Assembly: GCF_010669145.1 (NCBI RefSeq)
Contig: NZ_CP048632.1
Coordinates: forward strand, 1,178,001-1,242,000
From: Rhizobium oryzihabitans
Lineage (GTDB): Bacteria; Pseudomonadota; Alphaproteobacteria; Rhizobiales; Rhizobiaceae
Reading direction: 5' to 3'
Length of the DNA stretch: 64,000 nt
Shown: positions 1 to 64,000 of the stretch, in pieces
Layout of the letters: the number at the start of each line of letters is the position of its first letter
How positions within the stretch are numbered: the stretch's first letter is position 1
Notes under the pieces: model-generated
What the model was told of the DNA's origin: nothing
Databases searched by the model: none
Seen by the model: only the letters and a program-made list of their open reading frames with translations
Translations under genes and position numbers: made by a program

Positions 1-49
1 GGAGGACAGGATCGGGGCGAGCATCGGAGGTGTCTTTCGCCTCACTCAT
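1..49 (-). CDS. 5' end of an unidentified protein gene (partial)
   Basis: An ATG at 49 opens a frame reading MSEAKDTSDARPDPVL that runs off the window edge. It overlaps the last 8 bases of the gene at 42-500, so the two are probably translationally coupled. Only 16 residues are visible, so no function can be read. By recollection of rhizobial gene order, a DUF6456-type protein often follows this DnaA-like gene; that is inference only. Confidence 0.5.
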   Translation of the reverse strand, partial: MSEAKDTSDARPDPVL

Positions 50-500
50 CGCGGACACCCCTCATCACGTTGCAAATGCTGCCGGCAAGCCGCTCTAGCG
101 TTGCGACAAATTCATCGAAGGCCGGTTCGTCGCGGCGGTCCTCCACCACTTGGCAGGCATGGCCGACCGTCGTTCGGTCCCTGCCGAAACAGGGGCCGAT
201 ATCCGACATGGGAATGCCGAGCTGCACGTGGCACACATACATGGCGATCTGGCGGATATGGCATTCGCTGCGCCGCCGGTCGCGACGCGCCGCCAGCCGG
301 TCGCCGGTCAATTTCACCATTTCGCCCGTCAGCTGACGAACCAGCCGGCAGATGCGCGAAATCTCATCGCGCCCGGCAGCAGGCGACCAGCTGCGAAGAC
401 GACGATCGGCGACCTCCAGGCAGGGCCGCGCGGGGGAGGCAAAGACGATATATCCGACGGCATATGCAACTCCTTTACGAATAGGAATTAATTCATACAC
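42..500 (-). CDS. Stand-alone DnaA domain IV-like helix-turn-helix protein
   Basis: The protein has 152 residues. Its C-terminal half (about residues 80-125) resembles the DNA-binding domain IV of the replication initiator DnaA: an IRQIAMYVCH helix, then FGRDRTTVGHAC, the DnaA-box recognition signature, then VVEDRRDEP. The AAA+ ATPase domain of DnaA is absent, so this is not the initiator; it could bind DnaA-box-like DNA as a regulator or competitor. The start is a GTG at 500 without a clear Shine-Dalgarno sequence; no in-frame ATG lies nearby. The next gene begins inside its stop region. The family assignment is seen in sequence; the role is unknown. Confidence 0.75.
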   Translation of the reverse strand: MYELIPIRKGVAYAVGYIVFASPARPCLEVADRRLRSWSPAAGRDEISRICRLVRQLTGEMVKLTGDRLAARRDRRRSECHIRQIAMYVCHVQLGIPMSDIGPCFGRDRTTVGHACQVVEDRRDEPAFDEFVATLERLAGSICNVMRGVRDE

Positions 501-624
501 CTGAGGATGGATGTGGGGAAGTGCAAATTTGATGGCGAAAAATATGAGATTGATTTCGCTTTGTTTTTGAGGTCTAGCTTTTCACGATCAAGGATTTTTT
601 TCCTCCACCCATATTGCTGGCGGT

Positions 625-652
625 AATAAAAAAGCCGGTCGAAAGACCGGCT
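625..652 (-). terminator. Rho-independent terminator downstream of ros
   Basis: On the minus strand an 8-bp perfect stem (AGCCGGTC/GACCGGCT, 633-652) with a 4-base loop is followed by six T residues. It lies about 240 bases beyond the ros stop codon, with repeat D1 in between, and probably ends the ros transcript. Confidence 0.75.
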
Positions 653-755
653 GGACATTTCCGTGAAGGGCGAGAGAACTTCCCGCAAGTCATGGCCTTT
701 GAGACAAGGCATGGTTTTCAGCGCTGAATATGGAACGGGCTAGTTCCGCTGGCGT

Positions 756-874
756 CTTCTCCCCGACGGAGAGAAAGGCGTGGCAGTGGGATGAGGGTGG
801 CGAGAGTGCGATCTATCGCTGACGTTGCCCCCTCATCCGACCCTTCAAGCCATCTTCTCCCCGGCGGGGAGAAG
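756..874. repeat. Palindromic repeat, family D, copy 1
   Basis: The ends are inverted copies of a CTTCTCCCC...GGGGAGAAG motif. The interior contains GGGATGAGGG and CCCCCTCATCCGACCCTTC, which also pair. A second copy with the same interior lies at 57139-57255. This repeat and the terminator at 625-652 are all I can see in the gap between the genes at 500 and 890. Confidence 0.8.
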
Positions 875-889
875 AATGGGCAAATCCGA

Positions 890-1318
890 CTAGCGGCTGG
901 CCTTGCGGCGCTGGCCGAGACCCATTTCCTTGGCGAGCCGCGAACGGGCCTCGGCATAGGCGGGAGCAACCATCGGATAGTCGACCGGCAGGTCCCACTT
1001 CTCACGGTATTCTTCCGGCGTCATGCTGTGATGCGTCGTCAGGTGACGCTTCAGCGACTTGAACGAGCCGCCGCATTCCAAACAGACGATATGATCGTCC
1101 TGAACCGACTTGCGAACGGAGACGGCAGGCTTCTGCTTTTCGACATTAACGGCCACGGAAGCCGGTGCCGATGTTCCGCTGAGTGCCGTGTGAACATCCG
1201 AAATAAGGCCGGGAAGGTCTGTTACCGGAACGACGTGGTTGCTAACATAGGCAGCCACAATATCCGCCGTCAGTTCGACCAGCAGATCCTGGGCGTTACC
1301 GTATGCAGTTTCCGTCAT
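890..1318 (-). CDS. ros: Ros/MucR family zinc-finger transcriptional regulator
   Basis: A 142-residue regulator matching Agrobacterium Ros from end to end. In the family it represses exopolysaccharide and, on Ti plasmids, virC/virD genes, and it represses itself. The prokaryotic C2H2 finger is visible as Cys79 and Cys82 (CLECG), then His92 and His96/His97 (KRHLTTHH). The basic C-terminus (QRRKASR) matches the known DNA-contacting tail. The start at 1318 has an AGGAG seven bases upstream. Its 5' region holds two inverted repeats (1419-1440 and 1522-1542) that are candidate autoregulatory sites. It is transcribed away from the pha operon region and ends before a strong terminator. Confidence 0.95.
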
Positions 1319-1418
1319 TTAAGTATCTCCTGTTTATTGACCCCCTGACGCGGGCGAACGCCGCATCAGGCGATGTGAAGTTACCCGGTGCCCCACCTCC
1401 GCCCTGTTGAAACCAACG

Positions 1419-1440
1419 TGAAATCTACCCCTAGATTTCA
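1419..1440. promoter_or_regulatory. Inverted repeat upstream of ros
   Basis: Perfect 8-bp arms TGAAATCT and AGATTTCA flank a 6-base spacer, about 100 bases upstream of the ros start. Ros is known to bind its own promoter, so this is a candidate operator; that role is inferred. Confidence 0.5.
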
Positions 1441-1521
1441 AGCGAAAACCGGAAACGAATTGATCCGAGATTCAACTTACGGCCCGCGACATGGGCAGCA
1501 ATGGCCTGATGGACCATAGAT

Positions 1522-1542
1522 TAGACATTAATAAAATGTCTA
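1522..1542. promoter_or_regulatory. AT-rich inverted repeat in the ros/phaG gap
   Basis: Arms TAGACATT and AATGTCTA surround AATAA. The site sits in the markedly AT-rich stretch 1500-1750 between ros and phaG. MucR/Ros proteins prefer AT-rich targets with T-A steps, so this may be a second binding site. The 433-base gap 1319-1751 holds this site, the palindrome at 1419 and the hairpin at 1724, but no convincing gene. Confidence 0.4.
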
Positions 1543-1723
1543 TGCCGACTATGAAGAGGCTAGATGCAAATTGCGATTAGCAACTTTACACTTAATTTGG
1601 ATAACAGCAAAACAGCAAAAGTCAAATTCCTATTGTGAATTTTTCAGTTCAAAACAGTCTAATCCCAATACAAAAAATCACGGGTAATAAAATACTATGC
1701 CAAGTAGTAATGGAAAATGCATA

Positions 1724-1741
1724 CCCCCTATTATTAGGGGG
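1724..1741 (-). terminator. Probable terminator of the pha operon
   Basis: A perfect 7-bp stem (CCCCCTA/TAGGGGG) with a 4-base loop lies 10 bases past the phaG stop codon. The T-tract is weak, so termination strength is uncertain. Confidence 0.5.
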
Positions 1742-1751
1742 AAATTCAACT

Positions 1752-2084
1752 TCAAATTTTCTTCAAGTCATCAACTACCGATTTAACATCCAGTGGATAA
1801 CCTGCCTTGTGCGCGGCCATTGCAAGAAGATGTGCGGAGACCGGCGCAGTCAGAATAAAGAAGAAGAAACCGGCGAGCGCCCGCGCCAGCGTCGATAATT
1901 CCACCGCGTGAATACCGACGGCGAGAAGAAGCAGGCCGGACCCGACTGTGCCCGCCTTGGAAGCCGCATGCATGCGTGTGTAGACATCCGGCAGGCGATT
2001 AATCCCTATCGCCGCGATCAGCGAGAACGCCGCCCCGGAGACAGTCAGCGCCGCAACAAGAATAGCCACGATCCAGCCCATCAT
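1752..2084 (-). CDS. phaG: PhaG/MrpG cation/proton antiporter subunit
   Basis: A 110-residue membrane protein with three hydrophobic segments (about 4-25, 43-60 and 69-89). It carries the MnhG family pattern [20 protein letters not shown]. It is the smallest accessory subunit of the Mrp-type K+ or Na+/H+ antiporter in the inner membrane and is needed for assembly of the complex. It is last in the seven-gene operon; its start overlaps the phaF stop by 4 bases (ATGA), indicating translational coupling. A hairpin follows directly. Confidence 0.92.
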
Positions 2085-2467
2085 CGTCCACCCTTTCTTT
2101 TTCCGCCACTCGGCCCCGGTTTTGCTGGCTTTTCAGCGGTTTCCGGCGTCCGCTCGCCATCCAGCACCGTCTGTCGTTCCCGTTTGCCATCCGGGCCGCG
2201 CGACAGCACGAAACGGGCAAAGGCGACCGTCGCCAGGAAGCCCACGAGACCGAGCGCAATGGCGATATCGACATAAAGATTGACGCCGGTACGGATGGCG
2301 ATGACTGCGATGAAGCCGATCGCAATACCGACCAGCATATCGAGTGCCACGATCCGATCCGGCAAGGTCGGACCTGCCACAACCCGATATACTGTCAGCA
2401 AAAAGGCGACCGACAGTACAACCGAGGCAAGTATAGTTGCAAATGAAACTATTAGTTCCGGCGTCAT
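2081..2467 (-). CDS. phaF: PhaF/MrpF cation/proton antiporter subunit
   Basis: A 128-residue protein with three transmembrane helices. It contains the MnhF signature [19 protein letters not shown] followed by a conserved hydrophobic block ending in [20 protein letters not shown]. It is a structural subunit of the Pha/Mrp antiporter. The hydrophilic tail (about residues 97-128, rich in Lys, Gly and Pro) is longer than in many homologues. ATGA overlaps join it to phaE upstream and phaG downstream. Confidence 0.92.
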
Positions 2468-2943
2468 CCCTGAAACGCCTCCATGATCTTTTTTTCAAAG
2501 CCATTTCTGATGTCGTTCTTCGTGGCTTCGATATCGCTGCAATCGATTGCGTGGACGTAAAGCGTTTTTCGGTCCGCCGAAACATCGACCGACAGCGTGC
2601 CGGGGGTCAAAGTGATGAGGTTGGCGAGCAGCGTGATCTGGAAATCCGTCGTCACCGTCAGCGGATAGGCGAATATGCCGGGCTTCACGTCGAGTCTCGG
2701 CCGCGTCACCAGCACCGCCACCTTCCAGGCGGACAGCGCCAGCTCCTTGAAGAACAGCAGCACGAGCGACAGCACCCGGGTAAGTCGCAGCCAGTGATTA
2801 TCGCCGCCCGGTAGCTGGTGGCGGATGAGGCCGAGCGCCAGCGTCGAAACGATGAGGCCGAAGACGATATTCGCCAGTGAGATGCTGCCGCTTACCGCAA
2901 GCCACACGGCGACGAAGAGCAGCTGGACAATATAGAGGCTCAT
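2464..2943 (-). CDS. phaE: PhaE/MrpE cation/proton antiporter subunit
   Basis: A 159-residue MnhE family protein. Two or three N-terminal hydrophobic segments (to about residue 75) precede a cytoplasmic domain with the family pattern [15 protein letters not shown]. It is required for assembly and activity of the antiporter. Its start codon overlaps the phaD stop by 4 bases and its stop overlaps the phaF start in the same way. Confidence 0.92.
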
Positions 2944-4517
2944 GGTTTGCCCCCCTCGGAAAAGACGGACTGGATATAGGCCTGCGGATCAGCCAGCCCG
3001 GCGGCCGCCTGCTGGCTGAGATTGAGCAGGCTTTCGGGAAACAGGCCGAAGCCCACCACCAGCGCTGTCAGGCCCACCAGCGGCACGAGAGAGGGTGCAG
3101 AGAGTGGTGACGCGGGCGGCGCGGGAGTTTGGCCGGCCGTCGCCACTGCCGGACGCCAGAAGCACAGAAGGAAGAGCCGACCAAAGGCGATGGTGGCGAT
3201 GAAGCCGGAGGCAAGGATGGCGGCTGCAAGCCACCAGGCGCCGATATCGATCGCCGATTTGACGAGGACCGCCTTCGGCCAGAAGCCGGAAAAGGGCGGC
3301 AGGCCGGAGCCGGCGAAAAACAGCGCGAGCGCGAGCGCCGAGAACCAAGGCGCCTGCCGGTAAAGGCCACTGAGCGAGCGCATGCTGAAGCTGCCGCCGA
3401 GGCGGGCGGCATGGCCGGCAGCAAGATAAAGCGCCGTCATCAGCACCATGGAATGCAGCGCGTAGAATATCGCGCCTGATACGCCGGAGGGCGTGCCGAT
3501 GGCGATGCCCGCCATCATGTAACCGATGCCTGATATGACGACATAACCGAGCATCCGGCGAATATCGTTCTGGGCCAGCGCGCCCATGGCGCCCAGCACC
3601 ATGGTCAGCGCCGCGGAGATGGCGATGACGATGCTGAGTTCCTCACGCTCGACCGGAAACAGCATGACCATGACGCGCAGCAGCGAATAGATGCCGACCT
3701 TGGTGAGCAGGCCGCCGAACAGGGCGGAAACGACGATTCGCGGTGTGTGATAGGAAGCGGGCAGCCAGAAATTCACCGGAAATGCCGCCGCCTTCATGGC
3801 GAAGGCGAGCGCAAAGAGGCTGGCAAGCGTCATCAGCGGTGCAGTACCACGTAGCTCAGTCGCCTTCTGCGCGATATCGGCCATGTTGAGCGTGCCGAAG
3901 ATGGCGTAGAGATAACCGACCGTGATCAAAAACAGCGTTGTGCCGATGAGGTTCAGAATGGCGTATTTCAGCGCGCCGTCGATCTGCTCGCGTGTCGAGC
4001 CGAGCACGATCAGCCCGAAGGACGAAATCAGCAGCACCTCGAACCAGACATAGAGGTTGAAGAGGTCGCCGGTCAGGAACGCGCCGGTAACACCGGCCAT
4101 CAGAAGCATCAGGAAGGGATAAAAACCGTATCGCCTGCCGCTATTGTCGATATCGGCGCTGGCGTGGATGGCGCCGGCGAGCGCGACAATCGCAGCCGCG
4201 AGCGATAGCAGGGCACCGGTGAGGTCGGCAGTGAAGGCAATGCCGAAGGGCGGCAGCCAGCGGCCCATGACCATGGTGAACGGCCCTTGCGTCACGACCT
4301 TCCACAGCAATGCGGCATCGAGAAGCACCAGCAGGGAAAGCGCCGTGATGGCAATGGCCGCATGCCGGCGGATCGCGTGGCGCATCATCATGAGAATGGC
4401 GCCTGCGCCGATACAGAGCGCGACGGGCAGGATGATCAGCCAGTCGGCAAAGGGCACCGGAGCGACAACGAGCGCTGCGGAAAGATCGGAAACTGCGGAG
4501 GTGGTGGATGAAGCCAT
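2940..4517 (-). CDS. phaD: PhaD/MrpD antiporter subunit, NuoM/NuoN-like
   Basis: A 525-residue polytopic membrane protein of the proton-translocating NADH-quinone oxidoreductase M/N family, as in MrpD. It is one of the two large subunits thought to conduct ions. The conserved membrane acidic residue is seen as Glu160 in LYVWFEVLLISSFG, and the lysine helix around AFAMKAAAFPVNFWLPASY is present. The C-terminus carries an Ala/Pro-rich linker (about 462-475) before a last helix. It starts 21 bases after the phaC stop and ends overlapping phaE. Confidence 0.94.
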   Translation of the reverse strand: MASSTTSAVSDLSAALVVAPVPFADWLIILPVALCIGAGAILMMMRHAIRRHAAIAITALSLLVLLDAALLWKVVTQGPFTMVMGRWLPPFGIAFTADLTGALLSLAAAIVALAGAIHASADIDNSGRRYGFYPFLMLLMAGVTGAFLTGDLFNLYVWFEVLLISSFGLIVLGSTREQIDGALKYAILNLIGTTLFLITVGYLYAIFGTLNMADIAQKATELRGTAPLMTLASLFALAFAMKAAAFPVNFWLPASYHTPRIVVSALFGGLLTKVGIYSLLRVMVMLFPVEREELSIVIAISAALTMVLGAMGALAQNDIRRMLGYVVISGIGYMMAGIAIGTPSGVSGAIFYALHSMVLMTALYLAAGHAARLGGSFSMRSLSGLYRQAPWFSALALALFFAGSGLPPFSGFWPKAVLVKSAIDIGAWWLAAAILASGFIATIAFGRLFLLCFWRPAVATAGQTPAPPASPLSAPSLVPLVGLTALVVGFGLFPESLLNLSQQAAAGLADPQAYIQSVFSEGGKP

Positions 4518-4538
4518 GTGTGTCTACGCCTCGCCCGC

Positions 4539-4916
4539 TCAATAACCGAGCGGCGGCAAAGGCTCGCCTGCCGGTTCTGCGGTGCGCATTTCGTCCGTGT
4601 CATCGGTCTGCAATTCCTGGAACGCACGCCAGGTCAGCACCAGAAGGAAACAGAAGAAGGAAAAGGAAATGACGATTGCCGTCAGGATCAGCGCCTGCGG
4701 CAGCGGATTGGCGGCACCTGCCGGCAGCGTATCCATGCCAGCCGGAATGATCGGCGGCACTTCGCGCGTCAGCCTTCCCGCCGTGAACAGCAGCAGATTG
4801 ACCGCATTGCCGAGAATGGCGATGCCCAGCAGCATGCGGATGCTGTGGCGCGACAGCATGAGATAGATCGCAACCGAAAAGAAGATGCCGACGAGAATGG
4901 AGAAAACCGCTTCCAT
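4539..4916 (-). CDS. phaC: PhaC/MrpC antiporter subunit, NuoK-like
   Basis: A 125-residue protein with three transmembrane segments, homologous to NuoK. The motifs GIFFSVAIYLMLSRHSIRML and LGIAILGNAVNLLLFT are characteristic of MnhC/MrpC. It forms part of the membrane core of the antiporter next to PhaA and PhaD. The start shares one base with the phaB stop codon. A short acidic tail (TDDTDEMRTAEPAGE) follows the last helix. Confidence 0.93.
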   Translation of the reverse strand: MEAVFSILVGIFFSVAIYLMLSRHSIRMLLGIAILGNAVNLLLFTAGRLTREVPPIIPAGMDTLPAGAANPLPQALILTAIVISFSFFCFLLVLTWRAFQELQTDDTDEMRTAEPAGEPLPPLGY

Positions 4917-5335
4917 CAGTCGCTTTCCCTTTCTTCCAGTGCCAAGGCAATGGAGGTGATGGCGCCGACCACGACGAGGTAGACGCCGATATCGAAGGAC
5001 ATGACGGTGGAGAGCGGCACTTCGATGCCGAACAGGCTTGGATAGATCCAGAGCCCGGTCATGAACGGCACGCCCGCGGCAATCGAGGCGAGGCCGGAGA
5101 GCATCGCCATGAGAAGCCCGGCGCCGGCGATGGACAGCGGATGAAACACGATGGCGCGCCGGACCGCCGCCACGCCATAGGCGATGCCGTAGATCGCCAG
5201 CGCCGAAACCGCGATCAACCCGCCGATGAAACCGCCGCCCGGCTCGTTATGGCCACGCAGCAGCACAAAGATGGAAAACAGCACCATGAGGCTGGTGACG
5301 ACAGGGGCGACGGTGCGCAGAATGAGCGTGTTCAT
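4916..5335 (-). CDS. phaB: PhaB/MrpB antiporter subunit
   Basis: A 139-residue MnhB family subunit with four hydrophobic segments and the family motif [17 protein letters not shown] near residue 28. In group 2 Mrp systems this domain is fused to MrpA; here it is a separate gene that overlaps the phaA stop by 4 bases, so the operon has the seven-gene group 1 layout. Confidence 0.93.
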
Positions 5336-7701
5336 GCCCGCGCTCCCTTCTTTTTCGCGGTCTTGGCCGGCCCCTTGACGGCGGCGGCCGGGCGGATGCG
5401 GATGAGCGCGAGGATGGCGAGACCTGTGATCATCACCACCGCGATTTCGCCGAGCGTATCCGTGCCACGGAAATCGACGATGATGACGTTCACCACATTG
5501 GCGCCGTGGGCGATGACCTTGGAATAGGTATTGTAGAAGTCCGTCAGGCGATTGTCGAACGAGGCTTCCGTCGCCCGCATCAGGAACAGGGCAAAGCCGG
5601 TGCCGCAGGCGATGGCGATGGTGCTGTCCAGCAGCTTCTGGCCAAGACCGCGATGGTCCGACGGTGACAGGCGAAGCCGCGTCATCACCAGCGTCAATAT
5701 CACCACCGACAGCGTCTCGACCATGAACTGCGTGAAGGAAAGATCGGGGGCGCCGAACAGCAGGAAGATGACGGCCACGGCAAAGCCCTGAATGCCGAGC
5801 GCGATGATGGCGGTCAGCCGGCTGGAAGCCGTGAGCACCGCAAAGAGACCCGCCACCGCAATGACGATGAAGGTCAGCTCATGGATCTGCATATCGTGCG
5901 GCCATGCCGGCATGGCGGGAAGTTCGCCATAAAGGAACAGCGGCACAAGCAGCACCGCGGCGATGACGGCGAATGTGGCGGTGACGTAGAATTCCAGCCT
6001 GCCCGGCTGGATGATCCGGGTGATGTGGAACGACACTTTCACCAGCATTTCGATGAAGACGTCAAAGCCCCTGTCCGGCCCTGCCCCCAGCGCCTTGAAG
6101 GTGCGGTCGATCAGTCCACGGACAGCGGAAAGCTGCGTGTAGAGGACGATGCCGAGCGCGATCGTCAGCAGCGACAGGCCGAGCGGCACGCCGATATGGG
6201 GAATGAGCGATATTTCAATCGGGCGTGCCTCGCCCGCGACCGCGCTTGCCATCGGCGTCGAAATGTAGAAATGCGCGATACCGGAAAAGAGAGCGATGGT
6301 CAGCCCCTTCACCGCCAGCAACGCCGGGCCGAGCCACAGCAGCAGCGGTCCCTCATGCGCGTGTTTCGGGGTTTTCACCGGCTTGCCGAGGAAGGGTTTC
6401 AGCGCCACCGCGAAGGCGATGGCGAACATCAGCGCATTGCCGAGAATGGCGACGCCGGTGAACAGCACGGCGCGCGGATTGCCGTGCGCCAGCGCATAAT
6501 AAATCTCTTCCTTGGCGAGAAAGCCGAAGAAGGGCGGCAGGCCCGCCATGGAGATGGCCGCCGCGAGCGCCGCCCAGAAGGTGATCGGCATGGCTTTTCG
6601 CAGGCCGCCGAGCTTCGTCACGTCGCGGGTGCCGGCTTCGTGGTCGATGATGCCGGCAACCATGAACAGCGCGCCCTTGAAAAGCGAATGCGCCACCAGA
6701 TAAAGCACCGCCGCCTCGATGGCATGGTCCGAACCGAAGCCGGTCAGCATGACCAGCAGGCCGAGCGACGACACCGTGGTATAAGCGAGCATCAGCTTCA
6801 GATCGGTCTGGCGCACGGCAAGCAGCGCGCCGGTGAGCATGGTCAGCCCGCCGAAGAACGGCAGCAATATCTGCCAGGCGGCGGTATCGCCGAGCACGGG
6901 ATTGAAGCGCATCAGAAGATAGACGCCGGCCTTCACCATTGTTGCGGAATGCAGATAGGCCGAAACCGGGGTCGGCGCTTCCATGGCGTTGGGCAGCCAG
7001 AAATGGAAGGGAAACTGCGCCGATTTGGTAAAGGCGCCGCCGAGCACCAGAAGCAGCGCGGCGAGATAAAACGGGCTGTCGCGCAATATGTCGCCACCAC
7101 GCACCAGCATGGACAATTGCGTCATGCCGCTCATGTCCCAGATGAAGATCAGCCCGGCGAGCAGCAGCAAACCGCCCCCACCCGTGACCACCAGCGCCTG
7201 CAAGGCGGCACGGCGGGCGGCGGGACGCGTATGGTCAAAGCCGATCAGCAGGAAGGAGGTTATCGAGGTCAGCTCCCAATAAACGAACAGCATCAGCAGG
7301 CTGTCGGAAACGACGACGCCCAGCATCGCCCCCATGAACAGAAGCAGGAATGACAGGAAACGCCCCTGCTGCGGGTGCCCCTTCATGTACCCGCCCGCAT
7401 AAAGCACGATCAGCAGGCCGATGCCGGTGATGAGAAGCGCGAATGTCAGCGACAGGCCGTCGATGAACCAGGAGAAGCTGAGGTTGAAACTCGGAACCCA
7501 GGCATAACCACCCGTTACCACGCCGCCCGCCGCCACCTGCGGCAGCATCAGCGCGAAATGGGCAAATGCCAGCCCGGGCGCAATCGCCAGGATCCATGCG
7601 GCGTTGTGACCGAACCTCTTCACCAGCGCCGGTGCGGCAAGTGCTGCCAGAAACGGCAAAAACAGCGACAGGAATGTCAGCGACGTGACATCTGATGTCA
7701 T
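5332..7701 (-). CDS. phaA: PhaA/MrpA large antiporter subunit
   Basis: A 789-residue polytopic protein, the typical length of a group 1 MrpA. The N-terminal two thirds is NuoL-like, with Glu143 in the YWELTS motif that is essential in characterised MrpA, and the lysine-bearing [20 protein letters not shown] stretch. The C-terminal third carries the MbhD/MbhE-like domains (about 610-770). With PhaD it probably forms the ion path. Rhizobial pha systems support pH adaptation and K+ efflux; the exact ion cannot be read here. It is the first gene of the operon. The basic tail [11 protein letters not shown] is a species-level extension. Confidence 0.95.
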
Positions 7702-7833
7702 TCACATCTCCCGGGGTTCCCCCACCCCTTTGAACGCCAACTCGGTGACGTTCCTTTTCAAACTCTACAAATCGATTTTTCCAGTTAAGGCATAGGAACC
7801 GCCATCTCAACCCAAATCGACTCTTCACATGGC

Positions 7834-7853
7834 TCATAACGTACTCGTTATGA
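7834..7853. promoter_or_regulatory. Inverted repeat between phaA and msrB
   Basis: Perfect arms TCATAACG and CGTTATGA surround TACT in the 217-base divergent gap between phaA (start 7701) and msrB (start 7919). It is about 65 bases upstream of the msrB start and 130 from phaA. It is a good candidate operator for either promoter; no regulator is adjacent. Confidence 0.45.
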
Positions 7854-7918
7854 CGGCTGCCCTCTTTCAATCGGCAACGGTGATGACTATTTCTGGCAGG
7901 AACAGAAAGGATCATTCC

Positions 7919-8326
7919 ATGAGCGATCTGACATCCCCCAAAGTGAACAAGAGCGATGCCGACTGGCGCGAGCAGCTGACGCCGGAGCAATATCACATCC
8001 TGCGTGAACACGGCACGGAGCGCGCCTTTACCGGCCCCTACTGGGACACGTTCCAGAAGGGTCTTTACCGCTGCGCTGCCTGCGACGAGCCGCTGTTCCT
8101 CTCCGACACGAAATTCGATGCGGGCTGCGGATGGCCGAGCTACTTCGAGCCGGTAAAGCCGGGCGCCGTGACGGAACATCGTGACGCGAGCTACGGCATG
8201 GTGCGCACGGAAATCCGCTGCGCCAATTGCGGCGGCCATCTCGGCCACGTCTTCCCGGACGGCCCGAAGCCAACCGGCCTGCGCTACTGCATCAACGGCC
8301 ATTCGATGGTGTTCGAACCGATCTGA
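7919..8326 (+). CDS. msrB: Peptide-methionine (R)-S-oxide reductase
   Basis: A 135-residue cytosolic MsrB that reduces the R-epimer of methionine sulfoxide in proteins using thioredoxin. Zinc-binding pairs Cys52/Cys55 and Cys101/Cys104 are present. The catalytic cysteine is Cys124 in [21 protein letters not shown] (69-78) is the conserved substrate loop, and its Cys70 may be the resolving residue. The start at 7919 is preceded by AAAGGA. A strong terminator follows directly, so it is probably transcribed alone. An in-frame upstream extension to 7829 lacks family similarity and was not used. Confidence 0.95.
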
Positions 8327-8338
8327 TCAGAGACGGGT

Positions 8339-8366
8339 AACGGCCGGCTGCCTGCCGGCCGTTGTT
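8339..8366 (+). terminator. Terminator after msrB
   Basis: A perfect 10-bp stem (AACGGCCGGC/GCCGGCCGTT) with a 5-base loop begins 13 bases after the msrB stop and runs into TGTT. Confidence 0.75.
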
Positions 8367-8442
8367 GCGAAGAAAATGACCGTCTCGACAGCCGGACCGG
8401 AGAGTGAGATTATCGCGATCTCACTCCTTCCGGATCACCATC

Positions 8443-9069
8443 ATGGCGCTAGAAACCATCCTCATATTCATTCCCGCCTGCTTTGCCCTGAACATGGCGT
8501 TCGGGCCCAACAATCTCCTGTCGATGACTGTCGGTGCGCGATACGGCATGGCGACGGCGGTGATGGCGGCAAGCGGCCGGCTGGTTGCTTTCGCGGGCAT
8601 GATTGCGATTGCTGCGCTGGGCCTCGGCGCACTTTTGATGGCGTCCGAAATGATGTTTTCGCTGATCAAATGGATCGGCGTTCTCTACCTGCTGTGGATC
8701 GGCTTCAAGCTCATCCGCTCAAGGGCGGACGTCACCGCTCCCGATGTATCCTCGGGCAACGGAAATGTTCTCAAGACCTATCTGCGGCAGGAGTTTTTCG
8801 TCGCCTCCGGCAATCCGAAGGCCATCCTGATCTTCACGGCGTTTTTCCCGCAATTCATCCAGCAGGACGCCTATTGGCAGAGTTTCGCCACGCTCGGCGC
8901 AATTTTCCTGCTGCTCGAGGTGGTGGCTATCACCGTTTACGCCTTTGTGGGTTCTCGGCTGTCCGGTCTGATGCGTAATGCGCGCGCCCTGAAGCGCGTG
9001 AACCGGATCAGCGGCTCCATGATGATGGCCTTCGGCGTCATGCTCGCCTTCGCCCGGCGTCCGGCCTGA
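8443..9069 (+). CDS. LysE/RhtB family amino-acid exporter
   Basis: A 208-residue inner-membrane protein of the LysE/RhtB superfamily, which exports amino acids or their derivatives. Near the N-terminus it has the family motif FGPNNLLSMTVGARYG, and in the middle the conserved GNPKAILIFTAFFPQF. About five to six hydrophobic segments are visible. I chose the ATG at 8443 because it places the first helix at the N-terminus as in homologues; a GTG at 8404 would add 13 non-conserved residues and has a badly spaced ribosome site. The substrate is unknown. It is one of three LysE family genes in the window. Confidence 0.85.
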   Translation: MALETILIFIPACFALNMAFGPNNLLSMTVGARYGMATAVMAASGRLVAFAGMIAIAALGLGALLMASEMMFSLIKWIGVLYLLWIGFKLIRSRADVTAPDVSSGNGNVLKTYLRQEFFVASGNPKAILIFTAFFPQFIQQDAYWQSFATLGAIFLLLEVVAITVYAFVGSRLSGLMRNARALKRVNRISGSMMMAFGVMLAFARRPA

Positions 9070-9089
9070 GAGAAATCCCGGCCAGGCTG

Positions 9090-9587
9090 CTAATTCAGCT
9101 TCAGCTCCATGCAGGTCAGGTCCAGCCAGCGGCCGAATTTGGTGCCAACTTCCGAAAACCGGCCGACGACACTGAAACCCAGGCTTTCGTGCAGGCGGAT
9201 GGAGGCGTGATTTTCCGATTCGATTGCGGCGATCAGTACATGCACGTCATTGCCGGATGCATGGTCGATCAGCGCCTGCATCAGCTTTTTGCCGATGCCG
9301 TGGCCACGTGCGTCCTTGTGGACATAGACGGAATGTTCGCGGGTGTGGCGATAACCGTCGAAGGCGCGCCAGTCGCCATAGGAAGCATAGCCGGCGACCT
9401 TGCCGTCAAGAATCGCGACGATGACCGGAAAGCCGCGTGACTTGCGGGCGGAAAACCACTCCTTGCGGTTATCCAGATCGACCAGCACCTCGTTCCAGAT
9501 CGCCGTCGTGTTCAGGACCGCGTCATTGTAAATCTCCATGATGCCGGAAAGATCATCCACGGTCGCATCGCGCAGTTCCACGCTCAT
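9090..9587 (-). CDS. GNAT acetyltransferase, phosphinothricin/methionine-sulfone type
   Basis: A 165-residue protein of the Bar/Pat/YncA-like GNAT group, which acetylates phosphinothricin, methionine sulfone or related amino acids using acetyl-CoA. It shows the start IRDATVDDLSGIMEIYNDAV-like block, EHSVYVHKDARGHGIGKKLM (the acetyl-CoA loop), and HESLGFSVVGRFSEVGTKFGRWLDLTCMEL-type ending in which HESLGF and GRWLDL are diagnostic. The start at 9587 has AGGGCGA upstream; a longer frame to 9641 lacks similarity. A paralogue of the same group lies at 36695-37237. Confidence 0.88.
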   Translation of the reverse strand: MSVELRDATVDDLSGIMEIYNDAVLNTTAIWNEVLVDLDNRKEWFSARKSRGFPVIVAILDGKVAGYASYGDWRAFDGYRHTREHSVYVHKDARGHGIGKKLMQALIDHASGNDVHVLIAAIESENHASIRLHESLGFSVVGRFSEVGTKFGRWLDLTCMELKLN

Positions 9588-9702
9588 TATCGTTCGCCCT
9601 CGTTCTTGCCTGCACCGAGCCCTGCCGGACACGATCTTCACGCGAGCATTAGGCGATGACGCGGATGGCTGTCCAGTGCTCGCGATATCAGGACGTCACT
9701 CG

Positions 9703-10371
9703 TCAGGACGTCAGGGGAGCGAGGCTGAAGGAGGTGACGACCGCAAAATAGTGGACCACGGCGGCGGCGACGACGAAACCGTGCCAGATGGCGTTCTGGA
9801 ACCGCAGCTTTTCCCAGACATGGAAGACCACGCCAAGCGAATAGATGACGCCGCCGGCAACGATCAGCCAGAGCGTGACAGGCGCCAGATGGGACGAAAG
9901 CGGCTGCACCACCATGATGCCGCTCCAGCCCATGGCGAGATAAAGGCCGATGGCGACGCGGTCGTATCGGCCGGGAAACAGGCATTTGAGCAATATGCCG
10001 CAGATGGCGGCAAGCCAGATCAGCCCCAGCATCGTGGCAATCAGCGGATCGTGAATGCCGCGCATCAGGAAGGGCGTATAGGTGGCTGCAATCAGGATGA
10101 AGATCGCCGAATGGTCCAGCCGGCGCAGGAACCATTTTACGTTGGAATGCGGCCAGATATTATAGGTGAAAGACACGGAAAGACAGGCGACGAGGCCGAG
10201 ACCATAAATCCAGGCGGCCGCAATGGCGCTGAGGCTGCCCCAGACGGTCGCGTAAAAAATCAGCGCCGTGGCGCCCACCAGCGCAAAAACGATACCCACG
10301 CCGTGGACGATGCCATCGGCGACAATCTCGTGAAAATCATACTGGCGACCAAACCGCCACACGTTACTCAT
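9703..10371 (-). CDS. Hemolysin III (PAQR) family membrane protein
   Basis: A 222-residue protein with seven hydrophobic segments and the PAQR/HlyIII pattern: YDFHEIVADGIVHGVG near the N-terminus, RRLDHSAIFILIAATYTPF in the middle, and FHVWEKLRFQNAIWHGFVV near the C-terminus. The invariant acidic residue and histidines form the family's probable zinc site. Bacterial members are annotated as hemolysin III, but their physiological role is not settled. It stands alone, with about 140 bases of upstream DNA before repeat A1. Confidence 0.9.
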   Translation of the reverse strand: MSNVWRFGRQYDFHEIVADGIVHGVGIVFALVGATALIFYATVWGSLSAIAAAWIYGLGLVACLSVSFTYNIWPHSNVKWFLRRLDHSAIFILIAATYTPFLMRGIHDPLIATMLGLIWLAAICGILLKCLFPGRYDRVAIGLYLAMGWSGIMVVQPLSSHLAPVTLWLIVAGGVIYSLGVVFHVWEKLRFQNAIWHGFVVAAAVVHYFAVVTSFSLAPLTS

Positions 10372-10510
10372 AGTCCATTCCCGTTTGCCTGCTTGTGGCC
10401 AAGCATGACGGCAATATTAGACAGGAACAAGACAGCAGCCGGTTAACGGCGATCAAATTGCGTTCGAGGCTGTTTCGAAAGGAGAGGTTGAGTAGCGGTC
10501 CTCGCCGGCC

Positions 10511-10629
10511 CCCTCATTCCTGTGCTTGTCACAGGAATCCAGTCGACGCGCGTCTGCGCGACGGAAAGAGTTCTTTCAGCCCAAGGACTTGGGCTGGCTA
10601 GATTCCTGTGACAAGCACAGGAATGAGGG
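10511..10629. repeat. Mosaic palindromic repeat, family A, copy 1
   Basis: The terminal inverted repeats begin CCTCATTCCTGTGCTTGTC and mirror at the right end. Between them lie two smaller hairpins, CGCGCGTCTGCGCG and CAGCCCAAGGACTTGGGCTG. Copies occur at 15282, 29159, 34385, 43038 and 47130; a variant is at 51774. The repeat lies between the hemolysin III gene (transcribed away) and the end of the dksA-like gene, where it could also act as a terminator. Confidence 0.9.
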
Positions 10630-10646
10630 TAGATAAGGAACGCCCC

Positions 10647-10967
10647 TCAAAGCGCCGCAGCGCATTCCTGGCAGAACGGCGTATAGGGAACGGCTTTCAG
10701 GCGGTCTTCCGAAATTTTCTTGCCGCATTTGACGCAGGTGCCGAAAGTGCCGTTCGCGATGCGGTCGAGGGCGGCGTCGATGGCGCGCAGCTCGTCCTGC
10801 CCCACCTGCCCCAGCTCGTCCAGCACCTCGTCATTGCTGCGCTCGGTCGCGCGGTCGTCGTCATCAGGGTTGCGCGGCTCCTCGAAATCAGCCTCTATTC
10901 TATGCAGGCGGCGATAAAGCTCACGCTGGCGGTCTCGCAGGATTTTCTCGTAACTTTCGACATTCAT
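10647..10967 (-). CDS. DksA/TraR family C4 zinc-finger protein
   Basis: A 106-residue protein, shorter than housekeeping DksA (about 140-150). It has an N-terminal coiled coil whose tip carries the acidic DDDDRA stretch (35-40), corresponding to the DxxDRA element of DksA. A C-terminal four-cysteine zinc finger follows (Cys78, Cys81, Cys99, Cys102; CVKCGKK...CQEC). Family members enter the RNA polymerase secondary channel and modulate initiation. It lies 61 bases after the uspA stop on the same strand, so both may be read from the promoter at the FixK-type box 11513-11526. Confidence 0.88.
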   Translation of the reverse strand: MNVESYEKILRDRQRELYRRLHRIEADFEEPRNPDDDDRATERSNDEVLDELGQVGQDELRAIDAALDRIANGTFGTCVKCGKKISEDRLKAVPYTPFCQECAAAL

Positions 10968-11028
10968 AGTCTTTTCCTCCAGCCGGTGCGGGCGAAAATC
11001 GCCCGCAACCCCAAGATTTCAACTCACT

Positions 11029-11439
11029 TTAACGGTCGATCAGCACCGAGCACTTGGCGTGGCGCACCACGCGGTCTGCGGTGGCGCCGATGAAATAGTT
11101 GGTAAAGTCCGGCGTATGCGACGCGATGATGATGAGGTCCGCCTTGTGCTCTTCGGCGGCGGCAATGATCTCACGCGCGGGCGCGCCGCTGCGGATTTCC
11201 TGACTGCCGTTGAAACCGACCCTCGTCTTCAAGTCCGCTAGTTTCGCCTTGGCGTCCTTGATGGCATTTTCAATAAGGTCGACGGGCAGGTCGATCGCCA
11301 TGTAGCCGGGAAGTTCCTCAACCACATTGATGAGGACGATCTCGCCATCGGCATCCAGCAGCGCCTTGGCCTTGGCGAGGATTTTTTCACCCTTGTCGGT
11401 GGCGCTGAGGTCTACCGGTACGATGATCTTTTTGTACAT
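11029..11439 (-). CDS. Universal stress protein, UspA family
   Basis: A 136-residue single-domain UspA protein beginning MYKKIIVPVDLS. It has the conserved GAPAREIIAAAEEHKADLIIIASH block and ends HAKCSVLIDR. The full G-2X-G-9X-G(S/T) ATP-binding signature is not intact (IGATADRVVRHAK), so nucleotide binding is uncertain. The start at 11439 has AGGAGA at proper spacing; the open frame extends further upstream to 11781 without similarity. A FixK/FNR-type box lies about 80 bases upstream, which suggests induction under low oxygen. Confidence 0.9.
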   Translation of the reverse strand: MYKKIIVPVDLSATDKGEKILAKAKALLDADGEIVLINVVEELPGYMAIDLPVDLIENAIKDAKAKLADLKTRVGFNGSQEIRSGAPAREIIAAAEEHKADLIIIASHTPDFTNYFIGATADRVVRHAKCSVLIDR

Positions 11440-11512
11440 GGCTGTCTCCTTTGGCGTAATCTGCCGTTTCTCGTGGCTCAAGCTCATATTCCCCGCCGGC
11501 ACATCCTTCGCC

Positions 11513-11526
11513 TTGATCGAAGTCAA
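11513..11526. promoter_or_regulatory. FixK/FNR-type box upstream of uspA
   Basis: The 14-base site TTGATCGAAGTCAA fits the rhizobial FixK/FnrN consensus TTGAY-N4-RTCAA at every defined position. Its centre is about 80 bases upstream of the uspA start and 193 bases upstream of the divergent VOC gene. The placement suits activation of uspA; the regulator is inferred. Confidence 0.6.
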
Positions 11527-11712
11527 AGCCGGGAGACATGCTTGGGCGGGCATTGTCAACGAATTGTGGACGGTCAATCGCCGGATGGCGATCTTTGCTG
11601 AACGATGAAATCCGCCCATATTCGCTTTCGACAAACGCCGCAAAGCGGCGTCGGACGATGCCGGCGGCCGCCGATCCGCCCTCGGCGCGTCAGATTCAAT
11701 ATGGGGATTATG

Positions 11713-12573
11713 ATGAGTGAAATCAAACAATTCGCCCTGACGCGCCCGGCTTATGTCGGTCAGGCTCATCTCGTCGTTCACGATCGGCCGCGCGTTTCGG
11801 ATTTCTACCAGAAGATCATCGGTCTTTCGGTCATCGAAAAAAGCCCGAGCGGCGAGGTTCTCGGCGTCAATGGCCAGCCGCTGCTGACGCTTTCCACCTC
11901 AACTGCCGCGGAGCGCGCGCCGCGCAATGCCGCAGGCCTGTTCCACACCGCCTTCCTGATGCCGAGCCGCCACGATCTCGCGCATTGGCTGGTGCATGCC
12001 GCCCACAACAATATCCAGCTTCAGGGCGCGTCCGACCATCTGGTCAGCGAGGCGATCTATCTTGCCGACCCGGAAGGCAACGGCATCGAGGTGTATCGCG
12101 ACCGTTCGCCGGAGGAATGGACCTATCAGCAGGACGGCACGGTGGAGATGGCAACGCTCGGCCTCAATCTGCAGGCGCTTTACGACAGTGCACCGAAGAC
12201 GGCGTTCGAAGGCGCTGCAGAGGGAACCGCAATCGGCCATATCCATCTGCAGGTCGGCAATATTCCGCAGGCGGATGAATTTTATCAGGACGTGCTGGGG
12301 CTGAAGATCATGGCGCGGTATCCGGGCGCGAGCTTCTTCGGCTCCGGGGCCTATCACCACCACGTGGCGGCCAATATCTGGAACAGCCGCGGCGCCACGG
12401 CCCGCAAGGACAACATGACCGGCCTTTCCGGCTACTCGCTGAAATTCAACGAGCGTGATGCCCTTGACCGCGCTGCGGCTGCTCTCGACCGGCTGGAAAT
12501 CGCCACGGAACGGCAGGGCGATGGTATTGTCCTGAAGGATCCGTGGGGCATCGGGCTGAAGCTTTCCGCGTAA
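11713..12573 (+). CDS. Two-domain VOC protein, CatE-like
   Basis: A 286-residue protein with two vicinal-oxygen-chelate domains (about 12-125 and 165-285), like bacterial CatE/YfiE-type ring-cleaving dioxygenases. Metal-ligand candidates are the His in GQAHLVV, the His in GHIHLQV, and Glu in GNGIEVYRDR. The IYLADPEGNGIE motif closes the first domain. The substrate cannot be named. The start at 11713 is preceded by GGGGA; two further ATGs lie just upstream. It is divergent from uspA. Confidence 0.85.
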   Translation: MSEIKQFALTRPAYVGQAHLVVHDRPRVSDFYQKIIGLSVIEKSPSGEVLGVNGQPLLTLSTSTAAERAPRNAAGLFHTAFLMPSRHDLAHWLVHAAHNNIQLQGASDHLVSEAIYLADPEGNGIEVYRDRSPEEWTYQQDGTVEMATLGLNLQALYDSAPKTAFEGAAEGTAIGHIHLQVGNIPQADEFYQDVLGLKIMARYPGASFFGSGAYHHHVAANIWNSRGATARKDNMTGLSGYSLKFNERDALDRAAAALDRLEIATERQGDGIVLKDPWGIGLKLSA

Positions 12574-12656
12574 AGGAAGACGGGGCGGCGAAATTTTCAC
12601 CGCCCCGGAACCGCCTCATTTTTCGGACGTTTGTCATCTCATTGGGGGACAGTTCG

Positions 12657-13853
12657 ATGAATGAGAATGCCAGACCGGAAAAAACCGGCAGTTTGGGCAA
12701 TATCGGGGGGCGATCGGCTGCAGGCTCAGGCAATGCCTCGGCTACGAGAGCCGACCCGCTTGAGGGACTTGCGTCCGGATCGCACCGCGATGATGCACGC
12801 AGCCAGCAACCTCTTGGCCGCGAAGCCCTTGATGTCGTCGTCGCATGGTCGGTGATCGGCATTTTTCTCATTGTGATGATGGCGGTCATTCACGAATTGT
12901 CGCTGATCCTGATCCCGGTGGTCATGGCCATCGTGGTGGGAATGATCCTCGGCATCGCTGCTGAAAAACTCGGCTCCTACGGCATTCCCGGCTTCGGCGT
13001 CGCGCTCATTCTCTCCTCGCTTGTGGCCGCGGTGATGTTCTTCGTGGTCAATTCGCTAATCGACCCGCTGTCGCAGCTCGCCTCCGAGGGGCCGGCGCTG
13101 GTAGAACGAAGTATCGACCGCTTCCTGCCCTACCTGCAAAGTCTGCGATGGCTGAATATCTCGGCGGCAACCTTCAGCATGGGGTCGATGTCGATGGAAT
13201 CGCTGATTTCGCGCAGTGGCGAGATCATTTCCGTGCTCGGCTCCAACATCACCCCCGCCGTCATCCAGGGCATGATCTTCCTCGCCGCGTTGCTGATGTT
13301 CCTTTACAGCCGACTGCGGCTGCGCAAGGCGATCATCATGGCTTTTCCGGCCCGCCACCAGCGACTGCGGACCATCCGCATCATCGCCTCGGTGGAAGAG
13401 GTGCTCGGCACCTATTTCGCGACGGCGGCGCTGATCTATGCTGGGCTCGGGGTGACGATGGTGGTCATCGCCTATCTGGGCGGGCTCGCCATGCCGCTTC
13501 TGTGGGGGCTTTTTGCCTTCCTTTCCAGCTTCGTGCCGTTTCTCGGCATTACCGCCATGACGATTGCGCTGACGGTGGCCGGCATCATCACCCACGACAA
13601 TATCGTTCTGGCGCTTCTGCCGGCAGCGATCTTCTTCACCATCCACCTGTTGATGGAAAACCTCGCCTTTCCCGCCGTGGTGGGCCGCAACATGGAGATC
13701 AACCCCTTCCTCGTCTTCGTGATGATCATCTTCTGGACGTGGATGTGGGGGGCGGCCGGGGCCATGCTGGCGCTGCCGCTGTCGCTGATCGCCATGACGG
13801 TGACGCGAGAGCTGTTTCCCTCACGCCGGGTGGTGCCGAAACTGCCGGATTGA
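12657..13853 (+). CDS. AI-2E family (PerM/YdiK-type) transporter
   Basis: A 398-residue inner-membrane protein. The first 60 residues are hydrophilic and Gly/Ser/Ala-rich. About eight hydrophobic segments follow, with a cytoplasmic region (about 150-215) and the family block FALLSSFVPFLG-like (FAFLSSFVPFLGITAM) near residue 290, then NPFLVFVMIIFWTWMWG. Members have been linked to autoinducer-2 export or Na+/H+ antiport, so the name is only a family label. GGGGGAC precedes the chosen start at 12657. Repeat E1 follows. Confidence 0.88.
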   Translation: MNENARPEKTGSLGNIGGRSAAGSGNASATRADPLEGLASGSHRDDARSQQPLGREALDVVVAWSVIGIFLIVMMAVIHELSLILIPVVMAIVVGMILGIAAEKLGSYGIPGFGVALILSSLVAAVMFFVVNSLIDPLSQLASEGPALVERSIDRFLPYLQSLRWLNISAATFSMGSMSMESLISRSGEIISVLGSNITPAVIQGMIFLAALLMFLYSRLRLRKAIIMAFPARHQRLRTIRIIASVEEVLGTYFATAALIYAGLGVTMVVIAYLGGLAMPLLWGLFAFLSSFVPFLGITAMTIALTVAGIITHDNIVLALLPAAIFFTIHLLMENLAFPAVVGRNMEINPFLVFVMIIFWTWMWGAAGAMLALPLSLIAMTVTRELFPSRRVVPKLPD

Positions 13854-13934
13854 CCGGCGGTTTTCCGGCGGGAAGTGCGAAGCGCCCCGGGTTTGAGCTG
13901 TCAGGAGATTGTCCTTTGACGGGGGCGTGTGGCG

Positions 13935-14093
13935 TTTACCCCCCTCTGCCCTGCCGGGCATCTCCCCCTCAAGGGGGAGATCGATCTGCGGCGAGGTTTC
14001 GCCCATCTCAACGTTGAGAATGAAATGGCGGTAGCGCCTCCTGCCGATCTCCCCCTTGAGGGGGAGATGCCCGGCAGGGCAGAGGGGGGTAAA
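13935..14093. repeat. Long palindromic repeat, family E, copy 1
   Basis: About 160 bases with long inverted ends: TTTACCCCCCTCTGCCCTG pairs with its mirror at 14075-14093. A second nested pair (GGGCATCTCCCCCTCAAGGG and mirror) lies inside. A second copy with a related interior lies at 21413-21568. It sits between two convergent genes and may help end transcription. Confidence 0.9.
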
Positions 14094-14119
14094 CCCCACG
14101 CGCCAGCAGCCAAGGCCGC

Positions 14120-15211
14120 TCAGGAAGCGAGCGGCATTCCCTGCGCCTCCCCCTGCGCGCTCGCCATGCGGCGCTCGTGCTCAATCAGCCATTTCTTGCG
14201 CCACAGCCCGCCGCCATAACCCGTCAGGCTGCCATCCGCGCCCAGCACACGGTGGCACGGCACGACGATGGCGATCTGGTTGGCGCCATTGGCACGCGCG
14301 ACCGCACGCACGGCGGATGACCTGTCCATGGCGGTTGCGAGCGAAGAATAGCTGACGATCTCGCCCGCCGGGATTTCCCGCAGGCTGCGCCAGACGTCAC
14401 GCTCGAAGGGCGTGCCGTGGCCGGCAAGCCTAGTTTCGAAGGCGGCTGAATGCCCGGCGAAATAGGCCTTTAGTTCCGCTTCGATCTGGCCGGTCACGGC
14501 CGTCCGGCCGAGCACCATATCCGCGCCGGTGCGCGTCTTCAGCCGCTTCAGCTCGGTGGGAAGCGCCGGCCGGTCGGCGAATTCTAGGAGATGCAAAGCG
14601 TGATCGTCGGCAACGGCCAGCATCGGGCCGATCGGCGTATCGATCCAGTCGCCCTTCAGGAAGCCCTTGCCCTTCATGGCGGCCGGAGAGGTGCCGAAGA
14701 ACTGGTTGATGGCCGAGCGGAAACCGCTGCCCGATTCATAGCCCGCATCGATCTGCGCACCGATCACGGCTTCGCCCGAGGCAAGGCTCGTTGCCGCATC
14801 GCCCACCCGGCGCAGCCTGGCGATTTCCAGAAAGCTCATGCCGAAACGGCGCTTGAAGGTGCGGCGCACGGTGGAAGGGTCATGGCCGAGCGCCACCACA
14901 TCCTCCTCGCGCCAGCGGCGGGCGGGCTCGTTCTCCAGCGCGGTCAGCAGCGCAGTCACGGTCTCGTCGGCCGTGCCATAGGCGAGCATCGGTTTGCAGC
15001 GCTTGCAGGGGCGGAAGCCCGCTTCCAGGCATTCCGCAATGGTCTCGCGGAACCGGCAATTTTCAATCTTCGGCTTTCGCGCCGTGCAGGTGAAACGGCA
15101 GAAAATCTTCGTCGAGGTCACACAGACATAGGCCACGCCTTCATAGGCGGGGTCCTTGTTCACAAGGGCGGAATAGAGGGTTTCGGTGTCGGGGCGTTTG
15201 AACAGCATCAT
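14120..15211 (-). CDS. ada: Ada: methylphosphotriester/O6-methylguanine DNA methyltransferase and regulator
   Basis: A 363-residue bifunctional repair protein and activator of the adaptive response. The N-terminal zinc domain keeps Cys38, Cys42, Cys69 and Cys72 at the same positions as in E. coli Ada; Cys38 accepts methyl groups from phosphotriesters. An AraC-type helix-turn-helix follows (about 85-180, DPSTVRRTFKRRFGMSFLEIARLRR). The C-terminal methyltransferase has the acceptor Cys319 in VVPCHRVLG. The start is one of two adjacent ATGs (15211 and 15208); neither has a clear ribosome site, so the message may be leaderless or weakly translated. Confidence 0.96.
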   Translation of the reverse strand: MMLFKRPDTETLYSALVNKDPAYEGVAYVCVTSTKIFCRFTCTARKPKIENCRFRETIAECLEAGFRPCKRCKPMLAYGTADETVTALLTALENEPARRWREEDVVALGHDPSTVRRTFKRRFGMSFLEIARLRRVGDAATSLASGEAVIGAQIDAGYESGSGFRSAINQFFGTSPAAMKGKGFLKGDWIDTPIGPMLAVADDHALHLLEFADRPALPTELKRLKTRTGADMVLGRTAVTGQIEAELKAYFAGHSAAFETRLAGHGTPFERDVWRSLREIPAGEIVSYSSLATAMDRSSAVRAVARANGANQIAIVVPCHRVLGADGSLTGYGGGLWRKKWLIEHERRMASAQGEAQGMPLAS

Positions 15212-15281
15212 GGGAGGATGCTAGCGCAAATTTGAGTGGCATGCCGCCGAAAAACGGGCGTGGATGTGGGATGCTCATTTC

Positions 15282-15312
15282 CCTCATTCCTGTGCATGTC
15301 ACAGGAATGAGG
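15282..15312. repeat. Minimal family A repeat (terminal hairpin only)
   Basis: Only the two ends of family A remain: 13-bp arms CCTCATTCCTGTG/CACAGGAATGAGG around CATGT. The core found in other copies is missing, as if deleted between the inverted ends. It lies between the ada promoter and the end of the deacetylase gene. Confidence 0.85.
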
Positions 15313-15327
15313 AGGGATCCGCGCCGC

Positions 15328-16053
15328 TCAGTTCCCTGGCGGTGTGAAAGACGGGTCGTCGAGGCGGGTGAAAATCACGCCGCGGGCTTTCAGTGCCAGA
15401 AGGCCTTTCACCACGCCGGCACCCGCTTCGTGGGTGGGCTGGTTGATGTGGGAGATGATGACGTCACCGTCCCTGGCGGAAGCAATGTGCTTTGCCGTTG
15501 CAGCAGCCCCCAGAAGCGAGCCGCCGTCGCCATTGACGGAATAACCGGCCACCCGCATGCCCAGCCGGTTGATGGTGGTCATGGAGGACTTGGTATATTT
15601 GGCCGTGGCACCTCGGAACCATTGCGGCTGGAGGCCGGTGGCGGCGACGATGGCCTGCCGGCCGCCCTCCACTTCCTGCTCGACCGCCGCTTCCGAACCG
15701 GCGGCGGCGATGCCGTAAATGGAAACCGGCTTATCCACCGCCGGCACATGGTTTTCGCCATGGTTTTCGATCTCGAACAGGTCCGGATGCGCCATGAGCG
15801 TGGCCAGCGCCTCGCCATTATGTTTCAGCCAGCGGGCGGTAACGAAGATCGTCGCCGGAATGCGCTCCTTCACCAGCGTATCGAGAATGCGGTGGTCGGT
15901 CTTGCCCATGCAGGCATCGAGCGTCATGGCCACCCGCACCTTGCCGTCATGCTGCGGCGTCATCTTCAGAGACGGCTCGACAAGACCCGTTCCCGCGAAA
16001 GCAGCGGTCGTGAGGGACAGGAAGAGGACGGCAGAAGACAGGCGACGCAGCAT
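15328..16053 (-). CDS. Secreted polysaccharide deacetylase (NodB homology) family protein
   Basis: A 241-residue protein with a signal peptide (about residues 1-20, cleavage near AFA|GTG). The NodB-fold metal motif TFDDGP is replaced by MTLDACMGKTDHR, where the aspartate pair is reduced to Asp-Ala-Cys, but the second motif NHGENH with its two histidines is present. Motif 3 (WFRGATAKYT) and the C-terminal ISHINQPTHEAG block are also seen. It probably acts on a cell-envelope or extracellular polysaccharide in the periplasm; activity with the altered motif 1 is uncertain. Confidence 0.85.
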   Translation of the reverse strand: MLRRLSSAVLFLSLTTAAFAGTGLVEPSLKMTPQHDGKVRVAMTLDACMGKTDHRILDTLVKERIPATIFVTARWLKHNGEALATLMAHPDLFEIENHGENHVPAVDKPVSIYGIAAAGSEAAVEQEVEGGRQAIVAATGLQPQWFRGATAKYTKSSMTTINRLGMRVAGYSVNGDGGSLLGAAATAKHIASARDGDVIISHINQPTHEAGAGVVKGLLALKARGVIFTRLDDPSFTPPGN

Positions 16054-16106
16054 TTTTCAGTTTCCGAAGTGTAAGGACGTGGCAATCCGCCTGCAAAACG
16101 CCCGAA

Positions 16107-17015
16107 TTATGGCGTGGCTTCCAGCGCAGCAACGGCGGCCAGCGCCTCTTCCACCCGCTGGCGTTCCGCACTGGTGAGGGGCAGGATCGGCCGGGGCGGT
16201 TCGCCGATCGCCAATGGCAGGATGCTGGCGGCGGCATAGACCACGCGGATGCTGCCGAATTCTTTAAACAGCGCCCAGAGCGGCTGGAAGGCCGCGTCGA
16301 TCCGGCGTGTCTCCTCTGCGTCGCCGGCTTGCGCCGCCCGCATCAGCCGCAGTGCCGGAACGGGCAGCAGACCCGCGATGACGCTGTACCAGGTGTCGCC
16401 GCCGGCAAGCGTCGCCTCGGCGCAGCCCCAGTCGCCGCTGTAACCGATGGCGAAATCATCCGTCAGCTTCGGCCTCAGCCGCGCAAGCTCGCCCGCATAA
16501 TCCGAATCGGCCGGTAGCGGCATCTTGATGGCGCGAATATTGGGGATATAGGCGAGCCGCACCAGAAGGTCGTCGCTGAAGGAAAACCGCGTCGTCGTCG
16601 GGTTGTTGTAGATGGCGAGCGGCAGGCCCGTTGCGCCGGCCACGGCGGCGAAGTGATGATAAGCCTCTTCCTGCGTCAGCGGCGTGTAGGAAACGGGCGC
16701 CAGCAGCAGGGCATCCGCACCGGCAGCTTCAGCGTCCTTTGCCAGTGCCACGGCATCATCGGTGCGCAGGGCGCCGACACCGGCCATCAATATGCGCCTG
16801 CCCTTCAAAACCGCAGCGGCAGCCTCGATGGCCCGGCGTCTCTCCGCGCGCGACAGATACATGTAGATGCCGGTGCTGCCGAGAATGCCGACGGAATCCA
16901 CCCCGGCCGCATCAAGCCGCTCGATGAGAGCGGAAAAGGCCTGCGTATCGACCTGCCCGGCCTCATCGGCCGGCGTCATCGGAAAAGCTGAAAGTCCCTT
17001 GAATCGTGTCGCCAT
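16107..17015 (-). CDS. Dihydrodipicolinate synthase family aldolase/lyase
   Basis: A 302-residue (beta/alpha)8 protein of the DapA/N-acetylneuraminate lyase superfamily. The Schiff-base lysine is in IRAIKMPLP, and the catalytic tyrosine is in YNNPTTT. The substrate loop reads GSTGIYMYLS instead of GTTGES, which argues against DapA itself and for a pyruvate-dependent aldolase or dehydratase with another substrate. The start at 17015 has GGGAGAC; a longer frame adds five residues. It stands apart from any clear operon. Confidence 0.85.
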   Translation of the reverse strand: MATRFKGLSAFPMTPADEAGQVDTQAFSALIERLDAAGVDSVGILGSTGIYMYLSRAERRRAIEAAAAVLKGRRILMAGVGALRTDDAVALAKDAEAAGADALLLAPVSYTPLTQEEAYHHFAAVAGATGLPLAIYNNPTTTRFSFSDDLLVRLAYIPNIRAIKMPLPADSDYAGELARLRPKLTDDFAIGYSGDWGCAEATLAGGDTWYSVIAGLLPVPALRLMRAAQAGDAEETRRIDAAFQPLWALFKEFGSIRVVYAAASILPLAIGEPPRPILPLTSAERQRVEEALAAVAALEATP

Positions 17016-17120
17016 GCCCGTCTCCCTCACTTCGATCGAGAAACAGGGTTACAGAGCCACCGGCGGGGCGGCAAGAAAGGCGGGGGCTAAACCTTGCATG
17101 GACGCCGAAAATTTCGGCGG

Positions 17121-17522
17121 TCAGTCATAAAGATACAACTTCTTCCACTGCTCCTCCGGAATCCTGTCGCCGACGCGGTAGTCGAAGGACTGGATGCTGA
17201 GGCTGTCGCTCTTCAGCTGGCACTTGTATTTGAGCTTGTACCATTCGCCGGCGCTTCTGAAGACCGCGCCCGGCGCCTTGATGGAATTCTTGCCCACCTC
17301 CGGATCACCGAAGGTGTAAGCGATGACCTTGTCCGGCCGCATGCCCTTCTGCTCGGTCGCTATTCTTTCCATCGCTTCGATATCGCAGCGCTGTTCCAGG
17401 CGCTCCTCCGGCGCCAGCGCGTTCAACTGCCGCATCACGCTGGCATCGATTGCAAAAGCGGGCGTGAAGGCCTGCAAGCCAAGGAAAAAGGCAGAGAGGG
17501 CAGCGGGAAGAAGCTTTCGCAT
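17121..17522 (-). CDS. Secreted DUF930 family protein
   Basis: A 133-residue protein with a signal peptide (cleavage about AFA|IDA, residue 24). The body matches the DUF930 pattern: LAPEERLEQRCDIEAMERI, then VIAYTF and GAVFRSAGEWYKLKYKCQL, with two cysteines that could form a disulfide, ending in the conserved IPEEQWKKLYL. The function of this rhizobial periplasmic family is unknown. It is divergent from the oligopeptidase gene. Confidence 0.82.
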   Translation of the reverse strand: MRKLLPAALSAFFLGLQAFTPAFAIDASVMRQLNALAPEERLEQRCDIEAMERIATEQKGMRPDKVIAYTFGDPEVGKNSIKAPGAVFRSAGEWYKLKYKCQLKSDSLSIQSFDYRVGDRIPEEQWKKLYLYD

Positions 17523-17762
17523 GGGATCCTGTCAGTTTTTTCGTTTGTTCTTGTCTTTTTTCGTTTTCCTGGCGAGGGACGGCGGACCGATGGCCGGCGC
17601 GCATCATCGCCGATTTGCCAGATATTGCCAAAATGTGATCGAAAGCTGACGAAATTGTGCCCAAGCCACATTGCGGCTGTGGAGATTTGAAACTTGATCG
17701 GCCGGAAGGGGCACTCTACATCTTGGTACCGCCCACGGATTTTACAGGAAAGCGAGTTTCCC

Positions 17763-19862
17763 TTGCCGATTTTCAAGAACCTGCCCGTTGCTCCAACCGC
17801 CGAAAAAAAGCCCGTTCAGGACACGCATCACGGCATCACCCGCACCGACGATTATGCATGGTTCCGGGCCGATAACTGGCAGGCCATGTTCAAGGACCCT
17901 ACCCTGCTCGACCCGTCGATCCGCGCCCATCTGGAAGCGGAAAACGCCTATATGGAAGCGGCCATGGGCGACACCAGGGCGCTTCAGGAAAAGCTGTTCG
18001 AGGAGATGAAAGGCCGCATCAAGCAGGATGATTCCTCCGTGCCGGTCAATGACGGGCCCTATGCTTACGGGACATTGTTCGTGACCGGCGGCGAGCAGCC
18101 GCATTATTTCCGCACTCCGCGCGATGGCGGCGAAAAACATGTGCTGCTTGATGGTGACAAGGAAGCGGAAGGCAAGGATTATTTCCGTCTTGCCGGCCTC
18201 GACCAGTCTTCCGATCACAGTCACGGCATCTGGGGTTATGACGACAAGGGGTCGGAATATTTCACGCTGCGCATCCGCAATCTCGAAAGCGGCGAGGACC
18301 TTGCGGATATCGTCGAAAACACCGGCGGCGGCGGCGCATGGGCGCCCGATGGCAAGAGCTTCTTCTACACGCTGCAGGACGAAAACCACCGCCCCTCGAA
18401 GGTCTTCCACCATATCATCGGCGAGCCGCAATCGGCCGACCGGCTGGTCTATGAGGAAAAGGATCCCGGCTTCTTCATGGGCGTCGGCGCATCGGTTCTC
18501 GACGATTTCATCTTCATCGACATTCACGACCACGAGACCAGCGAATACCGCATTCTTTCCACGAAGGACCTGACGGCCGAGCCCGCTATCGTGGCTGAGC
18601 GCGAAGAGGGGATCGAATATTCGATGTGCGAAGGCGGCGATGTCTTCTACATCCTCACCAATGACGGCGATGCCAAGGATTTCCGCATCATGGAAGCGCC
18701 GGTGACCGCGCCGGGCAAGGAAAACTGGAAAGAAGTCGTGCCGCATGAGCCGGGCCGCCTCATCCTCTCGGTCGATGCCTATGCCCGCCACCTGATCTGG
18801 CTGGAGCGCCGCGACGGCCTGCCGCGCATCGTCATCCGTGACCGCAGGTCCGGTGAGGAACATTCCATCGCCTTTGCCGAGGAGGCCTATTCGCTCGGCC
18901 TGCACGGTGCTGCCGAATACGATACCGATGTCATCCGCTTTTCCTATTCTTCGATGACGACACCGAGCCAGCTGTTCGATTACGACATGGTGACGCGCGA
19001 GCGCACGCTGCTGAAGACGCAGGAAGTGCCCTCCGGCCACAATCCGGATGATTACATCACCCGCCGCATCATGGCCCCTGCCCATGATGGCGAACTGGTG
19101 CCGGTCTCGCTGCTCTATCGCAAGGGCGTGGCGCTGGACGGTTCCGCGCCCTGCCTGCTTTACGGTTACGGCGCTTACGGCATCTCCATTCCCGCCTCCT
19201 TCTCCACCACCACGCTGTCTTTGGCCGACCGTGGCTTCATCTATGCCATCGCCCACATCCGCGGCGGCAAGGACAAGGGTTTCGAATGGTACGAAACCGG
19301 CAAGATGGAAGACAAACAGAATACTTTCAAAGACTTCATCGCCGCTGCCGATCATCTGGTGGAGGAAGGGTTCACCTCCTATGGGGGCATCATCGCAGAA
19401 GGCGGCTCGGCGGGCGGCATGCTGATGGGGGCCGTTGCCAACATGGCACCGGAAAAATTCGCCGGCATCATCGCCGCCGTTCCCTTCGTGGACGTGCTGA
19501 CCACCATGCTTGATGACACTTTGCCGCTCACCCCGCCGGAATGGCCGGAATGGGGCAATCCGCTGGAATCGGAAGAGGAATATCAGTGGATCGCCGCCTA
19601 CAGCCCCTATGACAATGTCGCGAACAAGCCCTACCCACCGATCCTTGCGCTTTCCGGCCTCACCGATCCGCGGGTGACCTATTGGGAACCGACCAAATGG
19701 GTGGCGAAGCTGCGTGAAAAAACGACGGGGGAAGCCCCGATCCTGCTCAAGACCAACATGGCGGCGGGCCATGGCGGCAAGTCGGGCCGTTTCCAGCGGC
19801 TGGAGGAAATCGCCTTCGAATATGCCTTCGCGCTGAAGGTGGCGGGCAAGGACGCCGTATGA
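17763..19862 (+). CDS. S9 family oligopeptidase (oligopeptidase B-like)
   Basis: About 699 residues, the usual length of oligopeptidase B/protease II. An N-terminal beta-propeller (to about 410) regulates access to a C-terminal alpha/beta hydrolase. With the chosen start the triad is Ser549 (GGSAGG), Asp635 (LTDPRVTYWEP) and His670 (AAGHGGKSGR). It cleaves short peptides in the cytosol, typically after basic residues. The start is uncertain: both candidates are TTG. I prefer 17763 because the product then begins (M)PIFKNLPVAP like relatives; 17694 has a GGAGA site but adds 23 unlike residues. Confidence 0.9.
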   Translation: MPIFKNLPVAPTAEKKPVQDTHHGITRTDDYAWFRADNWQAMFKDPTLLDPSIRAHLEAENAYMEAAMGDTRALQEKLFEEMKGRIKQDDSSVPVNDGPYAYGTLFVTGGEQPHYFRTPRDGGEKHVLLDGDKEAEGKDYFRLAGLDQSSDHSHGIWGYDDKGSEYFTLRIRNLESGEDLADIVENTGGGGAWAPDGKSFFYTLQDENHRPSKVFHHIIGEPQSADRLVYEEKDPGFFMGVGASVLDDFIFIDIHDHETSEYRILSTKDLTAEPAIVAEREEGIEYSMCEGGDVFYILTNDGDAKDFRIMEAPVTAPGKENWKEVVPHEPGRLILSVDAYARHLIWLERRDGLPRIVIRDRRSGEEHSIAFAEEAYSLGLHGAAEYDTDVIRFSYSSMTTPSQLFDYDMVTRERTLLKTQEVPSGHNPDDYITRRIMAPAHDGELVPVSLLYRKGVALDGSAPCLLYGYGAYGISIPASFSTTTLSLADRGFIYAIAHIRGGKDKGFEWYETGKMEDKQNTFKDFIAAADHLVEEGFTSYGGIIAEGGSAGGMLMGAVANMAPEKFAGIIAAVPFVDVLTTMLDDTLPLTPPEWPEWGNPLESEEEYQWIAAYSPYDNVANKPYPPILALSGLTDPRVTYWEPTKWVAKLREKTTGEAPILLKTNMAAGHGGKSGRFQRLEEIAFEYAFALKVAGKDAV

Positions 19863-19880
19863 CACGCTGATTGCAAAAAC

Positions 19881-19903
19881 GGGCGGCGATTCAATCGTCG
19901 CCC
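19881..19903 (+). terminator. Stem-loop after the oligopeptidase gene
   Basis: A 10-bp stem (GGGCGGCGAT/ATCGTCGCCC, one G-U pair) with a 3-base loop lies 19 bases past the stop. The following T-run is short. Confidence 0.55.
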
Positions 19904-19910
19904 GCTCTCA

Positions 19911-20360
19911 TTTGAGACGAAAATACCCATTAAAAACCTCTTTATGAATATTTTTTCCACAAAAACTCGACTTCATCTTTTCTACAAATGCCACTTTCGG
20001 CGTCGATGAATTTTTATTTCCCGTTACTGCAACTCTAACTATATTGTTGCGAAACCCAAATAAGTGTCATGTATTACGCGACACTAGAAAATGTTCCGAA
20101 AATCGAACGCATGGCTGCGATGCGCCATTTCGCGTTGCAATATCACTTTTTGGCCGTATTATGCCGGTCGTTGACATATTCATGCGCCTTTTCGCCGCTC
20201 TTCCTGCGGCAATCCTGCAGCACGTCTTGCGGATATTCTTAGTGCCGTAATTTTTCGGCTTTTTCACGCGCCATGTCAGTTCGCCCTTGGCAATTCGGGC
20301 TTTGCAGTGCTCCCGCTTTGCCAATTGAAAACACTGCATCAGACTTGGGGGTCTTACACC
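19911..20360. other. AT-rich intergenic region upstream of the ABC transporter operon
   Basis: This 450-base stretch has no convincing gene. A TTGACA at 20171 and a weak GCCG/CGGC hairpin with a T-run at 20244-20264 are visible. The segment just before the transporter start (20335-20360) contains CATCAGACTTGGGG, also seen before the small gene at 25940. Promoters for the osmolyte transporter presumably lie here. Confidence 0.4.
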
Positions 20361-21371
20361 ATGAAGAAACTCCTGGCCTCGACCATTCTCGTAACGGGCT
20401 TTATCATCGCTGCCGGTGCAGCAAATTCCGCCAACGCCGCTGAAGACTGCGGCAGCATCACCATCGCCGAAATGAACTGGGCTTCCGCCGGTGTCGCGGC
20501 TTACGTCGACAAGTTCATCATGGAAAACGGCTATGACTGCACGGTCAACGTCGTCAGCGGCGATACCATGCCGACGTTTGCTTCCATGAACGAAAAGGGC
20601 CAGCCGGATATGGCGCCCGAATTGTGGGTCAATGCCGTGCGTGAGCCGCTCAGCGCCGCCGTCAAGGAAGGCCGCATGATCGAGGCGTCGAAAATCCTCA
20701 GCGATGGCGGCGTCGAAGGCTGGTGGATCCCGAAATTCATCGCTGACGCCCACCCCGACATCAAGACCGTCGAGGATGCCCTGAAACATCCCGAACTCTT
20801 CCCCGCCCCGGAAGATGCCAGCAAGGGCGCCGTGCACAATTGCCCGTCCGGCTGGAACTGCCAGGTGACGACCACCAATCTCTACAAGGCGCGCGAAGGC
20901 GACAAAAAGGGCTTCACGCTGGTCGACACGGGTTCGGCCGCCGGCCTTGACGGCTCGATCGCCAACGCGTTCGAAAAGAAGCAGGGCTGGCTCGGCTATT
21001 ACTGGTCACCCACCGCCATTCTCGGCAAATACGAGATGGTGAAGCTGGATGACGGCGTCGAGCTGGACCGCGCCCATTACGACGAGTGCACGGCCAAGGT
21101 CGATTGCGCCGATCCCAAGGTGAACGCCTATCCGGTGGCCGACGTCTTCACCGTCATCACCAAGGATTTCGCCGACAAGGCGGGCGTGACGATGGACTAC
21201 ATCAAGGCCCGCAACTGGGACAACAAGACCGTTGCCGAGATCCTTGCCTGGATGGATGAGAACCAGGGCACCAACGAGGACGGTGCGGAGTATTTCCTCG
21301 AGAACCATGAGGACATCTGGACGAAATGGGTTCCGGCCGAGGTGGCGGAGAAGATCAAGGCTTCGATGTAA
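20361..21371 (+). CDS. Quaternary-amine ABC transporter, periplasmic binding protein (ProX/OpuAC type)
   Basis: A 336-residue secreted binding protein. The signal peptide ends near NAA|EDC (about residue 29). The OpuAC-type fold follows, with conserved ITIAEMNWASAGVAAYV, SGDTMPTFASMNEKGQPDMAPELWVN and aromatic positions typical of the betaine/choline cage. Two cysteine pairs (CGS...YDC and the NCPSGWNC region) may form disulfides. It delivers glycine betaine, proline betaine, choline or histidine-like ligands to the permease at 21640; sequence alone does not settle which. A GGGGG ribosome site precedes the ATG. The operon is interrupted by repeat E2. Confidence 0.92.
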   Translation: MKKLLASTILVTGFIIAAGAANSANAAEDCGSITIAEMNWASAGVAAYVDKFIMENGYDCTVNVVSGDTMPTFASMNEKGQPDMAPELWVNAVREPLSAAVKEGRMIEASKILSDGGVEGWWIPKFIADAHPDIKTVEDALKHPELFPAPEDASKGAVHNCPSGWNCQVTTTNLYKAREGDKKGFTLVDTGSAAGLDGSIANAFEKKQGWLGYYWSPTAILGKYEMVKLDDGVELDRAHYDECTAKVDCADPKVNAYPVADVFTVITKDFADKAGVTMDYIKARNWDNKTVAEILAWMDENQGTNEDGAEYFLENHEDIWTKWVPAEVAEKIKASM

Positions 21372-21412
21372 CCCATCCGCAGGAGGGAAAAGTCTGGGTT
21401 TGCATCTGTGGC

Positions 21413-21568
21413 TTACCCCCCTCTGCCCTGCCGGGCATCTCCCCCTCAAGGGGGGAGATCGAATCGCGGCGGGGCATCGCCCATCACGGACGGTGCGAAT
21501 CGTGGAGGCAGTGCGTCCTGCCGATCTCCCCCCTTGAGGGGGAGATGTCCGGCAGGAGAGAGGGGGGT
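21413..21568. repeat. Long palindromic repeat, family E, copy 2, inside an operon
   Basis: It has the same design as the copy at 13935: CTTACCCCCCTCTGCCCTG-type ends and nested CATCTCCCCCTCAAGGGG arms, with a diverged interior. It fills most of the 268-base gap between the binding-protein gene and the permease gene of one ABC operon, so it must be transcribed and could fold strongly in the mRNA. Confidence 0.9.
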
Positions 21569-21639
21569 GGCCGCACACTCCAGCAGTTCCACCGTCCCTC
21601 CCATCCCATCTCCTAAACCCCAAAGGGAAAACAACAATA

Positions 21640-22548
21640 ATGGCCCTCTGCAATTACCTGCCGGACATGCTCTGCAAGTTTCCGGCCATCGACAATTCCA
21701 CGATGCGTGTGGCACGCAAGACCATCGATGATGGTTTTCGCGACATCGTGCGCAATTATGGCGATGCGATCGACGTGGTCGTGCATCCGCTGCAGCTCTT
21801 CCTCAATTCCTCGGAGCGGCTGTTCATCCAGACCCCGTGGATCATCACCATGCTGGTCATTCTGGCCATCGTTCATCTGGCCGGGCGCAGCTTCAAGATC
21901 ACCGGTGGCACTGCCATCTCCCTGCTGATGATCGGCGCGGTCGGCCTCTGGCGCGACGCCATGACGACGCTCTCCATCGTCGCCATCGCCACGCTGATCG
22001 CCATCGTCATCGGCCTGCCGCTCGGCATCCTGATGGGACGTTCGGAACGCCTGCAACGCCTCATCAATCCCGTGCTCGACGTGATGCAGACCCTGCCAAG
22101 CTTCGTTTATCTCATCCCCGTGGTGGTGATTTTCGGCATCGGCAAGGTACCGGGCCTGATCGCAGTGGTGATCTACGCCATTCCGCCCGTCATTCGCCTC
22201 ACCAGCCTCGGCATTCGCCTGGTGGACCGGGAAGTGCTTGAGGCGGCCGATGCCTTCGGCTCCTCCAACGGTCAGAAGCTGTTCAACGTGCAGCTGCCGT
22301 TGGCGTTGCCCACCATCATGACCGGCATCAACCAGACCATCATGATGGCGCTCGCCATGGTCGTCGTCGCCTCCATGGTCGGTGTCGGCGGGCTGGGCAA
22401 GAACGTGCTGCAGGCCATCAACAACCAGTTTTTCACGGTGGGCTTCCTGAACGGTTTCGCTCTGGTCGCCATCGCCATCATGTTCGACCGGGCGAGCCAG
22501 GCTTTCGGCAAGCGTCTGCAGAAATACCGCGAGGTCTCCCATGGCTAA
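21640..22548 (+). CDS. Quaternary-amine ABC transporter, permease (ProW type)
   Basis: A 302-residue inner-membrane permease of the OpuAB/ProW family. A hydrophilic N-terminal arm (to about 65) precedes five or six helices. The cytoplasmic EAA-type loop reads EAADAFGSSNGQKLFNVQLPLALP and contacts the ATPase. Its 3' end overlaps the ATPase gene by 8 bases (ATGGCTAA). The ribosome site AAAGGG is far from the start (about 13 bases), so translation initiation may be modest, consistent with lower need for permease than binding protein. Confidence 0.93.
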   Translation: MALCNYLPDMLCKFPAIDNSTMRVARKTIDDGFRDIVRNYGDAIDVVVHPLQLFLNSSERLFIQTPWIITMLVILAIVHLAGRSFKITGGTAISLLMIGAVGLWRDAMTTLSIVAIATLIAIVIGLPLGILMGRSERLQRLINPVLDVMQTLPSFVYLIPVVVIFGIGKVPGLIAVVIYAIPPVIRLTSLGIRLVDREVLEAADAFGSSNGQKLFNVQLPLALPTIMTGINQTIMMALAMVVVASMVGVGGLGKNVLQAINNQFFTVGFLNGFALVAIAIMFDRASQAFGKRLQKYREVSHG

Positions 22549-23644
22549 AAGCATCGAAATCAAGAATCTTTACAAGATCTTCGGCAAGCATCCCGAGAAA
22601 TACCTCGAAGCGGTGCGATCAGGCATGGATAAGGTCGAGCTGAACGACAAACACAACCATGTGCTCGGTCTCAACAACATCAACATCACCATGCCGGGCG
22701 GCAAGATCACCGTCGTGATGGGCCTTTCCGGTTCCGGCAAGTCGACGCTGATCCGCCACATCAACCGGCTGATCGACCCGACGGCGGGTGAGGTTCTCTA
22801 TGACGGCGAGGATATCTGCGGCATGAGTGCGTCGGCGCTGAGGCAATTCCGCCGCCATAAAACGGCGATGGTGTTCCAGAAATTCGGCCTTCTGCCGCAT
22901 CGTACCGTGCTGGAAAACAGCGTCTACGGCCTCGACATCCAGGGCGTGCCGCGCAGGGAGAGCGAAGAAAAGGGCCGTTACTGGCTGGAGCGTGTCGGCC
23001 TTGCCGGATACGAGGATTATTATCCGAACCAGCTTTCCGGCGGCATGCAGCAGCGCGTCGGCCTTGCCCGGGCGCTTGCCAATGACGCCGATATTCTGCT
23101 GATGGACGAGGCCTATTCGGCGCTCGATCCGCTGATCCGCGTCGACATGCAGACCATGCTGCTCGATCTTCAGCAGGAGCTGAAAAAGACCGTGGTGTTC
23201 ATTACCCACGATCTGGACGAGGCTTTGCGGCTCGGCGACCATATCGCCATTTTGAAGGACGGCGAAGTGGTGCAGCAGGGCGACGGCCAGAGCATCATCC
23301 TCTCGCCTGCGGATGGTTACGTCACCGACTTCGTGCGCGACGTCAATCGCGGCCGCGTGCTGCAGGCGACCACGGTGATGGAGCCGCTTGAAAGCCGCCC
23401 GGAGGGCATGTCCGTGCCTGAGAACGCGACGCTGGAAACCATCGCCCGCGACATGTCGGAGGCGAACGAAACCACCGCCCATGTGGTGGACGAGGACGGC
23501 AAGCCGGTCGGCAGCATCGGCCTCGACACGCTGGTGGCGGCCATGGTGACGCCCGCGCCGCAGGAGGTTGAGGTTGAGGTGAAGGCGGAAGCGGCAGAGG
23601 AGCCCCAGGAAACGGTTGTTCCGGTGGAAAAAGAAACGGCGTAA
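22541..23644 (+). CDS. Quaternary-amine ABC transporter, ATPase (ProV type)
   Basis: A 367-residue ATP-binding subunit. Walker A is GLSGSGKST (about 66-74), the signature is LSGGMQQRVGLARAL, Walker B is ILLMDEAYSALDP, and the switch is FITHDLDEA. Compared with most ABC ATPases the Walker B follower is DEAYSALD, typical for ProV. A C-terminal CBS-like tail (about 275-345) fits osmotic gating, but a second CBS domain is not evident. The final 30 residues are Glu/Val-rich, low-complexity and probably disordered. It is translationally coupled to the permease. Confidence 0.93.
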   Translation: MAKSIEIKNLYKIFGKHPEKYLEAVRSGMDKVELNDKHNHVLGLNNINITMPGGKITVVMGLSGSGKSTLIRHINRLIDPTAGEVLYDGEDICGMSASALRQFRRHKTAMVFQKFGLLPHRTVLENSVYGLDIQGVPRRESEEKGRYWLERVGLAGYEDYYPNQLSGGMQQRVGLARALANDADILLMDEAYSALDPLIRVDMQTMLLDLQQELKKTVVFITHDLDEALRLGDHIAILKDGEVVQQGDGQSIILSPADGYVTDFVRDVNRGRVLQATTVMEPLESRPEGMSVPENATLETIARDMSEANETTAHVVDEDGKPVGSIGLDTLVAAMVTPAPQEVEVEVKAEAAEEPQETVVPVEKETA

Positions 23645-23680
23645 TCCGGCATTCCGGGAACTGACTGGCCCTGCCCCAAA

Positions 23681-23775
23681 CTCCGCGTCATCCTCGGGCT
23701 TGACCCGAGGATCCATTTTGCGTCGATAAGCCCACGGCTATGGATCCTCGCCTCAAGGGCGAGGATGACGCGGAG
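23681..23775. repeat. Palindromic repeat, family B, copy 1
   Basis: CTCCGCGTCATCCTCGGGC at the left pairs with its mirror at the right, and CTTGACCCGAGGATCCA forms an inner hairpin. It follows the ABC operon by 36 bases and could serve as its terminator. Other copies lie at 24341, 32138 and 58506. Confidence 0.85.
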
Positions 23776-24016
23776 TGTGAGGCAAGGCGTATTTCAGTGC
23801 CAGCCTTGAGCTCAAGCGCCAGCGCCCGCTTGCTCTTCCCCGCCGCCGTGCAAAATCCGGAGATAGCTGCCCCGGCCTCGCGTCCAGTCATGCAAAAACG
23901 AAGCACTCCTTTGCCGGCTGTCAAGTCGGGAATGACGCTGCAACGCAGCAAACGCAAGCTTCAGGCAAGCCGCCGCCGTTAACCATTTGTTAACTTTTGA
24001 ACGCGGAATCACCGAC

Positions 24017-24289
24017 ATGCAGATCGAAAGCAATATTGGCGGGTACAATTATCAGGGACGTATCCGCGACATCGAAAAAGCCGGCAGCGCACAGAGCGCG
24101 CCAGAAGAGCAGGCTGTAAAACGCGGCCCCGGAAACCCGACTGTTTCCAGCACCATTCTTTCCCAGTCGCTCGCCAATGTGCTGTGGGCCGTCGGCAATG
24201 GCAGCGCGCCGGCTGCGGCATCTGCAGAGGTCGAGGTGGAAGCAAAGGCCGAATGGGTGCGCAGCGCCTATTCGGAATATACGGAATAG
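24017..24289 (+). CDS. Small hypothetical protein
   Basis: A 90-residue protein starting MQIESNIGGYNYQGRIRDI. It has no signal peptide or membrane helix; the middle is rich in Ala, Ser and Gln and the end is Glu-rich. I do not recognise a family. The start at 24017 is chosen over an in-frame upstream codon because the shorter product begins at a natural boundary; the ribosome site (GCGGA) is weak. It lies alone between two family B repeats. Confidence 0.5.
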   Translation: MQIESNIGGYNYQGRIRDIEKAGSAQSAPEEQAVKRGPGNPTVSSTILSQSLANVLWAVGNGSAPAAASAEVEVEAKAEWVRSAYSEYTE

Positions 24290-24308
24290 GCTTTCAGAAC
24301 AAAGCCTC

Positions 24309-24420
24309 AACCGCACCCTCCGTCATCCTTAACCGCACCCTCCGTCATCCTCGGGCTTGGCCCGAGGATCCACGTTGCCGGCGGAGCATGGATCCTCGGG
24401 TCAAGCCCGAGGATGACGGA
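24309..24420. repeat. Palindromic repeat, family B, copy 2, with a 22-base tandem duplication
   Basis: The family B palindrome spans 24341-24420 (CGTCATCCTCGGGCTTGG and mirror). Immediately before it the segment AACCGCACCCTCCGTCATCC occurs twice with a 22-base period (24309 and 24331). The second copy runs into the palindrome, so the repeat edge itself has been duplicated. Confidence 0.85.
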
Positions 24421-24468
24421 TGCGGGTTGGCGGTCGCTCGCCAGCCACCAGAGAAAACGTGATTCCCA

Positions 24469-25461
24469 TCAGGCCCTTGCCGGGCTGACCTCCACCGTTA
24501 CATGCGAAAGTTCATGTATGGCCGCAAGCTTCTGCTTGTAGAAAGCCGGGGCCTTCGGCACTTGCGAGCGGATGGCGACGATGGCGGCGTGATGGCCCGG
24601 GCCGACCTGCCAGACGTGCAGGTCGGTAATGCGATCCTCTTCCGTTTCCACGCTTTGACGGATTTCCTGCGGCAGGTCGTCGGCCTGCGGCAGTGCGTCT
24701 AGCAGCGTCGTCGCCGTGGAGCGAACCAGACCCCATGACCAGCGGGCGATGACCAGGCCGCCGACGATGCCCATCGCCGGATCAAGGAAGGACCAGCCGT
24801 TCCATTTGCCGAGCAGCAGCGCGACGATGGCCAGAACCGAGGTCAGCGCATCCGCCAGCACATGCAGATAGGCCGCGCGCAGATTATTGTCCCTGCCGCC
24901 CTTTGCGCCGTGTTCACCATGATGCGCGTGAGAACCGTGACCGTGATGGGCATGTGAGCCCTGCGCGTGACCATGGCCGTGGGCGTGATCATGGTGGTGA
25001 TCATCCTTCAGCAGCACGGCGCTGACGAGATTGACGGCAAGACCGATGACGGCGACGAGGATTGCCTGGTTGAAATCGATTTCGACCGGATTGACGAGAC
25101 GCATCGCACTTTCGACAGCGATGAGCAATGCCACCACCGCCAGCACGATGGCGCTGGCAAAGCCCGCGAGATCGCCGAACTTGCCGGTGCCGAAGGTGAA
25201 GCGCGGATTGCGCGCCTCGCGGCGGGCATAGAGATAGGCCAGCGCCGAGATGAGCATCGCGCCCGCATGGGTGGACATGTGCCAGCCATCCGCCGTCAGC
25301 GCCATGGAGCCGAACCAGTGGCCGGCGACGATCTCTGCCACCATCATCACCGTGGTCAGCGCAATCACCATCCACACGCGCTTTTCGTTACGCTCGTGGT
25401 TCTGGCCAAGGAAAACATGGTCGTGGCCGGCCGCTGTGGGAAATTCGGATGTCGTCGTCAT
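24469..25461 (-). CDS. dmeF: DmeF cobalt/nickel efflux protein (cation diffusion facilitator)
   Basis: A 330-residue inner-membrane CDF exporter that moves Co2+/Ni2+ to the periplasm in exchange for protons. Six transmembrane segments are seen. The metal-site motifs are HMSTHAGAM (TM2 region) and HVLADALTSV (TM5, HxxxD). The cytoplasmic loop at about 165-205 is a long His/Gly/Asp run typical of DmeF. A cytoplasmic C-terminal domain with DLHVWQVGPGHHAA follows. The start at 25461 has AGGA; a longer frame to 25500 is not conserved. It lies 78 bases downstream of dmeR. Confidence 0.95.
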   Translation of the reverse strand: MTTTSEFPTAAGHDHVFLGQNHERNEKRVWMVIALTTVMMVAEIVAGHWFGSMALTADGWHMSTHAGAMLISALAYLYARREARNPRFTFGTGKFGDLAGFASAIVLAVVALLIAVESAMRLVNPVEIDFNQAILVAVIGLAVNLVSAVLLKDDHHHDHAHGHGHAQGSHAHHGHGSHAHHGEHGAKGGRDNNLRAAYLHVLADALTSVLAIVALLLGKWNGWSFLDPAMGIVGGLVIARWSWGLVRSTATTLLDALPQADDLPQEIRQSVETEEDRITDLHVWQVGPGHHAAIVAIRSQVPKAPAFYKQKLAAIHELSHVTVEVSPARA

Positions 25462-25539
25462 GTCGCTAATCCTGCTCGATCCTGGAATATTTTGTTTCAC
25501 GCTCGCATCCCCAAAACACGGAGACTTTCGGGAGATATG

Positions 25540-25812
25540 TCAGCGGATGTAGGTCTTCAGCACCTGGGCCAGCTCTTCCGCCGCCCGCGCCCGCTCGTCT
25601 TCGTTTTCGGCATGCACCACGTGCTCGTGCAGATGCTCCTGCATCACCTCGCCCGTCAGGCCGGACAGCGCGCCGCGCACCGAGGCCAGCAATTGCAGCA
25701 CTTCGCCGCAGGGCTTGGAATCGTCCAATGCGCGCTCCACCGCCTCCATCTGCCCTTTCAGGCGGCGGATGCGGGCAAGCAGCTTCTCCTTGTTGCGGAT
25801 CGTGTGGGACAT
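25540..25812 (-). CDS. dmeR: DmeR, RcnR/CsoR-family cobalt/nickel-sensing repressor
   Basis: A 90-residue all-helical repressor. The nickel/cobalt ligands of E. coli RcnR are all present at identical positions: His3, Cys35, His60 and His64. This separates it from copper-sensing CsoR proteins. When metal-free it represses dmeRF. GAGGTGCCG precedes the ATG at 25812; the frame extends two codons further to 25818. The G6-centred operator at 25822-25847 lies directly upstream, overlapping where transcription should begin. Confidence 0.95.
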   Translation of the reverse strand: MSHTIRNKEKLLARIRRLKGQMEAVERALDDSKPCGEVLQLLASVRGALSGLTGEVMQEHLHEHVVHAENEDERARAAEELAQVLKTYIR

Positions 25813-25821
25813 CGGCACCTC

Positions 25822-25847
25822 ATATACTATAGGGGGGTATACTATAT
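25822..25847. promoter_or_regulatory. DmeR operator
   Basis: Two direct copies of TATACTATA flank GGGGGG, ten bases upstream of the dmeR start. This is the A/T-flanked G-tract typical of RcnR-type operators and, from memory, matches the published rhizobial dmeRF operator. DmeR-metal dissociation would open dmeRF transcription. Confidence 0.85.
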
Positions 25848-25939
25848 CGCGATGTTTTTCCGTTCAAGGCCTACGTGACGCAATCCTCGCGAATGTTTCG
25901 GCCCCTAAAAATGCTCCATCAGAACTTGGGGACTCAGTC

Positions 25940-26290
25940 ATGACGACTATCGCAGCAACCACCAGCAGCTATTACGCAACGCCGGTCCGGACCCTTGAAC
26001 CGGCAAAGAACAGGGAAGCCCACTCCACCACCGACGCTCTGCTGGAGCTGACCCGCGCAGCGCACCGCGCTATATCGAGCGCCGAAAGCGTCGCTGCGGC
26101 AGTCTCACCGGCCGCCAGCGCTTCCGCCAGCCTCGCCGCTGCATTGTGGAACCTTGATAGCGGTGCTTCCGCTGCCACCACGCCCGCGCTTGAGATGACA
26201 TCCGCTGCGCAGCCTGAAGCAGCCGTAAGCCTCGAGACGGAAGTCTTGAAGGCGCTGGCTCAGGCGCTCGGCGTGGACGCGGCCGCCTGA
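25940..26290 (+). CDS. Small Ala-rich hypothetical protein
   Basis: A 116-residue protein, very rich in Ala and Ser, predicted mostly helical, with no signal peptide or recognised domain. The start at 25940 is supported by a GGGGA ribosome site within the segment CATCAGAACTTGGGG, which resembles the leader of the ABC transporter gene at 20361. It lies between divergent dmeR and the ZntR-like gene. It could be a low-complexity cytosolic protein; the reading frame is intact and GC-rich like real neighbours. Confidence 0.5.
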   Translation: MTTIAATTSSYYATPVRTLEPAKNREAHSTTDALLELTRAAHRAISSAESVAAAVSPAASASASLAAALWNLDSGASAATTPALEMTSAAQPEAAVSLETEVLKALAQALGVDAAA

Positions 26291-26322
26291 CACCCATTGA
26301 ATGGCGGGCTGAAAAGCCATAT

Positions 26323-26337
26323 CTCTAGAGACTAGAG
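26323..26337. promoter_or_regulatory. MerR-type operator upstream of the ZntR-like gene
   Basis: A perfect palindrome CTCTAG-AGA-CTAGAG lies 67 bases before the start of the MerR gene. The same half-sites with another centre (TTG) occur in the promoter of the zntA-like gene at 61712-61730. It is probably the autoregulatory site. Confidence 0.65.
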
Positions 26338-26403
26338 CATCGGATCATGAGTGGCGAGGCCGCCTCGCCCTCTTGCCGCTGCGTCAGGGATATGGAGAAA
26401 GCC

Positions 26404-26817
26404 ATGCTGTCCATCGGTGAACTGTCGAAGCGTACCGGCGTCAAGGTGCCGACGATCCGCTATTATGAGCAGATGGGCCTCATCCGCGAGGCGGGACGTT
26501 CGGAGGGTAACCAGCGCCGTTACGAAAAAACCGATCTCGAAAGGCTGGCCTTCATCCGCCACGCCCGCGATATCGGGCTCAATATCGACGCCATTCGTGA
26601 GTTGATCGCGCTCAGCCAGCACCGGCAAATGCCGTGCGAGGGGGCGGACCGTATCGCTGCCGAACACCTCGCCCATGTGCGTGAAAAAATCGCCAGCCTG
26701 AAGAAGCTGGAGCATGAGCTGGAGCGCATCGTCTCGCATTGCCATGGCCATTCGATCGAGGATTGCTACGTTATCCGCGCGCTTTCCGACCACGGCATGT
26801 GCGAAGGCGAGCACTGA
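26404..26817 (+). CDS. MerR family metal-sensing regulator, ZntR-like
   Basis: A 137-residue MerR activator. The winged HTH is at 1-70 (IGELSKRTGVKVPTIRYYEQMGL), and a dimerisation helix follows. Metal ligands resemble ZntR: Cys78 at the start of the helix and a C-terminal loop Cys113-His-Gly-His116-x4-Cys121, plus Cys133. This pattern favours Zn2+/Cd2+/Pb2+ over Cu+. The start at 26404 has GGAG; two upstream in-frame ATGs are less likely. Matching operators in its own promoter and before the P-type ATPase at 61770 suggest that ATPase is its target. Confidence 0.88.
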   Translation: MLSIGELSKRTGVKVPTIRYYEQMGLIREAGRSEGNQRRYEKTDLERLAFIRHARDIGLNIDAIRELIALSQHRQMPCEGADRIAAEHLAHVREKIASLKKLEHELERIVSHCHGHSIEDCYVIRALSDHGMCEGEH

Positions 26818-26900
26818 GACGCCGGCAAGACTGAGGCGATGACATTCAGCTGTCATCCCGGCGATATATGCGCCTGCCATCGCTTCAAAAGAGATGCCGG

Positions 26901-27848
26901 ATGCCAGAAACCTGTCCCGAAATTGCCCCCTTCGATACTATTTTCATCGATGTTTCCGAAGGCCACAGGCTGCATGTGACGATTGCAGGCAATCCGGCCG
27001 GGCAGGCCGCCATCCTGCTTCACGGCGGCCCGGGCTCCGGAATATCGGCAACGGCGCGGCGCTACTTCGATCCGAAGCGTTACCGCATCATCCAGTTCGA
27101 CCAGCGTGGATGCGGGCAAAGCACGCCGAATGCCGCGGTCAGCCTCGAGCACAACACCACGCACCATCTGATCGACGACATGGAGACCATTCGTGCCGCG
27201 CTTGGCGTGAATGACTGGCTGGTTTTCGGCACATCCTGGGGTTCCACCCTTGGCCTGGCCTATGCCCAGCACCATCCCCGCCACGTGCGCGCCATGGTGC
27301 TGGCGGGTGTCACGACGACGCGGCAGAAGGAAATCGACTGGCTGTATCAGGGACTGGGAATGTTTTTGCCCGGGCAATGGCAGCGTTTCATCGCAGCGAT
27401 CCCGGACCACATGCCGAAGGACGATCCTGTTGCCGCCTATTATCAGCTCTTGAACGATGCCGACCCCGCCATCCGCGCAGGGGCGGCCTATGAATGGCAT
27501 CTGTGGGAGGCTGGTTCGATTACCGCAGAGAGCACCTCGGCCTTTCCCGAAAAATGGCAGGATGAGCACTACAGGCTCACACGGGCGCGTCTTTGCGCGC
27601 ATTATTTCCACCATGCGGCCTGGCTGGACGACGGGGTGCTTCTTCGCAACGCCGGCAGGCTGGCGGGTATTCCCGGCCTGCTCATCCAGGGCATGCACGA
27701 TCTTCAGGGGCCGCCGGTTACCGCCTACGAGCTTGCCGTGGCCTGGCCGGGAAGCGAGCTGATCATGATCGACGGCGCCGGACACTCCACGGCAGACGCG
27801 GGGATGGAGGAAGCCATTGTTTCGGCAATCGCGCGATTTGCGAATTGA
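26901..27848 (+). CDS. pip: Prolyl aminopeptidase
   Basis: A 315-residue alpha/beta hydrolase of peptidase family S33 that removes N-terminal proline from peptides in the cytosol. The oxyanion motif is HGGPGSG (41-47), then DQRGCGQS (67-74), and the nucleophile is Ser112 in GTSWGSTLGL. The C-terminal GAGHST supplies the histidine. The frame opens at 26868, but the ATG at 26901 gives the family N-terminus. It ends just before the promoter-like TTGACA of the attenuator region at 27854. Confidence 0.94.
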   Translation: MPETCPEIAPFDTIFIDVSEGHRLHVTIAGNPAGQAAILLHGGPGSGISATARRYFDPKRYRIIQFDQRGCGQSTPNAAVSLEHNTTHHLIDDMETIRAALGVNDWLVFGTSWGSTLGLAYAQHHPRHVRAMVLAGVTTTRQKEIDWLYQGLGMFLPGQWQRFIAAIPDHMPKDDPVAAYYQLLNDADPAIRAGAAYEWHLWEAGSITAESTSAFPEKWQDEHYRLTRARLCAHYFHHAAWLDDGVLLRNAGRLAGIPGLLIQGMHDLQGPPVTAYELAVAWPGSELIMIDGAGHSTADAGMEEAIVSAIARFAN

Positions 27849-27888
27849 CCCGCTTGACAGATTTTAGATTCGGGCGCATTTGATTGGC

Positions 27889-27942
27889 ATGATCAACGAA
27901 CGCGCACCCATCTCCTGCTCGTACTTTTGGGCCTACCTTTAA
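27889..27942 (+). CDS. Putative 17-residue leader peptide upstream of a GNAT gene
   Basis: The frame MINERAPISCSYFWAYL ends with TAA directly against the first arm of a competing hairpin set. A TTGACA (27854-27859) with an 18-base gap to a poor -10 (CATTTG) would start transcription at or near the ATG, so the peptide may be leaderless, as known for rhizobial trpL. No Shine-Dalgarno is present. The aromatic Ser-Tyr-Phe-Trp run would place a slow or arrested ribosome over the hairpin switch. It has no homology that I recognise. Confidence 0.55.
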   Translation: MINERAPISCSYFWAYL

Positions 27943-28000
27943 GGGCGGCTCGACAGATCATATTGTCAACAAGCCGCCGTCAGGCGGCTTTGTTGTTTTT
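27943..28000 (+). terminator. Putative attenuator with mutually exclusive hairpins
   Basis: Segment 1 (GGGCGGCT, 27943-27950) and segment 3 (GGCGGCTT, 27983-27990) can each pair with segment 2 (AAGCCGCC, 27971-27978). Pairing 2:3 makes a GC-rich terminator with loop GTCA followed by TGTTGTTTTT; pairing 1:2 would prevent it. The leader stop codon lies immediately before segment 1. It is 42 bases upstream of the GNAT start. It might alternatively be a plain terminator of pip. Confidence 0.65.
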
Positions 28001-28042
28001 CAAGCGTCCTGACGGCACCGATAAAACCGAAGGACCAGCGAA

Positions 28043-28531
28043 ATGACCGAAGATAGCTCCCTTACACTGGAAAGACCGCCCGTCGTCATTATTCGTGGCG
28101 CGCGCAAGACGGATCTGCCCGAACTCAACGAGATGATCACCCTGCTTGCCGCCTACCATGGCGATGCGGCAGCGATCACGCCGGCGAAGCTGGAACGCGA
28201 CCTGTTCGGCCCGCTTCCCTGGGTGCATGGGCTGGTGGCGGAAGCCGATGGTGAATTGATCGGCTACGCCCTGCTTCTGCCGCTCTACAGGGCGCAGGAA
28301 GGCCGGCGCGGGCTTGAGCTGCATCATCTCTACGTGCGTGACGGCCATCGTGGCCATGGCACCGGCCAGCACCTGGTTTCCCGCGCGCGCGACATCGCCA
28401 AGCGGCTCGGCTGCGACTATCTTTCCGTCAGCGCCACGACCGGCAATGTGGCGGCGCATCGTTTCTACGAAAACATGGATTTCGCGCCCCGGCCGGTCAC
28501 CGGCATGCGCTACATGCAGTCTATCGCCTGA
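28043..28531 (+). CDS. GNAT family N-acetyltransferase
   Basis: A 162-residue acetyltransferase of the spermidine/aminoglycoside-like GNAT branch. The acetyl-CoA loop reads VRDGHRGHGTGQHL (about 97-110), and the C-terminal AAHRFYENMDF motif closes the fold. The substrate is unknown. The ribosome site AAGGA is present. Its upstream region carries a leader peptide and attenuator-like hairpins, which suggests induction when translation is disturbed and hence a possible antibiotic- or toxin-acetylating role; that is inference. The DJ-1 gene follows by 21 bases and is probably co-transcribed. Confidence 0.88.
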   Translation: MTEDSSLTLERPPVVIIRGARKTDLPELNEMITLLAAYHGDAAAITPAKLERDLFGPLPWVHGLVAEADGELIGYALLLPLYRAQEGRRGLELHHLYVRDGHRGHGTGQHLVSRARDIAKRLGCDYLSVSATTGNVAAHRFYENMDFAPRPVTGMRYMQSIA

Positions 28532-28552
28532 TTGCACCGAACGGAGACGGCC

Positions 28553-29119
28553 ATGACACGGATTGCGATTGCGCTCGCGCAGGATTTTGCGGACTGGGAA
28601 CCGGCGCTGCTTGCTGCTGCGGCGCGCAACTATCTCGGCGTCGAGATCGTTTACGCCACGCCGGATGGTGGGCCCGTGACATCGATGGGCGGGCTGAAGG
28701 TTACGCCCGACACAACCTATGACGCGCTCGACCCTGACAATATCGATGCGCTCGTCATTCCCGGCGGCCTCAGCTGGGAAAAGGGAACGGCTGCCGATCT
28801 TGGCGGGTTGGTGCAGCGGTTTCGCAAGAAGGACCGGCTGGTTGCCGGCATCTGCGCGGCGGCAAGCGCGCTCGGCGGCACGGGCGTCCTTGATGACGTC
28901 GCCCATACCGGCAATTCGCTGACCTCGCATAAGGCCTATCCGGCCTATCGCGGCGAGAGCCTTTATCGCGACCAGCCGAAAGCGGTCAGTGATGGCGGCA
29001 TCATCACGGCAGCCGGCAGTGCGCCGGTCAGTTTCGCGGTGGAAATTCTGAAACACCTCGGCCTCTTTGGTCCGGAAGCCGAGGCGGAACTTGGAATTTT
29101 TGCGGCGGAGCACCGGTGA
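28553..29119 (+). CDS. DJ-1/PfpI family protein
   Basis: A 188-residue class I glutamine-amidotransferase-like protein. The nucleophile elbow GICAAAS holds Cys101, and the conserved acidic residue lies in the first helix (DWEPALL, Glu16). This group includes glyoxalase III/deglycase-like and stress proteins such as YajL/YdeA. No His of a full protease triad is obvious. ACGGAGACGG precedes the ATG. It directly follows the GNAT gene, which suggests a shared stress response. Confidence 0.88.
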   Translation: MTRIAIALAQDFADWEPALLAAAARNYLGVEIVYATPDGGPVTSMGGLKVTPDTTYDALDPDNIDALVIPGGLSWEKGTAADLGGLVQRFRKKDRLVAGICAAASALGGTGVLDDVAHTGNSLTSHKAYPAYRGESLYRDQPKAVSDGGIITAAGSAPVSFAVEILKHLGLFGPEAEAELGIFAAEHR

Positions 29120-29158
29120 GGCGCATTCTGGTATCGACAGTTTTGCAGGCTCTCCTAG

Positions 29159-29276
29159 CCTCATTCCTGTGCTTGTCACGGGAATCCAGCCAGCCCAAGT
29201 CCTTGGGCTGAAAAGACTCATCCCGCTGCGCGAGAGCCGCATCGACTGGATTCCTGTGACAAGCACAGGAATGAGG
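29159..29276. repeat. Mosaic palindromic repeat, family A, copy 3 (inverted core)
   Basis: The ends match family A, but the core between them runs in the opposite direction to copies at 10511, 34385 and 47130: the CAGCCCAAGTCCTTGGGCTG hairpin comes first. It lies between two convergent transcription units. Confidence 0.9.
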
Positions 29277-29311
29277 GTGGTGGGGAGGTTAAGTCGTGAG
29301 ACTATCGCGCA

Positions 29312-29625
29312 TTACCCGCGATCAAGCACCCGGCAGACACGGGGCGCGACATCCCCGCCCTCGCCCGCAATAGCCCGGCGGATATCGCGGCTGTTCAAAT
29401 GCAGGCTGCGACCGGCGGGCAAGGCCGAGCGTTTTATCTTGGCGAGTGCCGCAGCCGTAAAAGCAGCTTCGTGCTCATGGAAGAAAGCGAGCGCCGCCCC
29501 CTTTCGGGGCTGGCGCCAAGAACTGCCTTGAAGGCAAGGCGGTGTACGGCGCAGAAAGCGCCGTGACCGGGAACGGCAAAACGCAGCGCATCGAGTTCCT
29601 CACTCCATTCCGCTGCGTCCTGCAT
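29312..29625 (-). pseudogene. Small unidentified gene after cbtA with a frameshift
   Basis: From the ATG at 29625, four bases after cbtA ends, the frame reads MQDAAEWSEELDALRFAVPG and is protein-like to about residue 43. It then loses register at a run of five Gs (29497-29501). The adjacent frame continues sensibly (ALAFFHEHEAAFTAAALAK...) to a TAA at 29312. Adding one G joins both halves into about 104 residues. I do not recognise the family. The position suggests a third gene of the cobalamin-regulated cbt operon. It may be a real mutation, a slippage site or an assembly error. Confidence 0.6.
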
Positions 29626-29629
29626 GGTC

Positions 29630-30349
29630 TCAAGCCGACTGGAAGCGCTTCAGGAAAAACGCGCTCAATGTTCCAAGCAGGGCCCAGAAAACAAAGCTCG
29701 TAATGGTCGCGGCAACAATGAACTGGCGCTCCAGCGGCAGCGGTGCCAGCGCATGTTCGCCTTCCGGCGGAAGCGGCGCGCCCACAACATGCGGGGCAAC
29801 GATCAGCACCAGCGCCAGAACGATTGCCCAGGGTTCGCGCCGGAACGCGATCAGCGCAATGCCGCCCGCGGTTGCGGCAACGGTTGCGAGCCACCAGATC
29901 TGTCGCGCCTCAAGGGCTGCAGCCGGGCTTCCCGGCAGTTCCGGCGGCAGGCCGATCATCGGTGCGAGCATGACGGCGGCAAAACCGGCAACGCCCCACA
30001 GAAGACCTTCTCGCCAGCCGGCATTGGTGCCACGCAGAGAGATGAGGCCGGTCAGCACCAATGCGTAACCGATGGCGGTCAGAACATTGGCGGCGACCGT
30101 ATAGGCGGTGCGCTCGAAGCCATCGGCCGGAGCCCAGGCCTCTTCATCATGCTCATGGGCGGGAACGGCGGCTGCGGAACCGGCAGCGGGCGCATCATGG
30201 CTGTGGGCTGCTTCGCCGCCGGCGCTTTCATAGGTTTCCGCCTGAAGGATCAGCGGCGTGGTGCCGACAGCCTGCATGGCCGAAACGGCGAAACCGCCGA
30301 CGATGCCGACGAGAACGGCGGTAAAAACGATATTGCGAAAGAACGACAT
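29630..30349 (-). CDS. cbtA: CbtA, predicted cobalt transporter subunit
   Basis: A 239-residue membrane protein of the CbtA family, with about five hydrophobic segments and a histidine-bearing stretch (HSHDAP, HEHDEEAW) in the loop around 50-75 that may handle metal. With CbtB it is predicted to bring cobalt into the cell for cobalamin synthesis. The start at 30349 (MSFFRN) is chosen because GAGGGG lies eight bases upstream, overlapping the cbtB stop; an in-frame ATG at 30364 overlaps cbtB. It is controlled by the cobalamin riboswitch at 30722. Confidence 0.92.
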   Translation of the reverse strand: MSFFRNIVFTAVLVGIVGGFAVSAMQAVGTTPLILQAETYESAGGEAAHSHDAPAAGSAAAVPAHEHDEEAWAPADGFERTAYTVAANVLTAIGYALVLTGLISLRGTNAGWREGLLWGVAGFAAVMLAPMIGLPPELPGSPAAALEARQIWWLATVAATAGGIALIAFRREPWAIVLALVLIVAPHVVGAPLPPEGEHALAPLPLERQFIVAATITSFVFWALLGTLSAFFLKRFQSA

Positions 30350-30360
30350 GCCGTTACCCC

Positions 30361-30543
30361 TCAATGGCAGGGGAAAGCATTGGCATGACGGGTGTCATGC
30401 GCGGCATTGTGAACGGCTTCGACATGCGAAAAGCCGACAAAACCGACGACGAACAGGCCAAGCACGATCGCCGTCAGCGATTGCGCGAAGCTGCCCGTTT
30501 TTGCTGAAACGGCGGCATTTGCCGTATTCTGGTTGATGGACAT
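30361..30543 (-). CDS. cbtB: CbtB, small cobalt transporter subunit
   Basis: A 60-residue protein with one transmembrane helix (about 22-42) and a C-terminal histidine-rich end, HNAAHDTRHANAFPCH, that matches the CbtB metal-binding signature. AGGGGTC precedes the ATG. It is the first gene behind the cobalamin riboswitch and is immediately followed by cbtA. Confidence 0.93.
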   Translation of the reverse strand: MSINQNTANAAVSAKTGSFAQSLTAIVLGLFVVGFVGFSHVEAVHNAAHDTRHANAFPCH

Positions 30544-30721
30544 GGTGACCCCTCTTACGGCGCGACCCCGCGCCTTTAGACGCGGCGGAACGGCAAGAAG
30601 CCGCGCAGCCGCATGCGATACACTTCACCACGGGGATAACGAGACTGACACAGGGAGCCACCTTGCCTGGCCACCCTGAAATTCCGCTCTTCCGGACACC
30701 CCGCCGGCATGGACATTTCCG

Positions 30722-30932
30722 TAATGGCAGGTCTCCTGGCTTACGGGTCAAAACCTGAAACGCCTTCCCGGCGTCACCCTCACCTTGATCGGGAACCTCG
30801 GTTCCCCGCGAGATGGCTTACCAGTGGCATTTCGTTTCAGGCTCTCCGCTCACAGTTGCGGGGGCAGCCACGAATGAGGATGTCTCCCTATCGTGTTCCC
30901 TTTTCACCTTCCGGAACGCCCGGAAGGAACCA
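30722..30932 (-). promoter_or_regulatory. Cobalamin (adenosylcobalamin) riboswitch
   Basis: Read on the minus strand, the 5' part holds GGTGAAAAGGGAACACG and GCTGCCCCCGCAACTGTGAG, then GCCACTGGTAAGCC, GGGAAGGCG, and the B12 box AGCCAGGAGACCTGCC near the 3' end (30725-30741). These are the conserved cobalamin riboswitch elements in order. It lies 180 bases before cbtB and should switch cbtBA off when cobalamin is abundant. Confidence 0.95.
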
Positions 30933-31013
30933 TCACAGGATTGTTATCCGACGGGTGGGTGCGGGAGTCAATGGCGGGCCTGCTTTCCAACCGCACGCCG
31001 TCGCCTCCACCTT

Positions 31014-31127
31014 CGTCACCCCGGACTAGATCCGGGGTCCAGCACGATCAAGTCCTTGATCGCAATAGATCCGTCTCACGGCGCAGACGCGCCGTGGCTG
31101 GATGCCGGATCAAGTCCGGCATGACGG
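31014..31127. repeat. Mosaic palindromic repeat, family C, copy 1
   Basis: One end is CACCCCGGACTAGATCCGGG, the other ATGCCGGATCAAGTCCGGCAT in mirror sense; the core carries GATCAAGTCCTTGATC and GGCGCAGACGCGCC hairpins. It is the reverse complement of the copy at 38277-38390, and its core plan matches family A. It separates the riboswitch promoter from the cytochrome genes. Confidence 0.9.
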
Positions 31128-31134
31128 CTGAGGG

Positions 31135-32054
31135 TTACCGCGACGGTATCGCCTTAAGATAGGCGGCAATCGCATCGCGATCATCGGCCGTCAGACGCGC
31201 CATGTTCTGCTGCACCTTGACCATGGAACCGCCGACGCTGTCGAATTCCGGGGTGAAGCCGGTTTCCAGATAGCTGGCAATATCGGCCGCCGCCCAGGCT
31301 CCCATGCTTTGCGAACCGGGGGTGATGTCGGGGATGCGGCCTTCGCCCTCCGGATTGGGACCGCCGGCCAGCCATTTATCCTTGAGGAACCCGCCAAGCG
31401 CGTTGCGCGGCGTATGGCATTCGCCGCAATGGCCCGGCCCTTCCACCAGATATTGGCCACGCAGCAATTCGGCGTTGGCATCGGCAAGCTCGACACGGGC
31501 CGTGTCGATGTGTCGAAATAGAGGAATTTCCAGCCGCCCAGCGCCATGCGCAGGTTGAAGGGGAAAGGTAGATCGTGGTCCGGCGCGTCGTTCTGGCTGG
31601 CGGGCAGGACTTTCAGATAACCGTAGAGGTCGTTGATGTCCTTCTGCGTCATCCGGGCATAGGAGGCATAGGGGAAGGAGGGGTAAAGATGTTCGCCGTT
31701 CTTGCCGACGCCGCGCGTCATGGCATCGCCGAATTCCGCCAGCGTCCAGCTGCCGATGCCATGCTGCGGATCGGAGGAAATATTGGGCACATGGAAGGTG
31801 CCGAAGGGGCTTTTCAGCGCCTGCCCGCCCGAAAGCGTCAAAAGCGCATCACCCGTCGCATCGGGTGCCGCATGGCAGCTTGCGCAGCCGCCGGCCCAGA
31901 ACAGCGTTTCGCCATTGGCCAGATCCGGCTCGCCAAGGCTCACCCAATGGCTTGGCGCCTGCCGCTGAGGCGCGGTGACCCAGGCGAAAATACCGTAACC
32001 CGCAATGGCCGCAACCGCGATCCCGCCCGCAAGCTTCGTCCAAATGGAGGACAT
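31135..32054 (-). pseudogene. Two-heme cytochrome c gene with a frame disruption
   Basis: The first part (from 32054) has an N-terminal membrane anchor, heme motif CASCH (about residue 58) and cytochrome c features up to WKFLYFDT. The register then changes; the next frame resumes as DTARVELADANAELLRGQYL and carries the second heme motif CGECH and the family ending. The break falls in the near-tandem octamers CGTGTCGA TGTGTCGA (31501-31516); removing eight bases restores about 303 residues. Such diheme c-type cytochromes commonly serve as membrane-bound alcohol/sugar dehydrogenase subunits or electron carriers. As sequenced, the second heme domain would be lost. Confidence 0.8.
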
Positions 32055-32137
32055 GACCCCTCTCCCCTTTTGCCCGACCGAGCATATTTGGCCGCCCGAA
32101 GGCGGTCGAGATTATCGATAGCCCTCCCGCTTGCTGG

Positions 32138-32217
32138 ACGTCTTCCCCGGGCCTGAACCAAGGGTCCACAATTCGACGGCTTATGGATCCTCGCCTCAGG
32201 GGCGAGGATGACGCGGG
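32138..32217. repeat. Degenerate palindromic repeat, family B, copy 3
   Basis: The right half (GGATCCTCGCCTCAGGGGCG to GATGACGCGGG) matches copy 1, while the left half (ACGTCTTCCCCGGGCCTGAA) has decayed. It lies between the diheme cytochrome start and the cytochrome c' end. Confidence 0.65.
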
Positions 32218-32277
32218 AGCGGTTCACGGCTTAGCCGCGACCGGGAAAAGACCGCTCGAAAGCAGTCTTCCGACACA

Positions 32278-32711
32278 TTATTTCTTCAGACGATAGGTCT
32301 GGTGGCAGGTGCCGCAGTCTGCACCGAGCGTCTTCATGGCGGTGGTGACGCCCGCTTCATCGGTGGGGAGATTGGCGAGAACCGTGTCCGCATCCGCACC
32401 GAGCTTCGCCGCCTTGGCCTTGAAGTCCTCGAAATTTTCCCAGATGGCGGGGCCGCAGCGCTGCCGGTCTCGCTGCCGGGCGGGAACTGGTCGGGGAAAG
32501 CCTTGGCGTTGGCGCTGATGGCCGTGACGGCTGCCTTGACAACGTCGGCGTCGAAGGGCTTCTGGCCCTTGGAGATAGCGGCGAGCGCACCCATGGAGCC
32601 ACCGATCTGCTTCATCATGCCTTCACGCTTTTCGACTTCGCCGGCAGCGTAGACCGCTCCGGCGCAAAGACAGCCGAAAAGCATGGCCGCCGCGATGGTT
32701 TTCAGTTTCAT
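32278..32711 (-). pseudogene. Cytochrome c' gene with a frameshift before the heme motif
   Basis: From the ATG at 32711 (AAGGAGA upstream) come a signal peptide (cleavage near VYA|AGE) and the cytochrome c' start VEKREGMMKQIGGSMGAL. After about residue 85 (SETGS) the frame drifts. The next frame continues AIWENFEDFKAKAAKLG... and ends GADCGTCHQTYRLKK before TAA, which contains the C-terminal CxxCH heme site and matches the family. One base is missing near 32447-32456 (GGCCCC context on the minus strand). Repaired length would be 144 residues. The role in the periplasm may be NO binding; as sequenced it lacks heme. Confidence 0.82.
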
Positions 32712-32828
32712 ACACTCTCTCCTTGATTCCGGCGGACGCCGGACGCTAGATGGAACGGCGCGAGGATGCCCTTTCCGGATGGCGAAAAGAAGTCACATTG
32801 CGGTGAATTCCCTCGTGAAAACAGAAGT

Positions 32829-33458
32829 CTAGGACAAGGCCTCCCAAAGCGTCAGCAGGGCCGCGGCAATCAGCATGAAACCGGCGGCGCGGCCGATGAA
32901 GATCGTGGCGCCCGGCGAAGAAACGAGCCATGCCCGGCTTTTATCCGCCGTCAGCGCCAGCGCGCCATAGACCGTAAACTGGGTGACCGCCACCATCGCG
33001 CCCATCACCAGCCCCTGCATCCAGATCGGACCATAAGCGGGTTTGAGAAATTGCGGGTAGATCGCCATCATGAACAGATAGGCTTTCGGATTGGAAAGGC
33101 AGGTCAGCACCGCCCGCCAGAACGCCTTTCTGACCGAGGCGCTCGCCTGCGCCTCATCACCGTTCACGACGACCGCGCTGCGCATCAGGCCGATGCCGAT
33201 CCAGATCATATAGGCCGCACCGAAAACCAGCAGCGGCAGGAAAAGCGACGGCATCCAGGCGGCCAGCATGCCGACACCCAGGGCGCCGTAAAGCGAATGC
33301 ACGATGCCGCCCGCGCTCATGCCGCTTGCGGCGGAAAGGCCGGTTCTCTTGCCGCCCGTCAGCGCGCTTGCCAGCACGAACAGCATGTCCATGCCCGGCA
33401 GGATGATGATGCCGAACAGGACCAGAAAGAAAAGCCAGAGATTTTCAGCGTAACTCAT
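32829..33458 (-). CDS. LysE/RhtB family exporter
   Basis: A 209-residue membrane protein with about six hydrophobic segments. The motifs ILPGMDMLFVLASALTGGKRTG and LSNPKAYLFMMAIYPQF place it in LysE/RhtB. The start at 33458 has GGAGATACT; an in-frame codon at 33488 is less likely. It is divergent from the WYL regulator at 33592, with the palindrome 33540-33563 between them, so the regulator probably controls it. The exported substrate is unknown. Confidence 0.88.
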   Translation of the reverse strand: MSYAENLWLFFLVLFGIIILPGMDMLFVLASALTGGKRTGLSAASGMSAGGIVHSLYGALGVGMLAAWMPSLFLPLLVFGAAYMIWIGIGLMRSAVVVNGDEAQASASVRKAFWRAVLTCLSNPKAYLFMMAIYPQFLKPAYGPIWMQGLVMGAMVAVTQFTVYGALALTADKSRAWLVSSPGATIFIGRAAGFMLIAAALLTLWEALS

Positions 33459-33539
33459 GTCAGTATCTCCCAAGACAGTTTGCGACACATTCGGGAAAGC
33501 ATATGTTTCTCAATGTGTTTTCCTGTTTATAGGAAAAGC

Positions 33540-33563
33540 CAACTGACAGCGTTGTGTCAGTTG
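33540..33563. promoter_or_regulatory. Palindromic operator between LysE gene and WYL regulator
   Basis: Perfect 9-bp arms CAACTGACA and TGTCAGTTG flank a 6-base spacer in the 133-base divergent gap. It is probably bound by the adjacent WYL protein. The same TGTCAG half-site occurs twice before the VOC gene linked to the other WYL regulator (43616-43639). Confidence 0.65.
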
Positions 33564-33591
33564 CGTGGTGAAGGAACCGGGAAAAACGGCA

Positions 33592-34311
33592 ATGCGCAAG
33601 GCGTCGAGACTGTTCGAGATCATTCAGATCCTGCGGGTGGCGCGCAGGCCGGTGACCGCGCAGACCATTGCCGAGACGCTGGAAGTGACGGCGCGCTCGG
33701 TCTATCGCGATATAGCCGCCCTTCAGACCATGCGTGTGCCGATCGAGGGGGAACGCGGTGTCGGTTACATCCTGCGTCCCGGCTTCAACCTGCCGCCGCT
33801 GATGTTTTCCATCGAGGAGACCGAGGCAATCGTGCTTGCGCTCGCCATGGTTGCCCGCACGGGGGATGCCGAATTGCGGCAGGCGGCAAAAAAGGTCAGC
33901 GACAAGATCGCCGCATCCCTGCCCGAACCGCTGTCGAAGACGCTCTCCGCCAATGCCCTGCATGCCTGGGGCAGCATCGCCCCCTCACCCGCCGGCATCG
34001 ATCTTTCCATGGTCAGGCGGGCAGTACGCGACGAGGAGCGGCTTGACCTCACCTATCGCGATGAAACCGGCGCAGAGACCCGGCGGCAGATCCGGCCCAT
34101 TGCCGTGATCTATTATTCGGAAACGATGAATATCGTCGCCTGGTGCGAATTGCGCCAGGCGATCCGCAACTTCCGCTCGGACCGGGTGATGGCCTGCAAA
34201 ACCACGGGCAGCTTTTTCAAGATGGAAGGCGAAAGGTTGCGGCAATTGTGGATGAGCGGCTGGCAGAGCAATCAGCTGGGAAACAGAACTCCGGAACGCG
34301 TGACGGATTAA
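33592..34311 (+). CDS. YafY-type HTH/WYL-domain transcriptional regulator
   Basis: A 239-residue regulator. An N-terminal HTH (about 5-60; RRPVTAQTIAETLEVTARSVYRDIAALQ) precedes the characteristic YafY linker GVGYILRPGFNLPPLMFSIEE. The C-terminal WYL-like ligand-sensing domain follows (about 140-225; LTYRDE...RPIAVIYYSETMNIVAWCELR). The start at 33592 removes a nine-residue GTG extension. It is divergent from the LysE exporter and probably binds the palindrome in between. A paralogue is at 43624-44349. Confidence 0.9.
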   Translation: MRKASRLFEIIQILRVARRPVTAQTIAETLEVTARSVYRDIAALQTMRVPIEGERGVGYILRPGFNLPPLMFSIEETEAIVLALAMVARTGDAELRQAAKKVSDKIAASLPEPLSKTLSANALHAWGSIAPSPAGIDLSMVRRAVRDEERLDLTYRDETGAETRRQIRPIAVIYYSETMNIVAWCELRQAIRNFRSDRVMACKTTGSFFKMEGERLRQLWMSGWQSNQLGNRTPERVTD

Positions 34312-34384
34312 GCTGGCGTTGTGAGAGCACGTGATTTAGCGCGGCTCGGAGCCATTGTTCTGTGTCAGCACGCGCCCTCTCCAC

Positions 34385-34501
34385 CCTCATTCCTGTGCTT
34401 GTCACAGGAATCCAGTCGGCGCGCGTCTGCGCGGCGGGAGGAGTCCTTTCAGCCCAAGGACTTGGGCTGGCTGGATTCCTGTGACAAGCACAGGAATGAG
34501 G
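34385..34501. repeat. Mosaic palindromic repeat, family A, copy 4
   Basis: CCTCATTCCTGTGCTTGTCA ends and mirror, with the core in the same direction as at 10511 (GCGCGTCTGCGC hairpin first, CAGCCCAAGGACTTGGGCTG second). It lies between the convergent WYL and phosphoesterase genes. Confidence 0.92.
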
Positions 34502-34522
34502 GCGGCGAGGGGTGTGCTGTCT

Positions 34523-35392
34523 TCAAATTACGGCAGCATTCTGCCGCAGATGCTCCAGCACCCGATCCTCCTCGCGCCCGAAACCGCGAATGACGATCCG
34601 GTCGGTAAAAACATCGGCGATGGCGAAGGTGTTCTGGTCGGGTGTATCCACCATGCCCTTGAAGTTGACGAAGTGGGTGTTGCCCAGCACGCCGTAATTG
34701 CCATCGTGGTTATGGCCGCTGAACCATGCGGTGACCGAAGGGTGCGCGCCTAAAAGATCGAGGATGCGCGGCGCATCCCACATATTGTGGGCGTTTTCCG
34801 GATAGACCGGGTAGTGACAGAGAACGACCACTTTTTCGCCTGCCGCATCCGCCTTCTGCAGAACGGTGCGCAGCCATTCGAACTGCTCGTCGCTGAGCGA
34901 TGCGTTCCAGTCTTGCGCATTGATGGCTTCAGCATCTTGCAGGCGCTTCAACCTGTTTTCAGCAAGCGCGCGGCGCGGATCACCGGGCGGCGGGGCAAAG
35001 AGGCTGACTTCGTTGCCGTCAAGCACGACGAAGCGTATCTCGCCGATGGCGAAATCATGCCAGGGAGCCTTCATGCCGAGGCGGGCATGGATGGCGGGCA
35101 GATGCTCGGGGGAAACGGAAAAATCGTGATTGCCCGGCAGCATGACCGAGGGATGGCGAAGGGTGTCATAAACGCCGAGGATCGCCTCGAAATTTTCAAA
35201 GCCGCGGTCGATGATGTCGCCAAGCGTCACCACGAAGGCCAGGTCCTCGCGGTTGAAGGCATCGATCGCCTGCGCCAGTTTTTTCGGGCTCTCTGCATAA
35301 TACCGGCCCATTTCCGGGCGGGGATCAGCATCGGCATATTGGGGATCGGCAACGATGCCGAAGGAGAAGAGCGGTCTGGTTTTTTCAGTCAT
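34523..35392 (-). CDS. Metallophosphoesterase, ADP-ribose/CDP-alcohol diphosphatase-like
   Basis: A 289-residue calcineurin-like phosphoesterase. The metal motifs are seen in order: GIVADPQYAD, VTLGDIIDRG, LPGNHDF, VVLCHYPVYPE and WFSGHNHDGNYG. The start GIVADPQYADADPRPEMGRYY resembles Mn-dependent ADP-ribose/CDP-alcohol diphosphatases, but the physiological substrate is not known. The start is uncertain: ATG 35392 lacks a good ribosome site; a TTG at 35434 would add 14 unlike residues. Confidence 0.88.
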   Translation of the reverse strand: MTEKTRPLFSFGIVADPQYADADPRPEMGRYYAESPKKLAQAIDAFNREDLAFVVTLGDIIDRGFENFEAILGVYDTLRHPSVMLPGNHDFSVSPEHLPAIHARLGMKAPWHDFAIGEIRFVVLDGNEVSLFAPPPGDPRRALAENRLKRLQDAEAINAQDWNASLSDEQFEWLRTVLQKADAAGEKVVVLCHYPVYPENAHNMWDAPRILDLLGAHPSVTAWFSGHNHDGNYGVLGNTHFVNFKGMVDTPDQNTFAIADVFTDRIVIRGFGREEDRVLEHLRQNAAVI

Positions 35393-35466
35393 GATGCGCC
35401 GCGATAAACCCGGCTGATGACAGGCTTGTGACAAGCCGGGGCGACAGTTGGATTGTACGGCCTCAA

Positions 35467-35500
35467 AAGCAGAACACCCGGCCTGAGGGGCCGGGTGTTC
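35467..35500 (-). terminator. sodB terminator
   Basis: A perfect 12-bp stem (GAACACCCGGCC and mirror) with loop TGAGG, followed on the minus strand by TGCTTTTGAG, 22 bases past the sodB stop. Confidence 0.85.
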
Positions 35501-35522
35501 GAAAAGTTCCAGTCAGCAAGCC

Positions 35523-36125
35523 TTACTTGGCAGCAGCTTCGTAACGCTCCAGGACGTAGTCCCAGTTGATGAGGTTGTCGACGAAGGCTTCGAGGTACTT
35601 CGGACGCAGGTTGCGGTAGTCGATGTAGTAGGAGTGTTCCCATACGTCGACGCCGAGGATCGGCTCTGCACCGTGAACCAGCGGGTTTTCGCCGTTCGGG
35701 GTCTTGGAGATTTCGAGCTTGCCGTTCTTGACGGAGAGCCACGCCCAGCCGGAGCCGAACTGCGTGGTGCCGGCGGCGATGAAATCAGCCTTGAACTTGT
35801 CGTAACCGCCGAGATCGGAGGCGATTGCCTGTTCCAGCTTGCCCGGCAGCTTGTTTCCGCCGCCGTCCTTCTTCATCCACTTCCAGAAATGGACGTGGTT
35901 GTAGTGCTGGGCAGCGTTGTTGAAGAGACCGGCATTGGTGCCAAAGGACTTCTTCACGACTTCCTCAAGCGACAGGTCGGAAAGACCTGCTTCAGCAGCC
36001 AGCTTGTTGCCGTTGTCGACATATGCCTTGTGGTGCTTGTCGTGATGGAACTCGAGCGTCTCGCGCGACATGTAGGGTGCAAGCGCGTCGTAGTCGTAGG
36101 GGAGTTCAGGAAGTTCGAAGGCCAT
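35523..36125 (-). CDS. sodB: Superoxide dismutase, iron type
   Basis: A 200-residue Fe/Mn superoxide dismutase. Metal ligands are His27, His74, Asp160 (in LGVDVWEHSYY) and His164. Gln73 in NNAAQHYNH marks the iron type, where manganese enzymes carry Gly. There is no signal peptide, so it is cytosolic. It removes superoxide formed by respiration. GGAGTAAAAACC precedes the ATG. It is a single-gene unit with its own strong terminator. Confidence 0.95.
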   Translation of the reverse strand: MAFELPELPYDYDALAPYMSRETLEFHHDKHHKAYVDNGNKLAAEAGLSDLSLEEVVKKSFGTNAGLFNNAAQHYNHVHFWKWMKKDGGGNKLPGKLEQAIASDLGGYDKFKADFIAAGTTQFGSGWAWLSVKNGKLEISKTPNGENPLVHGAEPILGVDVWEHSYYIDYRNLRPKYLEAFVDNLINWDYVLERYEAAAK

Positions 36126-36345
36126 GGTTTTTACTCCTTTTTGCAGCGGGTTACCGCTCCTAGAAACCGTGTGAGCGGACCATAGGAGCGAACCTCTGTT
36201 TGGGCAACCTGCGAAATATCAAAATGTTCCGACAAAAGAGAAAATTCCTCTCCGTGAAGCCGCCACCACATTTGTTTCACAACCTTGGCGTACCGTTTTC
36301 CACCCTATCGGTTCGCTTTTGCCGAGATTGCAGGAAGGAAATTCC

Positions 36346-36690
36346 ATGACGCGCTCCATCACCCGAAACATTCTCGCTGTCGCCGCCTTCTCGTCGCTGG
36401 CTCTGCCCGCCTCCGCCTCGTCGGACGATGCGTGGAAGGAATTCGTGGCGGATGTGCAGACGGCATGCCTTGCCGCAAGCAAAGACATGATCGAGGACGC
36501 GAAGGCCGTGGTCGATCCGGTCGGCAGCGAGAATTACGGCCTCGCCATCATCACCGGCAAGGCCAAGGGAGCAGACGCGACGATCAGCCATATCTGCGTC
36601 TATGACAAGAAGACCAAGGCCGTCGAACTCGGCAGCGAGCTTGCCGGCGATACGCTGAAGGTTGAAATTCCCGGCTCCACCAAGCCTTGA
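36346..36690 (+). CDS. Small secreted hypothetical protein
   Basis: A 114-residue protein with a signal peptide (cleavage about ASA|SSD, residue 25). The mature part has two cysteines (TACLAA and HICVYD) likely to form a disulfide, and the segment NYGLAIITGKAKGADATISHICVYDKKT seems a compact beta-rich fold. I do not recognise the family. AGGAAGGAAATTCC precedes the ATG at 36346. Confidence 0.7.
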   Translation: MTRSITRNILAVAAFSSLALPASASSDDAWKEFVADVQTACLAASKDMIEDAKAVVDPVGSENYGLAIITGKAKGADATISHICVYDKKTKAVELGSELAGDTLKVEIPGSTKP

Positions 36691-36694
36691 CGCC

Positions 36695-37237
36695 TTAGAA
36701 ACGGGGCGTGGTGTCGCCCACGCCCAGCGCACGCTGCATCAGCACGGTGTCCAGCCATTGGCCGTGTTTCCAGCCGATGGACCTGAAGGTGCCGACATGC
36801 TCGAAACCTGCGGCGCGGTGCACGCCGATAGAGGCGGCGTTGGCGCTGTCGCCGATAACCGCAATCATCTGCCGGAAGCCGCGTGAGGTCGCCTCCTCGA
36901 TCAGCGCGTCGAGCAGTTTCCGGCCAATCCCCATGCCTTTTGCGGCGGGATCGACATAGACGGAATCCTCTACCGCAGCGCCATAGGCCGGGCGCGCGCG
37001 GTAAGCCCCGGCATAGGCATATCCGGCCACCTTTCCATCAAGTTCGGCAACGAGATAGGGGTAATTTCCCTCCACCAGCAGACGGCGGCGCTCTAGCATC
37101 GTGTCCACGCCCGGCGGATCGATCTCGAAGCTGGCGCGGCCGTGCAGCACGGCGTCGCGGTAAATTTCGGTAATGGCTGGAATATCCGCCTCCTCACAGG
37201 GGCGGATCAAAAGGCTGGAAACGGTGGAAAGGGTCAT
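36695..37237 (-). CDS. GNAT acetyltransferase, phosphinothricin/methionine-sulfone type
   Basis: A 180-residue protein of the Bar/Pat-like group: IRPCEEADIPAITEIYRDAV at the start, VEDSVYVDPAAKGMGIGRKL at the acetyl-CoA loop, and GVHRAAGFEHVGTFRSIGWKHGQWLDTVLMQR at the end region. It is a paralogue of 9090-9587. The start at 37237 has AGGACAAGAGA; the longer frame to 37597 overlaps the divergent LysR gene and is rejected. The LysR protein at 37337 probably controls it. Confidence 0.88.
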   Translation of the reverse strand: MTLSTVSSLLIRPCEEADIPAITEIYRDAVLHGRASFEIDPPGVDTMLERRRLLVEGNYPYLVAELDGKVAGYAYAGAYRARPAYGAAVEDSVYVDPAAKGMGIGRKLLDALIEEATSRGFRQMIAVIGDSANAASIGVHRAAGFEHVGTFRSIGWKHGQWLDTVLMQRALGVGDTTPRF

Positions 37238-37336
37238 TCTCTTGTCCTGCGGGTCATTCACGGCATCATTGTGCATTGCGATGCAATCAAAATAAAGATT
37301 ATCTGTCTTATACAAACGATAAGGTTTTCTTTGATT
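37238..37336. promoter_or_regulatory. Divergent GNAT/LysR control region
   Basis: This 99-base gap contains ATTGC-GAT-GCAAT at about 37276-37288 and the looser pair TTATC...GATAA at 37300-37323. Such interrupted dyads are typical LysR binding sites. No other feature is visible. Confidence 0.45.
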
Positions 37337-38221
37337 ATGGACCTCGATCTGCGGCAGGTTCGCAGCTTCATGGATGTGGCCGATCTCGGCAGCTTTTCCG
37401 CCGCCGCCGACAAGGCAGGGCTGACGCAGCCGGCCATCAGCCTGCATATCCGGCTGCTCGAAAAGCAGCTGGGCGTGCGGCTGATCGAAAGGGTCGGCAG
37501 GCGCGCGCAGCCAACGGCGGCAGGTCGGGATTTCCTGATCCATGCAAGGCGGATCGCCGAGGAAGTGGCCCATGCCATTGACACCGTCGCACCGCATCGC
37601 AACGGGGTGACGGGACGCCTGCGCATTGGCACGGGGGCAACGGCCTGCATCTATCTGCTACCGCCGGTGCTGGGCAGGATCCGGCAGGAGATGCCGGGTA
37701 TCGACATCGTCGTGCAGACCGGCAATACCCACGATATCCTGAGGCTTCTGGAGGCCAATACCATCGACGCGGCGGTGGTGGCCCTGCCCGCGAGCGGCCG
37801 CAGCCTCGATATCAGCGATATCCATCTCGACGAACTGGTCGCCGTTTTCCCGCGCGGCTCCGTTCCCGCCGCAACGATCCTGAACGCGGAGACCCTTTCG
37901 ACACAGCCGTTGCTGCTTTACGAGGGCGGCAATACGCGCAAGCTCGTGGATCAATGGTTTTCGACAGGCGGCCGCACCGTGCAACCGGCCATGGAGCTGG
38001 GCAGCGTCGAGGCCATCAAGAAACTGGCGGGCGCGGGCCTTGGCCTTGCTATCGTGCCGCGCATGGCGATGGAACATGAGGGCGCAGCGTCGGGGCTGGA
38101 GTGGCGCCCGCTCGAACCGCCGCTGGAGCGCAGGATCGCGCTGGCGTTGAGACGCGACAAGCACATGACCGCGCCACTCAGGGCGCTTGCGGCTGCCTTG
38201 CCGGGCTTGCAGAAACGATGA
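37337..38221 (+). CDS. LysR family transcriptional regulator
   Basis: A 294-residue LysR regulator. The N-terminal HTH spans about 1-65 (LRQVRSFMDVADLGSFSAAADKAGLTQPAISLHIRLLEKQLG). The periplasmic-binding-like effector domain is at 90-290, with TGRLRIGTGATACIYLLPPVL. The start at 37337 fits the family; the open frame reaches back to 37142 through the GNAT gene. It is divergent from the acetyltransferase, its most likely target. The effector is unknown. Confidence 0.92.
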   Translation: MDLDLRQVRSFMDVADLGSFSAAADKAGLTQPAISLHIRLLEKQLGVRLIERVGRRAQPTAAGRDFLIHARRIAEEVAHAIDTVAPHRNGVTGRLRIGTGATACIYLLPPVLGRIRQEMPGIDIVVQTGNTHDILRLLEANTIDAAVVALPASGRSLDISDIHLDELVAVFPRGSVPAATILNAETLSTQPLLLYEGGNTRKLVDQWFSTGGRTVQPAMELGSVEAIKKLAGAGLGLAIVPRMAMEHEGAASGLEWRPLEPPLERRIALALRRDKHMTAPLRALAAALPGLQKR

Positions 38222-38276
38222 GGCCCGCACCGGGTGAGGACGCGAGCCTCGGCCTGTTGATGGGACACTTCTCTTC

Positions 38277-38390
38277 CGTCATGCCGGACTAGATCCGGCA
38301 TCCAGCCACGGCGCGTCTGCGCCGTGAGACGACTCTTTCGCGATCAAGGACTTGATCGCACTGGACCCCGGATCAAGTCCGGGGTGACGG
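38277..38390. repeat. Mosaic palindromic repeat, family C, copy 2
   Basis: CGTCATGCCGGACTAGATCC at the left, GGATCAAGTCCGGGGTGACGG at the right in mirror sense; the core carries GGCGCGTCTGCGCC and GATCAAGGACTTGATC hairpins. It is the inverse of the copy at 31014. It lies between the convergent LysR and chemoreceptor genes. Confidence 0.92.
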
Positions 38391-38434
38391 AGTGCGGATA
38401 CTAGTTCCTTGCCATATCCAACGCTGGATCGCCT

Positions 38435-40786
38435 TCAGAACTCTGTCCACTCATCGCCCTTCACGGCCAGCGCCGCATTGCCGCGCGAGACGGCAACCGG
38501 GCGGGCCCTTGGGGCCGGAGCGGCAGGGGCACGGGCCGGGCTTGCGGCGCGCTGCATCTGCCTTGCCGTCTCATGCAGGGCGGAGGCTTGCTGGCCGAGC
38601 TGGAATTGCGCCAGCAGGGCATGGAGATTGGCGCATTCCTGCGCCAGCCCTGCGCCGGCCGCGTTCATTTCCTCGACCATGGCGGCATTCTGCTGCGTGG
38701 CCTGATCCATATGGTTGACGGCGGTATTGACCTCGGCGAGACCGGCGGACTGTTCCTGCGCCGCCGTGGCGATGGCATCCATATGGGCATTGACGGACAG
38801 CACCAGTTGCTCGATTTCGGAGAGGCCGACGCCGGTATCGGCGACCAGCTTCACGCCCTCGCTGACGGCGACGGCGGAGGCGTTGATGAGCTGCTTGATC
38901 TCCTTTGCCGCATTGGCGGAGCGCTGCGCCAGTTCGCGCACTTCCTGCGCCACGACCGCAAAGCCCTTGCCGGCATCACCTGCCCGCGCCGCCTCGACGC
39001 CGGCATTCAGCGCCAGAAGGTTGGTCTGGAAGGCGATCTCATCGATGACGCCGATGATCTGGCCGATCTGGCGCGAGGAATGCTCAATACGCTCCATGGC
39101 GGAGACGGCATCGCGCACCACCTTGCCGGAGAGATCGGCCTTCGCCCTTGCTTCCCTTACCGTGTCGCGCGCATCGCCGGTCCGCTTCGAGGTGGCCGAG
39201 ACATTGGCGGTGATTTCTTCCAGCGCGGCGGCTGTTTCTTCAAGAGAAGCGGCCTGCTGCTCGGTGCGGCGGGAAAGATCGTCGGAGGCGGAGGAAACCT
39301 CGTGTGCACCGCCATTCACCGTGTGGACGGAGTTGCCGACGCTTGCCAGCGCCTCGCGCAGCTGAACGACGGAACTGTTGAAATCATGCCGCAGCGCCTC
39401 GAATTGCGGGGCGAAAGGCGTGGCGATCTCGCAGACCATGTCGCCGGAGGCGAGCCGGCGAAGGCCGCCGGCCAGCGAACCGGTGGCCTGGCTCAACCGC
39501 TCCTCGGCTTCGGCTTCGGCGCGCTGCTGCAATTCGACACGGTCGCGCTCGGCCTTTTCGCGATTGGTGTCGGCCTGCGTCTCGAGCTCACGGTTGCGAA
39601 TGGCCGCCTCGCGGAAAATCTCCACCGCGCGGGCCATCTCGCCGATTTCGTCACCGCGTTTGGCGCCGGGCACGTCGATGGACAGGTTGCCGTTGGCAAG
39701 TTCCATCATCGAATTGGTCAGGCGGCTGATCGGGCGGGTGACGCGGCCGACGATGACGCCGAGGCAGAGAATGCAGATGCCCAGCGTGAAGATGAAGGCG
39801 GCGAGGTAAACCATGGAGCCGATAAAGGCGTCCTGTTTTGCCTTTTCAGCATTGGCGTTGAGAACATCCATCGCTTCGGAGGCGATTTTCGCGATCGTAT
39901 CGAGACTTGCCGTTACCGTGTCGCGCCATGTGTCGATGGTGAAGGCCGGGGTGCGGCCATTGTTCAGATCGTCAATCAGCTTTGCGCGCTGCGTGACGAA
40001 ATCGCCCTTGAAATAGGTCCTGTCGGCAACCGCATAGGTGTCCCTCAGCGATTGCGGCGTCGATTGATGCGCGACGAGTTCGCCAGTGGCTTTCCAGGCA
40101 AAGGCTGCGCCGGCATCGAAATTGTTGAGCTGCTGGGTTTCCTGCGCCGTCAGCGGACGCTGCTGGGCCACGACCGCATTGATGATGACGGTGGCGCTGC
40201 CACCGAGCGCGCGTGCCGACCAGCCGTAGGACCGCAACTGAATGAGGCCGGTCAGGCTCTGGTCCAGCGAGCGGACTTCGCCCTCCATCGCCGTCGATCC
40301 CGCCTCAAGCGCTGTCAGGAAATCCGCCCCGAGCGCCAGCACGGTCTTGTCCAGACCGCTTTCGCGGCGATCGAGCGGCAGGGTGACGTTGGCGTCGACT
40401 TTTTTGCGCAGCTCCAGAAACTGCCTGTAGATATCCTTCACGCGGCTGAGCGGCGCCTGCAGCCCGGCCTGATCAAGCGCTGCGGACTGTTCGAGAAAGG
40501 CGCTCATCGCCGCGTCCACCTTCTGGCGCGAAGCCTGAACGCTGGCGATGGTATTGGCGGTTTTCGCCGGATCGACGGTCAGGGCCGAGGCGCTGTTGCC
40601 CCGTTCGCTGCGGAAATTCAGCAATGCGTTGAAAAGAAGCTTGTCGAGCGAGACGAGCTGCGCGACTTCGGAAAAGGTGCGGGCGCGGTTCACCGACTGC
40701 CACATGCCGTTGCCCACAAAACCCGCGAGCGCCATGCCGACGAGCAGAAAAAAACTCACAAGTATATTGCGTATGCTGAAAGACAT
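38435..40786 (-). CDS. Methyl-accepting chemotaxis protein
   Basis: A 783-residue chemoreceptor. TM1 (about 10-30) and TM2 (about 320-345) enclose a periplasmic helical domain whose FRSERGNSA segment resembles nitrate/nitrite-sensing NIT domains; this is tentative. HAMP follows (about 346-400), a second HAMP-like region (about 440-490), then the signalling hairpin with the conserved tip [21 protein letters not shown]. The C-terminus EWTEF fits the xWxxF pentapeptide that tethers CheR/CheB. The start at 40786 has GGGGG upstream. It is a single-gene unit. Confidence 0.93.
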
Positions 40787-40897
40787 TGGCGGCCCCCATA
40801 GCCCAAAACGGTAATGCCGCAAGCTACAGGGTGCTTCTATAAAATTAGATTAAATTTACCCCTGAATTTTCAAGGGATAATGCCGCCGGTCCAAAAT

Positions 40898-40933
40898 AAA
40901 AACCGCGGCGGTTAAGAACCCGCCGCGGTTTTT
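40898..40933. terminator. Bidirectional terminator
   Basis: Perfect 14-bp arms AAAAACCGCGGCGG and CCGCCGCGGTTTTT around an 8-base loop. It lies just past the aminotransferase stop (minus strand) and has a U-tract in both directions. Confidence 0.9.
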
Positions 40934-40952
40934 GAAATAGCGGTCTTTGACC

Positions 40953-41834
40953 TCAGACATCGGCGCCGAGACGTGCCCAGTCCATATAAAGATCGAGCGC
41001 CTTGCGCGCGACCGGACCGGCCTGCAACTCCCGGTCATCCAGCTTCACGACAGGCGAAACCTTGGAGTAATTGCCCGAGCAGAAGATTTCATCCGCTTCG
41101 CGGAAATCCTCGACCGAAAGCGTCGCCTCACGCACATCGAAACCGGCCTGGCGCAGAAGGCCGATGACGCGCGAGCGGGTGATGCCGGCAAGGAAGGTGC
41201 GGTTCGGAACGGGGGTAAGGACAACGCCATCCTTGACCATGAAGATGTTGGACGAAGCGGATTCGGCGACATTGCCGTTCATGTCGCGCATCAGCGCATT
41301 GTCGAAACCGCGCGCGCGGGCTTCCAGAATGGCGCGGCCGCTATTGGGATAGAGGCTGCCAGCCTTGGCATCCGTCATCGCAGTTTCGGGCGAAGGACGG
41401 CGCAGTGGCGAAACGGTGAGCGTCAAGGGCTTGCCGGCATCCATCGGCGCTTCGAAAAGGCAGAGCGCAAAACGGGTGGAATTGGCGTCAGGCGCAACGA
41501 CGCTGCCGACCGAACCATGTTCGGCCCAATACATCGGCTTGATGTAGATCGCGATCTTGCCATCGAATTTCTTGACGCCTTCCAGCGCGAGAGCCTCGAT
41601 CTCTTCCGCCGTCATCGTCGGCTTCATGCCCATATTGGTGGCCGAGCGGTTGACGCGCTGGCAATGCAGATCGAGATCGGGAGCCACGCCATCAAACCAG
41701 CGCGCGCCGTCGAACACCGTGGAGGCCAGCCACATGGCATGCGAGGTCGGGCCGATAAGCGGCGGATTGCCGGGCAGCCATTGACCGTCAACATAGGTCC
41801 AGGTGGTTGATCGGGGTGCGGTATCGACGCTCAT
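40953..41834 (-). CDS. Branched-chain amino-acid aminotransferase (class IV)
   Basis: A 293-residue PLP-dependent fold-type IV transaminase. The PLP lysine is Lys157 in TDAKAGSLYPNSGR, and the phosphate/carboxylate features FDGARWFDG and ESASSNIFMVKDG are present. It catalyses transamination of leucine, isoleucine and valine or their 2-oxo acids with glutamate. D-amino-acid transaminase and aminodeoxychorismate lyase share the fold, but SHAMWLASTVFDGAR favours IlvE. AGGAGACCATC precedes the ATG. It is followed by a strong terminator. Confidence 0.9.
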   Translation of the reverse strand: MSVDTAPRSTTWTYVDGQWLPGNPPLIGPTSHAMWLASTVFDGARWFDGVAPDLDLHCQRVNRSATNMGMKPTMTAEEIEALALEGVKKFDGKIAIYIKPMYWAEHGSVGSVVAPDANSTRFALCLFEAPMDAGKPLTLTVSPLRRPSPETAMTDAKAGSLYPNSGRAILEARARGFDNALMRDMNGNVAESASSNIFMVKDGVVLTPVPNRTFLAGITRSRVIGLLRQAGFDVREATLSVEDFREADEIFCSGNYSKVSPVVKLDDRELQAGPVARKALDLYMDWARLGADV

Positions 41835-42216
41835 GATGGTCTCCTGTCCTAAGCATTTCCGCTTGGCGAAAACGCTCCGTCTTCTTGTTCTGGTGCATTT
41901 CCGGATGCAGAGCGCTTCGCGCTTTTGCCCATTTGGGTCTGGAAATCGGCGGGAGTGAATGCCTCTGACCGGGCGAGGTCAAGTTTTAATTGCCGCGATC
42001 TTCGATTTTGATGGAAAATAACAACGAGACGCCGTGACAAAGATGTTTTATGAGGCGAAACAAAAGGTTGATGAATAGGTTCATCACAATAATTCATGTG
42101 TCGGATGATGGCGGGGCAATTTCGCCCATGCGATGCTGGTGGTCTCACGGCGCCTGCGGCGTCCTTTACGCATCCTCGCTCGCCCGTCCGGATGCGGCAT
42201 TCAGCAGGAGGAAATC
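41835..42216. other. Intergenic region between aminotransferase and tam genes
   Basis: This 382-base divergent gap holds no gene that I can support. It contains a stretch of moderate AT content (41990-42110) with TTTTGATGG and ACAAAGATG but no clear dyad. Promoters of both divergent genes must be here. Confidence 0.4.
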
Positions 42217-42987
42217 ATGGCATGGTCCGCCCAGCAATATCTGAAATTCGAAGACGAGCGGACACGTCCCGCAAGGGATCTGCTGGCGCAGGTGCCGCTG
42301 GAGCGGGTGCTGAACGGCTTTGATCTGGGCTGCGGCCCCGGCAATTCCACCGAGCTCCTGACCGATCGTTACGGTGTCAACGTCATTACCGGCATCGACA
42401 GCGATGACGACATGCTGGAAAAGGCGGTTGACCGGCTGCCCAACACGCGTTTCGGCAAGGCCGATCTCGGCCAGTGGAAGCCGGCGCAGAAGGCGGACCT
42501 GCTTTATGCCAATGCGGTGTTCCAATGGGTGCCGGACCATCTCGCCGTTCTTTCGCAGCTGATGGACCAGCTGGAAAGCGGCGGCGTTCTCGCCGTGCAG
42601 ATGCCGGACAATCTGCAGGAGCCGACGCATCGCGCCATGGAGGAAACGGGCGCGAGCGGCCCCTGGAAGGACACGTTCACGGACGGCAAGCTGCGCCGCA
42701 AACCCCTGCCCGCACCGGCCGCCTATTTCGATGCGCTGGCGCCGAAATCCGCGCGGGTGGATGTGTGGCACACCATCTACAACCACCCGATGAAGGATGC
42801 GGAAAGCATCGTGGAATGGGTGAAAGGCACGGGCCTGCGCCCCTATCTTGCCGCCGCCGGAGAGGAAAACCGCGAGGCTTTCCTCGCCGACTATACAAGC
42901 CGCATCGCAGCTGCCTATCCACCGATGGCGGATGGCCGGCTGCTTCTACGCTTTCCCCGGCTTTTCGTGGTGGCGGTGAAGAAGTAG
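42217..42987 (+). CDS. tam: Trans-aconitate 2-methyltransferase
   Basis: A 256-residue SAM-dependent methyltransferase. The SAM-binding motif DLGCGPGNS is at 36-44, the acidic ribose-binding region GIDSDDDML follows, and the family block [10 protein letters not shown] is diagnostic of Tam. It methylates trans-aconitate, an inhibitor of aconitase that forms spontaneously from cis-aconitate. AGGAGGAAATC gives a strong ribosome site at 42217; earlier in-frame codons lack one. Confidence 0.93.
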
Positions 42988-43037
42988 CGCGCGGTACGGG
43001 ATGCGGCGTTTTTCGCATGCCGACGCACCCCCTCCAC

Positions 43038-43154
43038 CCTCATTCCCGTGCCTGTCACGGGAATCTAGCCCGCCCAAGCCCTTGGGCTGAAAGGCCCCCT
43101 CTCGCCGCGCAGACGCGCGGCGGCTGGATCCCTGTGACGAGCACAGGGATGAGG
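43038..43154. repeat. Mosaic palindromic repeat, family A, copy 5 (inverted core)
   Basis: The ends are CCTCATTCCCGTGCCTGTCA and mirror GTGACGAGCACAGGGATGAGG-like; several substitutions differ from the other copies. The core is inverted, as at 29159: the GCCCAAGCCCTTGGGC hairpin first and CGCGCAGACGCGCGG second. Confidence 0.88.
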
Positions 43155-43203
43155 AGAGAGCAGAGGCTAACTTAGATTTGGCCAAGACCTCAACGCCTCA
43201 TCT

Positions 43204-43575
43204 CTAACCCGCGAAAGCATAGACCCTCAGACGATGACCGTCGGGGTCGGCGGCGGTGAATGTGTGGCCAAACTCCATCGTGCCCGGCGGCTGGAGAATG
43301 GCGATGCCCTTCGCTTTCCAGCCGGAGAAGGTTTCATCCACCTGCGCATCGGTTTCAACGCGGAAGGCAAGCTCGCCGCCGCCGCCCGTGACGGATGCCT
43401 TCGGCTCCACCGTGTGCCGCGACCAGAGGCCAAGCTTCATACCGTTCTGGAGGACGAACAGAGAAAATGTCGGAGACGCTTCGACCGGCCTGGCACCCAG
43501 CAGGTCCTTGTAAAACTCCGTGCTGGCCGGCGGGTTGTCGACGTAGAGAATGGTGAAATCAGGGTGGGTCGTCAT
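43204..43575 (-). CDS. VOC family (glyoxalase-like) protein
   Basis: A 123-residue single-domain VOC protein: TILYVDNPPASTEFYKDLLGARPVE at the start, ELAFRVET in the middle, and FGHTFTAADPDGHRLRVYAF at the end. It is close to bleomycin-resistance/PhnB-like proteins; substrate unknown. Of the classic metal ligands few are obvious, so it may be a binding protein. GGAGAACAG precedes the ATG. It lies 48 bases after the WYL regulator gene on the same strand, and the operator-like TGTCAG copies lie just upstream. Confidence 0.85.
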   Translation of the reverse strand: MTTHPDFTILYVDNPPASTEFYKDLLGARPVEASPTFSLFVLQNGMKLGLWSRHTVEPKASVTGGGGELAFRVETDAQVDETFSGWKAKGIAILQPPGTMEFGHTFTAADPDGHRLRVYAFAG

Positions 43576-43615
43576 GGCTGTTCTCCTTGGTTGCGGATGA
43601 ACAGGTTCTAGACCC

Positions 43616-43639
43616 GCCTGCTGTCAGTTCCTGTCAGCA
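43616..43639. promoter_or_regulatory. TGTCAG direct repeat before the VOC gene
   Basis: CTGTCAG occurs at 43621-43627 and again at 43631-43637, inside the near-palindrome TGCTGTCA...TGTCAGCA. The half-site equals that of the WYL operator at 33540-33563. It overlaps the 3' end of the WYL gene and lies about 50 bases upstream of the VOC start. Confidence 0.5.
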
Positions 43640-44349
43640 TGGTATTGCCGACGCCGTTGTTTTTCGCGCTCGCGCCATTCCTTCAGCAGGGTCTGGCGGC
43701 GGCGTGGGTAACGCTTGCCCGTCACGTGGAAACTCTCGATGCGGTCGGCCCGGAAACTGCGGAAATCCTGCCGCGTCTCGCACCATGCGAGCACCACCCG
43801 CACAAGATCGAAAAAAGCAAGCGCGAAGGGCCAGACCACCCGCTCAGTCGCCTCTCCCTTTTCATCGCGATAGGTCAGTACGACCTTCATTTCCTTGCGG
43901 ATCGTATCGCGAATGGCGGCGAGATCGACGCGGATGGCGGCCAGGGCCTGTCCGGGGCCGACGAGCAGCGTGGAATTGTCGAGTTCCTCGCGCAGGGTGT
44001 CGGGCAAGACGGCACCGATCTTCACGAGCGCATCACGGGCGGCCTGCGCCAACCCCTCATCGGCGCGGCCCGCCACCCAGCGCGACCCGAGCACCAGCGC
44101 CTCGATCTCCTGTTGCGAGAACATCAGCGGCGGCAACAGGAAACCGGGGCGCAGCACGTAACCTACACCCGCCTCGCCCTCAATGTCCGCACCCTGCGCC
44201 TGCAGCGTTGCAATATCACGGTAAAGCGTGCGCAGGCTGACGCCGGTCTGCGCGGCCAGCGCCGTGCCGCTGACCGGCATGCGGTGGGAGCGCAGGATCT
44301 GCAACAGATCAAGAAGCCGTTGTGAGCGCGACACGCGACCTTCCTCCAC
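43624..44349 (-). CDS. YafY-type HTH/WYL-domain transcriptional regulator
   Basis: A 241-residue paralogue of 33592-34311, with HTH (SRSQRLLDLLQILRSHRMPV...SLRTLYRDIATLQ), the linker GVGYVLRPGFLLPPLMFSQQE, and a C-terminal WYL-like domain (VLTYRDE...WPFALAFFDLVRVVLAWCETR). The C-terminus is strongly basic (EWREREKQRRRQYHADRN). It precedes the VOC gene, its probable target. The start codon at 44349 gives MEEGRVSRSQR, and an internal Val at residue 6 could also serve. Confidence 0.88.
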   Translation of the reverse strand: MEEGRVSRSQRLLDLLQILRSHRMPVSGTALAAQTGVSLRTLYRDIATLQAQGADIEGEAGVGYVLRPGFLLPPLMFSQQEIEALVLGSRWVAGRADEGLAQAARDALVKIGAVLPDTLREELDNSTLLVGPGQALAAIRVDLAAIRDTIRKEMKVVLTYRDEKGEATERVVWPFALAFFDLVRVVLAWCETRQDFRSFRADRIESFHVTGKRYPRRRQTLLKEWREREKQRRRQYHADRN

Positions 44350-44517
44350 ATTCCAATCTGCCGTTGGCGATCTTTCGTGCCCGACAGGTAGCGCCGCCTG
44401 CCGCCGGGCGCAATCGCGTAAAAAAGGGTGGACAATAGAGGCCTGCCATTATGTAGATATGCCCCGGGTTTTTGCTCCCATCACCACCCAGCTCACAGGC
44501 ATTTTCGAGTCTCCGCC

Positions 44518-45444
44518 ATGATCGTTCGTCCAAAACCGAACCTGCTGCAACTTTTCATCATCGTGCGCGGCTCCATCATCGTCCGCATCTTTCCGCAGGT
44601 GCTTGCCGTTTTCCTGCTGTCGACGCTCGTCGTCTGGGCGCACAAGGATCGGCCCGACCTGGTGCAGGCGCTGAACGGCGCGCCGTTTTCACTGCTGGGT
44701 ATTGCGCTTTCGGTCTTCCTCGGCTTTCGCGCCAATGCCTGTTACGACCGCTGGTGGGAAGCCCGCAAGCAATGGGGTGCACTGATTACCGTGGCGCGCA
44801 CGCTCTCGCGCCAGAGCGCCCTTCTGGAAAGCCGGCAGGGCGTCACCGATCCCGTCTCGCGCCGACGGGTCATCGATCTCGCCATCGTCTTCTGCCACGA
44901 GCTGGTTTCGCATCTGCGCCCGGGCGGGGCGAAATCGGCTGTTGCCGGGCTCATCCCGGATGATCTGGCGGAGAGCTATGCCCGCAGCCGCAACAGGCCG
45001 GAAATGCTCCTGCGCGGAATTTCCAGCGATCTCGTTGCCGCAAACGCAAAAGGGCAGATCAGCGATATCCAGTTGCAGATGCTGGATGCCACCGTGCAGC
45101 AGATGGGGGCCGCACTTGCCTCCTGCGAGCGTATTCGCCACACGCCGGTTCCCTTCGGTTATTCGCTGCTGCTGCACCGCACCGCGCACCTCTTCTGCCT
45201 TTTGCTGCCCTTTGGTTTCACCGATCTGCTCGGCTGGGCCACGCCATTTACCAGCACACTGATCGCCTACACATTTTTCGGCCTCGATGCCCTGTCCGAC
45301 GAGCTGGAAGACCCCTTCGGCACCGGCTTCAATGCGCTGCCGATCAATTCGCTCGCCACCGTCATCGAGATCAATCTGCGCGAGGCGATGGGCGAGACGG
45401 ACCTTCCGGCCGATCCGCGCCCGGTGGATTACGTATTGATGTGA
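44518..45444 (+). CDS. Bestrophin family (YneE-type) ion channel protein
   Basis: A 308-residue membrane protein of the bestrophin/UPF0187 family. It starts MIVRPKPNLLQLFIIVRGSII, has four hydrophobic segments, and carries the conserved FLGFRANACYDRWWEARKQWG block and PFGFTDLLGWATPF. Bacterial members form pentameric cation or anion channels. The start at 44518 gives the family N-terminus although the ribosome site is weak; the upstream in-frame codon at 44428 is unlikely. Confidence 0.9.
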   Translation: MIVRPKPNLLQLFIIVRGSIIVRIFPQVLAVFLLSTLVVWAHKDRPDLVQALNGAPFSLLGIALSVFLGFRANACYDRWWEARKQWGALITVARTLSRQSALLESRQGVTDPVSRRRVIDLAIVFCHELVSHLRPGGAKSAVAGLIPDDLAESYARSRNRPEMLLRGISSDLVAANAKGQISDIQLQMLDATVQQMGAALASCERIRHTPVPFGYSLLLHRTAHLFCLLLPFGFTDLLGWATPFTSTLIAYTFFGLDALSDELEDPFGTGFNALPINSLATVIEINLREAMGETDLPADPRPVDYVLM

Positions 45445-45553
45445 TATCGCCCACCCGGTTGAAACCGATGGCGCGGACACCAGTTAATAAAAGACCGCTT
45501 CCCCGTCCGGCAGTCCTTGCCGGTCATGTTTTCAGCAAACAGGAGAGACATCC

Positions 45554-46381
45554 ATGTATCACATCAACGCCAACGGCGCGAATATTCCCGCCCTCGGTTT
45601 CGGCACCTTCCGCATTCCGGAAGACGATGTGCGGCGCATTCTGCCGGAGGCGCTGAAACTCGGTTTCCGCCATGTCGACACCGCGCAGATCTACAAGAAC
45701 GAAGGTGCGGTCGGCGAGGTCATCGCGCAATCAGGCATTTCCCGGCACGATATTTTCCTGACCACCAAGGTCTGGGTGGACCGCTACCGGCACGATGATT
45801 TTCTAGCCTCGGTCGATGAAAGCCTGCAGAAATTGAAGACGGATTATGTCGATCTCCTGCTCCTGCACTGGCCGAAAAGCGATGTGCCGCTGGCGGAACG
45901 GATCGGTGCGCTGAACGAGGTGCGCAAAGCCGGAAAGGTCCGCAATATCGGCATTTCCAACTTCAACGTGGCGCTGACCGAAGAGGCGGTTAAACTGTCC
46001 GACACGCCGCTTGCCACCAACCAGATCGAATACCATCCCTATCTCGACCAGACGAAGGTGATCTCGGCAGCGCGCAAAAACGGGCTTTCGGTCACCGCCT
46101 ATTATCTGATGGCCGATGGCAGGGTGCCGAACGATCCGGTGCTGAAGGATATCGGCGCAAGGCACGGCAAGACGGCGGCACAGGTGACCCTGCGCTGGGC
46201 CGTGCAGCAGCCGGATGTCGTGGCGCTTTCCAAGACCGCGACGGAAAGCCGCCTGAAGGAGAATTTCGACATCTTCGATTTTGCGCTCACGGAAGAGGAA
46301 ATGCAGGCGATCCACGCGCTTGCCAAACCGAACGGCCGCATCGTCAGCCCCGGCCACCTCGCACCCGATTGGGACGATTGA
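45554..46381 (+). CDS. Aldo/keto reductase
   Basis: A 275-residue (beta/alpha)8 NADPH-dependent reductase. The catalytic tetrad is Asp42, Tyr47, Lys72 and His105 (DTAQIYKNE, TKVW, LLLHWP). It resembles 2,5-diketo-D-gluconate reductases and other AKR5 members; substrates are typically aldehydes such as methylglyoxal. AGGAGAGACATCC precedes the ATG. It is a single-gene unit. Confidence 0.92.
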   Translation: MYHINANGANIPALGFGTFRIPEDDVRRILPEALKLGFRHVDTAQIYKNEGAVGEVIAQSGISRHDIFLTTKVWVDRYRHDDFLASVDESLQKLKTDYVDLLLLHWPKSDVPLAERIGALNEVRKAGKVRNIGISNFNVALTEEAVKLSDTPLATNQIEYHPYLDQTKVISAARKNGLSVTAYYLMADGRVPNDPVLKDIGARHGKTAAQVTLRWAVQQPDVVALSKTATESRLKENFDIFDFALTEEEMQAIHALAKPNGRIVSPGHLAPDWDD

Positions 46382-46411
46382 GACAACCGGTAGCGTGAGC
46401 CCGGCTCGGCC

Positions 46412-47023
46412 TCACCGCTGCGTCAAAGCCAGTTTCGCCCCGAGCGCCACGAAAGCGGCGGCGAAACTGCGTCTCAGCCAGGTGAGCACGGCCGGGCGCG
46501 CCACCACTTGGCGCCTGACCGAGGCGGCAAAGCAGCCGTAAAGCGCAAACACCAGAAACGTCATGGCCATGAAGATCAGCCCCAGATCGACCATGCGCCA
46601 TGTCGGAGAAACCTCCTCCGGCGCAATGAATTGCGGCAGGAACGCGAAAAAGAAGATCGACAGTTTCGGGTTCAGGAGATTGATGAGGATCGCCTCGCCG
46701 ATGACCCGTGTCACCCCGCGATGTTCCTGGCCATCATCGATCTTCAGCGCGCCATCTTCGCGAAGCGTGTTCCATGCCATGTAGATGAGATAGGCGACAC
46801 CCAGATATTTGACCACGCCGAAGGCCAGCGCGCTGGCGTGCAGAATGGCGGCAAGGCCGGTGATGGCGGCCAGCAGATGCGGCACGATGCCGAGCGTGCA
46901 GCCGAAGGCCGCAATGATGCTCGCTTTCGCCCCCTGGGAGAGACCGGCGGCGAGCGTGTAAACCACGCCGGTTCCGGGAGAGGCCGCGACGACGAGGGAT
47001 GTGATGAGGAATTCAAGGGTCAT
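46412..47023 (-). CDS. LysE/RhtB family exporter
   Basis: A 203-residue membrane protein with six hydrophobic segments. SPGTGVVYTLAAGLSQGAKASI is the N-terminal family motif, and LLNPKLSIFFFAFLPQF the central one. The position-20 variant SPGTGV marks an RhtB-like subgroup. It is downstream of an AraC regulator on the same strand (235 bases, containing repeat A6); a functional link is possible but unproven. The substrate is unknown. Confidence 0.9.
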   Translation of the reverse strand: MTLEFLITSLVVAASPGTGVVYTLAAGLSQGAKASIIAAFGCTLGIVPHLLAAITGLAAILHASALAFGVVKYLGVAYLIYMAWNTLREDGALKIDDGQEHRGVTRVIGEAILINLLNPKLSIFFFAFLPQFIAPEEVSPTWRMVDLGLIFMAMTFLVFALYGCFAASVRRQVVARPAVLTWLRRSFAAAFVALGAKLALTQR

Positions 47024-47129
47024 GAAAGCTGCAAGTCCTGTGGGATGGAGGACAGGAGCATGACTGTGCCCGGCGCGGGGGTCTTGGATGAAATTGCAGC
47101 TGGATACGGGCTGGGCTCAACCCACTCCT

Positions 47130-47247
47130 CCTCATTCCTGTGCTTGTCACAGGAATCCAGTCGACGCGCGTCTGCGCGGCGGGCAGGTGTCCTTTCAGCC
47201 CAAAGACTTGGGCTGGCTGGATTCCTGTGACAAGCACAGGAATGAGG
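47130..47247. repeat. Mosaic palindromic repeat, family A, copy 6
   Basis: Nearly identical to copies at 10511 and 34385, with the core in the same direction. It lies between the AraC gene stop and the LysE exporter start on the same strand. Confidence 0.92.
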
Positions 47248-47258
47248 GAGGATAGCTT

Positions 47259-48065
47259 CTACGAAACCGCCACCCTATACGCCGCCGGCGTCACCCCGAA
47301 CTGCCGCACGAAAAGCCGGTTCAAATGGCTCTGGTCGGAGAAACCGGCGGAAAAGGCGACATCGGCGGGCGGCGCGCCCTTGGCCAGCGCATCCCGTGCC
47401 AGATGCAGGCGTCGCTGCAAAAGGTAGCGGTGCGGCGTCAGCCCCGTGGCCTTGCTGAAGGATCGAAGGAAGCGGAACTGGCTCATGCCGGCCTCCTGCG
47501 CCAGATCGATTAGGCGCAATGGCCGGGCGGGATCGTCATCGATCCTGCTTTTCGCCCGTCTTATGCTATCGGGTGCCGCCGTCTCGCGTGGTGTTGCCAC
47601 CGTTTCCATTGCACCCACGAGCAGCATCAGCAGGGTCTCGTCGCTGCGAAGGGTGTCACCCCGGCGATCCGTTGCCGTCACGGCTGAAAAAAGCGCGCGG
47701 AACCGATCTGCCAGAGGCCTGATGTCAACGGGATAGGAAAATTCGAAAGTGCCGTGATCTTTTTCGCTGATATCGGCAATGGCGTCCCGTACGATATCGA
47801 TGTCGAGATAGAGCATCCGCCAGGCGCGGCCGCCCTCTCCCAACGGAATGCCGTCATGGACCTCACCCGGGTTGACCGTGATGACATGGCCCGCTTTCGC
47901 CTCCACCATGCCGCGACCGGAGAGCGATTTCTGCGCGCCGCGCTCCACAAGGCCAATGCCGAACTGATCGTGCATGTGGCGTGGGAAGACACGGTCGCTA
48001 TCCGCCACAACCGCAGAGATACCGGGCATGGCAGTTTTCGGCATGAGGAATTGACGACTGCCCAT
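47259..48065 (-). CDS. AraC family transcriptional regulator
   Basis: A 268-residue regulator. The N-terminal AraC-type cupin (about 20-110; HMHDQFGIGLVERG, NPGEVHDGIPL) senses a small molecule. The C-terminal double HTH (about 170-265) includes LIDLAQEAGMSQFRFLRSFSKATGLTPHRYLLQRRL and PADVAFSAGFSDQSHLNRLFVRQFGVTPAAYR. Such regulators often control LysE-type exporters; one lies downstream at 46412. The ribosome site is weak (CAGG). Confidence 0.9.
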   Translation of the reverse strand: MGSRQFLMPKTAMPGISAVVADSDRVFPRHMHDQFGIGLVERGAQKSLSGRGMVEAKAGHVITVNPGEVHDGIPLGEGGRAWRMLYLDIDIVRDAIADISEKDHGTFEFSYPVDIRPLADRFRALFSAVTATDRRGDTLRSDETLLMLLVGAMETVATPRETAAPDSIRRAKSRIDDDPARPLRLIDLAQEAGMSQFRFLRSFSKATGLTPHRYLLQRRLHLARDALAKGAPPADVAFSAGFSDQSHLNRLFVRQFGVTPAAYRVAVS

Positions 48066-48132
48066 AAAAAACCTGGCGCTCCCTTCAAAGAACGCCAGGC
48101 TATCACAGGCAGCCTGCCCCGCACAGGGACGC

Positions 48133-48891
48133 TTACGGATGCATGCCGTTGATCATGCCGAAGACCTGATCGAAATTGCCGTTCTGGGCAGCAAATCGCA
48201 GCGGCTTGCAGCGCTCCACCACCACTTCCCTGTCCTCCGGGCGGTTTGTCAGAATATCCATCACTTCGGAAATGAAGGCCTCGAGCGGCATGGCTCTCTC
48301 GTCGCTTGCCTGCCCTTCGCCCATCAGCGTCGTCTGCACATAGGGCGGCACGATTTCGATGACATCGACCGGGGTCTCTTTCAGCTGCTCACGCAACGCG
48401 ACCGAATAGGCATGGATGGCCGATTTGGTGGCGCTGTAGGTGGGTGTCAGCACCATGGGCACGAAGGCGAGACCGGAGGACACGGTCAACACCGTGGCAT
48501 CGGGCTGCCTGAGGAAATGCGGCAGGAGCGCCGCCGTCAGCCGGATCGGCGCCAGAAGATTGGTGGCGATGGTTTCCTCTGCCGTCTCCAGATAATCCGG
48601 GGCCGCGCCGATATCCTCCGGCCGCATGATGCCGGCATTGTTGATGACGGCGTTGAGCGTCGGGTGCGCCTTGATGAGACTGTCCGCGAAAGCGCGGATG
48701 CCATCGGCATCGGTCGCGTCCATGACCACCGAGGCCATGCCGGGATTGGCCGCCGTCACCTCGTCCAGCACGGTCTGGCGGCGGCCGGAAATGACGATCT
48801 TGTTGCCGAGCCTGTGGAACGCTTCCGCCAGCGCCCGCCCGATGCCGGAGCCGCCACCGGTGATGAGAATGGTGTTGCCTGTCGTTTTCAT
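48133..48891 (-). CDS. Short-chain dehydrogenase/reductase (DltE-like)
   Basis: A 252-residue NAD(P)-dependent SDR. The cofactor motif TGGGSGIG is at 11-18, NNAG at 84-87, and the catalytic Ser139, Tyr152 and Lys156 (YSATK) are all present. It is similar to DltE-like oxidoreductases of unknown substrate. It is divergent from the HxlR regulator, with an inverted repeat between, and is probably its target: SDR genes are frequent HxlR-controlled aldehyde/quinone responses. Confidence 0.92.
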   Translation of the reverse strand: MKTTGNTILITGGGSGIGRALAEAFHRLGNKIVISGRRQTVLDEVTAANPGMASVVMDATDADGIRAFADSLIKAHPTLNAVINNAGIMRPEDIGAAPDYLETAEETIATNLLAPIRLTAALLPHFLRQPDATVLTVSSGLAFVPMVLTPTYSATKSAIHAYSVALREQLKETPVDVIEIVPPYVQTTLMGEGQASDERAMPLEAFISEVMDILTNRPEDREVVVERCKPLRFAAQNGNFDQVFGMINGMHP

Positions 48892-48958
48892 CGGAAAATC
48901 CTTGTCGTGTTGTCGTGCTTGTTGGATGACAGGAAATTAGCTATTCTACTCTCTATTC

Positions 48959-48989
48959 GTAAGTAGGCACCCGAAAGAATTATACTTAC
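48959..48989. promoter_or_regulatory. Candidate HxlR operator
   Basis: Arms GTAAGT and ACTTAC are separated by 19 bases in the 115-base gap between the SDR and HxlR genes. The right arm lies 17 bases upstream of the HxlR start, next to its ribosome site. Confidence 0.5.
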
Positions 48990-49006
48990 CCAAAGGAGAG
49001 TGTAAG

Positions 49007-49438
49007 ATGAAACGGCACGCCGCCGATCCCGTGATCGAGAACAGGCGCAAGGTCCCGCCGCCGACTGAGACTGATCCGGTCATCGAGGCGCTGGTGCAGG
49101 ACATCATCGCGAAAGTCGCGGATAAATGGACGATGCTGATCCTTGAGGTGCTGGAAGAGAACGGCACCCTGCGCTTCACGCAGATCGGCAGGCTGGTCGG
49201 CACCATCAGCCAGAAGATGCTGACGAAAACGCTGAGGCAAATGGAATGCGACGGGCTGGTGCGCCGCACCGTGCACCCCGTCATTCCGCCGCATGTGGAT
49301 TATGATCTCACGCCTCTGGGCAGAACGCTTGGCAGCGCCTTTTGCGGCGTATGGATCTGGGCGGAAACGCACCATGCGGAAATAGAAGAGGCGCGGCGCC
49401 TGTTCAACGAACAGCCGCCGCGCCCCGCATTGGAATAA
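49007..49438 (+). CDS. HxlR family transcriptional regulator
   Basis: A 143-residue winged-helix regulator of the HxlR/YodB type: VADKWTMLILEVLEENGTLRFTQIGRLVGTISQKMLTKTLRQMECDGLV is diagnostic. Members sense quinones, aldehydes or oxidants, some by cysteine chemistry; here the cysteines are Cys84 (MECDG) and Cys115 (FCGVW), of unknown role. AAAGGAGAG precedes the ATG. It is divergent from the SDR gene. Confidence 0.92.
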   Translation: MKRHAADPVIENRRKVPPPTETDPVIEALVQDIIAKVADKWTMLILEVLEENGTLRFTQIGRLVGTISQKMLTKTLRQMECDGLVRRTVHPVIPPHVDYDLTPLGRTLGSAFCGVWIWAETHHAEIEEARRLFNEQPPRPALE

Positions 49439-49445
49439 CGTCGCA

Positions 49446-49841
49446 TCAAGCGAACTGGCTGAGGCCCGGAACCGAAGCGATCACCTGATCGACAACCTCA
49501 TCGCCCGCATGCTGGCGGGCAACCGCGATGGTTTCCTTGGCAAGGGTGGAAATTTCGCCCATGCCGAGGCCCTGGCTCATCAGCTGCTGGCCGAGACCCA
49601 TGATGCCGCCGCCGCCAATCGCGCTCATCAGGCCGCCGAGCAGGCCGCCACCGTTGCCGGCGCCCTCGCCGTTATACTGCGCCACCAGATCGCTGGCGCC
49701 CGGAATGGCTTCGATCATGCGGGCGATCGGACCGTCTGCCGCCTCGCGCTGGAGAAAACCCAGAATCATGCCAACGGCCTTTTCGGCCAGTGCAGGGTCG
49801 ATACCCGCCTTTGCGGCGATCTGATCTACGACTTCGTTCAT
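49446..49841 (-). CDS. Conserved small protein, DUF2267/DUF2780-like
   Basis: A 131-residue protein. An N-terminal helical part (MNEVVDQIAAKAGIDPALAEKAVGMILGFLQREA) is followed by a glycine-rich centre (about 60-88) and a C-terminal helical part. I assign the family only loosely from the repeated amphipathic helix pattern; the function is unknown. The start has GGAGGCAAGA. The palindrome TGACGTTAACGTCA lies 40 bases upstream. Confidence 0.65.
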   Translation of the reverse strand: MNEVVDQIAAKAGIDPALAEKAVGMILGFLQREAADGPIARMIEAIPGASDLVAQYNGEGAGNGGGLLGGLMSAIGGGGIMGLGQQLMSQGLGMGEISTLAKETIAVARQHAGDEVVDQVIASVPGLSQFA

Positions 49842-49881
49842 TCTTGCCTCCTGTTGAAAAACGACGCCAACATCGAATAAC

Positions 49882-49895
49882 TGACGTTAACGTCA
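49882..49895. promoter_or_regulatory. 14-base perfect palindrome upstream of the DUF gene
   Basis: TGACGTTAACGTCA lies 40-53 bases upstream of the start at 49841 and continues as ACGTAAA, which gives a third ACGT half-site. It looks like a dimeric regulator site. No regulator is adjacent. The rest of the gap to 50113 shows no gene. Confidence 0.5.
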
Positions 49896-50113
49896 ACGTA
49901 AAACAATCCCATGCCGCATTCAAGCGGGCGGCGGGCGGGTGCGGCAACTTTCATGAGGCGGTTTTTCTTCATCGCCATCAAGCAGTTGTTGCGCCTTGAA
50001 ACTGTCCTTATAAGATCATCACAACCAAACTATGAAAAGGCCGCTTTTACAGGCAGCGGCCAAAGCATGCTTGTAACGCTTTAATTCGCGTCAGCCGCAG
50101 GAGAAAATGGTCG

Positions 50114-51691
50114 ATGTTGCAGGACGGACAGCTCTATATCGGGACCAGCCGCAATCCGGACGACAGCCTGAACAAGGGCGAATATCTGGAGCTGAAATTC
50201 GGCAACCGTCACGGCCTCATCACCGGCGCGACGGGAACGGGCAAGACCGTGACCTTGCAGGTTCTGGCCGAAAGCTTCTCCAAGGCCGGCGTTCCCGTTT
50301 TCTGCGCCGATATCAAGGGCGATCTTTCCGGTATCGCCGCTGAGGGCGAGGCGAAAGACTGGGTGCAGAAACGCGCCGAGCAGATCGGCTTTACGGATTT
50401 TTCCTATGGCAAGTCGCCGGTGATCTTCTGGGATCTCTACGGTGAAAAAGGCCATCGCGTGCGCGCCACCATCGCCGAAATGGGGCCGCTGCTGCTCGCC
50501 CGGCTGATGGATGCATCGGAAGCGCAGGAAGGCGTGCTGAACATCGCCTTCAAGATCGCCGACCAGGGCGGGCTGCCGCTGCTGGACCTCAAGGATCTGC
50601 AATCGCTGCTGAACTACATGGGCGAAAACGCAACGGCGCTTTCCAACCAGTTCGGCCTTATCTCCAAGGCCTCGGTCGGCTCGCTGCAACGCGGGCTGCT
50701 TGTCCTCGAACAGCAGGGTGCGGCGAATTTCTTCGGCGAACCCGCACTCAAGATCGCCGACATCATGCGCGTCGGCACCGATGGGCGTGGCACGGTTTCG
50801 GTTCTCGCCGCCGACAAGCTGATGATGAATCCACGTCTTTACGCCACCTTCCTGCTGTGGATGCTCTCGGAACTCTTCGAGGAACTGCCGGAAGTGGGCG
50901 ACCCGGAAAAGCCACGCCTGGTGTTCTTTTTCGACGAGGCGCATCTGCTGTTCAACGACGCGCCGCGGGTGCTGGTCGAGCGCGTGGAGCAGGTGGTGCG
51001 GCTTATCCGCTCCAAGGGCGTGGGCGTTTATTTCGTCACGCAGAACCCGCTTGATGTGCCGGAAACCGTCCTCGCCCAGCTGGGCAACCGCGTGCAGCAC
51101 GCGCTTCGCGCCTATACGCCGCGCGAACAGAAGGCCGTGAGAACGGCGGCCGATACGTTCCGCCAGAACCCGGCTTTCAACACGGCCGACATCATCACCA
51201 CGCTCGGCACGGGTGAAGCGCTGATTTCCACCCTGCATGACAAGGGCGCGCCTTCCATCGTGGAGCGTACCCTCGTGCGGCCGCCATCGGGCCGTGTCGG
51301 GCCGCTGACGGATGCCGAGCGCAAATCGCTGATCGATCTGAGCCCGGTTGCCGGCCAATATGACAAGGATATCGACCGGGAATCAGCCTTCGAAATCCTC
51401 AATGCCCGCGCCCAGAAGGCGGCGGAAGCCGAAGCCGCCAAACGCGCGGAAGAGGAAAACACCGCAAACCAGTCCGACAATGCCTCGGGACGCTGGCGTC
51501 TGCCAGGCTTCGGCGATGACGAACCCACGCAGGCCTCCACCACCGGCACCCGCAATGGCGGGGCACGCAAGACGAGCGGCTACCAGCGCGAGACGGTGAT
51601 CGAGGCGGCGATGAAAAGTGCTGCCCGCTCGGTTGCAACCTCTGTCGGTCGGGCGATCGTGCGGGGGATTTTGGGGAGCTTGAAGCGGTAA
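50114..51691 (+). CDS. HerA/DUF853-type helicase-like ATPase
   Basis: A 525-residue ATPase of the HerA-FtsK superfamily (DUF853/YjgR-like). Walker A GATGTGKT is at 38-45, and the Walker B region [12 protein letters not shown] with Asp274/Glu275 is present; the arginine-finger region [28 protein letters not shown] follows. The C-terminal 130 residues are Ala/Glu-rich then Arg-rich and probably disordered. Unlike defence or repair HerA it has no nuclease partner nearby. AGGAGAAAATGG precedes the ATG. Cellular role is not established. Confidence 0.9.
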
Positions 51692-51773
51692 AGCGATACG
51701 TTTCAGCCGGTCTACCGCAAAGGTCGCACCTGTTGGGGCAGGCTCCATGCTTACAGCGTTTCCGTAAGCTCCT

Positions 51774-51890
51774 TCCGTCATACCGGCCTTGCGCCGGTAT
51801 CCAGCCGACACGCGTCTGCGTGGCGGAGAGAGTCTTTTCAGCCCAATGACTTGGGCTGACTGGATTCCGGCTCAAGGCCGGAATGACGGA
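51774..51890. repeat. Mosaic palindromic repeat with family A core and different ends
   Basis: The core carries CGACACGCGTCTGCGTGGCG and CAGCCCAATGACTTGGGCTG as in family A, but the terminal hairpins read CGTCATACCGGCCTTGCGCC and its partner ATTCCGGCTCAAGGCCGGAA. It joins families A and C. It lies in the 340-base gap before the ABC-F leader. Confidence 0.88.
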
Positions 51891-52033
51891 AGTGGAGGCG
51901 TCTGGCGATCAATCGTCGCTGCGCGCCCATACCGCATTCCCTAACCTCCCCCTTTTACAAAACCCATTGCCTCCCAACGCCGCCGCTGTTAAGCATCGAT
52001 CAGTTCAACCCGTATCAAGAAAGGAGGCTTCGC

Positions 52034-52108
52034 ATGGATATTTCCTGCTTCTGGCGCAACCGCCAGCTCTGCCACCTTTTTGCCCTGCAGACGCGTTTGC
52101 AGGGCTGA
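52034..52108 (+). CDS. 24-residue leader peptide of the ABC-F gene
   Basis: AAAGGAGG, the strongest ribosome site in the area, lies nine bases before ATG 52034. The peptide begins MDISCFWRNRQLC and ends ALQTRLQG. Its last codons overlap one arm set of an 8-bp hairpin (GCCCTGCA/TGCAGGGC, 52082-52105). The terminator-like hairpin at 52143-52180 and the ABC-F start at 52265 follow. ABC-F ribosome-protection genes are commonly induced by antibiotics through such leaders. It is too short for standard gene finding. Confidence 0.7.
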   Translation: MDISCFWRNRQLCHLFALQTRLQG

Positions 52109-52142
52109 CCGGAACACCAAACACTCTGGTTTGCCCAAAAGG

Positions 52143-52180
52143 CCGCGCAGAAAGCAGCATGTCTGCGGTTGCGCATTTTT
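52143..52180 (+). terminator. Attenuator-type terminator before the ABC-F gene
   Basis: GCGCA (52145-52149) pairs with TGCGC (52170-52174), enclosing GCAG/CTGC, followed by ATTTTT (52175-52180). The segment GTCTGC (52161-52166) in it can instead pair with GCAGAC (52087-52092) inside the leader reading frame, giving a possible antiterminator. It lies 85 bases before the ABC-F start. Confidence 0.6.
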
Positions 52181-52264
52181 CATAACTGACCAACTCGAGC
52201 TGAACGCAGTCCTGCCCATGGCGGAGCACGGCTCGTTGCTGGTCCGTTTGCCAGAGACGACTTC

Positions 52265-53779
52265 ATGACCCTTATCACGCTTCGCAATCTCGGAATCATT
52301 CTGGGAAAACCGCTTTTTTCCAATCTCAGCCTCACCGTGAATGCGGGAGACCGCATCGGCATCGTGGCGGCGAATGGTTGCGGCAAATCCACACTGCTCA
52401 ATTGCCTTGCCGGTGAACTGGACGCCACCAATGGCGATATCACCCGGCTACGCGGGCTGACGCAGTCCATCGTCCATCAGCACCTGCCGTCGGCGCTTCT
52501 GGAACAGAGGATGCGGGACGCCGTGCTTTCCGCCCTGCCGGCGGATGCGATCGACAATGAAAGCTGGCGCGCCGATATTATTTTCGACGCCATGATGGTG
52601 CCGGAGCCCTATCGTCAGCGCCTTTTGAAAGAACTGAGCGGCGGCTGGCAGAGGCTTGCCATGCTGGCGCGGGCCTGGATCACCGAGCCGGATGTCCTTT
52701 TGCTCGACGAGCCGACCAACCATCTCGATCTTGAAAAAATCAACGTGCTGGAAAGCTGGCTCAATCAGCTGCCGCGCGATACGGCGGTCGTCATCGTCAG
52801 CCATGACCGCGCCTTCCTCGACAATGTTACAAGAACCACGCTGTTTCTGCGGCCGGAAAATTCGGCGCTCTTCCGCCTGCCCTATAGCCACGCGCGTGCG
52901 GCACTTGCGGAGGAGGATGCGGCCGATGAGCGACGCTTCCAGCGCGACATGAAAACCGTGCAGCAATTGCGCCGGCAGGCCGCGAAGCTCAACAATATCG
53001 GCATCAATTCCGGCAGCGATCTACTGACCATCAAGACCAAGCAGTTGCGCCAGCGCGCCGAAAAGCTGGAGGAAAAAGCGCGGCCGGCACATCAGGAACG
53101 ATCAGCCGGCAAGATCCAGCTCGCCAATCGTGGCACCCACGCCAAGGTCCTGATTACACTGGAAGATATCCCCGTCTCGATACCGGATGGAACAGTGCTG
53201 TTTCGCACCGGCCGGCAATTTATCCGCCAGGGCGACCGCGTCGTCATTCTCGGCCGCAACGGCGTCGGCAAGACGCGGCTGATCTCGCTTTTGAAAGAAG
53301 CGGTGACCGATGCCGAGCAGATACGCGAAGGCATAAAGGCGACGCCATCGCTGGTGGCCGGATATGTCGATCAGTCGCTTGCGGAAATCGACGACGACAG
53401 CACAGCCTTTGCGCTCATGACGCGCCGGTTCGACATTGGCGACCAGCGGGTGCGCGGCCTGCTTGCGGGTGCGGGGATCGACATGGAAATGCAGAAACGC
53501 CGCATCGCAACGCTTTCCGGCGGGCAGAAGGCCCGGCTTGCCATGCTGGCGCTGCGGCTGACGGAACCGAATTTCTACCTGCTGGACGAGCCCACCAACC
53601 ATCTGGACATTGAAGGGCAGGAAGCGCTGGAGGCGGAGATTACCGGCCATGAAGCCAGCTGCGTCCTCATCTCGCACGACAGAAGTTTCGTGCGGGCGGT
53701 CGGGACCCGTTTCTGGCTGATAGACAAGCGGAAGCTGGTGGAAGTCGACGATCCGGAAGCGTTTTTCGCCTCGGCGTAA
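52265..53779 (+). CDS. ABC-F family ATPase (ribosome-associated, possible antibiotic resistance)
   Basis: A 504-residue soluble protein with two ABC domains and no membrane segment. Walker A sites are AANGCGKS (35-42) and LGRNGVGKT (about 330). Both signature motifs (LSGGWQ and LSGGQKARLAM) and both DEPTNHLD motifs are present. The inter-domain linker (about 210-290) is helical and basic, as required for reaching the ribosome. ABC-F proteins act in translation or protect ribosomes from antibiotics. A leader peptide and attenuator precede it, which favours the inducible protection type. The start has only a weak ribosome site. Confidence 0.92.
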   Translation: MTLITLRNLGIILGKPLFSNLSLTVNAGDRIGIVAANGCGKSTLLNCLAGELDATNGDITRLRGLTQSIVHQHLPSALLEQRMRDAVLSALPADAIDNESWRADIIFDAMMVPEPYRQRLLKELSGGWQRLAMLARAWITEPDVLLLDEPTNHLDLEKINVLESWLNQLPRDTAVVIVSHDRAFLDNVTRTTLFLRPENSALFRLPYSHARAALAEEDAADERRFQRDMKTVQQLRRQAAKLNNIGINSGSDLLTIKTKQLRQRAEKLEEKARPAHQERSAGKIQLANRGTHAKVLITLEDIPVSIPDGTVLFRTGRQFIRQGDRVVILGRNGVGKTRLISLLKEAVTDAEQIREGIKATPSLVAGYVDQSLAEIDDDSTAFALMTRRFDIGDQRVRGLLAGAGIDMEMQKRRIATLSGGQKARLAMLALRLTEPNFYLLDEPTNHLDIEGQEALEAEITGHEASCVLISHDRSFVRAVGTRFWLIDKRKLVEVDDPEAFFASA

Positions 53780-53837
53780 TGGCCCTCGAATGGGCCACCC
53801 CCTCCCGCCGGTTTCGCGGCGGGAGGGGTACTAACCG

Positions 53838-54617
53838 TCATTTCTTCTGCGAAACCAGCGAGAAGAACGCGCCCTGCGGGTCCTGGCAATTGACGATCCA
53901 GCTCTCGCCGGGCACTTCCATCGGGCCGTTGACGACCTTGCCGCCGCCGGTGCTGATGCGGGTGACGGCGTCATCAATACCGTCGACATTGAAGTAATAA
54001 CCCCAATAACAGACGGGTACCTGCGGCATGCGTTTCATCATGCCGCCAATGGCTTTGCCGTTATGGGCGAAGATGCGATACGGGCCCATTTCGCCCATGT
54101 CGAAATCATGGTCCTTGGTCCAGCCGAAGACGTCGCCGTAAAAGGCGGTCGCTCCATCCACATCGCCCGTCATCAGTTCGTACCAGCCGACATGCCCCTG
54201 CTTGCTCTGCATGTCCTCGGGGAAACCGCCGCTCTCCATCGGCAGCGGCGTCATGATGCAGATAACCGCACCATAGGGATCGGCCACCACCGCAAAGCGG
54301 CCGATTTCCGGGATATCCTGCGGCTGGCGCATGACGGAGCCGCCCTTTGCCTCGAATTGTTTCGCCGAGGCATCGACGTCGTCCACGGAGACATAACCGG
54401 TCCAGTTCGGCGGAATGCCCTGCCCTTTATGTTCCTCGGTCAGCTCCATGATGCCGCCCATGCCTTTGCCGTCAGCTTCCAGCACGAGATAGGGCATTTC
54501 CGGCGAACCGAAATCCTTGGTCTGCCAGCCGATGGCATGGCCATAGAAGCGGGCGGCCGCTTCCATGTCAGGCGTCATCAATTCGACCCATATGAATTTT
54601 CCGTGTGTATCGGACAT
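53838..54617 (-). CDS. Two-domain VOC family protein
   Basis: A 259-residue protein with two VOC domains (about 5-125 and 140-255): KFIWVELMTPDMEAAARFYGHAIGW and GHVGWYELMTGDVDGATAFYGDVFGW. It resembles the CFP-30B/27-kDa antigen type. The metal ligands seem only partly kept, so a ligand-binding role is possible. It lies third in the divergent group DUF899-DUF1579-VOC on the minus strand. Confidence 0.88.
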   Translation of the reverse strand: MSDTHGKFIWVELMTPDMEAAARFYGHAIGWQTKDFGSPEMPYLVLEADGKGMGGIMELTEEHKGQGIPPNWTGYVSVDDVDASAKQFEAKGGSVMRQPQDIPEIGRFAVVADPYGAVICIMTPLPMESGGFPEDMQSKQGHVGWYELMTGDVDGATAFYGDVFGWTKDHDFDMGEMGPYRIFAHNGKAIGGMMKRMPQVPVCYWGYYFNVDGIDDAVTRISTGGGKVVNGPMEVPGESWIVNCQDPQGAFFSLVSQKK

Positions 54618-54711
54618 TTTGTCTCCTCCGGAGATCTTGGTGCGAATTTTTAGCGATCATCCGCCGCGGAATGCGGCGGCGCTTCGGGTTCGGATGAATT
54701 CCGGCAGCGCT

Positions 54712-55206
54712 TTATGCCTTGCGCCGGAATTCCGACGTCATGAAGGTTTTGAAGGTGCCATCCGGCTGCTTGACGCTGCCGGAAAAGCTGCGGTGACTAT
54801 CGTCATGCAGCACCAGTACATCGTGATAGGTGTCGATGCGGCCGGAACCGTCAAAGGCAGGCCCTTCCGCTTCCAGCGTCAGGGTTTTGCCGTCATTTTC
54901 CAGCCAGCCTTTGTAGACCCAGAGATTGGTCATCATCGACCCCACCCAGGTGCCGACGAAATTGCCCTTGGCCGGGTCGAAACCCACCGTAATGACGGCC
55001 GTCATCTCCGTTCCGTCAGGCATCTTGCCGGTGCCTTCGCCAATGATCCACAGCCCGCCAATGGAGCGGACGGTCTCGTTGAATTGCTGGTTCGGATCAT
55101 CAGGATCATATCCCTCATGGCCGGAACTGGAGGTCATGACCCAGTCTCCGACAATCCTCTTCAGGAATTCATGTTCCTTCTGCGGTTTGGCGATTTCCAT
55201 TTCCAT
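54712..55206 (-). CDS. DUF1579 family protein
   Basis: A 164-residue protein of the DUF1579 family (lipocalin-like beta barrel). It shows the pattern EHEFLKRIVGDWV...SSGHEGYDPD, then GGLWIIGEGTGKMPDG and GFDPAKGNFVGTWVGSMMTNLWVYKGWL. No signal peptide or catalytic motif. The role is unknown; similar proteins accompany DUF899 and DGPF proteins in stress operons. ribosome site AGGAGGACACAAG precedes the ATG. Confidence 0.88.
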   Translation of the reverse strand: MEMEIAKPQKEHEFLKRIVGDWVMTSSSGHEGYDPDDPNQQFNETVRSIGGLWIIGEGTGKMPDGTEMTAVITVGFDPAKGNFVGTWVGSMMTNLWVYKGWLENDGKTLTLEAEGPAFDGSGRIDTYHDVLVLHDDSHRSFSGSVKQPDGTFKTFMTSEFRRKA

Positions 55207-55232
55207 CTTGTGTCCTCCTCGTCTGTCTGTTT

Positions 55233-55961
55233 TCAGTGGCAGCAGGATGCGGCTTTCGGCTCGTCCTCATATTGATCGTGCCGACGCACCCAATCCATTA
55301 CCCCGTCTTCGTTACGGCCTTTTGGCACCAGATCGAGCAGCATCAGCGTGCCGAGCGCCTGTTCCATGCCTCGGGCATAGGCGGAATAGGTATGGTAGAT
55401 TTTGCCGTCCTCGCCCTTGGCGAAAACACTGACACCGTGCAGGTCCTTCAGGTCGCCCATAGGCTCGATTTCACGGTAATTATAGGTGATAGCCCCGCTC
55501 TCGATATCCTCATCGCGGAAGGAGGCCTGATAATCATAGTTGAAGTCGCTGCTGTCAGCCGAAACCCACGGAAACTTCCAGCCCATGCGATGTCTGTAGC
55601 CTTCAATCTTCTCGAGCGGCGCGCGGGAGACCGCGACGAAGGCCGCATCCCCGTGCTTCAGGTGAACCATCGCACCATCGACATGGTCGGCAAAAAAGGA
55701 ACAGCCGGTGCAGCCCTCCTCCCAGTCGGGCGCCAGCATGAAATGGTAGACGATGAGCTGGCTGCAGGTGCCAAAGAGTTCCTTCAGCGATTTCGGGCCG
55801 GAAGGCGCATCGAAAATATAGTCCTTCGTCACCTCTTCCCAGGGCAATGCACGCCGCGCTTCGTTCAGCCTGTCACGGGCGCGGGTCAGTTCCTTTTCCT
55901 TCACCAGCAGGTCGCGGCGGGCCGCAATCCACTCCTCATTCGAAACAACGGGATGAGACAT
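55233..55961 (-). CDS. DUF899 thioredoxin-like protein
   Basis: A 242-residue protein of the DUF899 family with a thioredoxin fold. The conserved EGCTGCSFFADHVDGAMVHL holds a CxxC pair (about Cys92/Cys95), and FPWVSADSSDFNYDYQ and DVFARG-like VSVFAKGEDGKIYHTYSAY are present. The ending ASCCH adds two cysteines. It may be a peroxide- or thiol-related redox protein. AAGGAGGAAAGATC precedes ATG 55961; the longer frame to 56012 is rejected. It is first in its operon and divergent from marR. Confidence 0.88.
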   Translation of the reverse strand: MSHPVVSNEEWIAARRDLLVKEKELTRARDRLNEARRALPWEEVTKDYIFDAPSGPKSLKELFGTCSQLIVYHFMLAPDWEEGCTGCSFFADHVDGAMVHLKHGDAAFVAVSRAPLEKIEGYRHRMGWKFPWVSADSSDFNYDYQASFRDEDIESGAITYNYREIEPMGDLKDLHGVSVFAKGEDGKIYHTYSAYARGMEQALGTLMLLDLVPKGRNEDGVMDWVRRHDQYEDEPKAASCCH

Positions 55962-56088
55962 GATCTTTCCTCCTTGGATCCGTCTTTCACCACGGCACCA
56001 CTCCGCTCCCACGCAGCGCGCCGCCTATTTCTGCATTGAAAGTCAATAAAACCATCAGCGGGGCATCAAGTTCCGCTTGACTAATTAG

Positions 56089-56100
56089 GTTGATATCAAC
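56089..56100. promoter_or_regulatory. Candidate MarR operator
   Basis: GTTGATATCAAC is a perfect 12-base palindrome 12 bases upstream of the MarR start and 128 upstream of the DUF899 gene. It is the likely binding site of the adjacent MarR protein. Confidence 0.6.
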
Positions 56101-56111
56101 ATATTTATCCC

Positions 56112-56558
56112 ATGTCAAACGCCAGCGTAATTCCTTTTTCAGCAACTCTTTTCGTGCGGGACGCCTGTCTCTGCCTGCATGCGCAGCGTGCGGCACGGGC
56201 GCTTGCGCGGCTGTTCGACAACGCGCTGAAGCCTGTTGGCATCAATAATGGCCAGTTTTCGCTGCTGATGTCGCTCAACCGGCCGGAACCGCCGCCGATG
56301 GGGCCGGTCGCCAACCTTCTGGCCATGGACCGCACGACGCTGACGGCGGCGCTGAAGCCGCTGGAACGGCGCGGGCTGGTCAGCATCGAGCAGGATCCCA
56401 GGGACAGGCGCGGCAAGCGCCTGCGGCTGACGGCCGATGGCATGGCCGTGCTCGCCGCCGCCTTCCCCATCTGGGAACAGACCCATGCCGAAATCGAAGC
56501 CCGCATCGGCAGCGGCGACCCTGACCGGCTGCGCCGCGATCTCATCGACCTCGGCTGA
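56112..56558 (+). CDS. MarR family transcriptional regulator
   Basis: A 148-residue winged-helix regulator (wing at about 75-100: VSIEQDPRDRRGKRLRLTADG). Cysteines near the N-terminus (Cys19 and Cys21 in DACLCLHAQR) resemble the redox-sensing position of OhrR/MarR proteins. It starts 12 bases after the palindrome and has no ribosome site, so it may be leaderless. It lies between the DUF899 operon and the YciI gene; it is the obvious local controller of both. Confidence 0.9.
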   Translation: MSNASVIPFSATLFVRDACLCLHAQRAARALARLFDNALKPVGINNGQFSLLMSLNRPEPPPMGPVANLLAMDRTTLTAALKPLERRGLVSIEQDPRDRRGKRLRLTADGMAVLAAAFPIWEQTHAEIEARIGSGDPDRLRRDLIDLG

Positions 56559-56659
56559 CACGAAGGCGGCATATCGCCACTTTTGTCGCCGAAAATGTCA
56601 TCGGGCCGTCGCGACGAACGGCGAAACTATCGGGAAGACGCAACCAAGGAGGAAAGACA

Positions 56660-57082
56660 ATGCGTGTCATCGTTTTTGTAAAGGCCACGAAAAGCAGCGA
56701 AGATGGCGTCATGCCGACGACCGAGCTGATGGAGGCGATGGGGAAATTCAACGAGGAACTGGTCAATGCCGGCATCATGCTTTCCGGCGACGGCCTGCAC
56801 CCCTCCTCCAAGGGCAAAAGGATCGTTTTTGACGGCGACAGCCGCAGCGTAATCGACGGCCCCTTCCCGCATACCAACGAACTGGTTGCCGGCTTCTGGC
56901 TCTGGCAGGTGAAAGACATGGACGAGGCGGTGGAATGGGTGAAACGCTGCCCGAACCCGATGCTGGAAAAAAGCGAGATCGAAATCCGCCCGATGTTTGA
57001 AATGGAAGATTTCGGCGAGGCGGTGACACCGGAAATCGCTGCGCATGTGGAAGAACTGCGCGCGCGTGTGGCGAAGCAGTAA
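56660..57082 (+). CDS. YciI/DGPF domain protein
   Basis: A 140-residue protein of the YCII (DGPF) family, a ferredoxin-like fold: MRVIVFVKATKSSEDG, then GLHPSSKGKRIVFDG, VIDGPFPHTNELVAGFWLWQVKDMDEAVEWVKRCPNPM. The DGPF motif is exact. Relatives are often encoded with ECF sigma factors; none is here. AGGAGGAAAG gives a strong ribosome site. The gene lies 102 bases after marR on the same strand. Confidence 0.92.
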   Translation: MRVIVFVKATKSSEDGVMPTTELMEAMGKFNEELVNAGIMLSGDGLHPSSKGKRIVFDGDSRSVIDGPFPHTNELVAGFWLWQVKDMDEAVEWVKRCPNPMLEKSEIEIRPMFEMEDFGEAVTPEIAAHVEELRARVAKQ

Positions 57083-57138
57083 GGGCTGCCCGAACTTACG
57101 GCTAGGCCCGATTAGACTGTAGGGATGCCGCTTGTTTC

Positions 57139-57255
57139 GTCTCCCCTAGGGGGAGAAGTCCGCGGCAGCGGGATGAGGGGGCAAGGGTGCGGTCCATCGC
57201 TGCCGTTGCCCCCTCATCCGACCCTTCGGGCCACCTTCTCCCCGGCGGGGAGAAG
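57139..57255. repeat. Palindromic repeat, family D, copy 2
   Basis: CGTCTCCCCTAGGGGGAGAAG at one end and CTTCTCCCCGGCGGGGAGAAG at the other; the interior GGGATGAGGGGGC and CCCCCTCATCCGACCCTTCG pairs as in copy 1 (756-874). It lies between the convergent YciI and RES genes. Confidence 0.88.
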
Positions 57256-57290
57256 AAACAGGCGGCGACGTCCTGCCTAACAGACGAGAA

Positions 57291-58052
57291 TCAACCCAAC
57301 AGACCCGCCAGACGCGGATCACCGGCAAAATCCGAAACCGAAAAACCAGTTCTGCGCATCGGAAATTCGCAGAGCGCCTGCACCCCTGTTTTGGACAGGT
57401 GAATGCGCCAGCTCATCCGTTCCACCGGCGCTTTCGCGGCAAAGGCCTTAGGTGACAGGATGGCAATGTTGAGGCCGCCTGCGGGATCGCGCACCGAGCG
57501 GTAGAGAATGGCCTCGATTTTCGCCAGCCGCGCCTGCTCGGCAAGCGCCTGGCAGGGCTCGTAATTCTGCAGGTCGGTCCAGTGCGCTTCGTCCCGGCTC
57601 AGTTCGGGCTTGGTGAGATTGAGCGCCGCATCCGTGGCAATGCGTGCCGCGAAGGCGGAATAGTCGGCGGGATTGGCAGGCAGTGGCGTGCCGGGGGATT
57701 CCGCATAAAAAAGCAGCCGGTAGAAGGCCATTTCGGCAAGCGCAGTTTCCACCTTCGCGGCGGCGTAATAAACGCCTTCGGTAAACCCTGCCCGGCGGAA
57801 ACGCGAGCCATGCGGATAGGCAGCGCCATAACGGAAGGGGGTGGCGAGAAGATAGTCGAAACCGGCGCATTCCGGCGGAAACGGCCTCTTGCTCGCCTCC
57901 AGAATATCTTCCAGCAGCGACTGCTCTTCCACCGTGTCCACCAGCTTCATGGTGGAAACCTGATGCTGCGCCTCCACCAGCCGCCAGTATTTTCCCGATG
58001 CGGTGCGTTTTTCAGACAGGAGCGCGTCGGGCGTCCAGATAGGAGAGGACAT
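57291..58052 (-). CDS. RES domain toxin of a type II toxin-antitoxin pair
   Basis: A 253-residue protein of the RES family, whose members degrade or modify NAD+. The RES fold positions are seen: Arg in FRYGAAYPHGSRFR, Glu in YYAAAKVETALAEMAFYR, and Ser in the late YRSVRDP region. The first 60 residues precede the catalytic core. It overlaps the antitoxin gene by 41 bases, typical for this pair, and is translated from within it. An operator lies before the antitoxin. Confidence 0.9.
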   Translation of the reverse strand: MSSPIWTPDALLSEKRTASGKYWRLVEAQHQVSTMKLVDTVEEQSLLEDILEASKRPFPPECAGFDYLLATPFRYGAAYPHGSRFRRAGFTEGVYYAAAKVETALAEMAFYRLLFYAESPGTPLPANPADYSAFAARIATDAALNLTKPELSRDEAHWTDLQNYEPCQALAEQARLAKIEAILYRSVRDPAGGLNIAILSPKAFAAKAPVERMSWRIHLSKTGVQALCEFPMRRTGFSVSDFAGDPRLAGLLG

Positions 58053-58395
58053 CGATCAATCCGGTAATGGTGGTGAGTCTGTCGGCAGGCACGGCATCAA
58101 GCGCCGTATTGTGATTGCGCAGCCAGTTTTTCGCGACCGCCTCATCGCCACCGGCGATGGCGTCCAGCGAACGAAACACCCGGATCAGCAGCACCGCAAG
58201 CTCGAAGGACTTGGCGCCCGGCTCCAGCAGGAAATCAAGTCGTTTCATGCGCGAGACCGTGGGTGCGGAAACGCCGAGAATATCCGCCGTGCGGGCGGCG
58301 TTCAGGCCCAGCCGTTCGGCAGCGGCGATGACGGCCTTGGTAACGACCCTGCCCTGCGATGCAGGATCACTGGCGGTCTTGGCGTGAATATTCAT
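58012..58395 (-). CDS. Xre/MbcA/ParS-type antitoxin
   Basis: A 127-residue antitoxin with an N-terminal HTH (about 18-52; VVTKAVIAAAERLGLNAARTADILGVSAPTVSRMKR) and a C-terminal DUF2384 toxin-binding region (about 65-125; FELAVLLIRVFRSLDAIAGGDEAVAKNWLRNHN...). It neutralises the RES toxin and represses its own operon. AAAGGA precedes the ATG. Palindrome 58414-58439 lies 18 bases upstream. Confidence 0.92.
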   Translation of the reverse strand: MNIHAKTASDPASQGRVVTKAVIAAAERLGLNAARTADILGVSAPTVSRMKRLDFLLEPGAKSFELAVLLIRVFRSLDAIAGGDEAVAKNWLRNHNTALDAVPADRLTTITGLIDVLSYLDARRAPV

Positions 58396-58413
58396 GGCAC
58401 AAATCCTTTCCTT

Positions 58414-58439
58414 AGAAAGAATATAGCATGTTTCTTTCT
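58414..58439. promoter_or_regulatory. Operator of the RES-Xre operon
   Basis: Perfect arms AGAAAGAA and TTCTTTCT around ten bases, 18 bases upstream of the antitoxin start. It is probably bound by the antitoxin for autoregulation. Confidence 0.7.
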
Positions 58440-58505
58440 GAAAACAAGAAGGCCGGGATGAACCCGGCCCAAGCGTTGCCGACGGAGGCGCGAAATCTCG
58501 CCTCT

Positions 58506-58579
58506 GTCATCCTCGGGCTTGACCCGAGGATCCATACCCACCGAGACCGATGCATCCTCGGGTCAAGCCCGAGGATGAC
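58506..58579. repeat. Palindromic repeat, family B, copy 4
   Basis: GTCATCCTCGGGCTTGACCC at the left and its mirror at the right, with a short unpaired centre. It lies between the RES-Xre promoter and the end of ohr. Confidence 0.9.
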
Positions 58580-58654
58580 GTCGCGGGTGCTGCGAGTTTC
58601 GCTCCCCATCAGCAGCCAGGATGAACCCCGGCCCCGCATTTCAAGCCTGAAAAA

Positions 58655-59077
58655 TCAGGCTACCGAAACGGGCACTTCCGTGGAGGTGCGCATCGCGTGG
58701 CTGTAGGGGCAGACGATATGGGCGGCGGCAACCAGTTCCTCTGCCTTTTCGCGTTCCAGACCGGGAATGTTGACCTTCAGCGACACTTCGATGCCGAAGC
58801 CGGTGCCGTCTTCGCGCGGGCCGATGCCGACAGTTGCCGTCACAGTCGTGTCTTCAGGAATCTTTACCTTCTGCTTGCCGGCGACAGCCTTCAAGGCGCC
58901 GAGGAAGCAGGCCGAATAACCGGCAGCAAAAAGCTGCTCCGGATTGGTGCCACGGGCGCCATCGCCGCCCAGTTCCTTCGGAACAGTCAGCGTGACGTCG
59001 AGGACGCCGTCTTCCGACTTGGCGTTGCCGGCGCGGCCACCGGTGGCGGATGCTTTGGTCGTGTAGAGAATAGGCAT
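58655..59077 (-). CDS. ohr: Organic hydroperoxide resistance protein
   Basis: A 140-residue OsmC/Ohr family peroxidase. The catalytic cysteines are Cys57 (YSACFLGAL) and Cys123 (HIVCPYSHA). It reduces organic hydroperoxides with lipoylated proteins as electron donors. The start at 59077 has GGGAG; the reading frame extends upstream without similarity. It is divergent from ohrR, which represses it until oxidised; the operator at 59121-59133 lies 44 bases upstream. Confidence 0.96.
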   Translation of the reverse strand: MPILYTTKASATGGRAGNAKSEDGVLDVTLTVPKELGGDGARGTNPEQLFAAGYSACFLGALKAVAGKQKVKIPEDTTVTATVGIGPREDGTGFGIEVSLKVNIPGLEREKAEELVAAAHIVCPYSHAMRTSTEVPVSVA

Positions 59078-59120
59078 GGCATTTACTCCCTTCGGGTTGG
59101 TGTTGAAGCTCTTATAGCGA

Positions 59121-59133
59121 ACAATTAAATTGT
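59121..59133. promoter_or_regulatory. OhrR operator
   Basis: ACAATT-A-AATTGT is a 13-base dyad in the ohr/ohrR gap. It agrees with OhrR sites known from Agrobacterium and Bacillus (TACAATT-AATTGTA). A second weaker AT-rich half-site lies at about 59138-59152. Confidence 0.8.
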
Positions 59134-59271
59134 GCGCAATATAATTTTGTACATTGAATGCGAAATTGTTTTTTGCGATAATTTTCACGAAATTTCGTCG
59201 CGCATCCATGCGGCAGGAACCGAAAGCCGGGGCCGATTGTTCCCTTCCCGGTTGATTTTTGGAGCAAAACA

Positions 59272-59730
59272 ATGGGCGTAGAGGGCGATAACACCAAGAT
59301 GGAAAGCCTGTTGAGGCTGGACCAGCAGATATGCTTTGCCCTATATGGCGCGGCACATGCCTTCACGCGGGCCTATAAACCGCTGCTAGACCCGATCGGG
59401 CTGACCTATCCGCAATATCTGGTCATGATGGCGCTTTGGGAAAAAGAGACCTCCACCGTCAAGGCGCTCGGCGAAATGCTGGGGCTTGATTCGGGCACGC
59501 TTTCGCCGCTGCTGAAGAGGCTGGAACATGCAGGGCTGATTACCCGCAAACGCGGCACGGTGGATGAGCGGCAGGTGCTGGTGGCCCTGACGACGAAGGG
59601 CGCCGACCTCAAGAAAGAGGGCGTGAAGATCATGGCGGCCATCGGCGGCGCCACCGGTTGCGGGCTGGAGGAGCTGGCGCAGCTGCGGGACCGGGTGAAT
59701 GCGCTGAAGGATAGCCTGGCGCGACCATAA
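59272..59730 (+). CDS. ohrR: OhrR, organic-peroxide-sensing MarR family repressor
   Basis: A 152-residue MarR protein. The sensing residue is Cys21 in LRLDQQICFALYGA, the reactive cysteine of OhrR. The wing reads LITRKRGTVDERQVLVALT. A second cysteine (GCGLEEL, about Cys133) could form the disulfide, as in two-cysteine OhrR. GGAG precedes the ATG. A terminator follows 12 bases after the stop. Confidence 0.95.
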   Translation: MGVEGDNTKMESLLRLDQQICFALYGAAHAFTRAYKPLLDPIGLTYPQYLVMMALWEKETSTVKALGEMLGLDSGTLSPLLKRLEHAGLITRKRGTVDERQVLVALTTKGADLKKEGVKIMAAIGGATGCGLEELAQLRDRVNALKDSLARP

Positions 59731-59742
59731 TCCTCAAAAAAC

Positions 59743-59767
59743 AAAGGCGGCACATGGCCGCCTTTTT
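59743..59767 (+). terminator. ohrR terminator
   Basis: 9-bp stem AAAGGCGGC/GCCGCCTTT with loop ACATG, then TT. It lies 13 bases past the ohrR stop and also ends before the divergent-end of the transpeptidase gene. Confidence 0.8.
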
Positions 59768-59785
59768 ATGCGATTGAGTATCGGC

Positions 59786-60511
59786 TTACTGCCAGACCAC
59801 CACACGCGCCTTCTGCGGCACGCGGTCGTAAAGGTCGATGACATCCTGGTTCATCAGGCGCACGCAACCCGAAGAGACGGCCTTGCCGATGGAGTTCCAT
59901 TCCGGCGAACCGTGCAGACGGTAAAGCGTGTCCTTGCCGTTCTGGAAGATATAGAGGGCGCGCGCGCCGAGCGGGTTCTTCAGGCCCGGCGGCATGCCGC
60001 CATTCTTGGACGAATATTTGACCAGTTCCGGCTGGCGGGCGACCATTTCATCCGGCGGGGTCCATTTCGGCCATTTCTGACGCCACTGGATGACGCCCTC
60101 ACCCGACCAGGCAAAGCCATCGCGGCCGATGCCGACGCCGTAACGCATGGCGCTGCCGCCCTGCTCCACGACATAGAGGAAGCGCGAGCGCGTATCCACA
60201 ACGACGGTGCCGGGGCGCTCGCCGGTCGGGTCGACGACCCGCTGGCGATAATAACGCCGGTCGATTTTCTGATAGGGCACGGCGGGAATGACGTAACCGC
60301 CATCCTCGACGGAGCCGTACATGACGGCCAGTTCCGCATCGCTGACGCCCGGCGAGAACATCTGGCGGAAATCGCTGCCGATGGCGCTTGCCTGCTGGCG
60401 GATGGCGTCTCCCGTGCCCGACGAGGCGCAGCCTGCCAGAAGCGAAGCGGAGGAAATGCCGAGAAGGGAGAGAAAGGTACGTCTGGAAAGATCTGTGTCG
60501 GTGCTCGTCAT
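59786..60511 (-). CDS. L,D-transpeptidase (YkuD), Tat-type lipoprotein
   Basis: A 241-residue YkuD-domain protein that makes 3-3 cross-links or attaches proteins in the peptidoglycan. The catalytic motif is HGSPEWNSIGKAVSSGCVRL with the nucleophile Cys. The N-terminus carries SRRTFLSLLG (twin arginine) and lipobox LAGC, so it may be exported folded and lipidated. The start at 60511 is chosen over 60571. It is a close paralogue of the next gene (shared VVDTRSRFLYVV, GRDGFAWSG, WTPPDEMV blocks). Confidence 0.92.
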   Translation of the reverse strand: MTSTDTDLSRRTFLSLLGISSASLLAGCASSGTGDAIRQQASAIGSDFRQMFSPGVSDAELAVMYGSVEDGGYVIPAVPYQKIDRRYYRQRVVDPTGERPGTVVVDTRSRFLYVVEQGGSAMRYGVGIGRDGFAWSGEGVIQWRQKWPKWTPPDEMVARQPELVKYSSKNGGMPPGLKNPLGARALYIFQNGKDTLYRLHGSPEWNSIGKAVSSGCVRLMNQDVIDLYDRVPQKARVVVWQ

Positions 60512-60669
60512 AAGTCCGGTTTGTCCCACATTGCGAACGGCTATATCGCCGTTGTACGTCGTTTGTTCCACGTCTCAGGCGTATTGCGAAAATAGTTAAC
60601 CGACCGCTAAAAGCCAGTCACAAGGCGTTTGAGCGACGGCGCGGCACAGCGCTTTCTTTCAGAACGTGG

Positions 60670-61602
60670 TCAGATAACCACAATCTGCGCGCCCTGCGGC
60701 ACGCGCTCATAGAGGTCGATCACATCCTGATTGAGCATGCGCACGCAGCCGGACGAGGTCGCCTTGCCGACGGACTGCCAGTCGGGCGTGCCGTGCACGC
60801 GGTAAAGCGTGTCCTTGCCGTCCTTGAAAATATAAAGCGCACGGGCGCCAAGCGGATTGTTGAGACCCGGCGTCATGCCGCCATTGGCGGCGGAAATGGA
60901 AGTGAGTTCCGGCTGGCGCTTCACCATTTCGTCGGGCGGTGTCCAGCGCGGCCACTTCGCCTTCCACTGGATCTTGCCGCGACCCGACCAGGCGTAACCG
61001 TCACGTCCAAGGCCGACACCGTAACGGATGGCCTTGCCGCCCGATTGCACCAGATAAAGGAAATGCTGTTTCGTATCGACGATGATGGTGCCCGGCGCTT
61101 CCGCCGTCTGGTAACTCACCTCTTGCCTCAAATAGCGCGGATCGATGCGGCCATAGGGAATGGCCGGCAAGGAACGGTCATCATCGCGGATCGGCCCATA
61201 CATCACGCGGTGCAGCGGGTTGGAGACGGGCAGGCCATAGGTCGCCATCCGGTCGGGTGCGAGCGGCGCGCTCTGGCCCGCGGCCCGCGGCGTATTCATG
61301 CCCTGAACCTGCGGTGCGCTGAGGCCCTGGCCGCGCACCGGCGGGCCATATTCCTGATGGAAGCGGGTTCTGAACAGGTCCGGCGGGCGCGTGGAAAGCT
61401 GACCCGGCTGCGGCGGCAGCTCCGGCTGGCGATTGGAGCTTACGGAATTGAAATTGAAGACGGGCGCGGTTTCCTGCACGAAGACGTCAGGGTTCATCCG
61501 GCTCGTATCCGTCACGAAAAGGCAGCCGCTCAACAGGGGCAGAGCCGCAAGGCCCGCCAGAGAGGCCGCCCGGCGGCCGTTTTTCAATAGGAGTGCTGTC
61601 AT
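60670..61602 (-). CDS. L,D-transpeptidase (YkuD) lipoprotein
   Basis: A 310-residue YkuD-domain lipoprotein. The signal peptide ends at lipobox LLSGC (Cys about 27), followed by a Pro/Gln-rich linker (about 55-125). The catalytic motif is HGTPDWQSVGKATSSGCVRM. The region about 130-310 is closely similar to the neighbour at 59786. It is 158 bases upstream of that gene on the same strand; the two probably arose by tandem duplication. Confidence 0.93.
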   Translation of the reverse strand: MTALLLKNGRRAASLAGLAALPLLSGCLFVTDTSRMNPDVFVQETAPVFNFNSVSSNRQPELPPQPGQLSTRPPDLFRTRFHQEYGPPVRGQGLSAPQVQGMNTPRAAGQSAPLAPDRMATYGLPVSNPLHRVMYGPIRDDDRSLPAIPYGRIDPRYLRQEVSYQTAEAPGTIIVDTKQHFLYLVQSGGKAIRYGVGLGRDGYAWSGRGKIQWKAKWPRWTPPDEMVKRQPELTSISAANGGMTPGLNNPLGARALYIFKDGKDTLYRVHGTPDWQSVGKATSSGCVRMLNQDVIDLYERVPQGAQIVVI

Positions 61603-61707
61603 CTGAACCGCTTCATGGAACCAACTGTGGCGGCAAGATGCACCACGCGGCTGGCGCGAAGCTGGTGTGAGCCTTTCAAAAAAAATCGAGAAACTGCATT
61701 TTTGCTC

Positions 61708-61738
61708 TTGAACCTCTAGTTGCTAGAGGTGCCAGATT
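61708..61738 (+). promoter_or_regulatory. MerR-type promoter of the zntA-like gene
   Basis: -35 TTGAAC (61708-61713) and -10 CAGATT (61733-61738) are separated by 19 bases, the over-long spacing that MerR activators correct. The palindrome ACCTCTAG-TTG-CTAGAGGT (61712-61730) fills the spacer. The half-site equals that before the ZntR-like gene (26323-26337). Confidence 0.88.
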
Positions 61739-61769
61739 GGCTGTCGATTGGAATTCAGGAGCGGAAATC

Positions 61770-64000
61770 ATGAATATTTCGACACGCGACAATTTGAACA
61801 GCAACTCCGAGGAATTGACCTTTACGGTCGGCGGCATGGATTGCGGCAGCTGTGCTGCGAAGATCGAAACCGCGCTCTCGCGCCTGCCCGGCGTGGCCGA
61901 TGTCAAGGTTTCCGTTGCGCGGGAAAGGCTGAACCTGTCGCTCGCCGAGAATAAAACCCCGGTCGAAAAGATCGAAGATACGCTGCGCAAGCTCGGCTTC
62001 AAACCCGCTTTGCTGCCGCAGGAAAAGGCCCCGCAGGCAAAAGTCGAGGCCGAGCATCACGACCATTCATCGTGCGGTGGCCACCACCATGCCGACACGG
62101 AGACGAAGGCTGACGGCAGCAATGCCCTGATCTTTTCTGTGGGCGGCATGGATTGCGGCAGCTGCGCGGCGAAGATCGAGACCGCGCTTTCGCGCCTGCC
62201 CGGCGTTGCCGACGTCAAGGTATCCGTCGCACGCGAAAGGCTGAACCTGTCGCTTGCCGAAAGCAAAACCCCGGTCGAAAAAATCGAGGACACGCTGCGC
62301 AAGCTCGGCTTCAAGCCCGCTTTGCTGCCGCAGGAAAAGGCTGCCCGCGAAAAGGTGGAGGGTAATCACGACCACGATCACGGTTCGTGCAGCGGCCATG
62401 ATCACAAGCATGACCATTCGGGGCATGACCACTCAGGCCACGATCACGCCGGCCATGATCACTCGGATCACGACCATGCAAATTGCGGCGGCCACGACCA
62501 TGATCACGCCGGTCATTCCCATGACAAGGCGCAGACGGTGACGGCAGCAGCCCCGAGCGCTGAAGTCGGCCATGCCCACGGCGCGGATGAAAAAGGCGCC
62601 TGGTGGCGCACCGCAAAGGCCCGCAACACTTTCACCGGCACCATTCTGGTCGCGGTCGCCTATGCGGCGGAGCTGAGCTTTCCGGCCTGGGGCGGTTACG
62701 CCTTCATCGTCGCGACGCTGGTGACGCTGTTCCCCATTGCACGCAATGCCTTCAACGCGGCGCGTTTCGGCGCGATCTTCACCATCGAGATGCTGATGAC
62801 GATTGCCGCCATCGGCGCGATCTTCATCGGCGAGGCGGAAGAGGCGGCCATCGTCGTGCTCCTGTTCTCCATCGGTGAATTGCTGGAAGGCTTTGCGGCC
62901 GCTCGCGCCCGTTCGGGCATCAAGGCCCTTGGCTCGCTGCTGCCGAAAACGGCACTGGTGGAGGAAAACGGCGCGCTGCGTCAGGTCGCCGCCGATCAGG
63001 TGCGCATCGGCCAGGTGGTCGTGGCACGTCCGGGCGACCGTATCGCCGCCGATGGCGTGGTGATGGAAGGTGAGTCGAGCGTCGACGAATCGCCGATGAC
63101 CGGCGAGAGCATTCCGGTCGCCAAGGAAAAAGGCGCGCGCGTCTTTGCCGGCTCGATCAACCATGACGGTTCGCTGCGCATCCGCGTCGACCGCGCACCG
63201 GAAGACAACACGATCGCCCGCATCATCACCCTTGTCGAGGAAGCGCAGGATGCGCGCGCGCCGACCGAGCGCTTTATCCAGAACTTCTCACGTTATTACA
63301 TGCCGCTGATCGTGGCGATCTCCGTGCTCACCATCATCGTGCCGCCGCTTGCCGGCCTTGGTGACTGGGACACCTGGATTTATCGCGGTCTCGCCTTGCT
63401 TCTGATCGGTTGCCCCTGCGCGCTCGTCATTTCCGTTCCCGCGGCCATCGCCTCCAGCCTTTCGGCTGCGGCACGCCACGGCATGCTGGTGAAGGGTGGC
63501 GCGGTTATCGAGATGCTGGCGCGTACCGAAACCGTTGCCTTCGACAAGACGGGCACGCTGACGCTTGGCGAACCTGTGGTGACCGACGTGGTGGCGCTTG
63601 ATGGCAACGAGGTCGGGTTGATCGCCGAGGCGGCAACCATCGAGCATGAATCGAGCCATCCGCTGGCGCGGGCCATCGTCAACCATGCCGAAAAGGCCGG
63701 TGTGAAGCCCCTGCCCGGTTCCAACATCAAGGCGATTTCCGGTCGCGGCATGCAGGGCACTGTCGGCGGAAAGGACCTGTTCATCGGCGCGCCGCGCTTT
63801 GCAACCGAAGTCGGCACCCTCTCGAAGGAACTGGCCGATCGCATTTCCGCACTGGAAAGCGAAGGCAAGACCGTGGCTGTCGTGATGGCCGGCGGAACCG
63901 CAAGCGGCCTCTTCGCCATGCGCGACGAACCGCGCAAGGATGCGGCTGAAGGTGTCAAGGCGCTGAAGGACATGGGCATTTCCTCGCTGATGCTGTCGGG
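61770..64000 (+). CDS. Heavy-metal P-type ATPase, ZntA-like (partial, 3' end outside)
   Basis: At least 743 residues are seen. Two heavy-metal-associated domains (about 15-80 and 119-184), each with GMDCGSC, are almost identical. A long His/Asp/Gly-rich segment follows (about 190-250). Then come the transmembrane part, the TGES loop, CPC at 548-550 (GCPCALVIS), the phosphorylation site DKTGT (Asp592), and SSHPLA. The His-rich linker and CPC fit Zn2+/Cd2+/Pb2+ or Co2+ export; ZntA is most likely. AGGAGCGG precedes the ATG. The promoter is MerR-type. Confidence 0.93.
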   Translation, partial: MNISTRDNLNSNSEELTFTVGGMDCGSCAAKIETALSRLPGVADVKVSVARERLNLSLAENKTPVEKIEDTLRKLGFKPALLPQEKAPQAKVEAEHHDHSSCGGHHHADTETKADGSNALIFSVGGMDCGSCAAKIETALSRLPGVADVKVSVARERLNLSLAESKTPVEKIEDTLRKLGFKPALLPQEKAAREKVEGNHDHDHGSCSGHDHKHDHSGHDHSGHDHAGHDHSDHDHANCGGHDHDHAGHSHDKAQTVTAAAPSAEVGHAHGADEKGAWWRTAKARNTFTGTILVAVAYAAELSFPAWGGYAFIVATLVTLFPIARNAFNAARFGAIFTIEMLMTIAAIGAIFIGEAEEAAIVVLLFSIGELLEGFAAARARSGIKALGSLLPKTALVEENGALRQVAADQVRIGQVVVARPGDRIAADGVVMEGESSVDESPMTGESIPVAKEKGARVFAGSINHDGSLRIRVDRAPEDNTIARIITLVEEAQDARAPTERFIQNFSRYYMPLIVAISVLTIIVPPLAGLGDWDTWIYRGLALLLIGCPCALVISVPAAIASSLSAAARHGMLVKGGAVIEMLARTETVAFDKTGTLTLGEPVVTDVVALDGNEVGLIAEAATIEHESSHPLARAIVNHAEKAGVKPLPGSNIKAISGRGMQGTVGGKDLFIGAPRFATEVGTLSKELADRISALESEGKTVAVVMAGGTASGLFAMRDEPRKDAAEGVKALKDMGISSLMLS

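Follow-up and report, generated by a model that had tools for sequence, protein, structure and literature searches.

A GNAT acetyltransferase gene of Rhizobium oryzihabitans, probably together with the DJ-1/PfpI gene behind it, is very probably controlled by a ribosome-mediated transcription attenuator that senses the charging of tyrosine, phenylalanine and tryptophan tRNAs. Coordinates below refer to the window, the whole stretch of 64,000 nucleotides that we analyzed, and features lie on its + strand unless marked otherwise. Upstream of the acetyltransferase gene (28043-28531), a -35 promoter hexamer TTGACA (27854-27859) precedes a leader peptide frame, MINERAPISCSYFWAYL (27889-27942 with the stop), whose 17 codons run from ATG to CTT (27889-27939) and are followed by TAA (27940-27942). 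Codons 12 to 14 of the frame are TAC TTT TGG (Tyr12-Phe13-Trp14, 27922-27930). Behind the stop codon, GGCGGCT occurs at 27944-27950 (segment 1) and again at 27983-27989 (segment 3), and both copies can pair with the single AGCCGCC at 27972-27978 (segment 2), which is thus common to a predicted antiterminator, with segment 1 as its 5' arm, and a predicted intrinsic terminator, the segment 2:segment 3 hairpin with a U-run (27968-28000). An earlier note on this DNA had picked out the TTGACA, the 17-codon frame and the three heptamers, all correctly placed. To these we add a hairpin (27927-27953) formed by segment 1 and the end of the peptide frame, which we call segment 0; the near-invariance of the Tyr-Phe-Trp codons; and a conserved post-terminator segment 5, GCGTCCTGACGGC (28004-28016), whose complement occurs both in the terminator loop (27976-27984) and in the Shine-Dalgarno sequence AAGGAC of the acetyltransferase gene (segment 6, 28030-28035). 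A loop sequence, GATCAT (27956-27961), is complementary to the predicted 5' end, ATGATC. The leader region scored above no gathering threshold in Rfam 15 (best local score, 14.3 vs. 60 for RcsR1). The sole family match of the Rfam scan in the window was a cobalamin riboswitch on the minus strand (30709-30949, 119.2 bits), and inverted repeat arms of the type CTCATTCCTGTGCTTGTCACGGGAATCCAG, spotted by eye at 29160-29275, probably represent an intergenic repeat element.

We propose that transcription begins at the leader ATG. When Tyr-, Phe- or Trp-tRNA is scarce, the ribosome would stall at codons 12 to 14 and cover segment 0, leaving segment 1 free to pair with segment 2 while segment 3 has yet to be transcribed; no terminator would form, and transcription would read through into the acetyltransferase gene. 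Under adequate charging, a ribosome at the stop codon would cover segment 1, the 2:3 terminator would form, and termination would leave a short, sRNA-like transcript. In the read-through RNA, segment 5 would either hide the Shine-Dalgarno sequence or pair with the free segment 3, and translation would likely be tuned in the same sense as termination. The frame, the promoter spacing, the pairings and the codon content of this attenuator are supported by comparison among sequences; the transcript start, the stalling, the termination and the translational layer we infer.

A search of genome contigs with the GNAT protein returned 32 loci, four of them short archaeal matches and 28 (L002-L029) full-length relatives of 70 to 98% identity, those at 98% coming from Agrobacterium and related records. 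The leader frame was present in all 28, ending CSYFWAYL, CTYFWAYR or similar. A covariance model, R1, found related elements of far more divergent sequence in other genera. Seventeen weak R1 matches (L086-L097 and L099-L103) were discarded as false positives on reading the DNA, five of them (L093, L096, L100, L102 and L103) looking like stretches of one protein gene, and R1's tally of 70 of 247 Rhizobiaceae genomes, the places of which were read in part, therefore overstates the element. A second model, R2, matched 59 places in 56 of the 247 genomes, a figure that includes a spurious match in G212 (L168, rejected on reading the DNA). When the GNAT protein was searched against the same 247 genomes, 66 places were found, 55 of them at E <= 2.1e-33 and the next at 3e-18. 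An R2 match lay directly upstream of every one of these 55 orthologues and of none of the 11 weaker places, and the protein search detected no orthologue in the other 192 genomes; since the leaders share descent, neither such counts nor the permutations reported below are independent. The four R2 places without the acetyltransferase were a second tyrS gene in each of G154 and G216, an orphan leader in G071 and the spurious match in G212. The expectation of the earlier note that the frame would be conserved upstream of GNAT orthologues in Rhizobiaceae was thus borne out, and on this comparative evidence the leader is a real, conserved attenuator.

The same survey disposes of the possibility, raised by the earlier note against its own reading, that the hairpin is simply the terminator of pip and the open frame a product of chance. 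The pip gene does end just upstream in the window, but it was found in only 9 of the 58 loci examined, most of which have the element without it; L003, L004, L006, L009 and L011, for example, carry the element with no pip within 2.5 kb upstream. The frame, the promoter and the alternative pairings are conserved as well. We rejected a chance frame or pip terminator on the grounds of this conservation, the linkage to the acetyltransferase in 55 of 55 cases and the presence of pip in few loci, and regard it as having virtually no chance of being correct.

For the promoter and the start of the frame, we compared 82 leaders, namely the window, the 28 loci of the GNAT relatives and 53 loci from the R1 search, which together comprise 79 distinct sequences. 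The frame was 16 or 17 codons long in all 82. An exact TTGACA stood 34 to 37 nt 5' of the leader ATG in 75 of the 79 distinct sequences, one more had TTGACT, and the three misses were the tyrS-type leaders L070, L072 and L073. The -10 hexamer was weak, and TATAAT was not conserved. An SD-like 4-mer preceded the leader ATG in only 11 of the 79. Because the spacing between TTGACA and ATG is fixed and SD-like 4-mers are rare, a leaderless start of the frame, as first suggested in the earlier note, is well supported. The rhizobial trpL RNA likewise begins at its own ATG (PMC7298713, PMC10117765).

The architecture that the earlier note had described as a trp-leader-like set of three segments was upheld by folding and by covariation. 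The terminator hairpin (27968-28004) folded at -17.1 kcal/mol (z = -4.9 vs. shuffles) and the alternative hairpin (27941-27980) at -16.7 kcal/mol (z = -4.2), and the hairpin between segments 0 and 1 appeared in the minimum free energy structure of 27890-28004. We then applied a swap test, in which duplex energies in 26 representatives were computed with each species' own partners and with partners swapped between species over 5000 permutations. For each pairing we recorded the own and swapped means, the number of permutations at least as good and the number of species whose own energy equaled or bettered the median swap; the permutations ignore relatedness, and the resulting figures are not strict probabilities. 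The strongest signals came from the peptide end with segment 1 (own -15.4 vs. swapped -12.9 kcal/mol; 0/5000; 22/26 species), the terminator loop with segment 5 (-18.5 vs. -15.5 kcal/mol; 0/5000; 24/26) and segment 5 with the Shine-Dalgarno sequence (-13.5 vs. -9.9 kcal/mol; 0/5000; 23/26), where the strings compared overlap by the three stop-codon bases in the first case and by three bases in the last. The terminator pairing 2:3 (-15.1 vs. -14.6 kcal/mol; 2/5000; 24/26) and the antiterminator pairing 1:2 (-13.5 vs. -12.9 kcal/mol; 60/5000; 25/26) also responded to swapping, and the pairing of the start with the loop (ATGATC:GATCAT) did so weakly (-8.7 vs. -7.9 kcal/mol; 49/5000; 16/26). Four control pairings were unaffected (2873 to 3918 of 5000; 11 to 15 of 26 species), in keeping with the hairpin covariation that the earlier note had called for. 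Changes on both sides of the terminator loop/segment 5 pairing can be read directly from the sequences, which are GCCGTCAGG/CCTGACGGC in the window, GCCATCAGG/CCTGATGGC in L055, GCCGCAAGG/CCTTGCGGC in L074 and GCCTTCGG/CCGAAGGC in L063. In some species the pairing is imperfect, e.g., with a mismatch in L050 and L071.

These data also bear on whether the element might be chiefly an sRNA or the gene of a trans-acting peptide, its position before the acetyltransferase gene being incidental. Both rnTrpL and peTrpL act in trans (PMC7298713), and nucleotide conservation is very high among the leaders of close relatives, as such a function might lead one to find. Against this, the strict linkage to the acetyltransferase (55 of 55) and the covariation of segment 5 with the Shine-Dalgarno sequence argue for selection in cis, and we consider a primary role in trans highly improbable.

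We modeled the states of the preferred attenuator in the 26 representatives by treating the ribosome as a footprint mask of assumed size. For RNA extending to the start of segment 3, the mean predicted probability of the antiterminator, P(1:2), was 0.98 with the Tyr codon in the A site, 0.86 with the ribosome two codons past Tyr (the Trp codon in leaders with the order YFW) and 0.00 with the ribosome at the stop codon; at the position two codons past Tyr, it was 0.04 in L073 and 0.00 in L071. With no ribosome the mean was 0.55, with 8 of the 26 representatives at 0.05 or less and the window at 1.00. Window RNA that is not being translated is thus predicted to adopt the antiterminator ahead of the synthesis of segment 3, and so preventing initiation on the leader frame might likewise induce the gene in the window. 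Once segment 3 was available, the terminator was favored in every state (means of 0.98 to 1.00, the lowest value being 0.59), and the switch must therefore be kinetic, operating during transcription, as in trp.

Holding 1:2 instead of 2:3 in the window raised the predicted probability that the Shine-Dalgarno sequence is unpaired from 0.05 to 0.56. Across the 26 species the means were 0.36 with 2:3 and 0.46 with 1:2, the Shine-Dalgarno sequence being freer by more than 0.2 in the antiterminator state in 8 species and the effect being reversed in 2. Given strong covariation but mixed folding of the Shine-Dalgarno sequence, we treat a second, translational lock through segment 5 as likely but unproven. 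The loci of genus g81 (L083, L098 and L169) retain the leader and GC-rich hairpin but have lost the U-run, and the stem is seemingly extended; control in these loci may as a consequence be translational or Rho-dependent.

The Tyr-Phe-Trp codons were the most constant stretch of the leader peptide. Among 41 distinct Rhizobiaceae peptides, all had Tyr at position -6 from the stop and Phe or Tyr at -5, and the N-terminal half was variable. Of 53 distinct GNAT leaders, 52 contained codons for all of Tyr, Phe and Trp, the lone exception being L167 (MTEMANHTVRYFTLFR), which has YF without Trp. Trp usually stands at -4 (YFW); genera g10, g94 and g103 have it at -7 (WYF), with Thr at -4. The aromatic trio is also retained in L166, where the order is WFYY.

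Searches beyond the family recovered related leaders in front of other genes. An order-wide search of 347 genomes gave matches in 25 genomes with R1 and in 21 with R2, and a class-wide search of 289 genomes gave R2 matches in 9; searches of more than 40 genomes used stricter filters, and absence beyond Rhizobiaceae is not firm. On reading the DNA we rejected, as lacking a leader, 11 of 27 places from the order-wide R1 search (L132, L134 and L136-L144), 3 of 21 from the order-wide R2 search (L158, L160 and L165) and 2 of 9 from the class-wide R2 search (L176 and L177). Among the remaining leaders, those before tyrS in families f44, f18, f41 and f156 read YY, YFYY or YF, those before prephenate dehydrogenase-type tyrA genes in f50, f14 and f11 read YY, those before DAHP synthase genes in f35 read YFWYF (3/3), and a single trpS leader in f197 (L174) read WW. 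GNAT leaders in f118 (two genomes) and f144 read WYF (3/3). Identification of the downstream genes was by profile for tyrS (L073, L124, L126, L127 and L170) and trpS (L174), by a score above TIGR00034 for the DAHP synthases L161 and L164, from translated starts for L125, L128-L131, L133, L135 and L162, and by tyrS comparison for L070; the tyrA type of L154, L155 and L159 scored above the Pfam cut-off for PDH_N and below all NCBIfam cut-offs. Remote GNATs L171-L173 are GNATs by Pfam, and because L172, the one compared, is just 33% identical over 89 residues, we do not call them orthologues. Two further observations concern leader form. In the f35 DAHP synthase leaders (L161, L162 and L164), GGCGGC lies inside the frame and the stop codon is downstream, unlike in the GNAT leaders. 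A YF leader in f207 (L175, G847:C6) precedes a 92-residue S4-domain protein that weakly resembles the C-terminal domain of TyrRS, below the Pfam cut-off.

Within Rhizobiaceae, two tyrS genes were present in G154 and G216 and one in the other 16 of the 18 genomes examined. The G216 tyrS behind a YY leader is 86% identical to the G154 copy and 53 to 57% identical to other tyrS genes. No leader was found upstream of the housekeeping tyrS at the one locus inspected (L112). An orphan YY leader with hairpins (L072, G071:C1:2250917-2251033) has no tyrS behind it, at the place where G154 and G216 have the second tyrS.

Across the related leaders, then, codon content matches the function of the downstream gene. 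Tyr codons occurred in all of 11 distinct tyrS and 3 tyrA leaders, and Trp codons in none; Trp was found in 58 of 59 distinct GNAT and DAHP synthase leaders vs. 0 of 14 tyrS and tyrA leaders, a contrast that is not phylogenetically independent. The correspondence between codons and gene function is our strongest argument for aromatic tRNA charging as the signal, and the likeness of the GNAT leader codons to those of the DAHP synthase leaders suggests that the GNAT responds to Tyr, Phe and Trp alike.

A narrower reading, which we judge unlikely, holds that the GNAT leader was copied from an ancestral tyrS leader and senses Tyr only, with the Phe and Trp codons serving RNA pairing. Indeed, every Rhizobiaceae GNAT or tyrS leader among the 41 distinct peptides has Tyr at -6, and Tyr is in every tyrS and tyrA leader; the TGG codon of YFW leaders overlaps the stem of segment 0, L167 dispenses with Trp, and in the model a stall at Tyr gives a higher P(1:2) than one two codons on. 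Yet the Trp codon persists where it lies ahead of the Tyr codon, at -7 in WYF leaders, and in WFYY, and none of the 14 distinct tyrS and tyrA leaders carries one.

The codon evidence likewise bears on the signal suggested by the earlier note, disturbed translation, for example by an antibiotic that the enzyme might modify. In such a scheme a drug would stall the leader ribosome or block translation, and the enzyme would acetylate the drug. Many drug-modifying enzymes are GNATs, this GNAT shows sub-threshold profile similarity to several of them, and the free window RNA is predicted to form 1:2. The codons of related leaders, however, follow the amino acid of the downstream gene, and the N-terminal half of the peptide is variable, an unexpected property for a drug-arrest peptide. 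The comparison does not support induction chiefly by antibiotics that disturb translation in general, and we consider a drug-inducible attenuator very unlikely; the codons point to a signal from uncharged aromatic tRNA and not from a block of translation at large.

The fold of the acetyltransferase is nearest to spermidine/thialysine acetyltransferases (PDB 2bei, 2b3v and 2fe7; 25 to 28% identity), and both fold and sequence profile place it with the SSAT/thialysine type of the GNAT superfamily; similarity to drug-modifying profiles was sub-threshold throughout. It is no known aromatic-pathway or biosynthetic enzyme. To our knowledge, no attenuator of this kind has been found for spermidine/spermine or thialysine N-acetyltransferases. 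The DJ-1/PfpI protein (28553-29119; PF01965) matches PDB 2fex, a conserved hypothetical protein, over its full length, and it is probably the second gene of the operon; tblastn placed it next to the GNAT in 46 of the 58 loci examined. A search of the window's own genome found no type I DAHP synthase and a TyrA-like match at G000:C4:687553-688125. Our best guess, based on general enzymology, is that the GNAT acetylates a small amine that interferes with the supply or use of aromatic amino acids, e.g., a synthetase-inhibiting aromatic amine. More tentatively, we can picture a resistance circuit in which the leader polls all three aromatic tRNAs at once and the GNAT clears small amines or natural inhibitors whose effect is to deplete the cell's charged aromatic tRNAs. 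Tyramine, phenethylamine or tryptamine, by acting on the synthetases, would be of this sort, and so would an amine that inhibits the shikimate pathway. In one Rhizobiaceae genus, RNA of this class would also drive a spare tyrosyl-tRNA synthetase; the GNAT would otherwise be kept silent by an RNA with two locks, the terminator and the Shine-Dalgarno sequence. This is a possibility to which we give well under even weight.

In 2004 Vitreschak reportedly predicted, by comparative means, the leader peptides and alternative hairpins of proteobacterial amino acid operons, in work said to have covered the branched-chain, His, Thr, Trp and Phe operons; we know of no tyrS, tyrA or GNAT leaders from that work. 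The attenuator was undescribed among the matches listed from open-access papers on leaders and attenuators, with subscription papers and supplements outside that scope. Accounts of trpL/rnTrpL before trpE(G) in Rhizobiaceae (PMC7298713, PMC10117765) describe several features in common with it: a short, leaderless frame that contains sensor codons, antiterminator and terminator structures that exclude each other, and a short terminated RNA, the last being predicted here. In those accounts, trpL has several consecutive Trp codons, senses Trp and precedes a biosynthetic operon. The GNAT leader differs in having three different aromatic codons, an acetyltransferase downstream and an extra segment that can pair with the Shine-Dalgarno sequence; with one Trp codon and a GNAT behind it, it lacks the consecutive Trp codons before trpE(G) that identify peTrpL. 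The general features of trp-type attenuation are nevertheless predicted from its sequence. Both the short frame and its codons for the sensed amino acids are conserved, an exclusive antiterminator/terminator pair lies 3' of the frame (without a U-run in L083, L098 and L169), and in the model, with its assumed footprint, a stalled ribosome frees segment 1 and a terminating one covers it. For the tyrS, tyrA, DAHP synthase and trpS relatives, the regulated gene serves metabolism of the sensed amino acid; for the GNAT such a role is conjectural. A Caulobacter CDS map from ribosome profiling, in the part available to us, contains a putative leader CDS before trpS (PMC4117421). It resembles the WW trpS leader L174 in being alphaproteobacterial and before an aromatic tRNA synthetase gene, and unlike the window leader it has no GNAT behind it in that account, which gives no codons, mechanism or family for it.

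Taken together, the leaders make up an alphaproteobacterial set of attenuators for aromatic amino acids, before tyrS, tyrA, DAHP synthase, trpS and GNAT genes. The GNAT leader belongs to this set and is unusual within it in controlling an acetyltransferase. Because codon content predicts the signal, an orphan acetyltransferase can be assigned to an aromatic amino acid regulon. The polling of three amino acids, together with a segment that possibly links the choice of terminator to access to the ribosome-binding site, would extend the textbook trp scheme.
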